Shown here: piece by piece, positions 1-64,000 of the stretch
Layout of the letters: each line of letters opens with the position of its first letter
Numbering within the stretch: position 1 is the stretch's first letter
The notes under the pieces: generated by a model
What the model was told of the DNA's origin: nothing
What the model saw: only the letters and a program-made list of their open reading frames with translations
Databases searched by the model: none
Position numbers and translations under genes: made by a program
Source: Clostridiaceae bacterium
GTDB taxonomy: Bacteria; Bacillota; Clostridia; Lachnospirales; Lachnospiraceae
Reading direction: 5' to 3'
Assembly: GCA_902362865.1 (NCBI GenBank)
Contig: CABIYE010000001.1
Location: forward strand, 417,318-481,317
DNA: 64,000 bases

Positions 1-1
1 T

Positions 2-748
2 AATTTCAGCTGTCCCGGATATCGTGTAGTGGAAGACCGGAAGATACGATGCCATAAGGTAGGCGGACACGGAGCGGAAACCTTTGTGCAGGGGGTTCAG
101 AACTCCTGTAATCCGGTATTTATTGATATTGGGCTGAGACTAGGGGCTGATAAATTCTGTGATTATTTTGAAAAATTCGGTTTGATGGGGATGACCGGAG
201 TAGACTTGCCCGGTGAGGCGTCTACCATTATGCATAAGCGAGAAAATATTGGATTGGTGGAACTTGCGACTATGACGTTCGGTCAGTCCTTTCAGGTTAC
301 TCCCATGCAGATGGCGGCGACGGTCAGTTCTTTGATTAATGGTGGAACCAGGGTTATCCCACATTTTGGAGTCCGGGTTCTTACGAAAGAAGGAGAAGAG
401 GTGGAGACATTGAGGTATGACAGCGGTGAGAGGATTCTTTCGGAAGATGTTTCTGAAACGATGCGAACAATTCTGGAAAGTGTTGTATCCGAAGGATCCG
501 GCAAAAACGGGGCGGTAGAAGGATACCGGATCGGTGGTAAGACTGCTACATCCCAGACACTTCCCAGAAGCGCTAACAAATACATTTCTTCTTTTATTGG
601 ATTCGCTCCGGCGGATGATCCTCAGGTTCTCGGAATGTGTATTATCTATAATCCCCAGGGAGTCTATTATGGAGGAACGATTGCGGCTCCGGTAATCGGT
701 AAAATTTTTGAAAATGTCCTTCCCTATCTTGGCATTGAAAAAGAGTAG
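2..748 (+). CDS. Class B penicillin-binding protein (FtsI/SpoVD family), C-terminal part
   Basis: The open frame enters from the left edge, so only about 248 C-terminal residues are visible. They form the second half of a transpeptidase domain that cross-links septal or spore-cortex peptidoglycan outside the membrane. The SxN motif is seen as SCN in QNSCNPVF. The usual third motif KTG is KTA here (GGKTATSQ), followed by the family-typical SFIGFAP and NPQGVYYGG segments. The SxxK nucleophile lies upstream of the window. The protein ends in LGIEKE with no PASTA domain after the catalytic domain. mraY follows after 64 bp, the usual dcw order. Whether this is the vegetative FtsI/PBP2B or the sporulation SpoVD paralogue cannot be decided from the fragment. 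Confidence 0.9.
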   Translation, partial: NFSCPGYRVVEDRKIRCHKVGGHGAETFVQGVQNSCNPVFIDIGLRLGADKFCDYFEKFGLMGMTGVDLPGEASTIMHKRENIGLVELATMTFGQSFQVTPMQMAATVSSLINGGTRVIPHFGVRVLTKEGEEVETLRYDSGERILSEDVSETMRTILESVVSEGSGKNGAVEGYRIGGKTATSQTLPRSANKYISSFIGFAPADDPQVLGMCIIYNPQGVYYGGTIAAPVIGKIFENVLPYLGIEKE

Positions 749-812
749 GAAATGAAGTATACTATTGTAAGTCGAAAAAAGAGATTAACAAAAGAAGTAA
801 AGAGGTGTATAT

Positions 813-1769
813 ATGGATTACAAGGTGTTTATACCAGTATTGATTTCCTTTGCATTGAGTGTGATAATGGGGCCGCTGATTATCCCGGTGCTGCGTAAAT
901 TGAAAATGGGGCAGACAGAGCGGGAAGAAGGGGTGCAGTCACATTTAAAGAAGGCAGGAACGCCAACTATGGGCGGTGTCATCATTCTTCTCAGTGTTGT
1001 AATAACATCCGTGTTTTATATTAAGGATTATCCGAAGATTATTCCTATTTTATTTGTGACGCTGGGATTTGGATTGATTGGATTTTTGGATGATTATCTG
1101 AAGGTGGTTATGAAGCGCTCCGATGGATTGTTCCCCAAACAGAAGATGGCGCTTCAGATTCTGGTTACGGCGGTGTTTGCGTTCTATATTGTTCGTTTTA
1201 CGGATGTTCCGCTTACCATGTTGATTCCGTTTTCTGGAGGAAAATATCTGGATATTGGCTGGCTGGCGATTCCGCTTCTTTTTGTAGCAGTGATCGGCAC
1301 GGTAAACGGGGTCAATTTTACAGACGGTCTTGATGGTCTTGCCTCCAGTGTGACGGTTTTGGTAGCTACGTTCTTTACGGTAGTGGCAATCGGGACGAAG
1401 AGCGGGATAGAGCCGATTACCTGCGCAGTAGTAGGAGCTTTACTCGGCTTTCTGCTTTTTAATGTGTATCCGGCAAGCGTATTTATGGGAGATACAGGTT
1501 CACTGGCGCTGGGAGGATTTGTGGCATCCACGGCGTATATGCTTCAGATGCCGATATTTATTATGATTGTGGGCCTGGTTTATCTGGTAGAAGTATTAAG
1601 TGTTATGATTCAGGTAACATATTTTAAAAAGACCGGAGGCAAGCGGTTTTTTAAGATGGCGCCAATTCATCATCATTTTGAATTGTGCGGGTGGTCCGAA
1701 ACAAGAGTTGTGGCAGTATTTTCAATTATTACGACAATTCTCTGCCTGATTGCGTTGATGGCAATGTAG
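813..1769 (+). CDS. mraY: Phospho-N-acetylmuramoyl-pentapeptide transferase MraY
   Basis: Integral membrane enzyme of 318 residues that transfers phospho-MurNAc-pentapeptide from UDP to undecaprenyl phosphate, making lipid I. About ten hydrophobic segments are visible. Family signatures are in order: FLDDYLK (the Asp-Asp pair), NFTDGLDGLA, GDTGSLALGG, and the C-terminal PIHHHFELCGW histidine motif. The ATG is preceded by AGAGGTG at a normal distance. It lies between the PBP and murD, and the 31 bp to the murD start indicate co-transcription. Length is normal and all key residues are present. Confidence 0.97.
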   Translation: MDYKVFIPVLISFALSVIMGPLIIPVLRKLKMGQTEREEGVQSHLKKAGTPTMGGVIILLSVVITSVFYIKDYPKIIPILFVTLGFGLIGFLDDYLKVVMKRSDGLFPKQKMALQILVTAVFAFYIVRFTDVPLTMLIPFSGGKYLDIGWLAIPLLFVAVIGTVNGVNFTDGLDGLASSVTVLVATFFTVVAIGTKSGIEPITCAVVGALLGFLLFNVYPASVFMGDTGSLALGGFVASTAYMLQMPIFIMIVGLVYLVEVLSVMIQVTYFKKTGGKRFFKMAPIHHHFELCGWSETRVVAVFSIITTILCLIALMAM

Positions 1770-1800
1770 CAGAGCAGTGATTTTGTACGGGGAGGATATT

Positions 1801-3153
1801 ATGGAAGTAGCAGAAAAAAAGGTTCTGGTGTTTGGTTCCGGTATCAGTGGAATCGGGGCTGCGGGACTTTTGGAAGAACGTGGAGCGAAAGTTGTATTAT
1901 ATGACGGTAATGAGAAGCTTGACAGACAGGCAGTAAAAGATCAGCTTGGTACAGACAGCAAAACAGAGATTGTGCTGGGGGCTTTTCCGGAGGAATTGCT
2001 GGGTGTGCTGGATATGGTAATTATCAGTCCGGGTGTTCCCACAGATCTTCCGATTGTAAAGAAAATGCATGAGAAGAAGATTCCGGTGATTGGTGAGATT
2101 GAGCTTGCTTATCAGCTTGGAAAAGGCGAGGTGCTGGCAATTACAGGGACGAACGGAAAGACGACGACGACGGCGCTTTTGGGAGAGATTATGAAGAATG
2201 ACCGGGAAAGTGTTTTTGTGGTTGGAAATATTGGAAATCCTTATACGACGGTAGTTGATGATACCCGGGAAGATTCTGTTATCGTGGCTGAGATGAGCAG
2301 CTTTCAACTGGAAAGTACGGATGCCTTCCGCCCCAGAGTCTCTGCAATTCTGAATCTGACACCGGATCATCTGAACCGTCATCACACGATGGAAGCTTAT
2401 ATTCAGGCGAAGATGAATATTGCGAAGAACCAGACGCAGAACGATGTCTGTGTATTGAATTATGAAGATGAAGTTCTCAGAAAGTTTGGAGAAAAGATAG
2501 AGGCTCAGGTTCTGTATTTTAGCAGCAGGCGTAAGCTGGAAAAGGGAATTTATCTGGAAGATGGGAATATTATTTATAAAAACCCGGAAGAATGTCTGGT
2601 ATGTAATGTAAAGGAGCTGAAACTTCTGGGAATGCATAATTTTGAAAATGTCATGGCGGCGGTGGCGATGGCGGCTGCTTACGGTGTACCAATGGAGAAA
2701 ATACGAGAGAGCGTCAGGACGTTTGCAGGGGTGGAACACAGAATAGAATTTGTGGCAGAAAAAAATGGAGTTGCCTATTATAATGATTCCAAGGGCACGA
2801 ACCCGGATGCTGCCATCAGAGGAATCCAGGCAATGAACCGTCCGACTGTGCTGATTGGCGGAGGGTATGATAAGAATTCCGATTACAAAGAGTGGCTTAT
2901 GAGCTTTGACGGAAAGGTAAAAGAACTTGTCCTGATCGGTCAGACGAAGGAGAAGATCGCAGAAGAAGCAAGAGAGTGCGGATTGCATAATATTACGCTG
3001 GCGGACACTTTTGAAGAAGCAATGGATGTTTGTATCCGTACTGCTAAGCCGGGAGATGCTGTCCTTCTTTCACCGGCATGTGCAAGTTGGGGGATGTTTA
3101 AAAATTACGAAGAGCGGGGAGATAAATTTAAAGAAATTGTAAATTCCTTATAA
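1801..3153 (+). CDS. murD: UDP-N-acetylmuramoylalanine--D-glutamate ligase MurD
   Basis: Cytoplasmic Mur ligase (450 aa) adding D-glutamate to UDP-MurNAc-L-Ala with ATP. The N-terminal Rossmann-like domain starts KVLVFGSGISG. The central ATPase P-loop is ITGTNGKTTTT, and the NLTPDHLNRH and YYNDSKGTNPDA blocks are present. I place the start at the ATG at 1801, which has GGGGAGG five bases upstream. An in-frame GTG at 1777 would add eight residues but has no ribosome binding site. The gene is followed 15 bp later by ftsW. Confidence 0.96.
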   Translation: MEVAEKKVLVFGSGISGIGAAGLLEERGAKVVLYDGNEKLDRQAVKDQLGTDSKTEIVLGAFPEELLGVLDMVIISPGVPTDLPIVKKMHEKKIPVIGEIELAYQLGKGEVLAITGTNGKTTTTALLGEIMKNDRESVFVVGNIGNPYTTVVDDTREDSVIVAEMSSFQLESTDAFRPRVSAILNLTPDHLNRHHTMEAYIQAKMNIAKNQTQNDVCVLNYEDEVLRKFGEKIEAQVLYFSSRRKLEKGIYLEDGNIIYKNPEECLVCNVKELKLLGMHNFENVMAAVAMAAAYGVPMEKIRESVRTFAGVEHRIEFVAEKNGVAYYNDSKGTNPDAAIRGIQAMNRPTVLIGGGYDKNSDYKEWLMSFDGKVKELVLIGQTKEKIAEEARECGLHNITLADTFEEAMDVCIRTAKPGDAVLLSPACASWGMFKNYEERGDKFKEIVNSL

Positions 3154-3168
3154 GGAGAGGGCTTCAGG

Positions 3169-4251
3169 TTGCCGGATTCAAAAAAAAGAAAATATGATTA
3201 CACTTTGCTGGCTGCATTATTCCTGCTTATCATTACGGGACTAGTGATTCTTTACAGTACAAGTGCCTACAACGGAGAAGTGAAATTTCAGGATTCTTTT
3301 TATTATTTGAAAAAGCAGGTTTTTGCCACAAGTCTTGGGATTGCGGCGATGTTTTTTATGGCAAATACAGATTATCATATCTGGCGGCACCTTGCTGTGT
3401 TGGGATATATTACGGCAATTCTTCTGTCAGTAGCCGTTATATTTGTAGGAGATGAATACAATGGGTCCAAAAGATGGCTGTCTTTAGGACCTCTTTCTTT
3501 TCAGCCGTCAGAGTTTGCCAAAGTGGCGATTATTTTGTTTCTTGCACATATTGTAACGAAGAATGTAAAACAGATGGGAAATATGAAGACGCTTTTGAAA
3601 GTTATGATTTCCATCCTGCCGATTGTAGGGCTGGTAGGAGCCAGTAATCTGAGCACGGCAATCATTATTCTTGGGATTGGAGTTGTTTTGGTATTTGTTG
3701 CCAGCCCGAAGTATGGGCAATTCCTTTGGATGGGAACGCTGGGAGCAGGATTTATGGCAATTTTCCTGGCACTTGAAAGTTATCGGCTTGAGCGTATTGC
3801 TATTTGGAGAAATCCGGAAGCATATGAGAAAGGGTACCAGACGCTGCAGGGACTTTATGCAATAGGCTCCGGCGGCTTGTTCGGGCGGGGACTCGGGGAA
3901 AGTGTTCAGAAACTGGGATTTGTGCCGGAAGCTCAAAATGATATGATTTTTTCGATTGTTTGTGAGGAATTGGGGCTTTTTGGGGCGGGATTCATATTGA
4001 TCCTGTTTTTGATACTTATCTGGCGCTTTTTTGTGATTGCGACGCAGGCGCAGGATCTTTTTGGAGCGCTGATTGCGTCAGGAGCAATGGCGCATATGAT
4101 GATACAGGTGATTTTAAATATTGCAGTTGTTACCAATACCATACCGAATACGGGGATTACGCTGCCGTTTATCAGTTACGGCGGAACTTCGGTCGTATTT
4201 CTTTTATTGGAAATGGGGCTTGTGTTGAGTGTGTCTTCTCTGGTAAAATAG
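3169..4251 (+). CDS. ftsW: FtsW/SpoVE/RodA-family peptidoglycan glycosyltransferase
   Basis: A 360-residue polytopic SEDS protein with about ten membrane segments that polymerises lipid II together with a class B PBP. Family landmarks are GSKRWLSLGPLSFQPSEFAK near the middle, the loop RGLGESVQKLGFVPEAQND, and the C-terminal SYGGTS motif. The start codon is TTG at 3169, preceded by AAGGAGAG with a nine-base spacer; no ATG nearby fits. Position between murD and ftsQ fits FtsW, but sporulating Clostridia and Bacillus carry the paralogue SpoVE in the same place, so the symbol is a positional choice. The PBP partner is probably the product of the first gene in the window. Confidence 0.9.
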   Translation: MPDSKKRKYDYTLLAALFLLIITGLVILYSTSAYNGEVKFQDSFYYLKKQVFATSLGIAAMFFMANTDYHIWRHLAVLGYITAILLSVAVIFVGDEYNGSKRWLSLGPLSFQPSEFAKVAIILFLAHIVTKNVKQMGNMKTLLKVMISILPIVGLVGASNLSTAIIILGIGVVLVFVASPKYGQFLWMGTLGAGFMAIFLALESYRLERIAIWRNPEAYEKGYQTLQGLYAIGSGGLFGRGLGESVQKLGFVPEAQNDMIFSIVCEELGLFGAGFILILFLILIWRFFVIATQAQDLFGALIASGAMAHMMIQVILNIAVVTNTIPNTGITLPFISYGGTSVVFLLLEMGLVLSVSSLVK

Positions 4252-4278
4252 CAGATGTGGAAAAAGAGGAGGAGTGAT

Positions 4279-5025
4279 ATGATTCGGAAGAGAAAGAAGA
4301 GTTACAAGTTATATGCGTTGACTGTTATTGTGCTTGGTATTGCAATTATTGTGATGTCAGTATTCCTACTCTTTTATGTACAGAAGATAGAAGTAACGGG
4401 AAATGAATATACGGATAGCCAGGAGATTGTGGAATTAGTAAAAGAAGATAGATACACTTTTAATTCACTGTATGTTTTGTGGAAATACCGTTTTTCAGAT
4501 TATGAGAAACCGGGCAGTGTTGTTAGCATGAAAGCAAGCCTTAAGAATCCATGGACGGTGAAAATCCGTGTCGGGGAAAAAGAAATCATTGGCTATGTGT
4601 ATGACGAAGGAAGTTATGTATATTTTGATAAAGAGGGCACGGTGGTTCTGAAGGAAACGAAGATTCTGGAAGGCGTTCCCTGTATTGAGGGGATTTCTGC
4701 CGCCGGCACGGAATTGTATGCGACGATTCCTAACATAGATGAAGATCTTTTTGAGGCGATTCTGGATACGACGACCCAGTTAAAGCAGTTTGAATTGGCG
4801 CCGGACAGAATTGTCTGCGGAGACAGTGGTATTTATTTGGTTTTTCAGGATGTATGCGTAGCGCTGGGAGATAAGGTTACATTGGAGAAAATGGCGCAGA
4901 TACCGCCGATTCTTTCTAAGCTTCAAGGCCAGACAGGGACGCTCCGACTGGAGCATTACGAAGATGAAAGTAATACGATTACTTTTGATTCTGGTGAATT
5001 GCCGGAAGAAGTGCAGGAAAAATAG
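4279..5025 (+). CDS. ftsQ: Cell division protein FtsQ/DivIB
   Basis: Bitopic divisome protein of 248 aa. There is a short basic cytoplasmic tail (MIRKRKKSYK), one membrane helix at about residues 11-34, then an extracellular POTRA domain beginning VQKIEVTGNEYTDSQEI and an FtsQ/DivIB beta domain. These proteins stabilise the FtsL/FtsB subcomplex at the septum. The start is the ATG at 4279, four bases after AGGAGGAG; an upstream ATG at 4255 has no ribosome binding site. The C-terminus is acidic (residues DESNTITFDSGELPEEVQEK). The gene follows ftsW directly and precedes ftsZ; ftsA is absent from this interval. Confidence 0.9.
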   Translation: MIRKRKKSYKLYALTVIVLGIAIIVMSVFLLFYVQKIEVTGNEYTDSQEIVELVKEDRYTFNSLYVLWKYRFSDYEKPGSVVSMKASLKNPWTVKIRVGEKEIIGYVYDEGSYVYFDKEGTVVLKETKILEGVPCIEGISAAGTELYATIPNIDEDLFEAILDTTTQLKQFELAPDRIVCGDSGIYLVFQDVCVALGDKVTLEKMAQIPPILSKLQGQTGTLRLEHYEDESNTITFDSGELPEEVQEK

Positions 5026-5056
5026 GCGAAAATCAGGAAAAATAGGTAAAATTCTA

Positions 5057-5085
5057 TTGATATTTTGATTAAAAACCTATATTAT
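5057..5085 (+). promoter_or_regulatory. Predicted sigma-A promoter of ftsZ
   Basis: TTGATA at 5057-5062 and TATTAT at 5080-5085 are separated by 17 bp in the AT-rich gap between ftsQ and ftsZ. This suggests ftsZ can be transcribed independently of the upstream dcw genes. Found by pattern reading only. Confidence 0.4.
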
Positions 5086-5161
5086 ATAACTTAGGTGGCA
5101 GAGATTTTGCTTACGGGATGTATAATATTTTATTAAGGATGGAACGAAGGAGGAGAAACCC

Positions 5162-6370
5162 TTGTTAGAAATTAAAACAAACGAATCAGAAGCAGCAGCT
5201 AAGATAATTGTTATTGGAGTAGGCGGAGGCGGTAACAATGCTGTCAACCGTATGATTGATGAGCAGATAGCCGGCGTTGAATTTATTGCGATTAATACAG
5301 ATAAACAGGCACTTCAGTTATGTAAGGCTCCTACACTTATGCAGATTGGGGACAAGCTTACCAAAGGACTGGGTGCGGGAGCGAAACCAGAGATTGGTGA
5401 GAAAGCGGCAGAAGAAAGCTCAGAAGAGATTTCAGCAGCATTGAAGGGCGCAGACATGGTATTCGTAACTTGCGGTATGGGAGGCGGAACCGGAACGGGG
5501 GCAACTCCTGTGGTAGCAAAGATTGCGAAGGAGCAGGGCGCTTTGACTGTAGGTGTTGTGACGAAGCCTTTCCATTTTGAGTCTAAGACAAGAATGAATA
5601 ATGCTCTCTCAGGAATTGAGAAGTTAAAAGAAAGTGTTGATACACTGATTGTAATTCCGAATGATAAGCTTTTGGAAGTTGTAGACAGAAGGACTACGAT
5701 GCCGGAGGCGTTGAAGAAGGCTGATGAAGTATTGCAGCAAGGTATTCAGGGAATCACGGATCTGATTAATGTTCCGGCTCTGATTAACCTTGACTTTGCG
5801 GATGTCCAGACCGTTATGACGGATAAGGGTATTGCTCATATTGGTATCGGCGAAGGCCGCGGTGACGACAAGGCTCTTGAGGCAGTAAAACAGGCTGTTG
5901 CGAGTCCGCTTCTTGAGACGACGATTGCAGGAGCTTCTCATGTAATCATCAATGTATCCGGTGACATTACACTTATGGATGCCTCTGACGCGGCAGAATA
6001 TGTACAGGATCTTGCAGGTGAGGATGCGAATATTATTTTTGGTGCGATGTATGACGATTCCAGAACGGATGAGGCAACGATTACCGTTATTGCGACAGGA
6101 TTACATAATGTCGGCGGTACAACCTCTAAGCTGAAATCCAGACTGGAAAGCAATCAGCGGTCTAATATGGTTCCGCCCGCATCAGGATATGATAGAAACG
6201 CACATGCGTCGAAGGTAGATTTTGGCGCTGCGCCTACATCAGCAGGAGGGACAACTTCCGCTCCGAGAAGAACGGTGGGAGGAACGATGCCTACTTTAGA
6301 GACGCCGAAGACACCAACCAGTAAGGTGAAGGAGCAGTCTATCAAGATTCCGGATTTCTTTAAAAGATAA
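5162..6370 (+). CDS. ftsZ: Cell division GTPase FtsZ
   Basis: Tubulin-like GTPase of 402 aa forming the cytokinetic Z-ring. The tubulin signature loop is [10 protein letters not shown], the N-terminal nucleotide loop is [13 protein letters not shown], and the T7-loop region [11 protein letters not shown] is present. A low-complexity linker of about 50 residues, rich in Thr, Ser, Ala and Pro, leads to the conserved C-terminal peptide IPDFFKR that binds FtsA/SepF/ZapD-type partners. The start is TTG at 5162, with AAGGAGGAG about six bases upstream. It is the last gene of the dcw cluster and is followed by a strong terminator. Confidence 0.98.
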
Positions 6371-6383
6371 TAAATATGTTTAC

Positions 6384-6421
6384 AAAAAGCAGTTTGAACG
6401 TAAGTTCAGGCTGCTTTTTTT
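6384..6421 (+). terminator. Rho-independent terminator of ftsZ
   Basis: Stem with outer arms AAAAAGCAG / CTGCTTTTT and inner arms TGAAC / GTTCA, ending in a T-run. It begins 13 bp after the ftsZ stop. Confidence 0.9.
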
Positions 6422-6486
6422 GTCGAAGAAAACTTTTGTCCATCTACCAGTATCTGACAAATTCTTCAGAGATCTATTCGTATAAT
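6421..6486 (+). promoter_or_regulatory. Predicted Spo0A-activated promoter of spoIIGA-sigE
   Basis: A 0A-box core TGTCGAA lies at 6421-6427. Downstream are CTGACA (6454-6459) and a perfect TATAAT (6481-6486) separated by 21 bp. The Bacillus subtilis spoIIG promoter is known for an over-long spacer (22 bp) between sigma-A elements that Spo0A~P compensates for, and the layout here is the same. A second, poorer box-like sequence, TTGTCCA, lies near 6437. Confidence 0.55.
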
Positions 6487-6543
6487 TAATCATGCTTAAG
6501 TACCAAATCGATTTAGTATCATAAGAGAAGGAGAAGGTGGAAC

Positions 6544-7323
6544 GTGTATTATGAATTGTACATAGACGTATTGTTTTTAGTAAACTTTATGATGGATTAT
6601 ATACTGCTTTTGATTACACGCAGGCTTATCAAAGCGGATGCTTCGTATGGCCGTGTCTGTCTGGGCGCGCTTGCAGGATCTATATTGACCTGTGTGATAG
6701 TAGTAATACCTGTCCCGTATACGTTTATAAAATTCATTTTGTTCCATACAGTTGTAAATGTTGTGTTAATTAAAACGGGGCTCGGGATCAAGTGGGGGCG
6801 GATTTTTGTAAAAGCGCTGATTACCCTTTATATTAGTGGGTTCCTGGTAGGCGGCATCTTTTCCTGTCTTGATCAGTATGTGAAAACAGGCAGTCTTTTT
6901 TTTGCCTTGGCAGTGGCAAGCTATTATATTGCTTCTGCTGTGCTGGCATTTTTGATGTCGCTGCTGCATTTTGGAAAATATTTCTGCAGGGTTGAATTGT
7001 ATCTGGGTGAAAAATCCTGTACGGTCAGAGCGCTTTTGGATACCGGTAACCGGTTGAATGATACCTTTACAGGCAAAGCGGTCAGCATCGTTGACAGGAA
7101 AACCGCGGAGGATTTATTTGACGGAAAGATTCCGGAAAGCATCCGGTATATCCCTTACCATTCAATTGGCAGGAACAGAGGGGTGATTCCGGTTGTGACA
7201 CTGGATAAAATGTGTATCTGCGGCGAAGAAGAAGAGTGGATAGAACTTCCGGTTATCGGAATCAGCGATGGAGAAATATCCCTGGGAAAAGAATATGATA
7301 TGATACTGAACCCTGAAGTATAG
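6544..7323 (+). CDS. spoIIGA: Sporulation sigma-E processing peptidase SpoIIGA
   Basis: Membrane aspartic protease (259 aa) that removes the pro-peptide of sigma-E in the mother cell. The N-terminal half has about five hydrophobic segments, starting with [18 protein letters not shown], the family hallmark. The C-terminal cytosolic domain carries the protease motif [10 protein letters not shown], with the catalytic Asp in DTGN. The start is GTG at 6544 after GAAGGTGG. It lies 14 bp upstream of sigE, its substrate, in the same order as in Bacillus. Confidence 0.95.
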
Positions 7324-7337
7324 AGGAGGAATGGAAC

Positions 7338-8078
7338 ATGATGATTAAAATAGCAGTACCGAATCAATTTAAACTAAAAGTTATCCCGGATTTTCGTACA
7401 TTGCTATTACCTGATAAGAGAGATATACATTATATAGGTGGGTCGGATATCCTCCCTGCCCCCCTGGAAATGGATGATGAAGCGAGGACAATCCGTAAGC
7501 TGGGTACAGAAGAAGATAAGACTGCTAAGAAGAGGCTGATTGAACATAATCTCCGTCTGGTGGTGTATATAGCCAAAAAATTTGATAATACGGGCGTCGG
7601 AGTGGAGGATTTAATTTCTATAGGAACGATTGGGTTAATCAAAGCAATTAATACATTTAATCCGGAAAAGAAAATTAAACTCGCAACTTATGCGTCGAGG
7701 TGTATAGAGAATGAGATTTTAATGTATTTGAGGCGTAATAATAAAACAAAGCTGGAGGTTTCTATCGATGAACCGCTGAATGTGGATTGGGATGGCAATG
7801 AACTTCTTTTGTCGGATATTCTGGGGACAGAGGAGGATACTATTTATAAAGATCTGGAAAATGAAGCGGAGCGAAAGCTTTTGATAAAGGCACTCAGCCA
7901 TCTTTCAGGAAGGGAACAGATGATTATTAAGATGCGTTTTGGTATAGGTATGCCGGACGGAGAAGAAAAAACACAGAAGGAAGTGGCAGATATTCTGGGG
8001 ATTTCCCAGTCTTACATATCCAGGCTTGAGAAGAAAATTATGCAGCGTCTGCGGAGAGAAATGGTGAAATATTCATAG
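7338..8078 (+). CDS. sigE: RNA polymerase sporulation sigma factor sigma-E (precursor)
   Basis: Mother-cell sigma factor, 246 aa, made as an inactive precursor. The N-terminal stretch before the sigma-70 region 2 is the pro-sequence that SpoIIGA cleaves. Region 2 shows [19 protein letters not shown] and [19 protein letters not shown]; region 4 ends with a helix-turn-helix, [20 protein letters not shown]. The ATG is preceded by GAGGAGG eight bases away. In Bacillus sigG directly follows sigE; here about 5.8 kb of other genes intervene before sigG. Confidence 0.96.
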
Positions 8079-8126
8079 TCACATAATGAAAAAGGTGGTA
8101 CAATAAAAGAAAAAGGGGTTGGGTGT

Positions 8127-9734
8127 ATGAGACTTAGCTTTTTTGGAGCAGCCCATGAAGTAACAGGAAGCTGTCATTTGCTGCAGGCATGTGGAAAGAA
8201 TATTCTGATTGACTGTGGGATGGAGCAGGGACCGGATCTGTATGAGAATCAGCCGCTTCCGGTGTCGGCCAGAGAGATTGATTATGTTTTACTTACGCAT
8301 GCGCACGTAGATCATTCCGGCAAATTACCGCTTCTTTGCAGGCAGGGATTTTGCGGAGAGATTGTTACCACATTTGCCACGTCGGATTTGTGTAATATTA
8401 TGCTCCGTGACTGTGCACATATTCAGGAATTTGAGGCTGAGTGGAGAAACAGGAAGGCAAAAAGAAGCGGGGCGGAGCCATATGAACCGATGTATACCAT
8501 GGAAGATGCGCAGAATGCGATAAAGCTATTGGCGCCTTGCGACTATGGACAAAGAATAACGCTCTGTGACGGGATTGAGGTACAATTTAATGATATCGGC
8601 CATCTTCTTGGTTCTGCAAGCATTGAGGTCTGGGTTACGGAAGGAGACGTAAGGAAAAAGATTGTATTTTCCGGTGATGTGGGGAATACGGATCAACCAA
8701 TTATCAAGGATCCGCAGAAGGTGAAGGAAGCAGATTATATTGTGATTGAGTCAACTTACGGAGACAGAACCCATGGAGTGGAAAGACCGGATTACATAGG
8801 AGAGTTTACCAGGATATTGAAAGAGACTTTCGAAAAAGGAGGTAATGTGGTGATTCCTTCCTTTGCGGTAGGAAGGACGCAGGAACTTCTCTATTTCATC
8901 AGAGAGATTAAAGAGAAAAGGCTGCTTCCTGAATATCCGGATTTTGATGTGTATGTGGATAGTCCGCTTGCGGTGGAGGCAACCAATGTTTTCAATAAAA
9001 ATGTGAAATCTTGTTTTGATGAGGAAGCAATGGCACTTGTGGAACAAGGAATTAACCCATTACGGTTTCCGGGGCTTAAGACATCTGTTACCAGCGAGGA
9101 TTCCAAAGCCATCAATATGGATGAAAAACCGAAGGTAATTATCTCTGCTTCCGGTATGTGTGACGCGGGACGTATCCGACATCATCTCAAGCATAATCTA
9201 TGGAGACCGGAGTGTACGATTTGTTTTGTGGGATATCAGGCAGTGGGTACATTAGGGCGCAAATTAATTGAAGGTGCGGAATGTGTGAAACTGTTTGGCG
9301 AAAATATTACAGTAAATGCGCGGATTGAATCTTTGAAAGGGATAAGCGGACATGCGGATATGAACGGTCTTCTTGACTGGCTGAAAGGTTTCGAGAGCCG
9401 GCCGGAAAGAATCATTGTTGTACATGGCGAGGATACTGTGACGGAAAGATTTGCAAAAGTTGTTGAAGAAACAATAAAGTGTCCTGCGTTCGCTCCATTT
9501 TCAGGAGGCTGCGTGGATCTTGTGACAAATACCATACTTTCTGAAGGCGTCAGAGTGCCGAAGAAGGCGGTAGAGAAGCCGGAGAGAGCAAGGGCATCTG
9601 CGGCGTTTGGCCGTGTGGTAGCTGCCGCAAAATACTTGATGGAAGTTGTGCTTAAGAATGAGGGACTTGCGAATAAGGAGCTTGCAAAATTCGAGACACA
9701 GATCCACAATCTGGCAGATAAATGGGACAGATAA
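8127..9734 (+). CDS. MBL-fold beta-CASP RNA-processing nuclease family protein
   Basis: A 535-residue metallo-beta-lactamase/beta-CASP protein of the YSH1/CPSF73-like group found in many bacteria. Metal ligands are visible in LLTHAHVDHSGKL (HxHxDH), GDVGNTD and the late GISGHADMNG. The beta-CASP insert is marked by VIPSFAVGRTQELLYFI and ISASGMCDAGR, and the C-terminal part by VVHGE. The last 100 residues form a helical tail. The family includes RNA endo/exonucleases, but bacterial substrates for this subgroup are largely unknown. No promoter is obvious; it starts 48 bp after sigE and ends with its own terminator. Confidence 0.85.
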   Translation: MRLSFFGAAHEVTGSCHLLQACGKNILIDCGMEQGPDLYENQPLPVSAREIDYVLLTHAHVDHSGKLPLLCRQGFCGEIVTTFATSDLCNIMLRDCAHIQEFEAEWRNRKAKRSGAEPYEPMYTMEDAQNAIKLLAPCDYGQRITLCDGIEVQFNDIGHLLGSASIEVWVTEGDVRKKIVFSGDVGNTDQPIIKDPQKVKEADYIVIESTYGDRTHGVERPDYIGEFTRILKETFEKGGNVVIPSFAVGRTQELLYFIREIKEKRLLPEYPDFDVYVDSPLAVEATNVFNKNVKSCFDEEAMALVEQGINPLRFPGLKTSVTSEDSKAINMDEKPKVIISASGMCDAGRIRHHLKHNLWRPECTICFVGYQAVGTLGRKLIEGAECVKLFGENITVNARIESLKGISGHADMNGLLDWLKGFESRPERIIVVHGEDTVTERFAKVVEETIKCPAFAPFSGGCVDLVTNTILSEGVRVPKKAVEKPERARASAAFGRVVAAAKYLMEVVLKNEGLANKELAKFETQIHNLADKWDR

Positions 9735-9750
9735 AAGATAGTGGAAGAAA

Positions 9751-9781
9751 AGGTGCTTTGTGATGCAAAGCCCTTTTTTTA
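9751..9781 (+). terminator. Rho-independent terminator after the beta-CASP gene
   Basis: GCTTTG/CAAAGC core stem extended by AAGG/CCTT around one mismatched pair, then a run of T residues. It makes an N-terminal extension of the next gene across this hairpin unlikely. Confidence 0.75.
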
Positions 9782-9860
9782 TTTGGAAAAGAGTGGTAAA
9801 CTGATAAAAGTCTTTGGCACGGACATAATGAAAAGAAAGGGAGAAGGTAGGAGAAGTAAA

Positions 9861-11600
9861 ATGAAACGGTTACTTGGATATTTAAAAGACTATAGATGCA
9901 GAACGGTGATAGCCCCTCTTTTTAAATGTCTGGAAGCATGCTTTGAGCTGCTGGTTCCGCTGGTTGTGGCAGACATGATTGATAATGGGATACGTAGAGC
10001 CGATAATGCGTATATTTTAAGGATGGCAGGGCTTCTGGTGCTTTTGGCGCTGATAGGGCTCACGTGTTCTATTACGGCACAGTATTTTGCGGCAAATGTG
10101 GCGATACGTGCCGGTACGAGTATGAGAAAGGATCTTTTCCGGCATATTCTGAGCCTGGAATATACAGATATAGATATGGAAGGGACTTCAACTCTGATTA
10201 TACGTATGACATCAGATGTTAATCAGGTGCAGACGGGAGTGAATATGTTCCTCAGATTATTTATGCGTTCGCCTTTTATCGTATTTGGAGCGATGATTAT
10301 GGCATTTACGGTGGATAAAGAGGCTGCAATGACTTTTGTGGTAACTATTCCGGCATTGGCGGTGATCGTCTTTGCTGTTATGCTGTGTTCTATGCCTCTT
10401 TACAAGAAGGTGCAGAAGCAGTTGGATAAAGTGATGCTGATTACCCGCGAAAATCTTCTGGGTGTCAGAGTGGTGCGTGCATTTAACCGTCAACAGAACG
10501 AAAAGAAAGAATTTAAAAACGAAAACGATTTTTTAGTTTCTTCGCAAGTGTTTGTGGGAAAGATTTCAGCACTTTTAAATCCCTTGACTTATATTGTGGT
10601 GAATCTGGCGGTTATTCTCCTGCTTTATATCGGCGGGAAAAGAGTGGATACCGGAAGTCTCAGCCAGGGGCAGGTGGTTGCCCTGGTAAATTATATGCTG
10701 CAGATTCTGACAGAATTAATAAAACTGGCAGATTTGATTATCTTAATGTCAAAAGCATCTGCCTGTCTTTCCAGGATCAATACGGTATTCGATATAAGAC
10801 CGTCTGTGAAAAGCGGCGAGGACTCTGTGGGTATCAATACTCAGACGGAAGAATTACTGGTATTTGATAAGGTGAGCTTTTCCTATGCCGGAAGTAAGGA
10901 GCCGAGCCTGAAAAATGTGAATTTCAGCGTGAAAGCAGGAGATACCATTGGGGTTATCGGAGGAACCGGAAGTGGGAAAACGACATTGGTGAATCTGATT
11001 CCAAGATTTTATGATGTAACGGAAGGAGAAATCCGTTTTAAAGGTGTACCGATAAAGAATCTGAATCTGGAGGAATTGAGACGGCGGATTGGAGTTGTGC
11101 CCCAGAAAGCAGTCCTTTTTAAAGGAATGCTTCGGGAAAATATGAAATGGGGAAAAAAAGATGCAGATGATACGGAAATCAGGAAGGCGTTGGAGATTGC
11201 ACAGGCAGCAGAAATTGTGGAGAAGAAACGAGATGGATTAGATATGCCTGTAGAGCAGAATGGAAGAAACTTAAGTGGAGGGCAGAGGCAGCGGCTTACC
11301 ATTGCAAGAGCCTTGGTACGGCAGCCGGAAATCCTGATATTGGATGATTCGGCATCTGCTTTGGATTTTGCTACAGATGCGGCACTTCGGAAAGCAATCA
11401 GAGAAAATACAGAAAATATGACGGTTTTTCTTGTGTCCCAGCGCGCGGCTACCGTAAAAAATGCGGATAAGATTGTGGTATTGGATGATGGGAAGATTGC
11501 GGGAGTCGGAACGCATAGAGAGCTTCTGACCGACTGTCCAGTATATCAGGAAATCTGTCTGTCACAGTTTTCGGAAGAGGAGGTGATGCGCCATGCGTAA
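9861..11600 (+). CDS. ABC exporter half-transporter, subunit with degenerate ATP site
   Basis: A 579-aa fused ABC exporter: six-helix membrane domain at about residues 1-310, nucleotide-binding domain at about 330-575. Walker A is GGTGSGKTT and the signature is LSGGQRQR. Walker B is LILDDSASALD, where the usual catalytic Glu is Asp, and the switch His is Gln (VSQRAAT). These changes mark the non-hydrolysing site of an asymmetric heterodimer such as TM287/288. I start at the ATG at 9861, which has TAGGAG upstream. It overlaps the next ABC gene by eight bases, so the two are translated together. The substrate is unknown. Confidence 0.9.
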   Translation: MKRLLGYLKDYRCRTVIAPLFKCLEACFELLVPLVVADMIDNGIRRADNAYILRMAGLLVLLALIGLTCSITAQYFAANVAIRAGTSMRKDLFRHILSLEYTDIDMEGTSTLIIRMTSDVNQVQTGVNMFLRLFMRSPFIVFGAMIMAFTVDKEAAMTFVVTIPALAVIVFAVMLCSMPLYKKVQKQLDKVMLITRENLLGVRVVRAFNRQQNEKKEFKNENDFLVSSQVFVGKISALLNPLTYIVVNLAVILLLYIGGKRVDTGSLSQGQVVALVNYMLQILTELIKLADLIILMSKASACLSRINTVFDIRPSVKSGEDSVGINTQTEELLVFDKVSFSYAGSKEPSLKNVNFSVKAGDTIGVIGGTGSGKTTLVNLIPRFYDVTEGEIRFKGVPIKNLNLEELRRRIGVVPQKAVLFKGMLRENMKWGKKDADDTEIRKALEIAQAAEIVEKKRDGLDMPVEQNGRNLSGGQRQRLTIARALVRQPEILILDDSASALDFATDAALRKAIRENTENMTVFLVSQRAATVKNADKIVVLDDGKIAGVGTHRELLTDCPVYQEICLSQFSEEEVMRHA

Positions 11601-13359
11601 AGAGGGAATTGCAAAACGAGGTGAGAAAAACAAGACAACGATCCGAAAAATTTTGAATTATATTTCCAAATATAAGGGAATGGTGTTGGCATCTGTAATC
11701 TTGGCGGCAATATCGGTAGTATTTACCCTGTATATACCAATTTTAATCGGGCAGGCGGTGGATCAGATTGTAGGACCGGGACAGGTCAATGCATCTGCGC
11801 TTTTTGTGATTTTAAAAAAAATATTGGTGGTATCCCTGATAACTGCCGGTGTTCAATGGATGAAGAATCATATTAATAACAGAGTAACTTATTACGTAGT
11901 GGAGGATATCCGCACGAAAGCATTTAATCATATCCAGGTGCTTCCCATCAGTTACCTGGACAGTCATCCTTCGGGAGATATTGTGAGTCGGATTATTACA
12001 GATACCGACCAGTTTTCCGAAGGGCTTCTGATGGGCTTTACACAGTTGTTTACAGGAGTGACGACTATTATTGGAACTTTGCTTTTTATGTTGAGTATTA
12101 ATCCCGTTATTACGCTTGTAGTGGTTGCGGTAACGCCACTGTCCTTTTTTGTGGCAAGATTTATTGCCGGAAAGACTTTTACCATGTTTAAATGTCAGTC
12201 AGAGACCAGGGGAGCCATTACGGCATTGACAGATGAAATGCTGGGAAATCTTAAGGTGGTGAAAGCATTTTCCCATGAGCAGGAAGCACAGAAGGAATTT
12301 GAAGAAATCAATGAAAGGCTGGCAGGATATTCTATGAAAGCGACATTTTTCTCATCCATCGTGAATCCGGCTACCAGATTTGTTAATTCCATCGTTTATG
12401 CAGCGGTAGGAGTGATAGGGGCACTTTTCGCTGTAAAAGGATTCATTACGGTTGGACAGCTTACCAGCTTCTTGAATTATGCCAATCAATACACGAAGCC
12501 CTTTAATGAAATATCAGGCGTCGTGACAGAGCTTCAAAATTCCATTGCGTCCGCCTCCAGAGTGTTTGAACTAATTGAGCAGCCTGCATTAAAAGAAGAA
12601 ACAGGGGATAGCTGTGTACTGGGAGATGCGCAAGGGTATGTAGACATGCAGCATGTTGCTTTTAGTTATGAGGCAGATAAGAAATTGATAGAAGATCTGA
12701 ATCTTCATGCAGAACCCGGACAGAGAATAGCGATTGTGGGTCCCACCGGCTGCGGCAAGTCTACCTTAATTAACCTCTTAATGCGGTTTTATGAGGTTAA
12801 TTCCGGAACAATTAAAATAGACAGTATGGATACCCGGAAAATTACCAGAGAAAGCTTGCGCGCAGGCTTTGGCATGGTATTACAAGAAACCTGGTTGAAA
12901 TCCAGTACAGTACGGGAAAATATAGCCTATGGAAAACCAGATGCCACGGAAGAAGAAATCATTCGCGCTGCAAAAGAGGCACATTGTGATAGCTTTATCA
13001 GAAGAATGCCGGAAGGTTACGATACCGTACTTGGAGAAGACGGCGGTATGCTGTCACAGGGGCAAAAACAGCTTCTTTGCATCGCCAGAGTCATGCTCTG
13101 CCTTCCGCCAATGCTAATACTTGATGAGGCAACCTCATCCATTGACACGCGGACGGAACAGAAGATACAGAACGCTTTCGCCAAAATGATGGAAGGAAGA
13201 ACCTCCTTCATCGTAGCCCACCGGCTATCCACCATCAAAGAAGCAGACGTCATCCTCGTCATGAAAGACGGAAACATCATCGAACAAGGAACCCATCAAG
13301 AACTCCTCGCCCAAAACGGCTTCTACACCCAACTATACAACGCCCAATTTGCGCGTTAG
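11593..13359 (+). CDS. ABC exporter half-transporter, subunit with canonical ATP site
   Basis: Partner of the preceding gene, 588 aa, with an N-terminal membrane domain and C-terminal ATPase. Walker A is GPTGCGKST and Walker B ends in LILDEATSSID with the catalytic Glu. The H-loop is AHRLSTI, so this subunit supplies the complete residues. The ABC signature is LSQGQKQL, with Gln in place of Gly. AGGAGGTG precedes the ATG by eight bases. The last 70-odd codons use C-ending codons (ATC, GTC, CTC, AAC, GCC) far more than the rest of the gene or its neighbours, which suggests a recombined or recently acquired 3' end beside the repeats that follow. The substrate is unknown; a drug or peptide export role would be an inference from family. 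Confidence 0.9.
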   Translation: MRKEGIAKRGEKNKTTIRKILNYISKYKGMVLASVILAAISVVFTLYIPILIGQAVDQIVGPGQVNASALFVILKKILVVSLITAGVQWMKNHINNRVTYYVVEDIRTKAFNHIQVLPISYLDSHPSGDIVSRIITDTDQFSEGLLMGFTQLFTGVTTIIGTLLFMLSINPVITLVVVAVTPLSFFVARFIAGKTFTMFKCQSETRGAITALTDEMLGNLKVVKAFSHEQEAQKEFEEINERLAGYSMKATFFSSIVNPATRFVNSIVYAAVGVIGALFAVKGFITVGQLTSFLNYANQYTKPFNEISGVVTELQNSIASASRVFELIEQPALKEETGDSCVLGDAQGYVDMQHVAFSYEADKKLIEDLNLHAEPGQRIAIVGPTGCGKSTLINLLMRFYEVNSGTIKIDSMDTRKITRESLRAGFGMVLQETWLKSSTVRENIAYGKPDATEEEIIRAAKEAHCDSFIRRMPEGYDTVLGEDGGMLSQGQKQLLCIARVMLCLPPMLILDEATSSIDTRTEQKIQNAFAKMMEGRTSFIVAHRLSTIKEADVILVMKDGNIIEQGTHQELLAQNGFYTQLYNAQFAR

Positions 13360-13380
13360 GCATGAGCCGTGCAAAAATGG

Positions 13381-13430
13381 AAAGACGAACAATTGCGTGT
13401 GCTTGCACACTGGCAATTGTTCGTCTTTTT
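13381..13430 (+). terminator. Strong terminator of the ABC exporter operon
   Basis: Near-perfect hairpin: AAAGACGAACAATTGC pairs with GCAATTGTTCGTCTTT, with GTGTGC/GCACAC inside it, followed by T residues. It starts about 20 bp after the stop codon and can act in both directions. Confidence 0.9.
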
Positions 13431-13435
13431 ATTTT

Positions 13436-13580
13436 TATAGGGCGAAGCCCGCGGACCGAGGTTTCGCGGAGCGAAAGCGAGGTACGAGCACGGCGAGAGT
13501 GTATAGGGCGAAGCCCGCGGACCGAGGTTTCGCGGAGCGAAAGCGAGGTACGAGCACGGCGAGAGTGTATAGGGCGAAGC
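13436..13580 (+). repeat. GC-rich 66-bp tandem repeat, 2.2 copies
   Basis: Two identical 66-bp units begin at 13436 and 13502, and a 13-bp partial third begins at 13568. Each starts TATAGGGCGAAGCCCGCGG. The period is a multiple of three, so open frames run through it on both strands (22-residue repeats), but no ribosome binding site or non-repeat coding sequence is attached. I treat these frames as spurious. The unit is much richer in G+C than the flanks. Confidence 0.85.
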
Positions 13581-13589
13581 TAAAAACTG

Positions 13590-13761
13590 TATCAGTTCAG
13601 CCATAACAGCTCGAATTAGCTGCTTCGCAGCTTATTTCGCCGCGTACGCGGCGAAATTCTCGCTTATGGCAGAGCGCCATATACAAAGTACACAAAAAGT
13701 CTTCATTTTCAAACAAGTTTGAAATCAGATTTTTGTGACTTTGTGCATGGCTGAACTGATA
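13590..13761. repeat. Multi-hairpin inverted-repeat element 1
   Basis: The outer 15-bp arms TATCAGTTCAGCCAT (13590-13604) and ATGGCTGAACTGATA (13747-13761) are perfectly complementary. Inside are AGCTGC/GCAGCT (13618-13632), a 24-bp perfect palindrome at 13634-13657 centred on CGCGTACGCG, TATGGC/GCCATA, and TTCAAAC/GTTTGAA. The stretch between the ABC genes and sigG (13360-13883) holds only this, the tandem repeat and the terminator; I see no gene there. A related element lies at 40323-40483. Confidence 0.8.
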
Positions 13762-13883
13762 CTAAAAATTGTCAAGGGCTAAAACTTTATTAAATTTCAT
13801 CCCCATGCGAATAGCAAAAGTGCATAATGAGAATCATTTTACTAGATTTAAAATTACTTCATACATCTAGGAGGGTACTTATT

Positions 13884-14660
13884 ATGGCACAGGGTAAGGT
13901 TGAGATATGCGGTGTAAATACGGCGAAGCTTCCCGTCCTCAATGACAAGGAAAAAGAGGCGTTGTTTGCACGGATTAAGGAAGGGGATGAATCGGCGAAA
14001 GAAGAGTATATCAAAGGAAATTTAAGGCTTGTTCTAAGTGTGATAAAGCGCTTCTCAAATAGTAATGAGAATCCGGATGATCTGTTTCAGATTGGGTGTA
14101 TTGGACTGATTAAAGCTATTAATAACTTTAACACAGAGTTAGATGTGAAATTTTCTACCTATGCGGTACCGATGATCATCGGGGAAATCCGAAGGTACAT
14201 GCGGGACAACAATACAATCCGCGTCAGCCGTTCACTTCGGGATACGGCATATAAAGCGATTTATGCAAAAGAAAATTATGTGAAACGGAATCTGAAGGAG
14301 CCCACCGTACAGGAAATTGCAGAAGAAATTGGCATATCAAAAGAAGATATAGTATTTGCCCTGGATGCAATCCAGACGCCTATGAGTTTGCAGGAGCCTG
14401 TTTATAACGACGGGGGAGATGCCTTATATGTGATGGATCAGCTTAGTGATAAGAAAAATAAAGAAGAAAAATGGGTAGAAGACCTGGCGTTGGAGGCTGC
14501 TATGGAGCATCTGGGCGAGCGGGAGAAATATATTATTGAATTGCGGTTTTTTGAAGGCAAGACACAGATGGAGGTAGCAAAAGAAATTAAAATATCGCAG
14601 GCACAGGTGAGCAGGTTGGAGAAAAATGCATTGCGCACAATGAAGCAGTACCTGAGCTGA
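13884..14660 (+). CDS. sigG: RNA polymerase forespore sigma factor sigma-G
   Basis: Late forespore sigma factor, 258 aa. The N-terminus KVEICGVNTAKLPVL is the sigma-G signature. Region 2 carries [18 protein letters not shown] and FSTYAVPMIIGEIRRYMRDN, then RVSRSLRDTAYKA. Region 4 ends with GKTQMEVAKEIKISQAQVSRLEK. I start at the ATG at 13884, eight bases after AGGAGGG; an upstream ATG at 13827 has no ribosome binding site. I could not find a convincing sigma-F promoter. It is separated from spoIIGA-sigE by a nuclease gene, an ABC pair and repeats. Confidence 0.96.
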   Translation: MAQGKVEICGVNTAKLPVLNDKEKEALFARIKEGDESAKEEYIKGNLRLVLSVIKRFSNSNENPDDLFQIGCIGLIKAINNFNTELDVKFSTYAVPMIIGEIRRYMRDNNTIRVSRSLRDTAYKAIYAKENYVKRNLKEPTVQEIAEEIGISKEDIVFALDAIQTPMSLQEPVYNDGGDALYVMDQLSDKKNKEEKWVEDLALEAAMEHLGEREKYIIELRFFEGKTQMEVAKEIKISQAQVSRLEKNALRTMKQYLS

Positions 14661-14772
14661 ATATAGCGGATTTTAGCAGGATAGATTTAGAAAAAACAGG
14701 ACAAAAACAGAATGAAAGTAAGCCGGGGATGCGGGAAAGAATTATTTTACTGCATCTCCGGTTAAATTGTTG

Positions 14773-14801
14773 TTGAAAATTCTTACGGTTCATACTATGA
14801 T
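14773..14801 (+). promoter_or_regulatory. Predicted sigma-A promoter of the HAD phosphatase gene
   Basis: TTGAAA (14773-14778), 17-bp spacer, TATGAT (14796-14801), 25 bp upstream of the start codon. Confidence 0.5.
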
Positions 14802-14826
14802 AAATGCAAGAAGAAAGGAGCAGTGT

Positions 14827-15474
14827 ATGAGAGCTTGTATATTTGATCTGGACGGAACATTAACCAATACATTGGAATCCTTAACATATTCCGTAAATGA
14901 GACATTAAAGGAAATGGGACTTAGAACAATCTCAAGTGAACAGTGCCGGCAGTTTGTCGGAAATGGGGCACGCTGTCTGATGAAGAGGGCGCTTCAGGTG
15001 TCCGGCGATGAGAATGCCGGGAGGCTGGAGGAAGGCATGAAGGTATATGGGCGAATATTTGGCGCTAATTGTACATATCATGTAACACCCTATGAAGGGA
15101 TTCCGGAGATGCTGGACGAATTAAAAAAGCGGGGAATGAAGCTGGGTGTGCTGTCAAATAAACCACATGGACAGACAGTGGATGTGGCAGAGAAGATTTT
15201 CGGCAGCGGAATGTTTGATGAGATACAAGGGCAGAGTGAATCCCTTGCAAGGAAGCCCGATCCGGCAGGCGTGTTTTATCTGCTTGAAAAGATGCAGATA
15301 TCGAAAGAAGAGTGTCTGTATATCGGGGATTCTGAGGTGGATATTGCAACAGGCAGTGCTGCGGGTGTAAAAAGCGTAGGTGTCAGTTGGGGGTTCCGTT
15401 CCAGGGAAACATTAAAAGAAGCAGGGGCACAGATTATTATTGATGTCCCACAGGAATTATTACAGTATGTGTAA
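14827..15474 (+). CDS. HAD-family phosphatase (phosphoglycolate phosphatase/PpaX-like)
   Basis: Cytoplasmic hydrolase of 215 aa. HAD motif I is FDLDGTLTNT with the nucleophile Asp, motif II is VLSNKPH, motif III is the Lys in ARKPDP, and motif IV is YIGDSEVDIATG. An alpha-helical cap domain lies between motifs I and II, as in Gph/PpaX enzymes that dephosphorylate phosphoglycolate or pyrophosphate. The exact substrate cannot be read from sequence. The start at 14827 follows AAAGGAG with six bases spacing. It probably forms a short unit with the small acidic gene that follows 66 bp later. Confidence 0.88.
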   Translation: MRACIFDLDGTLTNTLESLTYSVNETLKEMGLRTISSEQCRQFVGNGARCLMKRALQVSGDENAGRLEEGMKVYGRIFGANCTYHVTPYEGIPEMLDELKKRGMKLGVLSNKPHGQTVDVAEKIFGSGMFDEIQGQSESLARKPDPAGVFYLLEKMQISKEECLYIGDSEVDIATGSAAGVKSVGVSWGFRSRETLKEAGAQIIIDVPQELLQYV

Positions 15475-15540
15475 TGAAAGAACGCTATTGCGGCAGAGAG
15501 GCGTTTCATAAGGTGAGAGATTTAAGGGAGGATATTAGTT

Positions 15541-15804
15541 ATGTATGAGTATGATGAAGAATGTTTGAAAACTTTTTTGGAGAAGCAATTGCAGTTGTTT
15601 GATGAGCCGGTGGCGGAGACGCTGGAAGAAGCAGAAGCATTTTTGGAAGATTGTATTGCGGTAATCGTGGACAGTATCCAGGATGTAAAGACTTTCTTTG
15701 AAGAAGAAGGAATGGATGTGGATGATATGTCTATGGAAGAATTGGAGGAAGCTTCAGAAGTATTCCCATTGCCAAATGGCCAGTATTTGATTGTAGAGGG
15801 ATAA
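15541..15804 (+). CDS. Small acidic conserved protein of unknown function
   Basis: An 87-residue, very acidic, cysteine-poor protein with no membrane segment. Predicted helices rich in Glu (ETLEEAEAFLEDC, MSMEELEEASEVF) are followed by a short strand-like end, LPNGQYLIVEG. A strong GGGAGGA lies eight bases before the ATG and a terminator follows, so I take it as a real gene. I believe similar proteins occur next to housekeeping genes in other Lachnospiraceae, but I assign no function. Confidence 0.75.
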   Translation: MYEYDEECLKTFLEKQLQLFDEPVAETLEEAEAFLEDCIAVIVDSIQDVKTFFEEEGMDVDDMSMEELEEASEVFPLPNGQYLIVEG

Positions 15805-15823
15805 GGTTTCCTGTTACAGGAAG

Positions 15824-15855
15824 AAAAGCCGCTGCTATTTTGCCGCGGCTTTTTT
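15824..15855. terminator. Bidirectional terminator between convergent genes
   Basis: AAAAGCCGC (15824-15832) pairs with GCGGCTTTT (15845-15853), with T-runs on both strands. It ends the small acidic gene and overlaps the last codons of the convergent minus-strand gene. Confidence 0.8.
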
Positions 15856-16266
15856 AATGGCGTCATCAATTGCATTAATGATGACCTGAGAAGTGTAGGG
15901 ACTGTCGGAGGAATATTCAATATTATCCAGAGATTGTTTCTCATAGATCTGTTCGGCGATATCTTCGATCGTTGGCTGAATCAGAGGATACATAGTAGTT
16001 ACGGTTTCATCCAGATTGGAAAAGCGGATGGAGTTAATGTGCGATTCGTCTACAGTTACCTCTACTTCCAGCGGAGTATTATTCAGAGTGACCGTAGAAG
16101 TATAGATTCCGGGCATATATTTTTCTTCTGCCGTTTTGGAATCTTTGCTGTGAGGAAGAAACATAAAAATAAGCAAAAGAATTAAAACTATGGCTAACAC
16201 GGCAAAAAGTACCGTGTAAATAATTTCTTTCATATGTAATACAACGATTTTGGTTTTGGAACCCAT
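15835..16266 (-). CDS. Membrane-anchored FMN_bind-like protein
   Basis: 143 aa. A hydrophobic segment lies near residues 14-34, followed by an extracytoplasmic domain whose pattern matches the FMN-binding (FMN_bind) fold: GIYTSTVTLNNTPLEVEVTV, then a turn strand, an LDET motif, and a final SPYTSQVIINAIDDAIKKA. In flavinylated members the last block reads S(G)AT-x-(T/S); here the Gly-Ala pair is missing (SDSPYTS), so covalent FMN loading is doubtful. I start at 16266, where the minus strand carries GGGAGG five bases ahead. It is transcribed toward the small acidic gene and divergently from pth. Its role is unknown; no Rnf or ApbE partner is in view. Confidence 0.7.
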   Translation of the reverse strand: MGSKTKIVVLHMKEIIYTVLFAVLAIVLILLLIFMFLPHSKDSKTAEEKYMPGIYTSTVTLNNTPLEVEVTVDESHINSIRFSNLDETVTTMYPLIQPTIEDIAEQIYEKQSLDNIEYSSDSPYTSQVIINAIDDAIKKAAAK

Positions 16267-16353
16267 AAAGCCCTCCCGTATCTGGAAATTATAGTTTTGC
16301 TTTTTATAATATATGAACCTTTGGGAAAAAATATTCCGGTGGTAATTTTCCTG

Positions 16354-16382
16354 GTGACAAAAGGAAATGCTTCTTGTAGAAT
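16354..16382 (+). promoter_or_regulatory. Predicted sigma-A promoter of pth-mfd
   Basis: GTGACA (16354-16359), 17-bp spacer, TAGAAT (16377-16382), 32 bp before the pth start codon. Confidence 0.45.
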
Positions 16383-16414
16383 GGAGGGCAGAGGTCAAAA
16401 AGGAGGAAACAGCT

Positions 16415-16999
16415 ATGTTTATTATTGTCGGACTCGGAAATCCCACGCTTCAGTATGAGGGAACCAGACATAACGTGGGATTTGACGTCATAGATAAAAT
16501 TGCAGCGGAATATAATATTTCCGTAGATTATAGAAAGAGCAGGGCATATATAGGAAAAGGGATTATTAACGGGCAGAAGGTGATTCTGGCAAAGCCGCAG
16601 ACTTATATGAATTTAAGCGGCGAGAGTGTTCGCAGCCTGGTGGATTATTATAAAGTGGACGAGGAGAGTGAATTGCTGGTAATATACGATGACGTCAGCC
16701 TCGATGTGGGACAGCTTCGCATTCGGAAAAAAGGAAGTGCAGGAGGGCATAATGGAATTAAGAGTATCATTTCTCATCTGGGAACGGATGTGTTCCAGAG
16801 AATAAAAGTAGGTGTTGGAGAAAAGCCGAAGAACTATGATTTGGCAGATTATGTTCTCGGACATTTTTCAAAGGCAGAGAAAGAGCTGATGGAAGAAGGA
16901 TATGATTGTGCTGTCAATGCGGTTTCATTGATTGTAGCGGGTGAGGTGGATACTGCCATGAATGAATATAATAAAAAAATAAAAAAGATAAAGGAGTAG
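16415..16999 (+). CDS. pth: Peptidyl-tRNA hydrolase
   Basis: Cytoplasmic enzyme (194 aa) that recycles peptidyl-tRNA dropped from the ribosome. The N-terminal block is GLGNPTLQYEGTRHNVGF, containing the catalytic His of RHNVGF and the Asn of GNP. The middle has KPQTYMNLSG, and DDVSLDVG is followed by GSAGGHNGIKSI, including the substrate-binding Asn. AAGGAGG lies about eight bases before the ATG at 16415. The gene is followed four bases later by mfd, the same pth-mfd neighbourhood as in Bacillus, where spoVT also lies close by. Confidence 0.96.
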   Translation: MFIIVGLGNPTLQYEGTRHNVGFDVIDKIAAEYNISVDYRKSRAYIGKGIINGQKVILAKPQTYMNLSGESVRSLVDYYKVDEESELLVIYDDVSLDVGQLRIRKKGSAGGHNGIKSIISHLGTDVFQRIKVGVGEKPKNYDLADYVLGHFSKAEKELMEEGYDCAVNAVSLIVAGEVDTAMNEYNKKIKKIKE

Positions 17000-17003
17000 G
17001 GTT

Positions 17004-20000
17004 ATGCAAGCCTTAATAAGGCCGCTTTCTGAATTGGCGGAATATGAGGAAATCCGGAAGCATCGTAGGGACAATCCGGGAGTGATTCAGATCACAGGGT
17101 GTGTGAATTCGCAAAAAACACATATGATGTATGCGCTGAGCGATGGCTGTAAATATAAAGTCATCGTTTGTTCTGGTGAAATGAGAGCGAAGCAGGTCTA
17201 TGAAGAGTATCATTTTCTGGACAATAATACCTTTTACTATCCGGCAAAAGATTTTCTGTTCTATCAGGCAGACCTTCGTGGAAAAGAGCTTTTGAAACAG
17301 AGGATGTCGGTGGTAAAAGCGCTGATGGAAAAAGAAGAAATTACGGTGGTAACAGAATTTGACGGCTTTATGGATGCGCTGCTTCCGAAGGAAATGATTT
17401 TGCAGCGTACCTTGACGATTACAAATGCCGGGAGTATTCACCTGGATGAAATAGAAAGACAGCTTGCGTTTATTGGATATGAAAGAGAAAGCCAGGTAGA
17501 GGTGCCGGGACAGTTTGCAGTAAGAGGCGGAATTTTGGATATTTATCCATTAACAGAAGAATTGCCTGTACGAATTGAACTATGGGGGGATGAGGTGGAT
17601 TCTATCCGTACTTTCGATGTTGACAGCCAGAGATCAATAGAAAATCTGGCAGAAATCCGGGTTTATCCGGCAGATGAGTTCATTTCGGAGGAGGTCGGGA
17701 GAGTATCTTTTCTTGAGTATTTTGACGAGGATTCATTAATCCTTTTTTTGGATGAGCCGTCAAGGCTGGTGGAAAGAGGCGAAGCAATTGAGCAGGAATT
17801 TACGGAGGCGCAGGCGAAGCGCCTGGAGAATGGATATGATGTCACGGATACGGAAATGGAATTGTACTGTACAAAAGATGTAATAAAGAAGATGAACCGC
17901 TATCCTGCCATTGGCTTTTCTTCTTTGGATATGAAGATGGCAGACTTTAAAATACGGCAAAGGTACGCACTGCAGGTAAAGGGGGTAAACCCTTATAATA
18001 ACAGCTTTGAAATGCTGACGAGAGACCTGAAAAAATTGAAACGCAGCGGTTACAGAGTGGTGCTCCTTTCCGGCTCCAGAACCAGAGCAAAGCGTTTGGC
18101 GGAAGATCTCAGGGATTACAACCTGAGCAGCTTTTATAGTGATGATATGGACAGAGAAGTGCAGCCGGGGGAAATCATGACGGCATACGGATATGCGGCG
18201 GAAGGCTATGAATATCCTATGTTGAAATTTGTAGTCATCTCAGAAACGGATATTTTCGGGAAGGTAAAGAAAAAGCGGAAGCGTAAGACCTATGAAGGAC
18301 GGAAAATCCAAAGCTTTTCAGAATTGAAGGCAGGAGATTATGTCGTACACGAAAACCATGGGCTGGGTATTTACCAGGGAATTGAGAAAATAGAAGTAGA
18401 CAAGGTCGCAAAGGATTATATGAAAATATCTTATGCCAAGGGCGGCAACCTGTATATCCCGGCAACCCAGCTTGATTTGATACAGAAATATGCCAGCGCG
18501 GATTCTAAGAAACCGAAGCTGAACCGGCTGGGAACCCAGGAGTGGACAAAGACGAAGAAAAAAGTCCGGGGTGCTGTTAAAGAGATTGCAAAGGATCTGG
18601 TGGAGCTTTATGCGGCAAGACAGCAGCAGGAAGGTTTTGTTTATGGAGAGGATACGGTCTGGCAGAGAGAATTCGAGGAAATGTTCCCCTTTGAGGAGAC
18701 AGAAGACCAGCTTCTTGCCATTGAAGCTGTAAAGAAAGATATGCAGAGCACGAAAATTATGGATCGGCTGATTTGCGGGGACGTGGGTTATGGGAAGACG
18801 GAAATAGCGATTCGAGCTGCATTTAAGGCGGTTCAGGAAAATAAGCAGGTGGTGTATCTGGTTCCGACTACCATTCTTGCACAGCAGCATTACAACACCT
18901 TTACGCAGCGGATGAAAGAATTTCCGGTAAGAGTAGATCTGATGTGCAGATTTCGTACGGCCGCCCAGCAGAAGAAAACGATCGAAGATACGAAGCGGGG
19001 GCTGGTAGATATTATCATCGGAACCCACAGGGTATTAAGCAGCGACCTTCAGTACAAAGATCTGGGACTTTTGATTATTGATGAAGAACAGCGTTTCGGT
19101 GTGCAGCACAAGGAGAAAATTAAAAAGCTGAAAGAAAATGTAGATGTTTTGACGTTGACAGCGACGCCGATCCCAAGAACGCTTCATATGAGTTTGATTG
19201 GCATCCGGGATATGAGTGTGCTGGAGGAAGCACCGGAAGAGCGTATGCCTATCCAGACCTATGTGATGGAGTACAATGAAGAGATGGTGCGGGAAGCGAT
19301 TGAGCGGGAATGTGCCAGACAGGGACAGGTATATTATGTATATAACCGGGTAGAGGATATTGTGGAAATGACCGGAAGGATTCAGAAACTGGTGCCGGAT
19401 GTGACCGTGGCTTATGCCCACGGGCAGATGCGGGAACATGAGCTGGAAAAGATTATGTTTGACTTTATTAACGGTGAGATAGACGTACTTGTGTCCACCA
19501 CGATTATTGAAACGGGTCTTGATATTTCTAACGTCAATACAATGATCATCCATGATGCAGACCGGCTGGGGCTTTCACAGCTTTACCAGCTGCGGGGGCG
19601 TGTGGGGCGCTCGAACCGGATGGCTTATGCTTTCCTTTTATACCGCAGGGATAAACAGTTAAAAGAAGTGGCGGAAAAGCGTTTGGCGGCAATCCGGGAA
19701 TTCACGGATCTGGGATCCGGATTTAAAATTGCCATGCGGGATTTGGAAATCCGCGGCGCCGGTAATCTCCTGGGAGCTGAACAGCATGGAAATATGGAAG
19801 CGGTCGGATATGATTTGTATTGTAAAATGCTGAATGAGGCGGTCAGGCATCTGAAGGGTGAGATTGAGGAAGAGACTTATACGACAACCATCGACCTGAA
19901 TGTAGATGCTTATATACCAGACAGCTATATTAGCAATGAATATCAGAAGCTGGATGTTTATAAGAGGATAGCGGCCATAGAAAATGAAGAAGAAATGGAA

Positions 20001-20342
20001 GATATGACAGAAGAGCTGATAGACAGGTTCGGAGATATTCCGAAGAAGGTAGAGCAGCTTCTTGCTATTGCCGGACTGAAGGCGCTTGCCCATAGCGTGT
20101 ATGTAACGGCGGTGGAACAAAAAGGCGGGCAGTATCTGTTTACCATGTATGAAAAAGCGAAGATACATCCGGAAAAAATTCCGGAATTAATTGCAGAATA
20201 TAAAGGAGCGCTTACTTTTAAGACGGAAGAACAGCCCTGCTTTGTGTATGCGAAAACAGGGCGTAATAAGAAAGAAAAAGATGAAAATGTCATGGAAGTT
20301 GTGAAAAATGTGTTAATTTCCATGAAAGGATTGCTTGAATAA
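17004..20342 (+). CDS. mfd: Transcription-repair coupling factor Mfd
   Basis: A 1112-residue ATP-driven translocase that releases RNA polymerase stalled at lesions and recruits UvrA. The N-terminal UvrB-like domains are followed by the RNA-polymerase-interacting CarD-like module ([18 protein letters not shown]). The motor domains show Walker [10 protein letters not shown], the DEEQRFG box, [13 protein letters not shown], and [17 protein letters not shown]. The C-terminal TRCF domain lies after residue 950. Length is normal. It is co-transcribed with pth. Confidence 0.97.
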
Positions 20343-20358
20343 GAAAAAAAAGGTATAA
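20331..20358 (+). promoter_or_regulatory. Possible promoter of the PrsA/SurA-like gene
   Basis: TTGCTT (20331-20336) and a perfect TATAAT (20353-20358) are 16 bp apart, overlapping the end of mfd. Confidence 0.4.
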
Positions 20359-20422
20359 TGAAAAACAATGGCGGGAGGAGAATGCCCGCAGTGTGAAGCA
20401 CTAAGGAGGTTATGGAAGAGTA

Positions 20423-21562
20423 ATGAAGAGAAGATTAGCAATATTAGTTCTGGCGGGGGCGATGGCGGCAGCATCTCTCACCGGCTGTAGCAGTTTAAAT
20501 GAAAACGCCGTAGTTGCAACAGTAGACGGAGATGAGATTACGGCCGATGTGGCGAACTTTTATGCCAGATATACGCAGGCGCAGTATGAGACTTATATGG
20601 CACAGTATCTGGGCGAAGATATGTGGTCAAATGAAGGAGAAAGCGGAGAGACGTACGAGACGTCTGTGAAGGAGTCTATTCTGGAGTCTTTGGAAAATAT
20701 GTATTTGTTAGAAGACCATATGGAAGAATATGAGATTACGGTCAGTGATGAAGAGAAGCAGAAAATTGCAGATGCGGCAGCAGAATTTGTTGAGGCGAAT
20801 GATGAAGCAGATGCGAAGAAAGTATCCGGTTCTCAGGAGACGGTGGAACGTGCGCTTACATTGATTACGATTCAGCATAAGGTTGCAGATGCGATTATGG
20901 ATACGGCAGATACAGAGGTGTCCGATGAAGAAGCAGCTCAGAAAAAGATGCAGTATGTGAAGTTCTCTTTTACAACGGCGGATGACGACGGTAATAGCGT
21001 GGATTTGACCGATGAAGAAAAAGAAACACTGAAGCAGGAAGCGGAGAATTTCGCAGAAGGTGTAAAAGACGCGAAAGATTTCTCTGAATATGCAACTGAA
21101 AATAGCCTGGAGGCACAGGAAGCAACCTTTGATGCAGAATCCACATCTTATGACACAGCGTTGATTGAGGCGGCAGATGCGCTGGAAGAGGGTGGAGTTA
21201 CAGGTCTGGTAGAAGGAACGGACGGTTACTATGTGGCAAAAGTTACCAGCCTGTTTGACGAGGAAGCAACAAGCCAGAAGAAGGAAGAAATTATATCACA
21301 GCGTCAGAGTGAGAAATATAATGAAGTTCTGGATGGATGGCGTGAAGATGCCGAGATTACCGTTGATGAAAAGGTATGGGCGAAAATTGATTTTAATGAG
21401 TTAAGCGTAACGGCTAAGCAGACAGAGACTGAGGACGCATCGGAAGATGCAGCGGCGGAAGATACGTCTGAAGATGCGGCAGCAGAAGATACAGCCGGGG
21501 ATACGGAAGCGGAAGACACGGCAGAGGATACTACGGAAGAGTCTGGCGATACCGCAGAATAA
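20423..21562 (+). CDS. PrsA/SurA-like lipoprotein (foldase / peptidyl-prolyl isomerase family)
   Basis: 379 aa. A lipoprotein signal ends at LTGC, so the mature N-terminal Cys is lipid-anchored outside the membrane. A SurA-N-like helical domain starts VVATVDGDEITADVANFYA. A parvulin-like region follows, about residues 170-300, with EGGVTGLVEGTDGYYVAKV resembling the end of a rotamase domain. The last 44 residues are an imperfect repeat of Glu, Asp, Ala and Thr (AEDT/SEDA), an acidic tail that is not standard for PrsA. Active rotamase residues are not obvious, so it may be a chaperone only. It ends at a strong terminator shared with yqeY. Confidence 0.8.
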   Translation: MKRRLAILVLAGAMAAASLTGCSSLNENAVVATVDGDEITADVANFYARYTQAQYETYMAQYLGEDMWSNEGESGETYETSVKESILESLENMYLLEDHMEEYEITVSDEEKQKIADAAAEFVEANDEADAKKVSGSQETVERALTLITIQHKVADAIMDTADTEVSDEEAAQKKMQYVKFSFTTADDDGNSVDLTDEEKETLKQEAENFAEGVKDAKDFSEYATENSLEAQEATFDAESTSYDTALIEAADALEEGGVTGLVEGTDGYYVAKVTSLFDEEATSQKKEEIISQRQSEKYNEVLDGWREDAEITVDEKVWAKIDFNELSVTAKQTETEDASEDAAAEDTSEDAAAEDTAGDTEAEDTAEDTTEESGDTAE

Positions 21563-21573
21563 GCAGAACAATT

Positions 21574-21605
21574 AAAAGGCTGCCTGGAATACCAGGCAGC
21601 CTTTT
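21574..21605. terminator. Bidirectional terminator between the PrsA-like gene and yqeY
   Basis: Perfect 14-bp stem AAAAGGCTGCCTGG / CCAGGCAGCCTTTT with an AATA loop, symmetrical enough to stop both convergent transcripts. Confidence 0.92.
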
Positions 21606-21612
21606 GGATATA

Positions 21613-22059
21613 TTATTTCATAAATGATGTGAGGACTTCGTTTACCAGTTTGCCGTCTGCCTTCCCTTTTACTTTTGGCATCAGGACTTTCATAATCCTG
21701 CCCTTATCTTTGGCTGTAGGAGCGTCAATCCCAAGCTCTGCAAGAGTGGCGCCAATTACTTCTTTGATTTCTGCTTCGTCCATCATTTTAGGAGCATAGG
21801 ATTCTAAGACGGCAAGACGTTTGCTGCATTCTTCGATGATTTCAGTACGGTCTGCAGGCGTCATTTCCAGAGTTTCTTTTGTCTGTTTGATTTCCTTTAA
21901 GATGACCTGGACTTCTTCTTCTTCCGTCAGGTCGGCACGTTTATCAATGGCTTTATTCTTAAGAGCGGCCAAAAGCATGGATAAAGTTTCTTTTGTCTCT
22001 TTGTCGCCAGCTTTCATGGCAGCGACCATTGCACTTCTTACTTCTTCAATTTTGCTCAT
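21613..22059 (-). CDS. GatB/YqeY domain protein
   Basis: A 148-residue cytoplasmic helical protein of the YqeY family, related to the tail domain of the GatB amidotransferase subunit. The block AMKAGDKETKETLSMLLAALKN at the start and the C-terminal DKGRIMKVLMPKVKGKADGK are the typical parts. The domain is thought to touch tRNA, but free-standing YqeY proteins have no settled function. The minus-strand ATG is preceded by AAAGGAGG. It is a single gene converging on the PrsA-like gene. Confidence 0.9.
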   Translation of the reverse strand: MSKIEEVRSAMVAAMKAGDKETKETLSMLLAALKNKAIDKRADLTEEEEVQVILKEIKQTKETLEMTPADRTEIIEECSKRLAVLESYAPKMMDEAEIKEVIGATLAELGIDAPTAKDKGRIMKVLMPKVKGKADGKLVNEVLTSFMK

Positions 22060-22127
22060 ATTTTTTCCTCCTTTGGTTCGTCTTTCTCTATTATACAGGA
22101 TTATAGCAGATTGTGCAAAAGGGAAAA

Positions 22128-22156
22128 TTGATTCTTTCCTGAAATTCCTGTATAAT
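22128..22156 (+). promoter_or_regulatory. Predicted sigma-A promoter of the AGCS symporter
   Basis: TTGATT (22128-22133), 17-bp spacer, perfect TATAAT (22151-22156), 37 bp before the start codon. Confidence 0.65.
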
Positions 22157-22192
22157 AAACATAATATTTAAAAGGAAGAGGAGAAAGAGACT

Positions 22193-23596
22193 ATGTTTTC
22201 AGAAATTATTTCTTTTGTCAGTGATTTCATGTACGGAAAGATGCTGATTGTTTTACTGTTGTTTGCCGGACTTTATTTTACGGTTCGTGGGCGCTTTGTA
22301 CAATTCCGTATGATGAAGCAGGCAGTCTTATCGCTTATGGACAAGCCTGCTGATAATGAGGGGAAGGTGTCCAGTTTTCAGGCGCTTATGGTTTCTACGG
22401 CATCCCGTGTGGGTACAGGGAATATTGTGGGAGTATCTACTGCAATCTGCCTTGGAGGGTTTGGCTCGGTTTTCTGGATGTGGATTATCGCGATCATTGG
22501 CAGCGCGTCGGCATTTGTGGAAAGTACGCTGGCGCAGATTTATAAGAAACGGGGAGATTCCGGCAGTTACGGCGGGCCTGCTTATTATATTGAGGCGGCG
22601 CTTCACAGCCGTCCGCTGGCACTTTTGTTTTCCGTGTTTTTGATTCTGACATATGCATTTGGATTTAATATGCTGGCGTCCTATAATCTTCAGTCGACGT
22701 TTTCGTCTTATCGTTTTTATAATCCGAAATGGACACCCTGGATAATAGGCGCGGTTCTGGCGGTTATTGTTTTATACTGCCTGTTAGGCGGCGGACGCCG
22801 GATCGCTCAAATTACGAGTGTTTTAGTTCCGGTTATGGGAGTCCTCTATGTTTTGGTTTCACTTTTGGTTATCGTGTTGAATATTACGTATCTGCCGGAA
22901 GTGTTTGGAAGGATTCTGGAAGAAGCGTTTGATATCCATGCGATTTTTGGAGGCTTTAGCGGTTCCTGTGTGATGTATGGCATTAAGCGTGGGCTGTTCA
23001 GCAATGAGGCCGGTGTGGGATCTGCCCCGAATGCGTCAGCTTCTGCGGATGTCAATCATCCGGCGGCGCAGGGATTGGTGCAGGTGTTGTCAGTTTTTAT
23101 TGATACGTTACTGCTTTGCTCGGCGACAGCTTTTATGTGCATGTGTTCTGGAATTGAGCCTTCGGAAGCACTCTCCGGTGCTCCCTATGTGCAGGCGGCG
23201 CTGGAAAAAAGCCTGGGAAGCGTAGGGCCGATATTTATTACGGTTTCTATGATTTTGTTTGCATTTACAACATTGCTGGGGAATCTTTTTTATGTCGATA
23301 ATGTTTTGAATTATATCCTGGGGCATGTTCCGGGGAAAGTATTTATGACGATTTACCGTATCATTGCCGCACTGGTAATTTTTGTGGGTGCAGGGCTGAA
23401 TGCAGGACTGTTGTGGGATATTGCAGATGTTACGATGGGCGGTATGACTATTATTAATATACCGGTGATATTGATACTCAGTAAATATGCTTTCCGCGCA
23501 TTGAAGGATTATGAGAGTCAGATAAAACAGGGGAAGAAACCGGTATTCCATGCGAAGGATATTGAACTTCCGCAGAAAGTGGATTACTGGCAGTAA
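22193..23596 (+). CDS. Sodium:alanine/glycine symporter (AGCS family)
   Basis: A 467-aa polytopic membrane protein with about 11 helices. Family motifs are STASRVGTGNIVGVSTAI near residue 70, GGPAYYIE near 130, and the second signature GLFSNEAGVGSAPNASA near 270, which form the Na+ and amino-acid sites of AGCS transporters such as AgcS/DagA. It would import alanine or glycine with sodium. It has its own promoter and is probably monocistronic; no clear terminator follows. Confidence 0.93.
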   Translation: MFSEIISFVSDFMYGKMLIVLLLFAGLYFTVRGRFVQFRMMKQAVLSLMDKPADNEGKVSSFQALMVSTASRVGTGNIVGVSTAICLGGFGSVFWMWIIAIIGSASAFVESTLAQIYKKRGDSGSYGGPAYYIEAALHSRPLALLFSVFLILTYAFGFNMLASYNLQSTFSSYRFYNPKWTPWIIGAVLAVIVLYCLLGGGRRIAQITSVLVPVMGVLYVLVSLLVIVLNITYLPEVFGRILEEAFDIHAIFGGFSGSCVMYGIKRGLFSNEAGVGSAPNASASADVNHPAAQGLVQVLSVFIDTLLLCSATAFMCMCSGIEPSEALSGAPYVQAALEKSLGSVGPIFITVSMILFAFTTLLGNLFYVDNVLNYILGHVPGKVFMTIYRIIAALVIFVGAGLNAGLLWDIADVTMGGMTIINIPVILILSKYAFRALKDYESQIKQGKKPVFHAKDIELPQKVDYWQ

Positions 23597-23650
23597 CTGT
23601 TATTTTTGGAAAAGGGATGTAAAGGAATAATAGAGGTATGTGCAGGGAAG

Positions 23651-23710
23651 TTTATCTCCATCATGTTCATTGAAATCTCCGTCATTTCATGGTAAAATGA
23701 TGGAGATAAA
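23651..23710 (+). promoter_or_regulatory. fic promoter enclosed by a 14-bp inverted repeat (operator candidate)
   Basis: TTTATCTCCATCAT (23651-23664) and its exact reverse complement ATGATGGAGATAAA (23697-23710) flank a promoter-like pair, TTGAAA (23670-23675) and TAAAAT (23693-23698), spaced 17 bp. The right arm covers part of the -10 element. A smaller interrupted palindrome, TGAAAT/CATTTCA, sits between them. Binding here by the Fic protein's own C-terminal winged helix is an inference. Confidence 0.55.
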
Positions 23711-23731
23711 ACAAAAATGAAGGAGATTTTT

Positions 23732-24778
23732 ATGCGAAGATTTGATTATATAAAGCAGCCGGAAACGCTTCTTACGCCGGAAATTGTCCAAATGATTGTC
23801 AGTATTCATGAACACAAAGGAAAACAGGAGCTATTTCTTGAAGCAAATATTGACGAATTGAAAACGCTGCTTGCAGTTGCGCTGATACAAAGTACGGGGG
23901 CGTCCAATCGAATTGAAGGCATTTTTACAAGCGATAAGCGGTTGGAAGAACTGGTAAACCAAAAATCAGAACCTCGTAACCGTTCCGAGCAGGAAATCGC
24001 CGGATACAGAGAGGTCTTGGCTACTATTCATGAAAGTTATGAATATGTTGTCCCAAGACCGAACATCATTCTCCAGCTTTACCGTGATCTGTATTCCTAT
24101 TCGCAGGGAGCTATTGGAGGAAGTTATAAAAATTCGGATAATGTGATCGCTGAAATTGACGCAGAAGGTAATCAAAAGGCAAGATTCATACCGGTTCCGG
24201 CATTTCAGACTGCAGAAGCGATGGATGAACTGTGCAGCAGGTTTCTGGAAGCATGGGAAGCAGATCATATGGATAAGCTGGTATTGATTCCCATGTTTAT
24301 ATTAGACTTCCTTTGTATTCATCCTTTCAACGATGGAAACGGGCGCATGAGCCGATTGCTTACATTATTGCTGTTCTATAAAGCGGGTTATATCGTCGGT
24401 AAATACGTGAGTATGGAAATGCTGATAGAAAAGACAAAAGAAACTTATTACGAAGCATTGCAGGCAAGTTCAGCTGGCTGGCATGAGAATGAAAACAATT
24501 ATGCGCCTTTTGTAAAATATTATCTCGGAATTGTTTTGAAGGCATACAATGAATTTGAAAATCGTGTGGAGCATTTAAAAAACAGAACTTTATCAAAACC
24601 AGACCGGATAAAAGCTATGATAGATCAAAAAGTGGGGAAAATCACAAAGAAAGAGATTATGGAACTTTGTCCGGATATAAGCAAAGTGACGGTGGAAAGA
24701 ACTTTAACAGAGCTGGTTAAGAGTGGATATATAGCAAAAGTGGGTGCAGGACCGTCTACGGGTTATGTCCGTATTTAA
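23732..24778 (+). CDS. Fic-domain protein AMP-transferase with N-terminal inhibitory helix and C-terminal winged helix
   Basis: 348 aa. The Fic core motif HPFNDGNGRMSR (His197) is intact, so it should transfer AMP or a related nucleotide part to a protein hydroxyl. The N-terminal segment contains SNRIEG (Ser58 to Gly63), matching the inhibitory (S/T)xxxE(G/N) motif, with Glu62 as the autoinhibitory residue of class II Fic proteins. The last 60 residues (KKEIMELCPDISKVTVERTL) look like a DNA-binding winged helix. The start at 23732 has AAGGAG seven bases upstream. It is a stand-alone gene without an antitoxin; the target is unknown. Confidence 0.9.
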   Translation: MRRFDYIKQPETLLTPEIVQMIVSIHEHKGKQELFLEANIDELKTLLAVALIQSTGASNRIEGIFTSDKRLEELVNQKSEPRNRSEQEIAGYREVLATIHESYEYVVPRPNIILQLYRDLYSYSQGAIGGSYKNSDNVIAEIDAEGNQKARFIPVPAFQTAEAMDELCSRFLEAWEADHMDKLVLIPMFILDFLCIHPFNDGNGRMSRLLTLLLFYKAGYIVGKYVSMEMLIEKTKETYYEALQASSAGWHENENNYAPFVKYYLGIVLKAYNEFENRVEHLKNRTLSKPDRIKAMIDQKVGKITKKEIMELCPDISKVTVERTLTELVKSGYIAKVGAGPSTGYVRI

Positions 24779-24833
24779 AACTAACATGGTTATATTTTTT
24801 AAAGATGGGTACTTACATTAAATTGGGTGAAAT

Positions 24834-24862
24834 GTATAAAATCCTTTCGTTTACAGATACTA
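24834..24862 (+). promoter_or_regulatory. Sigma-G/sigma-F-type promoter candidate of spoVT
   Basis: GTATA (24834-24838) and GATACTA (24856-24862) are separated by 17 bp. They resemble the forespore sigma-G consensus (G-A/C-AT-A/G and CAT-n-A/C-TA). In Bacillus spoVT belongs to the sigma-G regulon. Confidence 0.45.
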
Positions 24863-24902
24863 TTTCCATCAGTGGAAAGTACAGTAAATGGAGGAATTTT
24901 AT

Positions 24903-25451
24903 ATGAAAGCTACAGGAATTGTCCGGCGGATAGATGATCTTGGAAGGGTGGTAATACCGAAGGAGATAAGAAGAACCCTGAGAATCAGGGAGGGAGATCC
25001 GCTTGAAATATTTACAGACAGAGAAGGAGAGATTATCTTAAAAAAATATTCGCCAATCGGTGAACTGTCCGTTTTTGCCGGACAATATGCGGAAAGTCTT
25101 GCGCAGACGCTGGGGTGTCTGGTGTGTATCTGCGATATGGATCAGATTGTGGCGGCTGCGGGAAGCGGTAAGAAGGAAGTACAGGAGAAGTATATTACCA
25201 AACAACTGGAGAAGATTCTGGAGGAGAGGGGAGAACGGATTGCTTCCGGTGATGACAAAAACTACATTAAAGTGGTGAATGACCAGGAGGAAAATTATGC
25301 TTTTCAGATTATCTATCCGATTATTTCCGAGGGAGATGTAATCGGAGCAGTTATTTTTCTGACGAAGGATGAGAAACGTAAATTTGGAGAGACAGAACAG
25401 AAGGTTGCTTTGAGTGCGGCCGGATTTCTGGGGAAACAGATGGAGCAGTAG
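24903..25451 (+). CDS. spoVT: Stage V sporulation regulator SpoVT (AbrB family)
   Basis: 182 aa. The N-terminal AbrB/MazE swapped-hairpin DNA-binding domain is typical: MKATGIVRRIDDLGRVVIPK, then RRTLRIREGDPLEIF. A C-terminal GAF-like domain (about residues 55-182) follows, as in Bacillus SpoVT, which adjusts sigma-G-dependent transcription in the forespore. The start at 24903 follows GGAGG at eight bases. It has lost the direct mfd-spoVT adjacency known from Bacillus; four genes lie in between here. Confidence 0.92.
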   Translation: MKATGIVRRIDDLGRVVIPKEIRRTLRIREGDPLEIFTDREGEIILKKYSPIGELSVFAGQYAESLAQTLGCLVCICDMDQIVAAAGSGKKEVQEKYITKQLEKILEERGERIASGDDKNYIKVVNDQEENYAFQIIYPIISEGDVIGAVIFLTKDEKRKFGETEQKVALSAAGFLGKQMEQ

Positions 25452-25550
25452 GTGAAACTGAAGAAATTACCTTTCTGTAAATCTGTTATCATATTCCCGT
25501 TTTATGCTGCATATTCATTAGATATGAAAGGGCGGACAAGGAGAGGGAAT

Positions 25551-25925
25551 ATGGAAAGAAGATTCAGAAGAGATTCAAAAGCTCTGTGGGTATTAAAGGC
25601 TTTGTTGGTGTCTTATATTGTAACGGGGGTATTATTGCTGGTATTGGCGATGCTTCTTTATAAGTTTGAACTGGATGAGAAAACAGTGTCGGCCGGAATT
25701 GTTGCTATTTATGTGGCTTCAACCTTGATTGGCGGACTGGTGCTGGGGAAAATGGCGAAGGTGAGAAGGTTTTTGTGGGGACTGGGTCTTGGTATTGCAT
25801 ATTTTGCCCTGCTGCTTTTGATTACACTGGGGGTATACCATACGTTAGAAGGAAATGGAATAAATGTGATGACTGCATTTGTCCTCTGCGCGGGAGGAGG
25901 AATGACGGGAGGCATGATTTCATGA
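25551..25925 (+). CDS. Small four-helix membrane protein, TIGR04086-like
   Basis: 124 aa with four hydrophobic segments, Gly-rich toward the end (FVLCAGGGMTGGMIS). The pattern and position just upstream of the SCIFF genes and secDF fit the TIGR04086 membrane-protein family, which is typically found near preprotein translocase genes in Clostridia. AAGGAGAG lies about six bases before the ATG at 25551; an upstream GTG at 25452 would only add an unlikely basic leader. Function unknown. Confidence 0.75.
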   Translation: MERRFRRDSKALWVLKALLVSYIVTGVLLLVLAMLLYKFELDEKTVSAGIVAIYVASTLIGGLVLGKMAKVRRFLWGLGLGIAYFALLLLITLGVYHTLEGNGINVMTAFVLCAGGGMTGGMIS

Positions 25926-25933
25926 AAAAATAC

Positions 25934-25962
25934 TTTCCAAAAGAAAGGGCTTGTGTTATAAT
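25934..25962 (+). promoter_or_regulatory. Predicted sigma-A promoter of scfA (extended -10)
   Basis: TTTCCA (25934-25939), 17-bp spacer, TATAAT (25957-25962) with the extended TG one base upstream of the -10 hexamer. Confidence 0.6.
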
Positions 25963-25998
25963 ACAATGCAGATTACAGTATCTAGGAGGACGTACAAG

Positions 25999-26142
25999 AT
26001 GAAACATGTAAAGACATTAAATACACAGACATTGAACAACACAATGAAGAAGGGCGGATGCGGAGAATGCCAGACATCCTGCCAGTCAGCCTGTAAGACT
26101 TCCTGCACGGTAGGAAACCAGACTTGTGAACAGAAGAAATAA
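25999..26142 (+). CDS. scfA: SCIFF peptide precursor (six cysteines in forty-five residues)
   Basis: A 47-residue RiPP precursor. The N-terminal leader-like part (MKHVKTLNTQTLNNTMKKGG) is followed by a core with six cysteines at residues 21, 24, 28, 32, 36 and 43. This is the pattern of the SCIFF family, almost universal in Clostridia, in which the neighbouring radical-SAM enzyme makes a thioether bond between a Cys and a Thr. AGGAGG lies nine bases upstream of the ATG at 25999. The hairpin at 26168-26194 separates it from scfB and could lower maturase expression relative to the peptide. The biological role of the mature peptide is not known. Confidence 0.96.
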   Translation: MKHVKTLNTQTLNNTMKKGGCGECQTSCQSACKTSCTVGNQTCEQKK

Positions 26143-26167
26143 TTAAGCAATTGAAAAGTAATGCTCA

Positions 26168-26194
26168 AAACAGCGGCTTTACAGGTCGCTGTTT
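26168..26194 (+). terminator. Hairpin between scfA and scfB, possible partial terminator
   Basis: AAACAGCG pairs with CGCTGTTT across an 11-base loop, followed by a mixed CTTGCTGTT stretch, not a clean T-run. It could reduce rather than stop read-through. Confidence 0.5.
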
Positions 26195-26280
26195 CTTGCT
26201 GTTACGTTAAATAAGGGATGTTTTTCCTGTCAAGGTGGACATCGTATGGCAATTGTTTTGGAAGGAAAGGGGTTGTGGCA

Positions 26281-27672
26281 TTGATTCATCAGTATCGGAA
26301 TAACGGTTATAATATTGTGCTGGATGTGTGCAGCGGCGCCGTACATGTGGTGGATGACCTTTGTTACGATGTTATTGAACGGCTGAACGGACAGAACGAA
26401 GGACATACTGCAGATTCTTTGAAAAAGCCGGAGGTTTTTGAAGATTTAAGGGAAGCTCTGGGTGTGAAATATACGGAAGAAGAACTCAGGGACGCGCTTT
26501 TGGATGTGACGGAGCTTACACAGGCGGGACAGCTTTTTTCACCGGATGTGTATGAAGATTTTATTGGTGAAGTGAAAAAGAGGAAGACGGTTGTGAAGGC
26601 ACTTTGCCTGCATATTGCCCATGACTGCAATCTGGCGTGCAGGTATTGCTTTGCAGAAGAAGGAGAATACCATGGAAGAAGGGCTCTTATGAGCTATGAA
26701 GTGGGGAAAAAAGCGTTGGATTTTCTGATTGCCAATTCAGGGAACAGGCATAATCTGGAAGTGGATTTTTTTGGCGGAGAGCCGTTGATGAACTGGCAGG
26801 TTGTGAAGGATCTGGTTGCATATGGAAGAGAGCAGGAGAAAATCCATGACAAGCATTTCCGCTTCACGGTCACTACAAATGGGGTTCTTCTGAATGATGA
26901 GATTCAGGAGTTTATCAATAAAGAAATGGATAATGTGGTTCTGAGTCTTGACGGGCGGAAGGAAGTAAATGATAAGATGCGTCCTTTCCGGAACGGGAAG
27001 GGCAGTTACGATCTGATTGTTCCCAAATTCCAGAAACTTGCGGACAGCAGGAATCAGGAGAAATATTATATCAGAGGGACATTTACCCGGAATAATCTGG
27101 ACTTTTCCAATGATATCCTGCATTTTGCAGATCTGGGATTTAAGCAGATGTCTATTGAGCCTGTGGTGGGAGAAGAAACAGATCCTTATGCTATCAGAGA
27201 AGAAGATCTGCCGCAGATTTGTGAAGAGTATGATAAGCTTGCGAAGATTATGATTGAGAGAGAAAAGGCGGGAAAAGGTTTCAATTTCTTCCATTTTATG
27301 ATAGACTTAGAAGGTGGGCCGTGTGTAGCAAAAAGATTGTCAGGATGCGGTTCAGGAACGGAATATCTTGCTGTGACTCCGTGGGGGGATTTGTATCCTT
27401 GCCATCAGTTTGTAGGAAAAGAAGAGTTCCTGATGGGCAATGTGGATGAAGGAATCATAAAACCGGAGATTGCGGAGGAATTCCGGGGGTGCAGTGTGTA
27501 TTCCAAAGAAAAATGTAAGAAATGCTTTGCAAGATTTTACTGCAGCGGAGGCTGTATGGCAAACGCATACAATTTCCATGGCACGATTCATGATGCCTAT
27601 GATATTGGGTGTGAGATGCAGCGTAAGCGGGTAGAATGTGCCATCATGATGAAGGCTGCAATGGCAGAGTAA
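26281..27672 (+). CDS. scfB: SCIFF-system radical SAM maturase
   Basis: 463 aa. An N-terminal recognition-like domain (IHQYRNNGYNIVLDV) precedes the radical-SAM core with the [4Fe-4S]-SAM motif CNLACRYC (Cys116, 120, 123). The C-terminal SPASM region binds auxiliary clusters (GCGSG; CKKCFARFYCSGGC). It installs thioether cross-links in the SCIFF peptide encoded just upstream. The best start is TTG at 26281, giving MIHQYRN, with AAGGAAAGGGG ahead; a GTG six bases earlier is possible. secDF follows 24 bp downstream. Confidence 0.94.
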   Translation: MIHQYRNNGYNIVLDVCSGAVHVVDDLCYDVIERLNGQNEGHTADSLKKPEVFEDLREALGVKYTEEELRDALLDVTELTQAGQLFSPDVYEDFIGEVKKRKTVVKALCLHIAHDCNLACRYCFAEEGEYHGRRALMSYEVGKKALDFLIANSGNRHNLEVDFFGGEPLMNWQVVKDLVAYGREQEKIHDKHFRFTVTTNGVLLNDEIQEFINKEMDNVVLSLDGRKEVNDKMRPFRNGKGSYDLIVPKFQKLADSRNQEKYYIRGTFTRNNLDFSNDILHFADLGFKQMSIEPVVGEETDPYAIREEDLPQICEEYDKLAKIMIEREKAGKGFNFFHFMIDLEGGPCVAKRLSGCGSGTEYLAVTPWGDLYPCHQFVGKEEFLMGNVDEGIIKPEIAEEFRGCSVYSKEKCKKCFARFYCSGGCMANAYNFHGTIHDAYDIGCEMQRKRVECAIMMKAAMAE

Positions 27673-27696
27673 TAGAGAGAGGAGAAACAAAGTAAA

Positions 27697-29847
27697 ATGA
27701 ACAAAAAGAAAGGAATACTGAGCCTGGTTGTGACGGCTGTCCTGATTGTGCTTTTAGGATTCACAACCATTCAGGGGTTCGGACCGACACAGACCGGGGC
27801 AGCAAAAAACATTACGTTAGGTCTTGACCTTGCGGGTGGTGTAAGTATTACATACCAGGTTAAGAACGACAATCCTACCAGCGAAGAGATGAGTGATACC
27901 ATCTACAAGCTGCAAAAACGTGTGGAACAGTACAGCACAGAGGCAAGTGTTTATCAGGAAGGCGATGACCGTATTAGTATCGAAATCCCTGGTGTGACGG
28001 ATGCCAATACGATCCTGGATGAACTTGGCAAACCCGGTTCTCTGGAATTTCAGACAGAGGATGGCGAGACGGTTATCACCGGTACGGATGTAGAAACCGC
28101 AACTGCCAGATCCGGCCAGGATGATATGAAGAACACGGAGTATACAGTAGAACTTACTCTGACGGATGAGGGAACCACGAAGTTTGCAGAAGCAACTACT
28201 GCGAATGTAGGCAAATCCATCTCTATCATTTATGATGGCGAGACTATCAGCGCTCCGACGGTAAATGAGGCGATTACAGGCGGACAGGCTTATATTACGG
28301 GCGATTTTACTTATGAAGAAGCGGAGAATCTTGCTTCTACTATCCGTATCGGCGGATTGAAGCTGGAACTGGAAGAACTTCGCTCTAATGTGGTAGGCGC
28401 CCAGCTTGGTGAGCAGGCGATTAGTACCAGTGTAAAAGCGGGCGCTATCGGTCTTGCAATTGTCATTATTTTCATGATTGCTGTATACCTGCTTCCGGGT
28501 CTTGCATCAGGACTTGCGTTGATTATTTATACAGAGATTGTATTTATTATTCTGAATGCGTTCAATGTAACGCTGACACTGCCCGGTCTTGCCGGTATTA
28601 TCCTGAGTATTGGTATGGCGGTGGATGCGAATGTTATTATTTTCGCCCGTGTAAGAGAAGAGATGTCAAAGGGCAAGAGTGTACGTAGCTCTCTGAAGAC
28701 AGGTTTCCAGAAAGCGATGTCAGCAATCGTGGATGGTAATGTAACGACTCTGATTGCAGCGGTTGTCCTGTGGTTTATGGGAACAGGAAGCGTAAAGGGA
28801 TTTGCACAGACTCTGGGAATCGGTATTGTGGTTTCCATGTTCACGGCTCTGGTTATTACCAGAATGATTATATATGCATTTTATGCAGTTGGACTTAAGA
28901 AAGAAAGTTTGTATTATAAGCCCAGAAAGGAAAGGGCGTCCATCAATTTCCTTGGAAAGAAGAATATTTGCTTTATCCTTTCTGCAGTTGTCATTCTTGG
29001 CGGTATTGCAGTTATGGCAATTAATGCGGGAAGCGGAAAAGGCGCTATGGCTTACAGCCTGGAATTCGAGGGAGGTACATCAACAAATGTAACCTTTAAT
29101 GAGGATTATACGATTGATGAAATTGATTCTGAGATTGTCCCGATTGTCGAAGAAGTAACAGGCGATCATAATGTACAGACACAGAAGGTTGCAGATACTA
29201 ATCAGGTTATCATTAAGACGAAGACACTGGATCTGGATACCCGTGAAGCTTTAAATCAGGCACTGGTAGAGAATTTTGACGTAGATGATTCTCTGATTAC
29301 AGCAGAAAATATCAGTTCTACCGTAAGCAACGAGATGCGTCAGGATGCGATTATTGCAGTAATTGTTGCCACAATCTTTATGCTGATCTATATCTGGTTC
29401 CGGTTTAAGGATATTCGTTTCGCGGCCAGTGCGGTTGCAGCACTTCTGCATGATGTGCTGGTAGTAATGGCATTTTATGCAGTTGCGAGAATTTCCGTAG
29501 GTAATACCTTTATCGCATGTATGCTGACGATCGTAGGTTATTCTATCAATGCGACGATTGTTATCTTCGACCGTATCCGTGAAGAACTGCGTCTGAAGAC
29601 GAAAGACACAGATCTGGCTGAAGTGGTGAATAAGAGTATCACACAGACTCTTACCAGAAGTATTTATACTTCCTTAACAACTTTTGTTATGGTAGCAGTA
29701 TTATTTGTATTAGGCGTAAGTTCCATTAAGGAATTTGCACTGCCTCTGATGGTAGGTATTGTATGCGGTGCTTATTCTTCTGTATGTATCACAGGCGCTT
29801 TGTGGTATGTAATGAAAACAAAGCTTGGAAAGAAAAAAGCAAATTAA
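27697..29847 (+). CDS. secDF: Fused protein-export membrane protein SecDF
   Basis: 716 aa, with SecD and SecF joined in one chain. The SecD half starts ITLGLDLAGGVSITYQV and carries the membrane block around GLAGIILSIGMAVDANVIIFARVREE. The SecF half begins near residue 420 (YSLEFEGGTSTNVTF) and has the matching block TIVGYSINATIVIFDRIREE. About 12 helices are expected; the Asp and Arg of the two proton-path motifs are present. It uses proton motive force to pull proteins out of SecYEG. Its place beside the SCIFF genes is a conserved Clostridia arrangement. Confidence 0.95.
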   Translation: MNKKKGILSLVVTAVLIVLLGFTTIQGFGPTQTGAAKNITLGLDLAGGVSITYQVKNDNPTSEEMSDTIYKLQKRVEQYSTEASVYQEGDDRISIEIPGVTDANTILDELGKPGSLEFQTEDGETVITGTDVETATARSGQDDMKNTEYTVELTLTDEGTTKFAEATTANVGKSISIIYDGETISAPTVNEAITGGQAYITGDFTYEEAENLASTIRIGGLKLELEELRSNVVGAQLGEQAISTSVKAGAIGLAIVIIFMIAVYLLPGLASGLALIIYTEIVFIILNAFNVTLTLPGLAGIILSIGMAVDANVIIFARVREEMSKGKSVRSSLKTGFQKAMSAIVDGNVTTLIAAVVLWFMGTGSVKGFAQTLGIGIVVSMFTALVITRMIIYAFYAVGLKKESLYYKPRKERASINFLGKKNICFILSAVVILGGIAVMAINAGSGKGAMAYSLEFEGGTSTNVTFNEDYTIDEIDSEIVPIVEEVTGDHNVQTQKVADTNQVIIKTKTLDLDTREALNQALVENFDVDDSLITAENISSTVSNEMRQDAIIAVIVATIFMLIYIWFRFKDIRFAASAVAALLHDVLVVMAFYAVARISVGNTFIACMLTIVGYSINATIVIFDRIREELRLKTKDTDLAEVVNKSITQTLTRSIYTSLTTFVMVAVLFVLGVSSIKEFALPLMVGIVCGAYSSVCITGALWYVMKTKLGKKKAN

Positions 29848-29856
29848 TACAGTGAG

Positions 29857-29881
29857 AAAGGGCTGCGGATGGCAGCCCTTT
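29857..29881 (+). terminator. Terminator after secDF
   Basis: AAAGGGCTGC / GCAGCCCTTT, ten base pairs, starting 10 bp after the secDF stop. The T-run is short. Confidence 0.7.
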
Positions 29882-29910
29882 CCTATGTTATAGAACGCAG
29901 GGAGTTCGAG

Positions 29911-29930
29911 GCGGACTTGTCCGCTTTTTA
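29911..29930 (+). terminator. Second short terminator-like hairpin upstream of recJ
   Basis: GCGGA-CTTG-TCCGC followed by TTTTTA. Together with the first hairpin it argues that recJ translation begins downstream, at 29953. Confidence 0.55.
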
Positions 29931-29952
29931 TAGAGGGCAGAGGAACAAAAGA

Positions 29953-31713
29953 ATGGAACAATGGGTTTTGCTTAGAAAAGGTGCGGATTTTAAGGCAATC
30001 GGTGAAAAATTTCACATCAGCCCCAGGCTTGCCTGCCTGATTCGGAACAGGGATATTATTGGCGATGAGAATATAGAGAATTATCTTTACGGAACGATTG
30101 CTGATTTGTACGATGGAATGCTTCTTCAGGATATGGACAGGGCTGTGAGTATTCTTATGGAGAAAATAAAAGCCGAGGAAAAGATTCGTATTATTGGTGA
30201 TTATGATATTGACGGAGTGTGCGCTACTTACATTTTACTGGAGGGGCTGGAAAACCTGGGTGCAGATGTAGATATTGATATTCCGGACAGGATTTTAGAT
30301 GGTTATGGGCTGAACAGGCATTTGATTGATCGTGCATTTGAAGCAGGGGTTGATACGATTGTGACCTGTGATAATGGAATTGCGGCGGCAGAAGAGATTG
30401 CATATGGAAAAAGTCTCGGCATGACGATTATCGTGACAGATCACCATGAAGTTCCTTATGAAGAGAGAGAAAGCGAAAGATGTTATTTACTGCCGGCCGC
30501 CGATGCGGTGGTGGATCCGAAGCGTGGCGATTGCAGTTATCCATTTAAAGGGCTGTGTGGGGCGGCGGTTGCGTATAAACTGGTGGAAGCGCTCTATGGA
30601 GCTATGGGAAAAGATGCGGAAGATATGGATTATCTGATGGAAGAGGTGGCAATTGCCACGGTGGGAGATGTAATGGATTTGATTGGAGAGAACCGCATTT
30701 TCGTGAAGCAGGGGCTGGAGATGCTGCGCCGAACCAGTAATAAAGGGCTGAAAGCATTGATGGAGTGCACCGGAGTAGAGGCAGGCAGAGTATCTTCTTA
30801 TCATATAGGTTTTGTGCTGGGCCCCTGTATGAATGCCAGTGGCAGGCTGGATACGGCGAAGCGGGCGTTGGAGCTTCTTCGGGCAAAGACGAAGAAAGAA
30901 GCAGATATTCTTGCGGGTGATCTGAAAGCATTGAATGACAGCCGAAAAGATATGACGGAAGAGGCTGTAAGGCAGGCAGAAATTCAGGTGGAAGAAACAC
31001 CTGTGGGAAGAGAAAAAGTGTTGGTGATATATTTGCCGGATTGCCATGAGAGTCTTGCAGGGATCGTGGCAGGAAGAATCCGGGAAAAGTATTATAAGCC
31101 GACGTATGTGCTCACAGAAGCAGAGGAAGGTGTGAAAGGCTCGGGACGGTCTATAGATACTTATCATATGTACGAAGAGTTAAGTAAATGTAAAAATTTG
31201 TTTACCAGATATGGAGGACACAGGCTGGCGGCTGGGCTATCCCTCCCGAAAGAAAATGTAGAGCGATTCCGGCAGGCGGTGAATGCGGTTTGCACATTGA
31301 GTGAAAAAGATTTGCAGGAGAAAGTGTCCATTGATATGCAGATGCCTTTTTCCTGTGTAACCGAAAGGTTTGTGGAAGAGCTGGAGCTTCTGGAGCCATT
31401 TGGCAAAGGAAATCCCAAGCCTGTATTTGCAGAAAAAAATGTGGAAATCCTATATGCAAAGAGAATCGGCAGAAATAAAAATATGCTGAAATTACAGGTA
31501 AAAGACGAGGCGGGTACAGCGATTGAAGCGCTATATTTTGGAGAAGCACAGAGCCTGCTTGATGCAATTGCCGGAAAATACGGGAGGGCACAGGCAGAGA
31601 GAATATTTACCGGACAGTGCCGGGGAGTAAAGATGTCAATTACCTATTATCCCGGAATCAATGAATATATGGGAAGGAAAACACCACAGATAATCCTTAC
31701 ACATTTTCAGTAA
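29953..31713 (+). CDS. recJ: Single-stranded-DNA-specific exonuclease RecJ
   Basis: 586 aa. DHH-family 5'-3' exonuclease acting in recombination and mismatch or base-excision repair. Catalytic motifs are IRIIGDYDIDGVCATYILLEG-type motif I (seen as GDYDIDGVCA), motif II TCDNGIAAAEE, the DHH box VTDHHEVP, and the DHHA1-region GGHRLAAGLS. A C-terminal OB-like domain carries LLEPFGKGNPKPVF. I prefer the ATG at 29953, since an in-frame ATG at 29869 lies between two terminator hairpins. No promoter is clear. The next operon (apt) has its own promoter. Confidence 0.93.
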   Translation: MEQWVLLRKGADFKAIGEKFHISPRLACLIRNRDIIGDENIENYLYGTIADLYDGMLLQDMDRAVSILMEKIKAEEKIRIIGDYDIDGVCATYILLEGLENLGADVDIDIPDRILDGYGLNRHLIDRAFEAGVDTIVTCDNGIAAAEEIAYGKSLGMTIIVTDHHEVPYEERESERCYLLPAADAVVDPKRGDCSYPFKGLCGAAVAYKLVEALYGAMGKDAEDMDYLMEEVAIATVGDVMDLIGENRIFVKQGLEMLRRTSNKGLKALMECTGVEAGRVSSYHIGFVLGPCMNASGRLDTAKRALELLRAKTKKEADILAGDLKALNDSRKDMTEEAVRQAEIQVEETPVGREKVLVIYLPDCHESLAGIVAGRIREKYYKPTYVLTEAEEGVKGSGRSIDTYHMYEELSKCKNLFTRYGGHRLAAGLSLPKENVERFRQAVNAVCTLSEKDLQEKVSIDMQMPFSCVTERFVEELELLEPFGKGNPKPVFAEKNVEILYAKRIGRNKNMLKLQVKDEAGTAIEALYFGEAQSLLDAIAGKYGRAQAERIFTGQCRGVKMSITYYPGINEYMGRKTPQIILTHFQ

Positions 31714-31717
31714 AAGT

Positions 31718-31746
31718 TTGAAATGCCATAATATAGGTGATATAAT
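31718..31746 (+). promoter_or_regulatory. Predicted strong sigma-A promoter of the apt-relA operon
   Basis: TTGAAA (31718-31723), exactly 17 bp, then TATAAT (31741-31746). Transcription would start near 31753, leaving an untranslated leader of about 300 nt before apt, filled by the repeats below. Confidence 0.7.
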
Positions 31747-31787
31747 GAGCGCATAGCGACGAGCGCAGCTTCATGCAGAACGCGGAT

Positions 31788-31801
31788 GTCTGCTTGCAGA
31801 C
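31788..31801 (+). repeat. Perfect small hairpin in the apt leader
   Basis: GTCTGC-TT-GCAGAC. It lies between the promoter and the tandem repeats. Confidence 0.5.
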
Positions 31802-31829
31802 AAGACGCGGGAGGCAGGAAGCTATGTGA

Positions 31830-32022
31830 GTGCAACGAACACCGAGCAGGCTGTGCATGCGAGGTGAGCGCGAGGAGCGAAGACGAGCGCGAGCGGAAGA
31901 GTGCAACGAACACCGAGCAGGCTGTGCATGCGAGGTGAGCGCGAGGAGCGAAGACGAGCGCGAGCGTGAGTAGTGCAACGAACACCGAGCAGGCTGTGCA
32001 TGCGAGGTGAGCGCGAGGAGCG
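31830..32022 (+). repeat. Three tandem repeats (about 71 bp) in the apt leader
   Basis: A 50-bp core starting GTGCAACGAACACCGAGCAG is repeated nearly exactly at 31830, 31901 and 31973, with 21-22-bp spacers that contain AAGACGAGCGCGAGCG in the first two. The period shifts between 71 and 72, so it is not codon-phased. Purine-rich and GC-rich compared with the flanks. The stretch from recJ to apt (31714-32052) holds no gene; open frames over it on either strand follow the repeat only. Confidence 0.85.
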
Positions 32023-32052
32023 GTAAGACGAACGCAAGACAAATAGAAGGGA

Positions 32053-32589
32053 ATGAAAGTCAAGATGAAACCAATAGAAGAATACGTAGTTAGTATCCCG
32101 GACTTTCCGGAGAAAGGAATTATTTTCAGAGACATTACAGGAATATTACAGGATGCAGAAGGATTGCATCTTGCTATTGATTTAATGGAAGAGAAGCTTG
32201 CCGGTTTGGATTTTGATGTAATTGTAGGACCGGAGGCAAGAGGATTTATTTTTGCGATGCCCCTGGCTTACAATTTGCATAAGTCACTGGCGGCAGTGAG
32301 AAAGAAAGGGAAGCTTCCCAGAGAAACAATATCGGTAAAGTACGATCTTGAGTACGGCACGGCAGAGGTTGAGATGCATAAGGATGCTGTGAAACCGGGA
32401 CAAAAGGTTGTAATTGTAGATGACCTGATGGCAACAGGAGGGACGCTGGAAGCTATTGTTAAGATGGTAGAAGAGCTTGGCGGAGAAGTTGTAAAGATCG
32501 TGTGTCTGATGGAACTTGCCGGTTTGAATGGCAGAGAAAAGCTTGATGGCTATGATGTGGATGCCGTTATTAGCTATCCGGGCAAATAG
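32053..32589 (+). CDS. apt: Adenine phosphoribosyltransferase
   Basis: 178 aa. Purine-salvage enzyme converting adenine and PRPP to AMP. The N-terminal block IPDFPEKGIIFRDITGIL is typical, PEARGFIF follows, and the PRPP-binding loop is VVIVDDLMATGGT. Start at 32053 (MKVKMKPIEEY) with GAAGGGA very close; ATG 32065 is an alternative with a longer spacer. First gene of an apt-relA-MBL-hemZ-hisS-aspS operon; adjacency to relA is shared with many Firmicutes. Confidence 0.96.
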   Translation: MKVKMKPIEEYVVSIPDFPEKGIIFRDITGILQDAEGLHLAIDLMEEKLAGLDFDVIVGPEARGFIFAMPLAYNLHKSLAAVRKKGKLPRETISVKYDLEYGTAEVEMHKDAVKPGQKVVIVDDLMATGGTLEAIVKMVEELGGEVVKIVCLMELAGLNGREKLDGYDVDAVISYPGK

Positions 32590-32631
32590 GGTGAGCGGTG
32601 TTTTGATTATGAAAAAGAAAGGGGGATCTGT

Positions 32632-34983
32632 ATGGCAAATGTAACGACGTATGAATCAGATTCGTTGAATCGCATTGCTCCGGAATCGATTACGCAGAAT
32701 TCGTTGGAAGGGCTTGAGATTGTGGATGGCCATGCGGTGAAGGCACCTGCGGATTACCAGAATCCGGATGAGCTTTATGACTTATTGATTAAACGCATAT
32801 GTAAATACCATCCATCCACCGATGTTTCCATGGTTGAAAAGGCATATCGCATAGCTAAGAATGCACATGAAGGACAGTTCCGAAAGTCGGGGGAAGCCTA
32901 CATCATTCATCCGTTGTGGGTAGCGATTATTCTTGCAGATTTGGAGATGGATAAAGAGACGATTACGGCAGGAATCCTTCACGATGTCGTGGAGGATACC
33001 ATTATGACGGAAGATGAGATCCGCAAGGAATTTGGCGATGAAGTGGCGCTTCTTGTCGATGGCGTAACCAAATTGGGACGATTGTCTTATTCTGCTGATA
33101 AGCTGGAAGTGCAGGCAGAGAATTTGCGAAAGATGTTTCTCGCAATGGCGAAAGATATCCGCGTGATTATTATTAAGCTGGCAGACCGGCTTCACAATAT
33201 GCGGACTCTGCAATTTATGCGTCCTGAGAAACAGAAGGAAAAAGCGAAAGAGACGATGGACATTTATGCTCCGATTGCACAGCGGCTCGGTATTTCCAAG
33301 ATTAAGACAGAGCTTGATGATCTGGCGTTGAAATATTCCCAGCCGGAAGTGTTTTTTGATCTGGTAAATCAGATCAATGCAAGAAAAACGGAGCGGGAAG
33401 AATTTGTGGCACAGATTGTGGAAGAAGTTTCTGCACATATCCATAATGCCGGTATAAAGGCGGAAGTAAACGGGCGTGTAAAACATTTCTTCAGTATTTA
33501 CAAGAAAATGGTGAATCAGGATAAAACGGTAGACCAGATATACGATCTGTTTGCAGTCCGGATTATTGTGGATTCTGTAAAAGACTGTTATGCGGCGCTG
33601 GGAGTCATTCATGAGATGTATACGCCGATCCCGGGACGTTTTAAGGATTATATTGCCATGCCGAAGGCGAATATGTATCAGTCTCTTCATACGACATTGA
33701 TGAGCTCCGTCGGGCAGCCTTTTGAGGTTCAGATCCGTACCCAGGAAATGCATAAAACCGCGGAATATGGTATTGCTGCCCACTGGAAATATAAGGAATC
33801 TAACGATGGCAAAAAGAGTGTGGAGGCTCAGGAAGAAGAAAAGCTGAACTGGCTGCGCCAGATCCTGGAGTGGCAGCGTGATATGTCCGACAACAGAGAA
33901 TTTCTGAGCATGATCAAAGGCGATCTGGATTTGTTTGCAGAGGATGTCTATTGCTTTACGCCCAACGGGGATGTGAAGAACCTGCCAAATGGCTCAACGC
34001 CGGTGGATTTTGCCTATGCAATCCACAGTGCGGTCGGTAATAAGATGGTGGGCGCCCGGGTGAACGGAAAACTTGTTAATATTGATTATAAAATCCAGAA
34101 CGGAGACAGGATTGAAATCCTGACATCCCAGAATTCCAGAGGCCCAAGCCGTGACTGGCTGAACATTGTAAAAAGCACGCAGGCGAAAAATAAAATTAAT
34201 CAGTGGTTTAAGAAGGAATTTAAGGAAGAAAATATTGTACGTGGCAAGGAGATGACTGCCACCTACTGTAAGTCCAAATCCATAGTTCTCAGTGACATCA
34301 TGAAGCCGAAATATCAGGAAGTCGTACAGAGAAAATACGGTTTCAAGGATTGGGATTCTGTGCTTGCTGCAATTGGACACGGCGGCCTGAAAGAAGGTCA
34401 GGTAGTCAATCGTCTGATGGAAGAATACGGCAAGGAGCACAAGAAGGAAATTACCAATGAAGTAGTGCTGGAAAAGGTGGCGGAGGCTGCGAAGAACAAA
34501 GTTCATATTGCCAAATCCAAAAGTGGTATTGTAGTAAAAGGAATTGATGATGTGGCAGTACGTTTCTCCAGATGCTGCAACCCGGTTCCGGGCGATGAGA
34601 TTGTAGGCTTTGTCACGCGCGGAAGAGGACTCTCCATTCATCGTACAGACTGCGTAAATATGATTCATTTGACAGAATCGGAAAGGGCAAGGCTGATTGA
34701 TGCAGAGTGGGAAAGTGAGGTAGCAGAAGAAACCGGCGGACAATACCTTGCTGAAATTAAAATGTACGCAGAAGACCGGCAGGGACTTTTGATGGAGATA
34801 ACAAAGATATTTACCGAAGCTAAGATTGATGTAAAGTCTATGAATATACGTACCAGCAAGAAACAAGGAACGGCTACGATTGAGACGGGATTTATCGTGC
34901 ATGGCAGGGAGGAACTTGGCCGTGTGATTGAAAAACTCCGTCAGCTGGAAAGCGTGATAGACATTGAACGTACAGTTGGATAG
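32632..34983 (+). CDS. relA: Bifunctional (p)ppGpp synthetase/hydrolase RelA/SpoT
   Basis: 783 aa. Controls the stringent-response alarmone. The N-terminal HD hydrolase domain is intact (RKSGEAYIIHPLWVA, then ILHDVVEDT). The synthetase domain shows GRFKDYIAMPKANMYQSLHT and the substrate motif FEVQIRTQEMHKTAEYGIAAHWKYK. A TGS domain (CFTPNGDVKNLPNGSTPVDFAY), a conserved-cysteine region (RCCNPVPGDEIVGFVTRGRG) and a C-terminal ACT domain complete the long-form architecture. Both activities are expected. AAAGGGGGA precedes the ATG. Confidence 0.96.
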   Translation: MANVTTYESDSLNRIAPESITQNSLEGLEIVDGHAVKAPADYQNPDELYDLLIKRICKYHPSTDVSMVEKAYRIAKNAHEGQFRKSGEAYIIHPLWVAIILADLEMDKETITAGILHDVVEDTIMTEDEIRKEFGDEVALLVDGVTKLGRLSYSADKLEVQAENLRKMFLAMAKDIRVIIIKLADRLHNMRTLQFMRPEKQKEKAKETMDIYAPIAQRLGISKIKTELDDLALKYSQPEVFFDLVNQINARKTEREEFVAQIVEEVSAHIHNAGIKAEVNGRVKHFFSIYKKMVNQDKTVDQIYDLFAVRIIVDSVKDCYAALGVIHEMYTPIPGRFKDYIAMPKANMYQSLHTTLMSSVGQPFEVQIRTQEMHKTAEYGIAAHWKYKESNDGKKSVEAQEEEKLNWLRQILEWQRDMSDNREFLSMIKGDLDLFAEDVYCFTPNGDVKNLPNGSTPVDFAYAIHSAVGNKMVGARVNGKLVNIDYKIQNGDRIEILTSQNSRGPSRDWLNIVKSTQAKNKINQWFKKEFKEENIVRGKEMTATYCKSKSIVLSDIMKPKYQEVVQRKYGFKDWDSVLAAIGHGGLKEGQVVNRLMEEYGKEHKKEITNEVVLEKVAEAAKNKVHIAKSKSGIVVKGIDDVAVRFSRCCNPVPGDEIVGFVTRGRGLSIHRTDCVNMIHLTESERARLIDAEWESEVAEETGGQYLAEIKMYAEDRQGLLMEITKIFTEAKIDVKSMNIRTSKKQGTATIETGFIVHGREELGRVIEKLRQLESVIDIERTVG

Positions 34984-34997
34984 AGACAGGAGAGATT

Positions 34998-35618
34998 ATG
35001 AAAGTAGAAAAATTTGTGACGGGAATTATCAGTACGAACTGTTATCTGGTGATAAATGAAGAAACAAAACAGACGGTTGTCATTGATCCGGGGGCATGTC
35101 CAAAGCATCTGATGGGACATATAAAGAGTGAAGGACTTGATATTCGGGCAATCCTTCTTACTCACGGACATTTTGATCATATAATGGGAATTGATGATTT
35201 CCTGAAAGAATTTGATGTGCCGGTGTATGTCCATGAGGGAGATAGAGAGACGATTACGGATGCGTCCCTGAATCAATCTAGTGTGTACACGGCGGGGTAC
35301 ACATTTTCAAAGGCAGTTTATACAAAAGACGGACAAGTGCTTTCCTTTGCCGGATATGATTTTAAAGTAATCCATACGCCCGGGCATACACCGGGCGGTG
35401 TTTGCTACTACGTAGAATCAGAAAATGTATTGTTCAGCGGCGACACTCTGTTTCAGAATTCTGTGGGACGTACCGATTTTGTAAATAGTAGTACTTCGGA
35501 TCTGGTGAGAGGAATTCGGGAAAAGCTTTTTACGCTGCCGGAAGACGTGCTGGTGTATCCGGGGCATATGGGTGAGACCACTATTGGACATGAAAAAAAC
35601 TACAATATGTTTGTGTAA
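34998..35618 (+). CDS. MBL-fold hydrolase, glyoxalase II-like
   Basis: 206 aa. Single metallo-beta-lactamase domain with the metal motif LTHGHFDHIMG (HxHxDH), a later His in VIHTPGHTPGG, the Asp in LFSGDTLFQ, and a final His in YPGHMGETTIG. Small enzymes like this hydrolyse thioesters such as S-lactoylglutathione or related thiol adducts; the actual substrate is unknown. It starts 14 bp after relA in the same operon. Confidence 0.9.
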   Translation: MKVEKFVTGIISTNCYLVINEETKQTVVIDPGACPKHLMGHIKSEGLDIRAILLTHGHFDHIMGIDDFLKEFDVPVYVHEGDRETITDASLNQSSVYTAGYTFSKAVYTKDGQVLSFAGYDFKVIHTPGHTPGGVCYYVESENVLFSGDTLFQNSVGRTDFVNSSTSDLVRGIREKLFTLPEDVLVYPGHMGETTIGHEKNYNMFV

Positions 35619-35625
35619 GGTTTCA

Positions 35626-35664
35626 TTGGGGACGTAGTAAAGTGTCACTTTACTACGTCCCCAA
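35626..35664. repeat. Perfect 39-bp palindrome, REP-like
   Basis: The 19-base arm TTGGGGACGTAGTAAAGTG is followed by one T and its exact complement. A decayed relative of the right part (AAAGTGGTGTCCCCAATTG) follows to about 35690. It sits between the MBL gene and hemZ and would create a spurious N-terminus if hemZ were started at 35642. Confidence 0.85.
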
Positions 35665-35716
35665 CCGCCTAAAGTGGTGTCCCCAATTGATTTTTTTACG
35701 GAGATTAGGGAAAGTT

Positions 35717-37216
35717 ATGATGGAAATTATCTGCAATAATGAATTATATACCTATAATGTTTATCATATTGCGAAGGCGTTTTTTCCGGCGGAAGAGGTG
35801 CGCCAGCAGGTAGACCGGGAGTCGGGGATGGTAGTCTGTGTCACATTGCCGGATGGACAGAAGATTATGCTTCCTGAACAGGAGATGAGAAGCAGGCTAC
35901 GGGCTTTTGGCGATGGTGAGGTGCGCAAGCTTTGTAAATATACGGTGGACTGTTGGCTGTATGACAGGTTCAAAGAATATACGGGGCAGGTGCTTTCCTG
36001 GGGAATCCTTACGGGGGTGCGTCCTACGAAGATTGCTATGCAGAAGGTGGAAGAAGGGATGGGGGCGGAGGAATTCGTGTCCTGGTTCCGGAAGGATTCG
36101 CTGGTTAGTGAGAGAAAGGCGAGGCTGGCATATGAGATTGCTCTTCGGGAGAAGGATATCTTAAGTCCGCTGGATTATCGGGATGGGTACAGCCTCTATG
36201 TGGGAATCCCTTTTTGCCCGTCGGTGTGCAGCTATTGTTCTTTCAGTTCCGGCTCCATTGTGGAATGGAAGGATTGGGTGGAGTCCTATCTGGATGCATT
36301 GTGCAAGGAGATTCGATTTGTCGGAGAGAAGTCAGAAACGAAGAAGCTGAATACGATTTACATTGGCGGAGGTACGCCGACGACATTGACGGCTGAGCAG
36401 TTAGAGCGGCTGCTTACCTGCATAGACGAGACGTTTTCCAGGAGAGATTTGTTGGAATATACCGTGGAAGCGGGGCGCCCGGACAGCATTACCGAAGAGA
36501 AGCTGAGAGTATTAAGGGCGCATGGGATTACCCGGATTTCCATTAATCCTCAGACCATGCAGCAGAAAACGCTGGATTTGATTGGAAGAAAACATACGGT
36601 GGGAGATATTTGCCGTGTCTATGAGATGGCAAGAATACTAGGCTTTGACAATATTAATATGGATTTGATTGCAGGACTTCCGGGAGAACGGATTGCGGAT
36701 ATGGAAGATACCTTGAGACAGATAAGAGAAATGTCCCCGGACAGTCTAACGGTGCATTCTCTTGCAATTAAGCGTGCAGCGAAGATGGGCCGCGAGAAGT
36801 CGGAAACAGGATATATTAAAGATTTGGCAGAACTAACAGAGCATCCGGAAGAGATGGCAAAAGAGCTGTCTGCCATGATAGAAGCGGCACATGAGACAGC
36901 GGAGAAGATGAGGCTTTTGCCTTATTATCTGTATCGCCAAAAGAATATTGCCGGAAATTTTGAAAATGTTGGTTATGCAAAGGTTGACAAAGCCGGAATA
37001 TACAATATACTTATTATGGAAGAAAAGCAGTCCATTGTTGCTGCAGGAGCAGGTGCGTCCACAAAGATTGTGCTGGATAAGCCGATGATAGTCCCGGGCA
37101 GTAAAAACGGCAGAAAGACAACATTGATGCGGGTAGAAAATGTAAAGGATATTCGAGCATACATTTCCCGTATTGATGAAATGATAGAGCGAAAAGGAGA
37201 ATGGTTATGGCATTAA
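35717..37216 (+). CDS. hemZ: Coproporphyrinogen dehydrogenase-like radical SAM protein HemZ
   Basis: 499 aa. HemN-related radical-SAM protein of the HemZ type. An N-terminal domain of about 150 residues precedes the radical-SAM motif CPSVCSYC (Cys167, 171, 174) and the conserved IYIGGGTPTTL. It may oxidise coproporphyrinogen III or act in heme trafficking; enzymes of this group are weakly characterised and the fourth Cys of HemN (CxxCxC) is absent (CSYCSF). I start at ATG 35717, after AGGGAAAG; the frame upstream only crosses the palindrome. It overlaps hisS by 10 bp, so the two are translationally coupled. Confidence 0.88.
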   Translation: MMEIICNNELYTYNVYHIAKAFFPAEEVRQQVDRESGMVVCVTLPDGQKIMLPEQEMRSRLRAFGDGEVRKLCKYTVDCWLYDRFKEYTGQVLSWGILTGVRPTKIAMQKVEEGMGAEEFVSWFRKDSLVSERKARLAYEIALREKDILSPLDYRDGYSLYVGIPFCPSVCSYCSFSSGSIVEWKDWVESYLDALCKEIRFVGEKSETKKLNTIYIGGGTPTTLTAEQLERLLTCIDETFSRRDLLEYTVEAGRPDSITEEKLRVLRAHGITRISINPQTMQQKTLDLIGRKHTVGDICRVYEMARILGFDNINMDLIAGLPGERIADMEDTLRQIREMSPDSLTVHSLAIKRAAKMGREKSETGYIKDLAELTEHPEEMAKELSAMIEAAHETAEKMRLLPYYLYRQKNIAGNFENVGYAKVDKAGIYNILIMEEKQSIVAAGAGASTKIVLDKPMIVPGSKNGRKTTLMRVENVKDIRAYISRIDEMIERKGEWLWH

Positions 37217-38472
37217 AGAAAAAACCGGTCACAGGGATGAAGGATATGCTTCCAAAGGAAATGGAAATCCGCGATTATGTGATTCACCTGATTAAAGAGA
37301 CTTATAAGGCTTACGGGTTCTCTTCCATGGAGACTCCGTGTGTGGAGCATATTGAAAATCTTTGCAGCAAACAGGGCGGAGATAATGAAAAGCTGATTTT
37401 TAAGATTCTGAAGCGTGGTGAGAAGCTGAAAATTGACGAGGCGAAGGAGGAAGCCGATTTGGTGGACGGAGGTCTTCGTTATGATCTGACGGTTCCCCTT
37501 GCCAGATATTATGCAAACCATGCCAATGAGCTTCCGTCTCCTTTCAAGGCGATGCAGATTGGTAACGTGTGGCGTGCAGACCGACCTCAGAGAGGGCGGT
37601 TCCGCCAGTTTATGCAGTGTGATATTGATATTCTGGGCGAGGCTGGGAATCTTGCGGAGATAGAGCTGATTCTGGCTACCACGGCGATGCTGGGTAAGCT
37701 GAACTTTAAGAATTTTACCGTATGTATTAATGACCGGAACATTCTGAAAGCGATGGCGGCATACTGCGGATTTAAAGAAGAAGATTACGATGAAGTATTT
37801 ATCGTTCTGGATAAGATGGACAAGATTGGCAGGGACGGCGTTGCGGCAGAGCTGATTCAGATGGGCTATGCTAAAGAAAATGTAGACACCTACCTGGGGC
37901 TGTTTGATGAAGTGGCACCGGACGTGTCCGGAATCCGTTATCTGAAGGAGAAATTGGGCGACTATTTAAAGAGTGAGACCGCAGATGGCATGGAGACAAT
38001 TATTTCCAGCGTGGAAGCGGCAAAGGAGGCAGAATTCGGAATCCGGTTCGACCCGACGCTGGTGAGAGGGCAGTCTTACTATACCGGAACCATTTTTGAG
38101 GTTACGATGGACGATTTCGGCGGCTCCGTAGCGGGAGGCGGCCGTTATGATAAGATGATTGGGAAATTTACCGGGCAGGATACCCCTGCATGTGGATTTT
38201 CTATTGGGTTTGAAAGGATTGTTATGCTGCTTCTGGAAAATGGCTACGAAGTGCCGGGAGGCAGGAGGAAGAAAGCTTACCTGATTGAAAAGAAAATGCC
38301 AAAAGAGGGTATGCTAAAGGTGCTTTCCCTTGCGAGAGCAGACAGAGAGAATGGTTATCAGACCATGATTGCCAATATGAAGAAGAATAAGAAGTTCCAG
38401 AAGGAACAGCTTGAGGCGGACGGATATACGGAAATTGTGGATTGCTATGCGGATTCCGTAGATCGTTTATAG
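37207..38472 (+). CDS. hisS: Histidine--tRNA ligase
   Basis: 421 aa. Class II synthetase charging tRNA-His. Motif 1 region is GMKDMLPKEMEIRDYV, motif 2 is around RPQRGRFRQFMQCDIDILGE, the histidine-specific block is FDPTLVRGQSYYTG, and motif 3 is GFSIGFERIVMLL. The anticodon-binding end (AYLIEKKMPKEGML to SVDRL) is short and diverged compared with Bacillus HisS, though total length is normal. I start at ATG 37207, with AAAGGAGA at eight bases, inside the end of hemZ. aspS follows 46 bp later, a common pairing. Confidence 0.93.
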   Translation: MALKKKPVTGMKDMLPKEMEIRDYVIHLIKETYKAYGFSSMETPCVEHIENLCSKQGGDNEKLIFKILKRGEKLKIDEAKEEADLVDGGLRYDLTVPLARYYANHANELPSPFKAMQIGNVWRADRPQRGRFRQFMQCDIDILGEAGNLAEIELILATTAMLGKLNFKNFTVCINDRNILKAMAAYCGFKEEDYDEVFIVLDKMDKIGRDGVAAELIQMGYAKENVDTYLGLFDEVAPDVSGIRYLKEKLGDYLKSETADGMETIISSVEAAKEAEFGIRFDPTLVRGQSYYTGTIFEVTMDDFGGSVAGGGRYDKMIGKFTGQDTPACGFSIGFERIVMLLLENGYEVPGGRRKKAYLIEKKMPKEGMLKVLSLARADRENGYQTMIANMKKNKKFQKEQLEADGYTEIVDCYADSVDRL

Positions 38473-38518
38473 GCAGAAGAATCAGAGAAATCTTAAGAGA
38501 ATAAAGGAGAGAAATATC

Positions 38519-40309
38519 ATGGCAGAATCAATGCAGGGATTAAAAAGAACCCACCGCTGCGGGGAGCTTTCTGTAGCAAATGTGGATGAAACAGTAACCA
38601 TCATGGGATGGGTGCAGAAGAATCGTAATAAAGGCGGATTGGTCTTTGTAGATGTAAGGGACCGCTCCGGTATCATTCAGGTTGTATTTGAGGAGGGAAA
38701 GGCAGATGCAGCTTTGATTGAGAAAGCGGCGAAGCTTCGGGCAGAATTTGTGGTTGCTGTTGTGGGAACGGTTGCGAGACGTTCCGGTGCAGTCAATGAG
38801 AATCTGGCGACAGGAGAGATAGAGTTGATTCCCGAGCAGTTACGTATTCTGTCCGAATCAGAGACGCCTCCTTTCCCGATTGAGGAAAATTCCAAGACGA
38901 AGGAAGAAGTGCGTCTGAAATATCGTTATCTGGATCTTAGAAGGCCGGATTTGCAGCGCAATCTGATGATGCGCAGTAAAGTGGCTACACTTACCAGACA
39001 GTTCCTGGCAGAAGAAGGATTTCTTGAAATCGAGACGCCGGTGCTGATAGGAAGCACGCCGGAAGGAGCCAGAGATTATCTGGTGCCCAGCCGGATTCAT
39101 CAGGGACATTTTTATGCGCTTCCCCAGTCGCCGCAGCTTTTTAAGCAGCTTCTGATGTGTTCCGGTTATGACCGTTATTTCCAGATTGCAAAATGTTTCC
39201 GTGACGAGGATCTTCGTGCAGACCGGCAGCCGGAATTTACCCAGATTGATATGGAACTTTCTTTTGTGGACGTGGATGATGTAATTGACGTCAATGAAAG
39301 ACTGTTGGCGAAGTTATTTAAAGAAGTGCTCGGTGTGGAAGTGTCTTTGCCAATCCCGAGAATGACTTGGCAGGAGGCAATGGACCGCTACGGCTCTGAC
39401 AAGCCGGATATCCGTTTTGGCATGGAGCTTCAGAATGTGACAGAGACGGTGAAGAACTGCGAGTTTGTTGTATTTAAAAATGCCATTGAAAATGGCGGGA
39501 CTGTTCGTGGCATTAACGCCAAAGGACAGGGAGGAATGCCAAGAAAGAAAATTGACAAATTGGTATCTTTTGCAAAGGATTACGGCGCAAAAGGACTTGC
39601 TTATATTGCAATCCAGGAGGATGGCACGGTAAAATCTTCCTTCGCCAAATTCATGAAGGACGAAGAGATGGATGCCCTGATTGCAGCCATGGATGGAGAA
39701 AAGGGAGACCTTCTGCTTTTTGCGGCAGATAAAAATAAAGTAGTCTGGGATGTGCTGGGTGCGCTGCGTCTGGAGCTTGCCCGCCAGATGGAACTTCTGG
39801 ATAAGAGTGAATATAAGTTCCTCTGGATTACAGAATTTCCGCTTCTTGAGTGGAGTGAGGAACAGAACCGTTTTACGGCAATGCATCATCCGTTTACCAT
39901 GCCGATGGAAGAGGATCTGCAGTATATTGACAGTGACCCGGGACGTGTCCGCGCAAAGGCGTATGATATTACACTGAACGGAAATGAGATCGGCGGCGGA
40001 AGCGTGCGTATTTTTAATCCGGAGATTCAGAGTAAGATGTTCGAGGTTCTCGGGTTTACTCCGGAGCAGGCACAGGAACAGTTTGGTTTCCTTCTGACTG
40101 CATTCAAATATGGAGTGCCGCCCCATGCCGGACTGGCATATGGACTCGACCGTCTGGTTATGCTGATGGCAAAAGAGGACAGTATTCGTGACGTCATTGC
40201 CTTCCCGAAGGTAAAAGACGCTTCCGATCTGATGACAGAAGCGCCAACCAGAGTGGATCAGAAACAGCTTGACGAACTGGGGCTTGCTGTGGTAGAGGAA
40301 GAAGAGTAG
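38519..40309 (+). CDS. aspS: Aspartate--tRNA ligase
   Basis: 596 aa, the long bacterial form. N-terminal OB-fold anticodon domain (GWVQKNRNKGGLVFVDVRD), class II motif 1 around FLEIETPVL, motif 2 at FRDEDLRADRQPEFTQID, the inserted GAD domain in the middle (about residues 285-420), and motif 3 GLAYGLDRLVMLM. It may be discriminating or non-discriminating (charging tRNA-Asn too); the sequence alone does not settle this. AAAGGAGA precedes the ATG. It ends the apt-relA operon; a multi-hairpin element follows at once. Confidence 0.95.
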   Translation: MAESMQGLKRTHRCGELSVANVDETVTIMGWVQKNRNKGGLVFVDVRDRSGIIQVVFEEGKADAALIEKAAKLRAEFVVAVVGTVARRSGAVNENLATGEIELIPEQLRILSESETPPFPIEENSKTKEEVRLKYRYLDLRRPDLQRNLMMRSKVATLTRQFLAEEGFLEIETPVLIGSTPEGARDYLVPSRIHQGHFYALPQSPQLFKQLLMCSGYDRYFQIAKCFRDEDLRADRQPEFTQIDMELSFVDVDDVIDVNERLLAKLFKEVLGVEVSLPIPRMTWQEAMDRYGSDKPDIRFGMELQNVTETVKNCEFVVFKNAIENGGTVRGINAKGQGGMPRKKIDKLVSFAKDYGAKGLAYIAIQEDGTVKSSFAKFMKDEEMDALIAAMDGEKGDLLLFAADKNKVVWDVLGALRLELARQMELLDKSEYKFLWITEFPLLEWSEEQNRFTAMHHPFTMPMEEDLQYIDSDPGRVRAKAYDITLNGNEIGGGSVRIFNPEIQSKMFEVLGFTPEQAQEQFGFLLTAFKYGVPPHAGLAYGLDRLVMLMAKEDSIRDVIAFPKVKDASDLMTEAPTRVDQKQLDELGLAVVEEEE

Positions 40310-40322
40310 CAGGCGCTATGAT

Positions 40323-40483
40323 AACAGCTCAGCGCGCGCCATTCGCAAAACGCATCTGCGATGCTTCACCGCTGCAAAAGCAGCTATTTTTGCTCATTAC
40401 CGGGCGCTAAGTTCATAATCGAATCAACTCGTTCATTCATGCAAGCATGATTCACTCGATGTTTCGATTATGGCTGAGCTGTT
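40323..40483. repeat. Multi-hairpin inverted-repeat element 2
   Basis: Outer arms AACAGCTCAGC (40323-40333) and GCTGAGCTGTT (40473-40483) are exact complements. Inside are GCATC/GATGC, GCTGC-AAAA-GCAGC, CATAATCGAA (40414-40423) with TTCGATTATG (40463-40472), and TCATGC-AA-GCATGA. Same plan and similar arm sequence (TGGCTGA-CTG) as element 1 at 13590. It starts 13 bp after aspS and may stop its transcript, though it lacks a normal T-run. With the tRNA, it fills the aspS-to-MATE gap (40310-40783); no protein gene is seen there. Confidence 0.78.
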
Positions 40484-40505
40484 GTGAAAAAAATTTAAAA
40501 AGTTG

Positions 40506-40534
40506 TTGACAAACCGATGAGTCTGTAGTATAGT
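40506..40534 (+). promoter_or_regulatory. Promoter of tRNA-Gly
   Basis: Perfect TTGACA (40506-40511), 17-bp spacer, TATAGT (40529-40534), ending 32 bp before the tRNA. Confidence 0.75.
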
Positions 40535-40566
40535 AATTATTGTTCTGAGGAACACAGTTAAGAAAT

Positions 40567-40639
40567 GCGACAGTGGCTCAGTTGGTAGAGTACGACCTTG
40601 CCAAGGTCGGGGTCGCGGGTTCGAACCCCGTCTGTCGCT
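40567..40639 (+). tRNA. tRNA-Gly (anticodon GCC)
   Basis: Cloverleaf read by eye: acceptor GCGACAG (40567-40573) pairs with CTGTCGC (40632-40638), with discriminator T at 40639. The anticodon stem CGACC/GGTCG encloses the loop TTGCCAA, giving anticodon GCC at 40600-40602. The T-loop GGTTCGAACCCC is standard. The CCA end is not encoded. It is a single tRNA with its own promoter and terminator. Confidence 0.95.
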
Positions 40640-40645
40640 CTTGGA

Positions 40646-40679
40646 AGAGATTTTCCGGTCACCGGGAAGTCTCTTTTTT
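40646..40679 (+). terminator. Terminator of tRNA-Gly
   Basis: AGAGA and CCGGT pair with TCTCT and the central CGGG region, then TTTTTT. It is followed directly by another near-perfect hairpin, TGATATAGGAAAGT / ACTTTCCCATATCA (40681-40712), upstream of the MATE gene. Confidence 0.8.
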
Positions 40680-40783
40680 ATGATATAGGAAAGTTTTTAC
40701 TTTCCCATATCACAAAACGCTCCGCAGGATGCGCATGATTTTTCAGGAATATTTAGAAACAGAATATGGAGGGTAATATAAGA

Positions 40784-42148
40784 ATGAGTGAAAAGATAGA
40801 AAAGAGTAATCCGCTGGCGACAGAGCCTGTGGGCAGATTGATTGCAAAGTTTGCGATACCGGCAATTATCAGTATGCTGGTAAGCTCGTTGTATAATATC
40901 GTAGACCAGATTTTTATCGGTCAAGGTGTTGGGATGCTTGGGAATGCGGCGACGAACATTGCCTTTCCTATATCCATTATATGTACGGCGACCGCCCTTC
41001 TTCTGGGAATCGGGAGCGCTTCTAACTTTAACCTGGAATCCGGGGCGGGCAACCGGAAACGCGCGGCAGAGATTGCCGGGACGGGGCTTTCTATGTTGGT
41101 AATCTGCGGAGTGGTAATCGCAGCGGTTGTCCTGATTTTTCTGAATCCTATTTTGCAGATATGTGGTGTAACGCCGGAGGTGCTGCCTTATGCACAGGAT
41201 TATACGGGAATCTGTGCAATCGGAATACCCTTCCTGATTCTGACAACAGGAGGAAATCATCTGATTCGGGCGGACAGAAGCCCTACATATTCCATGGTAT
41301 GTATGTTGACGGGAGCAATCATTAATACGATTTTGGACCCATTGTTTATCTTTGGCTTCCACTGGGGAATCAAGGGGGCGGCGTGGGCAACCGTTATCGG
41401 GCAGGTCATATCCGGAATGATTGTAATCGTTTATTTTGCAAGAATCCGGCATATGGAGTTGAAAAGAGAAATGTTCGCTCCCAAAGGAAGATTTTTAAAA
41501 ATGATTGTTTCCCTTGGGATGGCCTCCTGTATCAATCAGATTGCTATGGCGATTGTACAGGTTGCCATGAACAATACGCTTCGTCATTATGGGGCGGAAT
41601 CCATGTACGGCATGGATATTCCTCTGGCTTGTGTGGGCGTTATTTCTAAGGTCAACATGGTGTTTATGGCAATCTGTATCGGTATATCCCAGGGATGCCA
41701 GCCTATCTGGGGATTTAACTATGGAGCGGGCAGATATGACAGGGTGAGAGAAACTTACCGGAAAGCGGCGGCAATATCCATGACAGTGGGAATCTTATTT
41801 TTTATCTGTTTTCAATTGTTCCCGCGCCAGTTGGTCAGTATTTTCGGGAATGGGAGTGAAGAATACTTCCATTTTGCAGAAAGATATTTTAAAATATTTA
41901 TGTTCATGACTTTTATAAATGGAATACAGCCTATGTCGTCAGGGTTCTTTACGTCCATCGGCAAGGCAAAACTGGGCATCGTGGTGTCACTGACGAGGCA
42001 GGTTATTTTCCTGCTCCCGCTGATTCTTATTTTCCCATTATTCATGGGTATTGACGGGGTTATGTATGCGGGACCGATTGCGGATGCGGCAGCAGCGGCA
42101 GTGGCAATCACGCTGGCATTAAGGGAACTGAAGAAGATGAAACAATAA
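40784..42148 (+). CDS. MATE-family efflux transporter
   Basis: 454 aa, about 12 membrane helices in two similar halves. The first half starts PVGRLIAKFAIPAIISMLVSSLYNIVDQ, with the VDQIFIG motif typical of the DinF/NorM-like clostridial MATE group. These pumps export drugs or metabolites using Na+ or H+ gradients; the substrate is not readable. The start at 40784 has GGAGGG about ten bases ahead; an ATG at 40766 lacks a ribosome binding site. thyA follows 20 bp later. Confidence 0.92.
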   Translation: MSEKIEKSNPLATEPVGRLIAKFAIPAIISMLVSSLYNIVDQIFIGQGVGMLGNAATNIAFPISIICTATALLLGIGSASNFNLESGAGNRKRAAEIAGTGLSMLVICGVVIAAVVLIFLNPILQICGVTPEVLPYAQDYTGICAIGIPFLILTTGGNHLIRADRSPTYSMVCMLTGAIINTILDPLFIFGFHWGIKGAAWATVIGQVISGMIVIVYFARIRHMELKREMFAPKGRFLKMIVSLGMASCINQIAMAIVQVAMNNTLRHYGAESMYGMDIPLACVGVISKVNMVFMAICIGISQGCQPIWGFNYGAGRYDRVRETYRKAAAISMTVGILFFICFQLFPRQLVSIFGNGSEEYFHFAERYFKIFMFMTFINGIQPMSSGFFTSIGKAKLGIVVSLTRQVIFLLPLILIFPLFMGIDGVMYAGPIADAAAAAVAITLALRELKKMKQ

Positions 42149-42168
42149 TCAAGTGGAGGTTGGGTTTT

Positions 42169-43017
42169 ATGAGTTACGCAGACAAGGTTTTTATAGATAT
42201 GTGCCGTGACATTATTGATAACGGAACCAGCACAGAGGGGGAGAAGGTCCGCCCGGTATGGGAGGACGGAACCAGCGCCTATACTATTAAGAAATTCTGT
42301 GTTGTGAACCGATACGATCTGTCGAAAGAGTTCCCGGCGCTGACCCTTCGGAGGACTGCGATTAAGGGCTGTACGGATGAACTTTTGTGGATCTGGCAGA
42401 AGAAGTCTAATAATATCCATGAGTTAAAGAGTCACATCTGGGACAGTTGGGCAGATGAGAATGGTTCCATCGGCAAGGCTTATGGCTATCAGATGGGGGT
42501 GAAGCATCCGTACAAAGAGGGGATGATGGATCAGGTGGACAGAGTGATTTATGATTTGAAACATAATCCTTATAGCCGCCGGATTATGACAAATATTTAT
42601 GTGCACCAGGATTTGCATGAGATGGCGCTCTATCCCTGTGCGTACAGTATGACTTTCAATGTGACGAAGGAAGCGGGAAGTGATAAACTGACGTTGAATG
42701 GAATCCTGAATCAGCGTTCGCAGGATGTACTGACGGCAAATAACTGGAATGTATGTCAGTATGCCGTGCTGCTCCATATGCTGGCGCAGGTATGTGATAT
42801 GAAGGTGGGCGAGTTCGTGCATGTGATTGCAGACGCCCATATCTATGACCGTCATATTCCGCTGGTTGAAGAGCTGATTAGCAGAGAACCGCTCCCGGCG
42901 CCGAAGTTCTGGCTGAATCCTGAGATTAGGGATTTCTATGATTTTACGCCGGATGATGTGAAATTGATTGACTATGAGACTCATGAACAGATTCGGAACA
43001 TTCCGGTGGCAATTTAA
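42169..43017 (+). CDS. thyA: Thymidylate synthase
   Basis: 282 aa. Makes dTMP from dUMP and methylene-tetrahydrofolate, giving dihydrofolate. The catalytic Cys is in LYPCAYSMTFNV; most ThyA enzymes have PCH at this place, and Ala here fits the divergent subgroup I recall for Bacillus phi3T-like ThyA. The later blocks QRSQDVLTANNWNV (phosphate/dUMP site) and HVIADAHIYDRHI (HxY motif) are intact. The start at 42169 follows GGAGG; a TTG nine bases earlier overlaps the binding site. folA follows directly, a functional pair. Confidence 0.93.
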   Translation: MSYADKVFIDMCRDIIDNGTSTEGEKVRPVWEDGTSAYTIKKFCVVNRYDLSKEFPALTLRRTAIKGCTDELLWIWQKKSNNIHELKSHIWDSWADENGSIGKAYGYQMGVKHPYKEGMMDQVDRVIYDLKHNPYSRRIMTNIYVHQDLHEMALYPCAYSMTFNVTKEAGSDKLTLNGILNQRSQDVLTANNWNVCQYAVLLHMLAQVCDMKVGEFVHVIADAHIYDRHIPLVEELISREPLPAPKFWLNPEIRDFYDFTPDDVKLIDYETHEQIRNIPVAI

Positions 43018-43041
43018 GAAAGGTAAAAAGGGAGAAACGAT

Positions 43042-43536
43042 ATGAATATAATTGTTGCAGTGGATAAGAATTGGGCAATCGGGCTTCAGAATCGGTTACT
43101 GGTAAGTATTCCGCAGGATATGAAGTTCTTCCGGGAGACGACAACGGGGAAGACCGTGGTTATGGGAAGAAAGACTCTGGAGAGTTTTCCGGGCGGACAG
43201 CCGCTTAAGAAGAGAACGAATATTGTGCTGACGGGAAAGAAGGACTATCAGGTAAAAGATGCTGTCATTTGTCATTCTGTGGAAGAGGTGCTGAAGGAAG
43301 CCGGGAATTACGAATCGGATGATATTTATGTGATTGGCGGCGAGAGCATTTACCGGGAACTTCTGCCTTACTGTGATAAGGCATACGTGACGAAGATCGG
43401 GCATGCTTATGAGGCGGATACCTGGTTTCCCAATTTGGACGAGGATCCACAGTGGGAGATGACGAAGATCAGTGAGGAACAGACCTATTTTGATCTGGAA
43501 TATGTATTTACAGTTTATGAGCGAAAGGGAAAGTAA
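43042..43536 (+). CDS. folA: Dihydrofolate reductase
   Basis: 164 aa. Reduces dihydrofolate made by ThyA with NADPH. N-terminal IIVAVDKNWAIGLQN, the LLVSIPQDMKFFRETT segment with the catalytic Asp, VVMGRKTLESFPGG for NADPH binding, and IYVIGGESIYRELLPYCDKAYVT near the end. The gene is 24 bp after thyA. Length and all key residues are normal. Confidence 0.95.
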   Translation: MNIIVAVDKNWAIGLQNRLLVSIPQDMKFFRETTTGKTVVMGRKTLESFPGGQPLKKRTNIVLTGKKDYQVKDAVICHSVEEVLKEAGNYESDDIYVIGGESIYRELLPYCDKAYVTKIGHAYEADTWFPNLDEDPQWEMTKISEEQTYFDLEYVFTVYERKGK

Positions 43537-43545
43537 TTTAAACAA

Positions 43546-44787
43546 ATGAGGATACTAAGTATTACAGCACAGAAGCCGGACAGTACCGGAAGCGGCGTGT
43601 ATTTGACAGAGCTGGTGAAAGGATTCGCCCGACAGGGACATGAGCAGGCGGTGACGGCAGGCGTTTATCAGGAAGACCGGACGGTGTTCCCGGACGGGGT
43701 GGAATTCTATCCGGTATATTTTTGTACGGAGGAGTTGCCTTTTCCCATTGCGGGCATGTCGGACGAGATGCCTTATGAAAGCACGGTTTACGGGCAGATG
43801 ACGGCAGAGATGGTTAGGCAGTTTAAGGAAACCTTTGCGGCGCATATCAAGGAAGCAGTGGAAAGCTTTGGGCCGGATTTGATTATCTGCCATCACCTGT
43901 ATCTTCTTACGGCACTGGTGAAGGACATGTTCCCCCGGCGCAAGGTGTATGGTTTCTGTCACAATACGGATCTGAGGCAGATGGAGAAGACGCCGCTGGA
44001 ACGGAAATTTATCAGAAAGCAGATACAGAAGCTGGATGCAATTTTTGCTCTCCATGAAGAGCAGAGAGAAGAAATTATCCGCATATATGATGTGGACAGA
44101 GAGAGAATCCGAATTGCGGGAACCGGATTCAACAGCAGTGTTTTTTATCCGGAACGGCCGGAAAGAGATGGGAAGCTGCGCCTGATATTTGCCGGAAAGC
44201 TGTCGGAAAAAAAGGGAGTTATTAGTCTTCTTAGATGTCTGAGGCATCTTCCGTGGGAATCGGGGAAGATGGAGCTTCTTCTGGCAGGCGGCTATGGAAA
44301 TGAAGAGGAATATGCGCAGATAAAACAGTTGGCGGGGGAAGCTCCCTGTCCGGTTCATTTTCTGGGACGCATTTCCCAGGAAGAGCTGGCAAAAGCATAC
44401 AATAGAAGTGATATCTTTGTATTGCCCTCTTTCTTTGACGGGATGCCCCTTACGATGATTGAGGCGATGGCATGCGGGGACAAGGTAGTCATTACAGAAC
44501 TTCCGGGAATCCGACCCTGGGTGGAGGAGCATGTTCCCGGCGCCCCGGTGTTTTTCGTGGAGCCGCCGCAGATGCGTAATACGGATGAACCGGTACGGGA
44601 AGCTTTGCCGGAGTTTGAGAAAAGGCTTGCAGAGAAAATTGTGGAATGTGCGGCGATGAAGGATATGGGTCAGCCGGATCTTAGCCGGGTATCCTGGGAG
44701 AATGTCTGCCGTACGGTTTTGGAAGAATATGGTAAAAAAGGAACCGGGAATATAGGAAGGGACGAGGAAGAAGGATATGTTTATTGA
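43546..44787 (+). CDS. Glycosyltransferase family 4/1-like protein
   Basis: 413 aa. Two Rossmann-like halves of a GT-B enzyme. The N-terminal half has the substrate loop DSTGSGVYLTELVKGFARQGH. The C-terminal half has the donor-site pattern LIFAGKLSEKKGVISLL, FLGRISQEELAKAYNRSDIFVLPSFFDGMPLTMIEAMACG, with the EX7E-like Glu pair. Donor and acceptor are unknown; such genes make glycolipids or surface glycans. A weak AAAGGGA precedes the ATG, nine bp after folA, and it overlaps the PHP gene by 11 bp. Confidence 0.88.
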   Translation: MRILSITAQKPDSTGSGVYLTELVKGFARQGHEQAVTAGVYQEDRTVFPDGVEFYPVYFCTEELPFPIAGMSDEMPYESTVYGQMTAEMVRQFKETFAAHIKEAVESFGPDLIICHHLYLLTALVKDMFPRRKVYGFCHNTDLRQMEKTPLERKFIRKQIQKLDAIFALHEEQREEIIRIYDVDRERIRIAGTGFNSSVFYPERPERDGKLRLIFAGKLSEKKGVISLLRCLRHLPWESGKMELLLAGGYGNEEEYAQIKQLAGEAPCPVHFLGRISQEELAKAYNRSDIFVLPSFFDGMPLTMIEAMACGDKVVITELPGIRPWVEEHVPGAPVFFVEPPQMRNTDEPVREALPEFEKRLAEKIVECAAMKDMGQPDLSRVSWENVCRTVLEEYGKKGTGNIGRDEEEGYVY

Positions 44788-45445
44788 TCTTCATATGCAT
44801 GAGATGCGTTATTCAAAGGACAGTTTCCTGAAGCTGGAAGAGATGGTTGTGATTGCGAAGGAAAAGGGGTTGGATGCCATCTGCATTACAGACCATGACA
44901 GCATGGGGCTTAAGAAATTTGCACAGGAATACTCTAAGTTGGTGGACTTTCCCATATTTGTGGGAATTGAGTTTTATTCTCTGCAGGGAGATATTATTGC
45001 TTTTGGCATTGAGGAATATCCGGATCACCGGGTAAGCGCCCAGGAATTTATTGACTATGTGAAGGAGCGGGGCGGCGTATGCTACAGCGCCCATCCGTTC
45101 CGAAATAACCGGCGAGGGCTGGAAGGGCATCTGAATGAAGTGACAGGGCTTGATGGAATCGAGGTGCTGAATGGAAGCACGAAGACGGACGCCTGCCGGA
45201 CGGCGGCGGAATATGCGAAGAAGCTGGGTCTGATACCTGTAGGGGCAAGCGACTGCCATGTGCCGGAGAAGGTAGGAATCTGTGCGACCTATTTTCCTCA
45301 GGATATCCGTACACCGGATGACCTGGTGAAGGCATTCCAAGAGGGCGGAATGCTTCCGGCGTATTATCTGGACGGCGCCTACCATACGCTGGACATGGAT
45401 GCATTCCTTGCGGGGGAAATGACGGTAGACCCGGCGTCTATGTAG
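44777..45445 (+). CDS. PHP-domain phosphoesterase
   Basis: 222 aa. Metal motifs of the polymerase and histidinol phosphatase fold: DLHMHEM, ITDHDSMGLKK, GIEFYS, YSAHPFR and GASDCHVP. Proteins of this size hydrolyse small phosphate esters, such as 3',5'-bisnucleotides in the RNase AM/TrpH group, but the substrate is not established here. Its start lies inside the glycosyltransferase gene, so translation is coupled. It converges on the kinase gene that ends at 45467. Confidence 0.87.
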   Translation: MFIDLHMHEMRYSKDSFLKLEEMVVIAKEKGLDAICITDHDSMGLKKFAQEYSKLVDFPIFVGIEFYSLQGDIIAFGIEEYPDHRVSAQEFIDYVKERGGVCYSAHPFRNNRRGLEGHLNEVTGLDGIEVLNGSTKTDACRTAAEYAKKLGLIPVGASDCHVPEKVGICATYFPQDIRTPDDLVKAFQEGGMLPAYYLDGAYHTLDMDAFLAGEMTVDPASM

Positions 45446-45466
45446 GGAAAATGCCGGTTTTTATGG

Positions 45467-46753
45467 TTAAAATACAATCGTTACCGTGAACCATCCATTT
45501 TCAGCAGTAAAATGATAAAAGACGTCATGCTTTTTGCAGAAAGCCAGGATTGACCGGGTACCAATTCCGTGACCTTCCTTTTCTGATATGGGAAGTCCGT
45601 TTTTGGAGAAAGCGACGGTTCCGGTATAGGGGTTGGACACCTCCAACATGAGCTTTGGCCTGTGTATGCATTTGCAGATAATTTTTCTTTCTTCTTCAGG
45701 AAGCTTACGGCAGGCGGTGATGGCATTTTCCAGCGCATTGGCAAAAACGATGGAAAGCTCTGCGGCATCGACAGGGAGTGTGTCCGGAATGGAAAAATGT
45801 GTTTCCAGCGTGATATTCTCTGCCGCTGCCCGTTCCAGATAGGAAGACAGTGTGGCGTTCAGTATGGGGCTGCTGCAATAAAGTGCAGGAGCCTGAAGCT
45901 TATACTGCGAAATGGAATGATTGATATAATTGAGAACGGTCTGCGGTTCTTCATTTTCTACAAGGGAAGCGATGGCCTGAAGTCTGTGGCGGGTATCATG
46001 CAGGTCTATTCTTGCTTTTTCGGTTGCAGCAGATGCCTCGGAGATTCTTTCTTCCAGGCTGTGTACCTGTAATTCTAATAATTCCCGATTATGATTTGAC
46101 ATTTGAAACCGGTACTGCATGAACAGGTATTGGAACACTGCAAAATAGATAATGACAATCACTGCTCCCAGCAGGTAGATTAAAAAAATAGCAGAAGGAC
46201 TATTTATGTAATGCGTCGGATAAGCGGCAATTACGACTACAAGTACAATCAGAGAGCATGGAATCAGAGAAAGGATGCCCCAGCCTTTTTGCGTGATAGC
46301 GGTAAGCTGTAAAAACGGGCGCCGTATAAAAGCAAATTCCAATAAAATAATGAGCAGGTAAGCCGTTAGACGGAGCAGGAAGTCGGAGAATGCCGAACCA
46401 TGGATTGCAGTATTTATCAGCGTGACGGTGGCGGTAACGTACAGGGAAAATAAAATCTGTGTCGCATGGGTAAATACAGCCAATGCGGGCTGTACTTTTG
46501 CAAGTTTGTAAATCATAAGGATAGCAGGAAGAGATATTGTAAATGCAAAAACCCGTGTAAGGAACAGAAAGCCCCGGAAATAAATGATGGCGGCAGTAGA
46601 AATCACAACATAAAAAAGATACAGAGACAGGATGGCAATAATTTTTCTGAGACTGTATTTGAGTTTTGTGGTAGAACACATCATGCCCAGTGTACATATT
46701 ACGGTTAAAGTGACCTTAAATACCATATAGGGTAAATTTTGTTCAAACAGCAT
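45467..46753 (-). CDS. GHKL-type sensor histidine kinase (AgrC-like)
   Basis: 428 aa. The N-terminal half has about six membrane helices with short loops, no large extracellular domain, then a coiled dimerisation helix with the phosphoacceptor region DLHDTRHRLQA (His252). The C-terminal ATP-binding domain keeps the N box (ANALENAI) and a GHGIGTRSI glycine motif. This is the AgrC/ComD-like class paired with LytTR regulators. The start at 46753 is eight bases after GGAGG, which is inside the end of the regulator gene; the start codon begins two bases past the regulator's stop. The signal is unknown; the neighbouring binding protein is a possible partner. Confidence 0.88.
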   Translation of the reverse strand: MLFEQNLPYMVFKVTLTVICTLGMMCSTTKLKYSLRKIIAILSLYLFYVVISTAAIIYFRGFLFLTRVFAFTISLPAILMIYKLAKVQPALAVFTHATQILFSLYVTATVTLINTAIHGSAFSDFLLRLTAYLLIILLEFAFIRRPFLQLTAITQKGWGILSLIPCSLIVLVVVIAAYPTHYINSPSAIFLIYLLGAVIVIIYFAVFQYLFMQYRFQMSNHNRELLELQVHSLEERISEASAATEKARIDLHDTRHRLQAIASLVENEEPQTVLNYINHSISQYKLQAPALYCSSPILNATLSSYLERAAAENITLETHFSIPDTLPVDAAELSIVFANALENAITACRKLPEEERKIICKCIHRPKLMLEVSNPYTGTVAFSKNGLPISEKEGHGIGTRSILAFCKKHDVFYHFTAENGWFTVTIVF

Positions 46754-46754
46754 G

Positions 46755-47489
46755 TTATTCGCCTCCATTCAGCCAGTAATCGGACCATTTTGTTTTGTAT
46801 GTTTCGTATTTCCCGCGGGGAATTGAAATTTTGTGATTCCCGTTGAGGATAAGCTCATGTCTTGTGATTTCTGTGACATGGCGCAGGTTTACGACAAAAG
46901 AGGAACCCACAAGAAGAAATTCTTTGTGTTCCAGCAGCGGGGCAACGGCATTTTGAAAGGTCCCGTTAAAGGTTGCGCTACTTATAACAGAATGGTCAAT
47001 GAGATGATAACAGATCAGCCGTCTGACACGTTCGGCGTAGCAGATGTTGTGTACTGGAATGATGCGGACGGAGCCGGGCAGTTTAATAGCAACAGCCTTC
47101 TTCTGAAGCTCGGCAAAACGGTCAGCAGCCTTGTCCAGGCATCGGAATAACGGGACAGCGTCTATTGGTTTCAAAAGATACTGAAACGCTTCCACAGTAT
47201 AGGAGTCTACGGCAAAGTCGGGAGAGGTGGTTAGATAGAGAATCATCCCTTCATCGCCTTGTTCTCGCAGCGCAGAACCCAGCCTTATACCGCTCATTTC
47301 CGGCATGAGAATATCCAGTATATAGAGATCAAATCCGCCGTGTTCAGCTTTAAAGTTCAAAAGTGCTTTTGCAGAAGAAAAAGCAGACACTGTAAAAGAG
47401 TAGTTCTGCCTTATTTTCTCATATTCCTGAATCAGATTCACAATTTTCTCACGATATCGTTTTTCATCATCACATACAGCAATCCGCAT
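46755..47489 (-). CDS. LytTR-family response regulator (AgrA-like)
   Basis: 244 aa. Receiver domain with the acidic pocket CDDEKR and phosphoacceptor Asp59 (YILDILMPEMSG), then a LytTR DNA-binding domain after about residue 135 (IRIIPVHNICYAERV-type strand, FLLVGSSFVVNLRHVTEI, ISIPRGKYETYK). Such regulators bind two direct repeats spaced two helical turns, exactly what is seen 26 bp upstream at 47514-47549. I start at ATG 47489; an ATG eight residues earlier has no ribosome binding site. It is the first gene of a two-gene operon with the kinase. Confidence 0.88.
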   Translation of the reverse strand: MRIAVCDDEKRYREKIVNLIQEYEKIRQNYSFTVSAFSSAKALLNFKAEHGGFDLYILDILMPEMSGIRLGSALREQGDEGMILYLTTSPDFAVDSYTVEAFQYLLKPIDAVPLFRCLDKAADRFAELQKKAVAIKLPGSVRIIPVHNICYAERVRRLICYHLIDHSVISSATFNGTFQNAVAPLLEHKEFLLVGSSFVVNLRHVTEITRHELILNGNHKISIPRGKYETYKTKWSDYWLNGGE

Positions 47490-47513
47490 TTTTCCATTCT
47501 TTTTTAAGAACAT

Positions 47514-47549
47514 TGCAAAATTTACAATAAAGGCTGCAAAATTTACAAT
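47514..47549. promoter_or_regulatory. 15-bp direct repeat spaced 21 bp, LytTR operator candidate
   Basis: TGCAAAATTTACAAT occurs at 47514-47528 and again, identical, at 47535-47549. A 21-bp period puts both copies on the same DNA face, as for AgrA/VirR-type LytTR sites. It lies in the divergent gap between the regulator gene and the DUF6485-like gene. Confidence 0.65.
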
Positions 47550-47553
47550 TTAG

Positions 47554-47582
47554 TTCAAAAAATTGGCTCCTTCCGATAAAAT
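47554..47582 (+). promoter_or_regulatory. Promoter candidate downstream of the LytTR repeat
   Basis: TTCAAA (47554-47559), 17-bp spacer, TAAAAT (47577-47582). The poor -35 box starts five bases after the direct repeat, the position where an activator would help polymerase. Confidence 0.4.
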
Positions 47583-47710
47583 TTAAGAAATCTATAAAAA
47601 TTATGCCAAAAGTATGTGTATGTGTCAAGTGTTTTTGTCGCTTCAAGTATGCAGGAAAGACAGAAGAAGTTGGCGTGATGCATACAAAAGCAGAAAAAGG
47701 AGGAAAAAAT

Positions 47711-47902
47711 ATGGAGAATTGTGACAACAACAGACCATGCCCATGTACCTATGACTGTCCGCGACATGGAAAATGTTGTGCTTGCGTAGCGCATCACCGG
47801 GATCATAATGAGGGGGTACCCGGGTGTTTCTTTTCTACGGAAGCAGAAGCTACATATGACAGGAGCATAGAGGCATTGTGTCGCGACAAAGGAATTCTAT
47901 AA
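47711..47902 (+). CDS. Small cysteine-rich protein, DUF6485-like
   Basis: 63 aa with nine cysteines and several histidines: CPCTYDCPRHGKCCACVAHH, then GCFFSTEAEATYDRSIEALCRDKG. The pattern matches what I recall as the DUF6485 family of short clostridial proteins; a zinc or iron-sulfur site is plausible but not shown. AAAGGAGG lies eight bases before the ATG at 47711. The binding-protein gene follows after 21 bp, so the two share a transcript. Confidence 0.8.
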   Translation: MENCDNNRPCPCTYDCPRHGKCCACVAHHRDHNEGVPGCFFSTEAEATYDRSIEALCRDKGIL

Positions 47903-47923
47903 AGATAAGGAGAGTTAAGAAAG

Positions 47924-49069
47924 ATGCAAAAATCAATTTCTGCGAGATTATCGCGAGTCTGTATTTTTACAGTGGTTTTTTTATTGCTTTTTTCGCTGGC
48001 TGGGTGCAGTGATAAAGTGGAACCGGCAGAGAATACGGCGAGTTCTCCGGTGGAAGGAAAGAAGATTGCGTATATACTGAACATGCCTTCCAGCGAGATA
48101 TTTCAGCTCTGTGCCGATCAAAGTGTAGAAACGGCGGAAAAATTAGGTATGTCCTGTGATGTGTTTTTTTCTGATGGCGATGACACCGTTTTCAAAAATG
48201 ATATCACAGAGTGTGCTGAAGATGGGTATGACGGATTGTTTCTGTCACACGGAGGACAGGAGTATTCCTATGAGTTTCTGACGGAATTGCTTGAAGATTA
48301 TCCGGAACTAAAAATTGTAACTTTTGATACGCAGTTTGAAGAATCCTCCGGTGAAACAAAGAAAATAGAAGGTGTTACCCAGTTTTTCCAGGATGATGCA
48401 GGGTTTGCCACAAGTTTACTGGATTATATCTGTGAAGAATTATATCCGGAGAAGGAAACGGTAAATGTATTGAAGGTATGGGTAGGACCGAATTATATTG
48501 CTGCTTTTGACAGGAGGGAAGAAGGCTATCAGGAATATGAAACGAGCGGCAGAATTCATACACTGGAAGTGATTGGACCGACAGACTACAGCGATGCTAC
48601 AGCTTCCATGTATGAGGTGATGCGTGCCACTTTGATGAAATACGACGAGGGGGAGATTGACGCTGTATGGGTTGCTTATGACGCCTACGCGCAGGGGTGC
48701 TACCAGGCATTAAAAGAACTGGGCAGAGATATTCCCCTTGTATCGGTAGATATCTGCAATGAGGATATCCGTTATATGTTAGAGGACAGCTCCCAATGGA
48801 AAGCTTGTGCCTGCACGGATTTTAAGGCGAATGGCGAACAGGGGATCAGGACTTTAGCGTTGGAATTAAACGGCGATTATGAAGACATTACAGATCCCGG
48901 GACGGGCGAGGCAACAGATTATTTTGAGATGCCTGCTTGTCTTATTACACAGGATATGCTGAAAAGCGATACGACAATTGAAAATATTTACGATGTTGCT
49001 CCCAAACAGTATGGAGCCGTAGAAAATTACATGACGAATGACTGGCTGAAGGAGTGCATTGGATATTAA
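47924..49069 (+). CDS. Orphan sugar-binding-type lipoprotein (type 1 periplasmic-binding fold)
   Basis: 381 aa. Signal peptide with lipobox LAGC, so it is anchored on the outer face of the membrane. The mature part starts KKIAYILNMPSSEIFQLCAD and alternates strand and helix as in type 1 (LacI/RbsB-like) binding proteins; the second lobe has VWVAYDAYAQGCYQALKELG. No permease or ATPase is nearby. Because it faces a GHKL/LytTR system across a LytTR-like operator, it may present a ligand to the kinase or be its regulatory target. Autoinducer-2 and sugar binding proteins share this fold; the ligand is unknown. Confidence 0.82.
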   Translation: MQKSISARLSRVCIFTVVFLLLFSLAGCSDKVEPAENTASSPVEGKKIAYILNMPSSEIFQLCADQSVETAEKLGMSCDVFFSDGDDTVFKNDITECAEDGYDGLFLSHGGQEYSYEFLTELLEDYPELKIVTFDTQFEESSGETKKIEGVTQFFQDDAGFATSLLDYICEELYPEKETVNVLKVWVGPNYIAAFDRREEGYQEYETSGRIHTLEVIGPTDYSDATASMYEVMRATLMKYDEGEIDAVWVAYDAYAQGCYQALKELGRDIPLVSVDICNEDIRYMLEDSSQWKACACTDFKANGEQGIRTLALELNGDYEDITDPGTGEATDYFEMPACLITQDMLKSDTTIENIYDVAPKQYGAVENYMTNDWLKECIGY

Positions 49070-49090
49070 AAAGATATGTGAAAAGAATGG

Positions 49091-49120
49091 TTGACAAATA
49101 GAGACGTTTTCCACTATAAT
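49091..49120 (+). promoter_or_regulatory. Promoter of the ilvBN T-box transcript
   Basis: Perfect TTGACA (49091-49096) and TATAAT (49115-49120), 18-bp spacer. Confidence 0.8.
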
Positions 49121-49127
49121 AATAACA

Positions 49128-49458
49128 ATTATCGAGCAAATGCTATGACAAGGAGGAGTACATAGGTATTCGGAAGCAAAGAGAGGAGATGGAAGGTGCG
49201 AATCTCCGTGACGGACTTATGGAAGTAGCCTTTGAGCAGTGAACCGAACGTGTCTGTTTGTGCCAAGGAGTACAGGATATTAGTAGACTTCAACGTATTC
49301 CCTACGTTACAGGGGAACTGTATCGAAGCAGAAGATCGGCGCACAGATGCCGGGCAGCAGGCTTCTGTACAGACAGAGTGCAGAGAGGTTCTCTGAATTT
49401 AGGTGGTAACACGGATGAAAAGATTCGCCCTAAGCTAAGAATAGCTTAGGGCTTTTTT
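49128..49458 (+). promoter_or_regulatory. T-box riboswitch controlling ilvBN, specifier probably GUA (Val)
   Basis: The leader contains the T-box antiterminator sequence AGGTGGTAACACGGA (49401-49415) and the final terminator GCCCTAAGCT / AGCTTAGGGC followed by T residues (49427-49458). In Stem I, CATAGGT pairs with ACTTATG, leaving a specifier loop GAAGTAG just before CCTTTGAGC. Aligned with the glyQS T-box, the codon is GTA. Uncharged tRNA-Val binding would favour read-through into acetolactate synthase. The specifier is my reading and the least certain part. Confidence 0.85.
49427..49458 (+). terminator. T-box-regulated terminator before ilvB
   Basis: Ten-base stem GCCCTAAGCT / AGCTTAGGGC with a six-base loop and TTTTTT. 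It competes with the antiterminator that includes the T-box sequence. Confidence 0.88.
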
Positions 49459-49490
49459 ATATCCGAAGAACTGAAACAGGAGGGTATGTC

Positions 49491-51212
49491 ATGAAGAAGA
49501 TTTCAGGAAACAAGTTATTGGTGAAGGCGCTGAAGGAAGAAGGAGTCGATACATTGTTCGGCTATCCGGGTGCCTGTACCATTGATATCAGTGACGAGTT
49601 ATATAAGCAGGATTATACGAAGGTAATCCTTCCAAGGCAGGAAGTGGCTCTGGTGCATGAAGCAGATGCCTACGCCCGCTCCACAGGAAAGGTCGGTGTA
49701 TGTCTGGTAACCAGCGGGCCGGGAGCGACGAATCTGGTTACGGGACTTGCTACTGCTTATTATGACAGCGTGCCGTTGGTATGTTTTACCGGACAAGTGG
49801 CAAGGCATTTGATTGGGAATGATGCTTTCCAGGAAGTGGATATTGTGGGGATTACCAGGAGTATCACCAAGTATGGTGTGACGGTCCGTAACAGGGAAGA
49901 TCTGGGGAGAATAGTGAAAGAGGCTTTCTATATTGCAAGGACGGGAAGACCCGGACCGGTGCTTATAGACCTGCCCAAGGATGTGATGGGAGAGCTGGGA
50001 AGCGCAGAGTATCCGAAGGAAGTCAATATCCGCGGATATAAGCCCAATACCAGCGTTCATATCGGACAGTTAAAGCGTGCGATTAAGATGTTGAATAAGG
50101 CAGAACGTCCGCTGTTCCTTGCCGGAGGCGGAGTGAACATTGCCCATGCAAATAAGGAATTTACGGAGTTGGTGGAGAAGACCAATGTTCCGGTCATTAC
50201 AACAGTAATGGGACGCGGGGCGATTCCGACGAATCATCCGCTGTTTATTGGTAATCTTGGTATGCATGGTGCTTATGCGGCAAATATGTCTGTCGGCGAA
50301 TGTGATCTTCTTTTCTCTATTGGAACAAGATTTAACGACCGTATTACCGGAAAGCTGCACTCTTTTGCCCCGAAGGCGCAGATTGTACATATTGATATCG
50401 ACACGGCGGCGATTTCTAAAAATGTTCAGGTTGACGTGCCGATTGTAGCAGATGCAAAAGAAGCGGTTACAAAGATGCTGGAATATGTGGAAGTATGCGA
50501 TACAAAGAACTGGCTGTCAAAGATAGCTGCGTGGAAAGCAGAACATCCGATGGTGATGAAGAAAAAACCGATTATGACGCCGCAGGATATTATTGATGCG
50601 ATTAATGAATCTTTTGAAAAAGCAATTGTTGTAACGGACGTGGGGCAGCACCAGATGTTTACCGCACAGTTTTTGGAGCTGGACGAGAATAAGAAGCTTC
50701 TGATGTCCGGCGGGCTGGGAACGATGGGGTACGGGCTGCCGGGAGCAATCGGCGCGCAGATCGGCAATCCGGATACTCCGGTTATCTCTATCTCCGGTGA
50801 CGGCGGTATGCAGATGAATATTCAGGAGCTTGCAACGGCGGTTCTGGAGGAACTTCCGATTATCTCCTGTATCTTTAATAACAGCAATCTGGGAATGGTT
50901 CGCCAGTGGCAGAAATTGTTCTATGGCAAACGGTATTCTATGACGTGTCTGCGCTCCGGCGCTGCCTGCCGCGGGAAATGCGGGGAAGTGCCGTGCCCTG
51001 AGTATACGCCTGATTTTGTGAAACTGGCGGAAAGCTACGGGGCGAAGGGAATCCGCGTAACGAAGAAAGAAGAGATTCTGCCGGCATTTGAGGAAGCGCG
51101 AAAGAGCAAGAAGGTACCGACGATTATTGAGTTTACGATTGACCCGGAGGATTTGGTTTATCCTATGATTCAGCCGGGCGGGACGCTGGAAGATATGATT
51201 TTGGACTGTTAG
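49491..51212 (+). CDS. ilvB: Acetolactate synthase, large (catalytic) subunit
   Basis: 573 aa ThDP enzyme for the first step of valine, leucine and isoleucine synthesis. The N-terminal catalytic Glu is in PRQEVALVHEADAYA, the middle domain binds FAD, and the ThDP/Mg motif is GDGGMQMNIQELATAVLE to NNSNLGMVRQWQ. After YGKRYSMT there is an unusual Cys-rich insertion with Cys486, 493, 497 and 502, before PEYTPDFVKLAESYG. The strong binding site CAGGAGGG precedes the ATG. The regulatory subunit follows 12 bp downstream; expression is governed by the T-box. Confidence 0.95.
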   Translation: MKKISGNKLLVKALKEEGVDTLFGYPGACTIDISDELYKQDYTKVILPRQEVALVHEADAYARSTGKVGVCLVTSGPGATNLVTGLATAYYDSVPLVCFTGQVARHLIGNDAFQEVDIVGITRSITKYGVTVRNREDLGRIVKEAFYIARTGRPGPVLIDLPKDVMGELGSAEYPKEVNIRGYKPNTSVHIGQLKRAIKMLNKAERPLFLAGGGVNIAHANKEFTELVEKTNVPVITTVMGRGAIPTNHPLFIGNLGMHGAYAANMSVGECDLLFSIGTRFNDRITGKLHSFAPKAQIVHIDIDTAAISKNVQVDVPIVADAKEAVTKMLEYVEVCDTKNWLSKIAAWKAEHPMVMKKKPIMTPQDIIDAINESFEKAIVVTDVGQHQMFTAQFLELDENKKLLMSGGLGTMGYGLPGAIGAQIGNPDTPVISISGDGGMQMNIQELATAVLEELPIISCIFNNSNLGMVRQWQKLFYGKRYSMTCLRSGAACRGKCGEVPCPEYTPDFVKLAESYGAKGIRVTKKEEILPAFEEARKSKKVPTIIEFTIDPEDLVYPMIQPGGTLEDMILDC

Positions 51213-51224
51213 AAAGGAGCAGGG

Positions 51225-51737
51225 ATGATGAGTAACGGAATGAAGAAAAGATGGATTTCACTGTATGTGGAGAATCAGGTAGGTGTTCTTTCTAAAATCT
51301 CCGGATTGTTTTCTGGTAAATCTTACAATCTGGACAGCCTGACAGTGGGGACAACAGAAGATCCGACGATTTCCAGGATGACCATTGCGACGGTCAGTGA
51401 TGATGAGACATTTGAGCAGATTAAGAAGCAGTTAAACCGTCTGGTGGAGGTTATCAAGGTAATTGATTTTACGGATATCTTTGTAAGGATGAAGGAGATT
51501 CTCTACGTGAAGGTGAAAAAATGTACGCCGGAGGATAAGGCGGAGTTGTTCCAGATTGCGGAGACCTTCAAAGCGAAAGTGATTGATTACGGAAAAGACA
51601 GCCTGCTTCTGGAGTTTGTACAGACGGCAACCAAGAATGATGCGGTAATTAAGCTGATGAAAGAAGAGTTTCAGAGTATAGAGGTTGTAAGAGGCGGAAG
51701 TGTGGGAATTGAATCTATCAGTATGATGGAGAGATAG
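51225..51737 (+). CDS. ilvN: Acetolactate synthase, small (regulatory) subunit
   Basis: 170 aa. The N-terminal ACT domain starts WISLYVENQVGVLSKISGLFSGKSYNLDSLTVG and is the site of feedback inhibition, usually by valine. A second regulatory half follows (KVKKCTPEDKAELFQIAETF to GIESISMME). AAAGGAG is five bases before the first of two overlapping ATG codons. It forms a heteromeric complex with the IlvB protein just upstream. Confidence 0.93.
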   Translation: MMSNGMKKRWISLYVENQVGVLSKISGLFSGKSYNLDSLTVGTTEDPTISRMTIATVSDDETFEQIKKQLNRLVEVIKVIDFTDIFVRMKEILYVKVKKCTPEDKAELFQIAETFKAKVIDYGKDSLLLEFVQTATKNDAVIKLMKEEFQSIEVVRGGSVGIESISMMER

Positions 51738-51791
51738 AAATGGCAGGACACATCTGGAATCATTGTTTTTACGGAAAAACCGAGTGCGCTC

Positions 51792-51820
51792 TTGAATTTT
51801 AAATATGATCGTACTATAAT
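51792..51820 (+). promoter_or_regulatory. Predicted promoter of ilvE
   Basis: TTGAAT (51792-51797), 17-bp spacer, TATAAT (51815-51820), 45 bp before the ilvE start codon. It suggests ilvE is not only controlled by the T-box transcript. Confidence 0.6.
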
Positions 51821-51864
51821 GAAGGAAGATTGGAAGAAGTTATCAAAGAATGGAGGAAGTTTCG

Positions 51865-52890
51865 ATGGAAAAGAAGAATATTGACTGGTCAAATTTGGGA
51901 TTCGGATATATGCAGACAGATAAGAGATACGTTTCTAACTATAAAGACGGAGCGTGGGATGAGGGCGTGCTGACCTCCGATGCGAATGTAGTGATTAATG
52001 AGTGTGCCGGTGTACTGCAGTATGCGCAGACCTGTTTTGAAGGGCTGAAGGCTTATACAACGGAAGATGGGCGTATTGTAATGTTCCGCCCTGACCTGAA
52101 CGCATCCAGGATGGCAGATTCAGCTAAGCGGCTGGAGATGCCGGTGTTCCCGGAAGACAGATTTGTTGAGGCAGTACATAAGGTAGTAGAGGCGAATAAA
52201 GCTTATGTTCCGCCGTATGGTTCCGGAGCAACTTTATACGTTCGTCCGTATATGTTCGGTTCTAATGCTGTCATTGGTGTAAAACCGGCAGATGAATATC
52301 AGTTCCGTGTATTTACGACTCCGGTAGGACCGTATTTTAAGGGCGGCGCGAAGCCGATTACGATCAGAGTTTGTGACTTTGACCGTGCGGCGCCTCATGG
52401 GACAGGCCATGTAAAGGCGGGACTTAACTATGCAATGAGCCTTCATGCAATTGTGGACGCTCATAAGCAGGGATACGATGAAAATATGTATCTGGATGCT
52501 GCTACCCGGACGAAGGTTGAAGAGACCGGTGGAGCGAACTTTATCTTTATTACCAAAGATAACAAGGTAGTAACGCCGAAGTCACATACCATTCTTCCGT
52601 CTATTACCAGACGTTCTCTGATGTATGTGGCAGAGAAATACCTGGGATTGGAAGTAGAGGAGAGAGAAGTATACCTTGATGAAGTGAAAGATTTTGCAGA
52701 ATGCGGACTCTGCGGTACGGCGGCGGTTATCTCTCCGGTAGGAAAGATTGTAGACCACGGTACGGAAATTTGTTTCCCAAGCGGTATGGAAGAGATGGGA
52801 CCTACAACGAAGAAACTTTATGATACGTTGACCGGAATCCAGATGGGACACATTGAGGCTCCGGAAGGATGGATTCATGTAGTTTGCTAG
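51865..52890 (+). CDS. ilvE: Branched-chain amino acid aminotransferase
   Basis: 341 aa. PLP enzyme for the last step of valine, leucine and isoleucine synthesis. Fold-type IV features: YAQTCFEGLKAY, RPDLNASRMADSAKRL, LYVRPYMFG, HVKAGLNYAMSLHA with the likely PLP Lys, and the cofactor-loop EETGGANFIFI. The start at 51865 has GGAGG at eight bases. It has its own promoter and is followed by a strong terminator. Confidence 0.94.
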   Translation: MEKKNIDWSNLGFGYMQTDKRYVSNYKDGAWDEGVLTSDANVVINECAGVLQYAQTCFEGLKAYTTEDGRIVMFRPDLNASRMADSAKRLEMPVFPEDRFVEAVHKVVEANKAYVPPYGSGATLYVRPYMFGSNAVIGVKPADEYQFRVFTTPVGPYFKGGAKPITIRVCDFDRAAPHGTGHVKAGLNYAMSLHAIVDAHKQGYDENMYLDAATRTKVEETGGANFIFITKDNKVVTPKSHTILPSITRRSLMYVAEKYLGLEVEEREVYLDEVKDFAECGLCGTAAVISPVGKIVDHGTEICFPSGMEEMGPTTKKLYDTLTGIQMGHIEAPEGWIHVVC

Positions 52891-52908
52891 AATAAGCTTA
52901 TATAGAGG

Positions 52909-52940
52909 CGGGGCAGACAGGGAGATTGTCTGCCCCGTTT
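52909..52940 (+). terminator. Terminator of ilvE
   Basis: Perfect 11-bp stem CGGGGCAGACA / TGTCTGCCCCG followed by TTT. Confidence 0.85.
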
Positions 52941-52969
52941 GGTATAGAAAGGAAGCCGGAGGACAGGGA

Positions 52970-54787
52970 ATGAAGAATAAGAAACACCGGGGACTTGTCA
53001 GGTGGTTTCAGAGTCAGAAAATCTGGAAAAAGATTTTATATGCTTTTATTATTTCGGCAATCGTTCCGTTAATTGTAAGTCAGGTGCTTTTAGTCTACAT
53101 AAACATGACAAGCATGAAGGGAAAAGTGGATGAGCTTATGGTGAATGAGCTTGTCCAGATGGCGGAGCGGGTAGATTTGACGATGGAAATCTATATCAAT
53201 CTGGTCTGGCAGCTTAGCAGTGACAGTCAGGTTATTGATAATATTGCGAATCAGCTGGATGAGGATTATGAAACCGATGAGGTTGCAAAGTGGGAGATAT
53301 ACGATAAAATCAGGCAGTATGATGTTTCGGCGAATGGAATCGAATGTATCAGCATTGTCCTTCAGGATGGACAGTCCATTACTTATGATTTTAAAAACGC
53401 TTCTACAGTGCAGAACATATGGAATGAATATGAAGATTTGAGGGAGACGGAGCCTTATCAAAGGGCACAGGAGACATCAGGTATTGCAATTACACCGACA
53501 GACGAATATGGCAGCGGGGAGAACGTGCAGTATCTGTTCCATATTTCCAAGAAGATCTATGATTATAACAGGCTGGAAAAAGGTTCGGTTGCTACGCTTA
53601 TCATGAGTATTGACGGAAAGGAATTGGATAAAATCTGTACGGTTGATTATCAGCATGATCCGCAGCAGGAACATAACGTGAATTTTATTATAGACCGGGA
53701 TGGATATATTCTGGCTTATCCGGACCTTTCCTATGCAGGAGAGCAGATTCAGAAGCAGGAATCGGTAGAGGAGTTTGTGCAGAGCACGGGAAGACTGGAG
53801 GGGAAGAATATTTCCTATAACCAGTACGAAGACAAGAAACTGGGATGGGTCTTTTACAATGTATATGACAGGGCCTATTTGTTGGACGAAGTTATAGATG
53901 GTCTGGGGCTTGCAGTGGGTGTAGCAATCTTTTTTACCATTTTTGCTGTTGTGATGATTTGCTCCATGACAAATTCGATTAAATCATCCCTGCAATCTCT
54001 GATGCAGGGAATCCGCCAGGTACAGGAAGGAAATCTGGATGTGAAGGTGGTTGCCGGAGCGGAGGATGAATTTGCTGAAATTGCTCAGAATTTTAATTCT
54101 ATGACGGGCAAATTGCAGGATTTATTTGATGAGGTGACGAAAGCAACCCAGAAGCAGAAAGAAGCGGAAATCCGTGCGCTGGAAGCGCAGATTAATCCCC
54201 ATTTCCTGTATAATACCTTGGATTCTATTAATTGGATGGCAATTGACAAGGGAGAATATGAGATTAGCAAAATGCTGCGTGACCTTGGCGTGATTCTGCG
54301 TTATAGTGTTAATAAAAGCAATCAGGTCGTGAAGATGCAGGAAGAGATCGAATGGCTGGAGAAGTATGTGAGTCTTCAGCAGCTTCGCTTTAATTATTCT
54401 TTTTCATTTGAACTGTATGCAGAGGAAGAAGCAAGAAATGTAAGGGTACATAAGCTGCTTTTGCAGCCTTTTATAGAGAATGCAATTGATCATGGATTTA
54501 AAGAAATTGTAAGCGGCGGAGAACTCAGGGTTAATCTGGTGTTTTCAGAAGATAAGAGTATGCTCTATGCGATTATTGAAGATAATGGAAAAGGAATGAC
54601 GCCGGAGGACACCAGGAAATATAATGATAAGGAGTATATCCTAAACGGCGGCGGACCGGGAATCGGGCTTGTGAATTCTTTTACGCGTTTATATATGTAT
54701 TATGGGAAAGAAGCCGACTGGAATGTAAGCAGCATCCTGTCTGTGGGAACGGTTATTACATTGAAAATTCCGGTGCAGGAGAATTAG
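52970..54787 (+). CDS. YesM-type sensor histidine kinase
   Basis: 605 aa. One N-terminal helix, an extracellular sensor region of about 260 residues, a second membrane helix near residue 315, a HAMP segment, the phosphoacceptor motif QINPHFLYNTLDSIN (His411) and an HATPase domain with IIEDNGKGM and GGGPGIGLVNSF. This family pairs with AraC-type regulators and commonly senses or reports plant polysaccharide breakdown products. GGAGGAC precedes the ATG. The regulator gene follows 14 bp later. Confidence 0.92.
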   Translation: MKNKKHRGLVRWFQSQKIWKKILYAFIISAIVPLIVSQVLLVYINMTSMKGKVDELMVNELVQMAERVDLTMEIYINLVWQLSSDSQVIDNIANQLDEDYETDEVAKWEIYDKIRQYDVSANGIECISIVLQDGQSITYDFKNASTVQNIWNEYEDLRETEPYQRAQETSGIAITPTDEYGSGENVQYLFHISKKIYDYNRLEKGSVATLIMSIDGKELDKICTVDYQHDPQQEHNVNFIIDRDGYILAYPDLSYAGEQIQKQESVEEFVQSTGRLEGKNISYNQYEDKKLGWVFYNVYDRAYLLDEVIDGLGLAVGVAIFFTIFAVVMICSMTNSIKSSLQSLMQGIRQVQEGNLDVKVVAGAEDEFAEIAQNFNSMTGKLQDLFDEVTKATQKQKEAEIRALEAQINPHFLYNTLDSINWMAIDKGEYEISKMLRDLGVILRYSVNKSNQVVKMQEEIEWLEKYVSLQQLRFNYSFSFELYAEEEARNVRVHKLLLQPFIENAIDHGFKEIVSGGELRVNLVFSEDKSMLYAIIEDNGKGMTPEDTRKYNDKEYILNGGGPGIGLVNSFTRLYMYYGKEADWNVSSILSVGTVITLKIPVQEN

Positions 54788-54801
54788 AAGAGGTAAGAGT
54801 C

Positions 54802-56328
54802 ATGAGAATTGTAATCGTTGAAGACGAGATAAAGATAAGGGAAGGAATGGGAAAGATGATAGAGTCCCAGACCGGACATATGGTTGTGGGAGAGGCCGCG
54901 GACGGAGAAGAAGGGCTGGAAATGGTGCTGCGGTTCAAGCCGGATCTTGTAATAACAGATATTCGGATGCCGAGAATGAGTGGACTGCAGATGTTGAAGG
55001 AACTTGCAGAGCGGAAGGTCAGGACGCATATAGTGATTCTTTCCGGATATTCTGACTTTGAATATGCGCAAAAGGCTATCCGGTATGGCGCAGATGATTA
55101 TCTTTTGAAACCGCTTGCTATAGAGGACGTCAGGAAAATGCTGAAGGATATCGAAGCTAAAATACAGGAAGAGGATGCATTTGGCTATGGCAATCAGGAA
55201 AACCGCCTGCGGGATATCTTTTTTGGAAATGTGGAAGCGTCTGAGGAACGGATTGAGGAGCTGCGTCGGGTCTGCGGCTTTGCACCGGGGATGAAATATG
55301 ATTTAATGGCAGGATATATCGGGGCTGCACAGCCCGGCTATAAAGAACAGGTGGAAAAGGAAATTGCCGAATTAGGAAGGATGTATAAGGATTATAAGAT
55401 TTATCTGATGTATCAGGAAAACCGTCAGATTTTCTTCTGCCTTACGGTCGGAAAGGCAGAGGGTGAAGAAGAAAAGAGCTGGTATGAACGTGCGTTTTAT
55501 AATCAGGTTGTGGGAAAGTACCAGAAGAAAGAAGAGCGGTTTGTGTGGGCGGTGACCGGATGCACGGAGTATAATCTCCGGGAGGCAAAGGAGCATCTGG
55601 AGAGGAATCTGTCCTACGCCATGGTTCTGGAAAGTGAAGGCTGGATTACAGATGAGACGGTGGAGAACTATAAAGCGGAACTTTTTGAATATCCCCTAGA
55701 GCTTGGGAACCATTTGAAAAATGCAATCTGCAGGGGAGAGAGTGAAGAAATCATCCAGGCAGGGGAGGCATTCGCAGACTATATGAACAGTCGGCATTAT
55801 ACGCCGGGGGATATGAGGTTCGGGTTCTTAAAGACCTATCATATTGTAGAAGATACTTTGCAGGATATTGATCTGACTTTGCATGAGTATCTGAAGAATT
55901 CCGGAATTATTAATCGAATGGAGAACGTCTTTACTTACCGGGAAATGTCAGAGACATGGGAAGATGTGATTAAGATTATTGCCGGAAAAAGAGTAAAGAG
56001 AGAAAATATCAGTAATTACATTATCCAGAGGGCAATCAATTATATCCGCGAGCACTACCAGGAAGGAATTACGCAGGAAGAGGTATCCAGAAAGCTTGAC
56101 ATTACACCGGAATACCTGAGTGCGTTATTCAGCCGGGAGCTGGGGATAGGTTTCTCCCGCTTCCTGAGGCGTTTCCGTATCAGTCATGCGAAGCGTTTGT
56201 TGAAGGGGACGGATATGAAAATTTATGAAATAGCAGAGGCTGTAGGGTACAGTGACGCAAAGTATTTCGCCAGAATATTTAAAGAAGAGCAGGGGGTTAC
56301 GCCGGGAGAATACCGGCAGCTTAACTAA
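54802..56328 (+). CDS. YesN-type response regulator with AraC DNA-binding domain
   Basis: 508 aa. Receiver domain with VEDE and the phosphoacceptor Asp53 (VITDIRMPRMSGL), a long central region without a recognised fold, and a C-terminal AraC/XylS domain. The latter has the two helix-turn-helix units (EGITQEEVSRKLDITPEYLSALF and MKIYEIAEAVGYSDAKYFAR, ending GVTPGEYRQ). It probably activates the downstream binding-protein or glycosidase genes; no clear operator was found. Confidence 0.92.
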   Translation: MRIVIVEDEIKIREGMGKMIESQTGHMVVGEAADGEEGLEMVLRFKPDLVITDIRMPRMSGLQMLKELAERKVRTHIVILSGYSDFEYAQKAIRYGADDYLLKPLAIEDVRKMLKDIEAKIQEEDAFGYGNQENRLRDIFFGNVEASEERIEELRRVCGFAPGMKYDLMAGYIGAAQPGYKEQVEKEIAELGRMYKDYKIYLMYQENRQIFFCLTVGKAEGEEEKSWYERAFYNQVVGKYQKKEERFVWAVTGCTEYNLREAKEHLERNLSYAMVLESEGWITDETVENYKAELFEYPLELGNHLKNAICRGESEEIIQAGEAFADYMNSRHYTPGDMRFGFLKTYHIVEDTLQDIDLTLHEYLKNSGIINRMENVFTYREMSETWEDVIKIIAGKRVKRENISNYIIQRAINYIREHYQEGITQEEVSRKLDITPEYLSALFSRELGIGFSRFLRRFRISHAKRLLKGTDMKIYEIAEAVGYSDAKYFARIFKEEQGVTPGEYRQLN

Positions 56329-56354
56329 GCCTGCAGACAGGAAGGAGGAAGCAG

Positions 56355-57605
56355 ATGAAGAGAAGGGAAAAACTGGCTGCTGTTTTGGTGATGGCTGTTC
56401 TACTGGCTGCCTTGCCGGTCGGCGGATGCCGGATGGAGGAACATGAGAAACCGGATGAACAGGCAAAGGAACGCAAGGAGCTGCTGCTGTGGACTTACTA
56501 TGAGACAGATGCCCAGAAAGCTGCTGTTTCAAATCTCGTGGAGGGATTTAACCAGTCACAGGAGGAATATCTGCTTACCTGGGAATACCACGGACCGCTT
56601 ACAGAATTTAATAAAAGGCTTGCCATTGAACCTACGGCAGAGCAGAAGCCGGATATTGTGATTATTGATAATCCGGACATGAAGCGTTATGCGAAGACGG
56701 GAGAACTGGAGGATTTGACGGAGTATATTACGCAGATGGATGACCTGGATACTTACTATCCGGAGGCTCTTGATTCGGCATGCTTTGGAGAACGGTATTA
56801 CGGACTGCCATTTTGCTGCAACAATGTGGCACTTATTTATAATGAAGAATTATTTCAGGAAAAAGGAATGACGGTTCCACAGACCTGGGAGGAATTCCTG
56901 GACTGTGCGGTTGCGCTTACTGAAAATGACAGGAAGGGCTTCGCCATGTCTGCGATTAAGGGAGAACAGTCTGCCTTTCAGATATTGCCGTTTATCCTTG
57001 CTACAGGAGAGGATATGGAGCAGATTGGCGGTACGGGAACTGAGGAAGCTTTTGCTTTTATACGGCAGTTAATAGAGACAGGGGCAATGGCAAAAGAGTG
57101 TGTCAATTGGTCACAGAATGATGTGGCACGTAAGTTTATCGACGGAGAATGTGCCATGATGGAGAATGGACCTTGGGTACTGCCTGCACTGGAACAATCC
57201 GGGGTTTCTTATGGGATTGCAAGGCTTCCGTATCTGCAGGGGATGGAGCAGGCGTTGACTGGAGTGACCGGCGGAGAGAATCTCGGAGTCATTAAAGGAA
57301 AAGATGTGGAGGGCGCCATAGCTTTTATGCAGTATTATAATAATGAGGAAGAGCGGATGTTGGAGGTGTGTATGCAGGCAGATTCCCTTCCGCCGAAGAG
57401 GGATGTGGCGGAGCGGATGCTGGAAGAGAAGCCGGAATATGAGATTTTTGAAAAGCAGATGGAAACCAGCATCTCAAGGACGTCCTGCAGGAACTGGACA
57501 GAGATTACGGATATTCTTTCCGATGCGCAGTTTTTTGTAGTTACCGGACAGATGACACCGAAAGAAGCGTGCGCGTATATTTGTGAACAGGGTGGAGATT
57601 CTTAA
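56355..57605 (+). CDS. ABC-transporter solute-binding lipoprotein (family 1)
   Basis: 416 aa. Lipobox VGGC at the end of the signal peptide. The mature part begins LLLWTYYETDAQKAAVSNLVEGFNQSQEEY, typical of sugar- or oligosaccharide-binding proteins of the CUT1 type, with FAMSAIKGEQSAFQILPFIL and GGENLGVIKG further on. It is 26 bp after the response regulator, but a terminator follows and no permease is within the window. The ligand is unknown; an arabino-oligosaccharide would suit the neighbour. Confidence 0.9.
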   Translation: MKRREKLAAVLVMAVLLAALPVGGCRMEEHEKPDEQAKERKELLLWTYYETDAQKAAVSNLVEGFNQSQEEYLLTWEYHGPLTEFNKRLAIEPTAEQKPDIVIIDNPDMKRYAKTGELEDLTEYITQMDDLDTYYPEALDSACFGERYYGLPFCCNNVALIYNEELFQEKGMTVPQTWEEFLDCAVALTENDRKGFAMSAIKGEQSAFQILPFILATGEDMEQIGGTGTEEAFAFIRQLIETGAMAKECVNWSQNDVARKFIDGECAMMENGPWVLPALEQSGVSYGIARLPYLQGMEQALTGVTGGENLGVIKGKDVEGAIAFMQYYNNEEERMLEVCMQADSLPPKRDVAERMLEEKPEYEIFEKQMETSISRTSCRNWTEITDILSDAQFFVVTGQMTPKEACAYICEQGGDS

Positions 57606-57624
57606 TTTAAAAATCTCCACCCTG
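57588..57624 (+). terminator. Terminator after the solute-binding protein gene
   Basis: CAGGGTGGAGATT (57588-57600) pairs with AATCTCCACCCTG (57612-57624); the stop codon is in the loop. A T-rich stretch follows. Confidence 0.8.
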
Positions 57625-57721
57625 TTTAATTTTTTGGAGTGTTCAGAAGAATAAAATTTTGCAATAATGAGATAGGAAATGCAGTTTTATCTGTAAAAAA
57701 GAAAGAGAGGAGAAAAAAGCT

Positions 57722-60700
57722 ATGAAAAAGAAAAGAAGTTTCATACGCAGAGTTATTGCCATGTTAGCAGCGCTAGCAATGACAGTGACTTATCTTCCGG
57801 CTTATGTAAGTGCGGAGGAGACAGAAGGTCTGGTGCTTCACTATAACTTCGAGTCTTTGAAGTCGGGAACTATCGTCAACGACCTGAGCGGCAATGGAAA
57901 AGCCGGCGTTGTACGTCCCACAGGTGCAGGAGTAGAGACACAGACTGATTTGATTCTTGGCGAGGAGCAGACGTCTTTCGTTATGAACGGAGGACAGCCG
58001 GATGCGACACATCCCTATGTTGAGCTGCCGCAGGGCGTTCTCAACGGTCTGGAGGATGTTACCATCAGCTGTTGGGTGTACCTGGATGTTTCGGATGGAG
58101 AGTATCACCGGATCTGGGATATCGGAAGTGGGACGACTTCCTATATGTATCTGCTTGCCGACGGTTCCAACACTGGACATAGAGGATATACCGCCGCTAT
58201 TACAGCAAGCAGCTGGAGCAACGAGAAAGGTCCTGAGAAGCAGGAGAACCTGGATACCGGACGCTGGATTTTCACAACAGTAACCTTTGACGGTTCTGAG
58301 AAATCTATGTCCCTTTATGAGGACGGCGAATTAATCGGAACAGAGAAGACGGATGTAGATTTATCTGTTTTGGAAGGCAGTACACAGAACTACATCGGCT
58401 ATGGACAGTGGGAGAATGATATCATGGATGGCCGGATTGCAGATTTCAAAATCTACAATTATGCCATGACAGCGGATGAGGTAAAGGATCAGATAACACT
58501 TGAGGATACTGAGAAGGTAGCAAGAGATAAAGCTACGCTGACGCTGGGAGATATCAGTGCAGTGACAGAAGATCTGGAACTTCCGACAAAAGGAAGCGCA
58601 GGCTCCGATATTTCCTGGGAGAGTTCAAACAAGGATGTAATTGCTGTTGATGGTACTGTGACAAGACCGAACGCAGATCAGGCAGACGTGACGGTTACAC
58701 TGACAGCGACTATTAAAGCGGGAAATGAGACAGAGACAAAGACGTTTGAAGTGACGGTAAAGCGTCAGTTGAATGCGAAAGAGACTGCTGAGGCAGATGC
58801 AGCAGCAATCGACCTTGGCAATCTTAGCTCTGTGACAGGCAATCTGGTCCTTCCAACAGAGGGAGTGAACGGTTCCGAGATATCCTGGGTGAGCTCTAAT
58901 GAAGCAGTTATCTCCAGCACAGGCGTGGTAAAGCAGCCTGATGGAGCAGCGGTACAGGTTACTCTGACGGCGACCGTTACCTATGAGGACGAGACGGCGA
59001 CGAGAGACTTTGTGGCTACCGTTGTGCCAGGGTATAAGCAGATCAGCATCAAAGAGGTGAAGCCGGTAAGTGTAACGAGTTATGTTGGAAAGATTCCGAA
59101 CCTTCCGGCGACGGTAGAGGTTGTATATAATGATGATACGACGGGATATGAAAAGGTTACCTGGCCGACAGACCTGAAAGTTTCTGATTTTGCAGAAGCT
59201 GGAGAGAAGACGGTAAAAGGTACGATTGTAGACAGTGTGGAAGAAGTAACGGCGACGGTTACTGTGACGGATGAGGAAGAGGTAGGACCGGAGAAGGCAG
59301 CGTCCTCCTTTGATTTAAGTGATATTAGCCTTGACGGGACAGATACCATCTATTCTCAGAATGCAGCGCGTGCATTTGAATATCTGAAGGTTATGGATGC
59401 GGACAGAATGCTGTACAACTTCCGTGCAACCTTTGGACAGGACACCAAAGGCGCCCAGCCGCTTACAGGATGGGATGAGCCGACCGGTCTTTTGAGAGGA
59501 CATTCTACCGGACATTTCATTTCTGCGTTGTCCCTGGCTTATGCAAGTACGGGTGATGAGGAATATAAGACTAAGCTGGATTATATGATTACAGAGATGA
59601 GAAAGCTGCAGGAGATGTCCCAGGGGAATGCGGCAGACTTCAAGACGGCTTGTACGCCTAGCGATGCGGCGCAGTCCAAATGGAGCACAGACCCGACTGA
59701 ATGGGGCAAAGGATTTATCAGCGCTTATTCACCGGATCAGTTTGCGCTTCTGGAACAGTATACGCCATATGCAACCATCTGGGCACCGTACTATACTTTA
59801 CATAAGCTGATGGCAGGATTCATTGACAGCTATATCTATGCCGGCAACGAGGAAGGCCTTCAGATTGCAAAAGATCTTGGAAAATGGGTTTACAACAGAC
59901 TGAGCGCTTGCTCACAGGAACAGCTTACAAGAATGTGGGCGATGTACATTGCAGGCGAGTATGGCGGAATGAATGAATCTCTGGCAAGACTTTATGAGAT
60001 CACAGGGGACGAGGATTATTTGAAAGCAGCGAAGCTGTTCGATAATACAGAATTCTTTAACGGTCTGGCGAATAATGTGGACACGATTCAGGGACGCCAT
60101 GCAAATCAGCATATTCCGCAGATCGTAGGAGCGATTCATGAATATGCGGCTACCGGAGATGTGAAATATTATAATATTGCCCAGAATTTCTGGGAGATGG
60201 TAATCAGCCGTTATGCATACTCCATCGGCGGCGTAGGAACCGGAGAGAGATTCCAGGATCCATACGAGCAGGGTAATAACATTGACGGGAATTCGTCACG
60301 CGGTGAGAACTGTGAGACCTGTGCGGCATACAATATGCTGAAGCTGACTATGGATTTGTATAACTACAATCCGGACGATGCTTCCTATATGGATTACTAT
60401 GAGAGAACGCTGCTGAATCAGATCGCGGCATCTCAGAGTCACGATACTACATCACGCATGCACAATGGATGTACCTACATGCTGCCCATCGACCCGGGTC
60501 AGAGAAAAAGCTATGACAGCGATTACGGCGGATTTACCTGCTGTAACGGTACCGGTATGGAGAACCATGTGAAATATCAGGCTGCAGCTTTTGCACATAC
60601 AGATGATACTTTATATGTAAATCTTTACATGCCGACTACGGTTACCTGGGATGAAAAGAATATAACTGTAAAACAGGAAACAAACTTCCCATCTGAGCAT

Positions 60701-63700
60701 TCCAAACTTACTGTAACAGGCAGCGGAGAGTTCACGATGAAGGTAAGAGTACCTTACTGGGCGACAGACGGATTTACCGTAAAGGTAAATGGCGACGTTG
60801 TAGCTGAGAACCCGGAAGTAAGCTCTTATGTAGAAATTAATCGTACCTGGTCAGACGGAGACGTTGTAACAATTGATATGCCATATACGCTTCATCTTGA
60901 CAAAACACCGGACAAGGTAGACGAGAGTGTTGTTGCATCTTTGATGTATGGACCAATCGTTATGGTAGCAAAAGACCAGAACAGCTCTTATACAGCAATG
61001 AACTGGCTGAATGTAACACTGAGCGATGACCTGTCCGAGAGTGTAGAGATTGTTGCTGGAGCGGACGAGGATTCCGTACCGCATCTTACTACCAATGGTT
61101 ATGATTTCTATCCGATGTACGATGCTTACAACTATAGATACCACGCATATGTGAAGGTGGATGAAGCAGGTGCAGTGATAGATAAATCAAAGCTTCAGGC
61201 ATTAGTAGATTCTGTAACTGGCGATAATGCACCGGCGAGGGAAGATTATGGTCCGAAGTCTTACCGGACACTGTTAGAGAAGATTGAGGCGGCACAGGCT
61301 GAGCTTGACGCAGAGTCTACAACACAGTCCAAGGTAAATAAGGCTCTGTCTGAGCTGCAGGATGCAATTGATGGACTGACGCCTGCAGTGACACCGAATC
61401 CGGATAACCTGGCGGCATCTGCGGATATTACCACTAGCTACTGCTCAAGCTGGGAGAACGAGTCTGCTGTCAACGACGGCAGAACAGGAAGCGCTTCTCT
61501 CGGAAATGATTGTCGCCATTGGGGAACCTGGGGCAACTGGGATGCTACGGAAGAATGGATTAGTTATGAGTGGGCTTCTCCGGTAATCATTGAAAGCTCA
61601 GAAATCTATTTCTTCGATAACAGCAATGGCGGAGACGGCGGAGTTCTGGTACCAAGCAGCTATCGGTATGAATATCAGACGATTGATGGCGAGTGGGAGC
61701 CAATCCCGACACAGGATGGACTTGGAACGGAACAGGATCAGTATAATAAGACAGAATTTGGCGCAATTGAGACTACCGGTATCCGGGCAATTCTCGTAAA
61801 GAGCGGAGCCGGCGTAGGTATCAATGAGTGGAAGATAAACGGTACCTTAAGAGAGACCGAAGAAGTGATTCTTGACTTTGACTTTGATGACGAAGACACT
61901 GGATTCAAAGGCGGCTGGGCTGTGGCTGAGCCTGCTGGAACGCTAGTAGATCATGAAGAAGGTAAGGCGTTATCTCTTGATGGAACTAAGAAGGAATGGC
62001 TGAATGTAACCAAGGCAGATGGTTCCAGTTTGCTGGCAGGTATAGAAGAGATGACTGTATCCTTCGATATGAAGGGCGCAGCTAACTGGGCATTCTTTGC
62101 GGCACCAAATGCAGATGCCCAAGTTTTCAAGAGCGAGCACTATATCGGCACACTTACGAATAATAAGTTTACGGTAGAGCGTTATAATAGTACAGAGCAA
62201 GAAAGACCTGCATTTACGGGTGCTGATATTGATGCAAACGACTGGGTACATGTAGAGTTTGCACTTGATAAGGACAGCACTACGATTAAGATTGGTGATG
62301 GAGCCGCTATTATGCAGGCAGGGCTTCCGGCAATTACAGATATTCTTGGCGAGTCACCGATTCTCCAGATTGGTAGAGCGAACTGGATTCCATGGGGAAC
62401 GACGGAACTGGGTGAATATTATACAGGATTGCTCGATAACTACAAGATTGTTGCAACCGTATCTAAGGGAGAGGCTGCAGATAAGGCTGCACTTCTGGCG
62501 GCAATTCGCAGTGTAGTTGAAGAGGATTATACAGCGGAAAGCTGGGCAGAATATGAGCCAGTATTGACAGAAGCACAAGAGGTTCTTGCGGATGCATATG
62601 CAACCCAGCAGGAAGTTGATGCTGCTGTGGCTGCGTTGACAGAAGCACAGAGCAAATTAGTAGCGGTAGTAACCTCTATTACTGTTACACCTCCGACAAA
62701 GGTAGAGTATGAGCTTGGAGAAGCGATTGATTATACCGGAATGGAAGTTGTTGCAACATACAGCGATGGTACAACAAATGACATTGCAATAGAGGATTGC
62801 GAAGTAAGCGGCTATGACCCGAATACGGCCGGCGAGCAGACAGTAACGGTAGAGTACGATGGAAAGACAGCCACCTTCAAGGTAACTGTGAAGGAAGCAG
62901 CGAAACCGGAGATTCCGGAAGTTCTGGCAGACTTTAACTTCGATGCAGCACCGGCAGAAGGCGAAGCTTTCGATGGCGGCAATGCGAAGGCATCCGGTAC
63001 TTATACACTGGTTGACCATGGTACAGGAAAGGCATTGAAACTGGACGGAACCAGCCAGTTCCTGAATGTAACAGCAAAAGATGGCACAAGCCTGTTGACA
63101 GGCGTGGAAGAGATGACCGTATCCTTCCAGATCAATCCTGGACAAAGCGCAACCAACTGGGGATTCTTCGCAGCAGCGAATGTAAACGAGCAGCTGTACA
63201 AGAGTGAGAAGTACCTGGGAATCTATGACGAGAACGGTACAGTAAAAGCACAGCGTTTCAATAGTAATGCACAGGACAGACCTGCGTCACCGGAATATGC
63301 GGCAGGCGAGAATAAGTGGTCTTATATCACTGTTGTCTATGCTGAAAATGAGACAATTCTCTATGTAAATGGTGTAGAAGCAGGACGGGAAGAAAGTATC
63401 GTATCGATTCCTGAATTACTGGGAGACAGCAGTATCCTTTACATTGGTAAGTCTACTTGGAAGAGCGGAGAGTATATGACTGGCCTGATTGACAATTATA
63501 AGATTGTAAGCCATGTTATGACGGCGGATGAGATTGCAGCAGAGGCGCTGAAATATGTAGAAAAAGATGTATTGAAGGCAGCCATTGATGCAACAGAATC
63601 CGTAGGAAATCAGGATGAATACACAGAAGCTACCTGGAAAGTATATGCAGAAGCGTTGAAGACGGCGAATGATATTTATGCAAGCAATGCGGCAACGCAG

Positions 63701-64000
63701 GCAGAAGTAGATGCAGCAGCGGCAGCTCTTACCAAAGCACAGAATGAGCTGAAAGTGGCGGAACCGGAACCGGTTGTAACGGTGGTATCCATTACGGTAA
63801 CAGCACCGACGAAGACGGAGTACACGGCAGGGGAAGAACTTGACCTTGACGGAATGAAAGTTACTGTAAAATACAGCAATGGTGAAGAAAAAGAAATCAC
63901 AGAAGGCTACGAAGTAAGTGGCTATGATAAGGCTAAAACCGGAGAGCAGACAGTAACGGTAACATATGAAGGAAAGACAGCGACCTTTAAGGTTACGGTG
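57722..64000 (+). CDS. Giant secreted multidomain GH127-family (beta-L-arabinofuranosidase-like) protein, partial
   Basis: Open from the ATG at 57722 to the right edge (2093 codons, no stop). A signal peptide is cut near AYVSA (residue 31). Domains by residue: concanavalin-like LamG about 38-265; two Ig-like repeats 267-437; a Big_4-like domain 438-525; GH127-type catalytic barrel about 530-1135; helical FIVAR-like 1154-1220; discoidin-like 1227-1378; LamG 1382-1578; FIVAR 1584-1647; Big_3-like 1650-1725; LamG 1733-1937; FIVAR 1947-2012; Big_3 2018 onward. The zinc-cysteine catalytic set of GH127 is visible: Glu865 and Cys867 in CETC, and Cys940-Cys941 in FTCCNG. GGAGAAAAAA precedes the ATG. 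It should cut beta-L-arabinofuranosyl groups from plant glycoproteins or glycans at the cell surface; a wall anchor is expected beyond the window. Confidence 0.9.
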   Translation, partial: MKKKRSFIRRVIAMLAALAMTVTYLPAYVSAEETEGLVLHYNFESLKSGTIVNDLSGNGKAGVVRPTGAGVETQTDLILGEEQTSFVMNGGQPDATHPYVELPQGVLNGLEDVTISCWVYLDVSDGEYHRIWDIGSGTTSYMYLLADGSNTGHRGYTAAITASSWSNEKGPEKQENLDTGRWIFTTVTFDGSEKSMSLYEDGELIGTEKTDVDLSVLEGSTQNYIGYGQWENDIMDGRIADFKIYNYAMTADEVKDQITLEDTEKVARDKATLTLGDISAVTEDLELPTKGSAGSDISWESSNKDVIAVDGTVTRPNADQADVTVTLTATIKAGNETETKTFEVTVKRQLNAKETAEADAAAIDLGNLSSVTGNLVLPTEGVNGSEISWVSSNEAVISSTGVVKQPDGAAVQVTLTATVTYEDETATRDFVATVVPGYKQISIKEVKPVSVTSYVGKIPNLPATVEVVYNDDTTGYEKVTWPTDLKVSDFAEAGEKTVKGTIVDSVEEVTATVTVTDEEEVGPEKAASSFDLSDISLDGTDTIYSQNAARAFEYLKVMDADRMLYNFRATFGQDTKGAQPLTGWDEPTGLLRGHSTGHFISALSLAYASTGDEEYKTKLDYMITEMRKLQEMSQGNAADFKTACTPSDAAQSKWSTDPTEWGKGFISAYSPDQFALLEQYTPYATIWAPYYTLHKLMAGFIDSYIYAGNEEGLQIAKDLGKWVYNRLSACSQEQLTRMWAMYIAGEYGGMNESLARLYEITGDEDYLKAAKLFDNTEFFNGLANNVDTIQGRHANQHIPQIVGAIHEYAATGDVKYYNIAQNFWEMVISRYAYSIGGVGTGERFQDPYEQGNNIDGNSSRGENCETCAAYNMLKLTMDLYNYNPDDASYMDYYERTLLNQIAASQSHDTTSRMHNGCTYMLPIDPGQRKSYDSDYGGFTCCNGTGMENHVKYQAAAFAHTDDTLYVNLYMPTTVTWDEKNITVKQETNFPSEHSKLTVTGSGEFTMKVRVPYWATDGFTVKVNGDVVAENPEVSSYVEINRTWSDGDVVTIDMPYTLHLDKTPDKVDESVVASLMYGPIVMVAKDQNSSYTAMNWLNVTLSDDLSESVEIVAGADEDSVPHLTTNGYDFYPMYDAYNYRYHAYVKVDEAGAVIDKSKLQALVDSVTGDNAPAREDYGPKSYRTLLEKIEAAQAELDAESTTQSKVNKALSELQDAIDGLTPAVTPNPDNLAASADITTSYCSSWENESAVNDGRTGSASLGNDCRHWGTWGNWDATEEWISYEWASPVIIESSEIYFFDNSNGGDGGVLVPSSYRYEYQTIDGEWEPIPTQDGLGTEQDQYNKTEFGAIETTGIRAILVKSGAGVGINEWKINGTLRETEEVILDFDFDDEDTGFKGGWAVAEPAGTLVDHEEGKALSLDGTKKEWLNVTKADGSSLLAGIEEMTVSFDMKGAANWAFFAAPNADAQVFKSEHYIGTLTNNKFTVERYNSTEQERPAFTGADIDANDWVHVEFALDKDSTTIKIGDGAAIMQAGLPAITDILGESPILQIGRANWIPWGTTELGEYYTGLLDNYKIVATVSKGEAADKAALLAAIRSVVEEDYTAESWAEYEPVLTEAQEVLADAYATQQEVDAAVAALTEAQSKLVAVVTSITVTPPTKVEYELGEAIDYTGMEVVATYSDGTTNDIAIEDCEVSGYDPNTAGEQTVTVEYDGKTATFKVTVKEAAKPEIPEVLADFNFDAAPAEGEAFDGGNAKASGTYTLVDHGTGKALKLDGTSQFLNVTAKDGTSLLTGVEEMTVSFQINPGQSATNWGFFAAANVNEQLYKSEKYLGIYDENGTVKAQRFNSNAQDRPASPEYAAGENKWSYITVVYAENETILYVNGVEAGREESIVSIPELLGDSSILYIGKSTWKSGEYMTGLIDNYKIVSHVMTADEIAAEALKYVEKDVLKAAIDATESVGNQDEYTEATWKVYAEALKTANDIYASNAATQAEVDAAAAALTKAQNELKVAEPEPVVTVVSITVTAPTKTEYTAGEELDLDGMKVTVKYSNGEEKEITEGYEVSGYDKAKTGEQTVTVTYEGKTATFKVTV

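Follow-up and report, generated by a model that had tools for sequence, protein, structure and literature searches.

The locus and the neighbouring regulator

The stretch of DNA analysed here (termed the window) is 64 kb in length. One of its intergenic gaps separates a two-component system on the minus strand from a probable operon on the plus strand, and contains a direct repeat of two boxes. The features of this region are as follows.

45467..46768, minus strand: GHKL sensor kinase (HATPase_c_5; PF14501, 49.2 bits against a cut-off of 22)
46755..47489, minus strand: response regulator of 244 aa, receiver plus LytTR domain, with a ComE-like model; its reading frame is also open to an ATG at 47513
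47514..47528, plus strand: box 1, LytTR-type direct repeat, with the 9-bp core GCAAAATTT at 47515-47523; kept in relatives
47535..47549, plus strand: box 2, the same letters as box 1 at a period of 21, with the 9-bp core GCAAAATTT at 47536-47544
47554..47559, plus strand: TTCAAA, the -35 of the initial annotation; no consensus at this position in relatives
47577..47582, plus strand: TAAAAT, -10 of the outward promoter; its distance is 27 nt from box 2 and 32 nt from the 9-bp core
47600..47628, minus strand: probable regulator promoter, TTGACA-17-CATAAT with TGn, facing the outward promoter
47711..47902, plus strand: 63-aa Cys-rich protein, weakly DUF6485-like, the first gene rightward of the repeats
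47924..49069, plus strand: substrate-binding lipoprotein (Peripla_BP_4), probable second gene of the operon
49136-49435, plus strand: T-box leader (RF00230, 110 bits against a gathering score of 93)

The name DUF6485 is a weak one: up to E 1 nothing in Pfam matches the 63-aa window protein, and the orthologue at locus L081 reaches 19.6 bits, below the DUF6485 cut-off of 24. No paper mentioning the term was found in the literature searched. The T-box leader stands directly behind the binding-protein gene and is followed by an acetolactate synthase-like gene (assigned by eye); the genes behind the leader read like a branched-chain amino acid gene cluster. No transporter genes follow the binding-protein gene in the window, unlike in genome G014 (see below).

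The regulator likely starts at the ATG at 47489 rather than at the upstream ATG at 47513; the former is preferred because the aligned relatives begin there. The sequence displays a receiver domain (PF00072, 55.5 bits, cut-off 30.2) and a LytTR domain (PF04397, 26.7 bits, cut-off 22.6), which places it in the LytTR family. The predicted structure combines a receiver with a C-terminal domain rich in strands (mean pLDDT 89.4, pTM 0.61), and chains of full-length ComE make up the five best Foldseek matches. Receiver domains took up the VIA-align list, which has no bearing on the LytTR half.

FhRhHRS is described as the most conserved LytTR motif in the part of the source drawn on here (PMC4227749); it is typical of LytTR proteins and is not part of the domain cut-off. 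According to the same text, R198, N201 and S202 of the AgrA motif FFRCHNS are on the DNA, and the H200A change impairs binding (PMC4227749). The window regulator has FLLVGSS at this place and thus does not display the motif. The same is seen in its relatives: among the 79 of 81 aligned regulators that are ungapped at the motif, none has the His, 75 have Gly, 3 have Arg at the third place and 76 have the last Ser. In the alignment with ComE, a His of ComE is opposite the Gly of the clade. No canonical F.R.H[RKN]S was found in the open frames of the loci up to L111 and from L185, and there is no in-genome canonical control.

The direct repeat, its promoters and its conservation

Boxes 1 and 2 are both the 15-mer TGCAAAATTTACAAT, 21 bp apart from start to start, as the initial annotation had described. 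This pair is the sole exact 15-mer direct repeat at a distance of 12-40 in the window. It is not expected by chance: among 20,000 dinucleotide shuffles of positions 47490-47710 a single one produced such a repeat, and none of 100 shuffles of the whole 64 kb did. The arrangement GCAAAATTT-12 nt-GCAAAATTT at 47515-47544 has the form of a LytTR operator, i.e. two direct repeats of 9-11 nt with a gap of 11-13 nt. A scan of the 64 kb with a model of the element gives a single site, the pair at 47514-47549. Neither an inverted repeat nor an Rfam family was found at the boxes.

The promoter-like pair previously noted on the plus strand, TTCAAA-17-TAAAAT at 47554-47582, is present (9 of 12 matches), with TTCAAA beginning five bases past the repeat. 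The best promoter-like site in the gap is, however, on the minus strand and is new relative to the initial annotation: TTGACA-17-CATAAT with TGn (11 of 12 matches), reading from 47628 down to 47600. It sits on the far side of the repeats, and because of this the boxes would be inside the 5′ leader of the regulator, about 44 nt downstream of the transcription start predicted from TTGACA-CATAAT. The starts predicted from the hexamers are near 47593 on the minus strand and near 47589 on the plus strand, only a few bases apart.

It had been suggested that one site just upstream of the regulator could control both directions. The plus side of this suggestion is supported; on the other side the site is in the leader of the regulator, downstream of its promoter and not upstream. 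Control in both directions is possible, and because the boxes appear to lie downstream of the regulator's own promoter, it would act on the regulator by occlusion. The boxes are downstream of the best regulator promoter in the window and in L001, L003, L006, L010, L017, L026 and L028, and upstream of it in L005, L007, L009, L011, L018 and L025 (the call is ambiguous in L002, and L019 gave none). Since the position varies, species may differ in how the regulator is affected: by occlusion in the arrangement of the window, possibly by activation where the boxes are upstream.

Eighty loci of the regulator family were taken from GTDB genomes, most of them assigned to Lachnospiraceae, Oscillospiraceae and other Clostridia, and 450 bp upstream of each regulator were scanned with a box-pair matrix (score threshold 17; 99.9% of shuffled sequences are below 13.7). 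A pair above 17 is present in 39 of the 80 loci, the matrix having been refined on these same loci. Sorted by regulator identity, the strong pairs are found in 13 of 31 loci at ≥50% and in 26 of 49 below 45%. The expectation that the repeats are conserved where the regulator is thus holds in part: 39 relatives have the pair, but no strong pair was found in the 450 bp beside 18 of the 31 close regulators (≥50% identity). Two of these 18 have a site elsewhere, before the kinase gene in the genome of L004 (L096) and before another kinase gene in that of L008 (L089). Several loci from rabbit-gut genomes with regulators of 51-54% identity (L013-L016, L020, L022-L025, L027, L030) show a GGGGYGAARACC-like leader just before the start; most are without a strong box pair, and some have decayed half-sites before a -35.

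A held-out test used a matrix built from 14 close elements, with which the 49 distant loci were scored against 200 shuffles each. Seventeen loci reached p ≤0.005 (about 0.5 expected); in the reverse orientation 5 of 49 did so. Period 21 gave the highest mean best score, 1.33, followed by period 19 with -1.94, and every other period between 15 and 30 stayed under -5. Because of relatedness among the loci, which include near-identical pairs (L034/L035, L051/L060), the effective number is smaller and these statistics overstate independence. The consensus of the box is roughly [TA][AG]C[CA]AA[AT]TT[TC][GA]C[AG][CA]A; the cores in the clade are GCAAAATTT or ACCAAATTC-like and do not correspond to the AgrA/VirR/LRS-type core ACCACTTA.

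The distance from the boxes to a -10 is also conserved. In 48 elements, -10-like hexamers (TA....T, at least 4 of 6) were recorded outward from the regulator at offsets 0-79. The hexamer starts 27 nt after box 2 in 25 elements, the window included, and 28 nt after it in 8; any other outward offset is shared by at most 5 elements, and in the opposite direction the maximum is 4. Offset 27 occurs in 11 of 14 loci in the group of the window and its close relatives, in 8 of 26 distant ones (plus 7 at 28) and in 6 of 8 sites from the genome search. The -10 is part of the model that yielded these last 8, which biases their offset; without them the count is 19 of 40. What the 25 elements share is the pair of boxes, an A-rich tract and a -10 of the extended kind (T 88%, G 80%); a -35 is not among the conserved features. 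TAAAAT of the window fits at 27, but CG replaces the TG of most elements. Pairwise identity in 16 of the 25 averages 72% in the boxes vs. 35% in the first 20 nt of the spacer; thus the distance from box to -10 is kept while the letters of the spacer are not. This is the fixed place just upstream of a promoter that would be expected of a LytTR operator at an activated gene. The weak -35 proposed earlier (TTCAAA) is ruled out as a component of the element, as there are only 0-4 of 6 matches at that place in the 48 elements and the position is unconserved.

Outward genes and sites away from the regulator

Pfam domains were assigned to 30 first or second outward open reading frames, which were called with a simple finder that may err. 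These encode MCP chemoreceptors (L002, L003, L010, L026), BspA-type LRR proteins (L005, L017), GHKL kinases (L001, L007, L028) and InlB-repeat, S-layer or GLUG proteins (L036, L045, L064, L071). Single cases are a GGDEF protein (L073), Imm6 (L044), an alanine racemase (L009) and a glyoxalase behind the 63-aa gene (L006). Ten have no Pfam match, and L019 gave one match below its cut-off. The regulator is constant and the outward gene changes. In L034 and L035 the first outward gene encodes an integrase-family recombinase, and the boxes of the two loci are nearly identical; phase switching or cargo exchange might be considered there.

A sequence-only model from 15 elements was run over 19 regulator-bearing genomes. 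A site at E <1e-6 is present in 16 of them (13 of these sites are training elements), and the other 3 have no site better than E 0.003 among the 150 candidates scored for each. More sites may exist, because 150 candidates per genome were scored.

Two sites outside the training set, L104 (G009, E 5e-5) and L105/L081 (G014, E 7e-5), precede operons that start with an orthologue of the 63-aa gene. The orthologues are 89% and 86% identical, respectively, to the window protein; a glyoxalase-like gene is next in both, and a binding protein (72%) is present in G014. The G014 site is on a different contig from the regulator, and in G009 some 13 kb of one contig lie between site and regulator. In L006/L084 (G006), a training element, the 63-aa gene is divergent from the regulator as in the window.

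Other non-training sites are found before a chemoreceptor (L102), before a Cache-HAMP protein, a 624-aa chemoreceptor-like open reading frame whose signalling part was recognized by eye (L103), before a GHKL kinase (L089), between a kinase-regulator unit and an acetyltransferase (L096), between a kinase gene and the gene of a 1403-aa InlB-repeat surface protein (L101), beside the regulator of G007 (L097) and before a LytTR paralogue (L099, E 0.004). The genome search gave a further site at G005:C86:4723 (E 1.6e-7). At L189 (G002:C7:38500-44500) the 1403-aa InlB-repeat gene is between the kinase and regulator genes, each with its own copy of the boxes, which would fit a joint insertion or duplication of operator and cargo.

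The association of the boxes with the regulator was compared at the 63-aa gene. A search of a family draw of 397 genomes with the 63-aa protein gave 9 genomes at E <1e-16 (65 at E 0.001, mostly partial); these 9 together with G006 and G009 form a set of 11. The 63-aa gene has boxes in all three genomes with a regulator of ≥56% identity (G006, score 25.0; G009, 29.8; G014, 30.8), and no pair above 8.4 was found anywhere in the locus in the eight genomes without a close regulator (Fisher p = 0.006, the three having been chosen for having the regulator and being also nearer relatives). The pair scoring 8.4 is in G031, where no close regulator was found: it precedes the 63-aa gene at period 21, is followed by TATATT at 28 nt, and could be a site that has diverged. 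A good site before the gene of a putative exported protein was seen at L180 (G356:C38:18438-18501) with TATAAT at 27, and no regulator was found in G356 at E 1e-30; possibly a different LytTR protein has the same specificity there. Weaker sites are present in G176, G275 and G404.

The binding protein was rejected as a constant partner of the site, as it is found in 1 of the 19 regulator genomes only. Of 29 new binding-protein loci, 16 of which are weaker relatives, the other 13 (L112-L124, from 64% to about 26-28% identity, 3.8-4.1 kb) were scanned, and none of the 13 has a box pair above 17.

The operon is longer elsewhere. In G014 it encodes the 63-aa protein, a glyoxalase-like protein, the binding protein, an ABC ATPase, a permease (BPD_transp_2), an SDF symporter and an amino-acid ABC fusion. 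In G031 it encodes the 63-aa protein, a binding protein (48%), an amino-acid ABC fusion, a xanthine/uracil-type permease and a 5′-nucleotidase. At L059 (regulator 40%) the boxes have an SDF symporter and the 63-aa protein on one side and the regulator, kinase and binding protein (52%) on the other, and at L042 a 5′-nucleotidase and a binding protein follow the kinase. The window retains only the 63-aa gene and the binding protein. Because of these accompanying genes the ligand is guessed, from gene context only, to be nucleotide-derived or a similar small compound, perhaps a nucleoside or purine. Single open reading frames of 926-1143 aa beside the DUF6485-like operon (L186, 6831-10259; L187, 2606-6037; L188, 3156-5936) fuse the binding, permease and ATPase parts of an amino-acid ABC transporter (Pfam on the L187 frame only).

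Proposed function and comparison with known systems

The element is conserved with its period, its orientation and its fixed distance to the -10, and it recurs before the same gene family unlinked from the regulator. These properties, including the unlinked sites in two genomes, support the earlier proposal of a LytTR-type operator driving the plus-strand operon. Positions 47514-47582 are probably an activator-dependent promoter that is bound by the neighbouring LytTR regulator and drives the DUF6485-like and lipoprotein genes, and the repeats are very probably the docking site of this regulator. The strongest support is the presence of unlinked sites before the 63-aa gene in two genomes, together with none or weak ones in the eight genomes without a close regulator. 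As judged from sequence comparison, this appears to be a genuine operator-promoter of known LytTR design, with a core and a reader specific to the clade.

In the proposed mechanism the GHKL kinase would phosphorylate the LytTR response regulator, two molecules of which would bind the two boxes on one face of the helix. The bound regulator would recruit RNA polymerase to the -10 at 47577, substituting for a proper -35, and the DUF6485-like gene and the substrate-binding lipoprotein gene would be switched on. Polymerase held there would cover the start of the facing regulator promoter (47628-47600), and therefore activation should lower transcription of the regulator.

Another LytTR protein of the cell might read the site instead, with the adjacency of the regulator due to shared ancestry of the region. 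The G356 site, where the regulator appears to be missing, and the similar boxes at regulators that are only about 40% identical would fit this. It is nevertheless unlikely, as the pair accompanies the regulator in the 39 loci with differing outward genes, and the DUF6485-like gene has the pair only where the regulator is close.

That the boxes serve autoregulation only, the regulator acting on its own leader DNA and the plus-strand promoter being unrelated, is quite improbable: the -10 at the fixed distance points away from the regulator, and the sites in G009, G014, G005, G008 and G011 are before other genes with no adjoining regulator, even though the boxes are in the regulator leader in the window and in the seven loci listed above. 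The leader position in the window would also permit the repeats to act as RNA, but this is very doubtful, since the unlinked sites are in no regulator leader, no Rfam family or inverted repeat is found, and a period of two helix turns with a fixed -10 distance fits DNA binding. That the repeat arose by chance in A/T-rich DNA (GC content of the gap, 30%) is scarcely credible in view of the shuffles and of the conservation and geometry in relatives.

The activator-dependent promoter bound by the neighbouring regulator may be part of a wider pattern, which is put forward tentatively: the clade would read a new core in the old LytTR frame because the Arg and His of FhRhHRS have been replaced, and the operator would serve as a standard outward slot for expression, with a cargo that is swapped from species to species. 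The cargo would include chemoreceptors, BspA-like and InlB-repeat surface proteins, a second kinase and the DUF6485-like/binding-protein uptake operon. If so, one small two-component system in gut Clostridia would decide which gene is expressed, be it for sensing, surface or uptake.

For gut Lachnospiraceae and Oscillospiraceae, which are largely uncultured, the analysis supplies a LytTR operator of precise geometry and a model of its sequence. It thereby offers a testable regulator for poorly known genes: those of the 63-aa Cys-rich protein, of large surface proteins and of binding proteins that have no transporter beside them. With the usual DNA-contact residues lost and the core changed, the clade is a direct test case for base choice by LytTR domains.

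No paper on this regulator clade or its regulon was found among the matches listed; most subscription journals are outside the literature searched. The VirR box of Clostridium perfringens has the core CCAGTTNTNCAC, unlike that of the window, and VirR retains the Arg and the His of FhRhHRS, both of which are absent from the window regulator. The likeness is in the design: in the portions of these reports used here, VirR boxes are two imperfect direct repeats, each of about 12 bp and with 7-8 nt between them, that directly precede the promoter, and VirR has few direct targets per genome and a membrane kinase as partner (PMC2838878, PMC2688746, PMC4877802); the place of the boxes just upstream of the promoter is fixed (PMC2838878).

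LytTR sites are described in general as two repeats of 9-11 nt, 11-13 nt apart, that have no consensus in common (PMC4847170). YpdA/YpdB of Escherichia coli, from the same source, is a nutrient-sensing LytTR pair with a single direct target (PMC4847170); on this account it resembles the window system, and differs in its core and in the type of its target gene.

LRS promoters, e.g. those of hdrRM and brsRM of Streptococcus mutans, have the order 9-bp repeat, 10 bp, -35, 13 bp, TGT, TATAAT, in the section of the paper relied upon (PMC6193735). As in the window, two 9-bp direct repeats in the same orientation are 12 bp apart, the site adjoins the regulator gene, and there are 32 nt from the 9-bp repeat to the -10 (PMC6193735). 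The LRS core is, however, ACCACTTA-type (PMC6193735), whereas that of the window and its clade is GCAAAATTT/CCAAATT. In addition, as far as that section describes them, the LRS partner is a membrane inhibitor protein and the site drives the regulator operon; the window partner is a GHKL kinase (PF14501), so that the system is not of the LRS type, and its site points away from the regulator.

AgrA at agr P2/P3 of Staphylococcus aureus is likewise a LytTR regulator with two direct repeats between divergent promoters that have poor elements (PMC4227749). It differs, on the evidence of the same partial text, in its motif (FFRCHNS vs. FLLVGSS in the window), its core and its context, which is quorum sensing (PMC4227749). 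That a changed reader and a changed core go together is suggestive and is not proof. A core that differs from the LRS repeats, in a regulator clade without the Arg and His of FhRhHRS, appears to be new.
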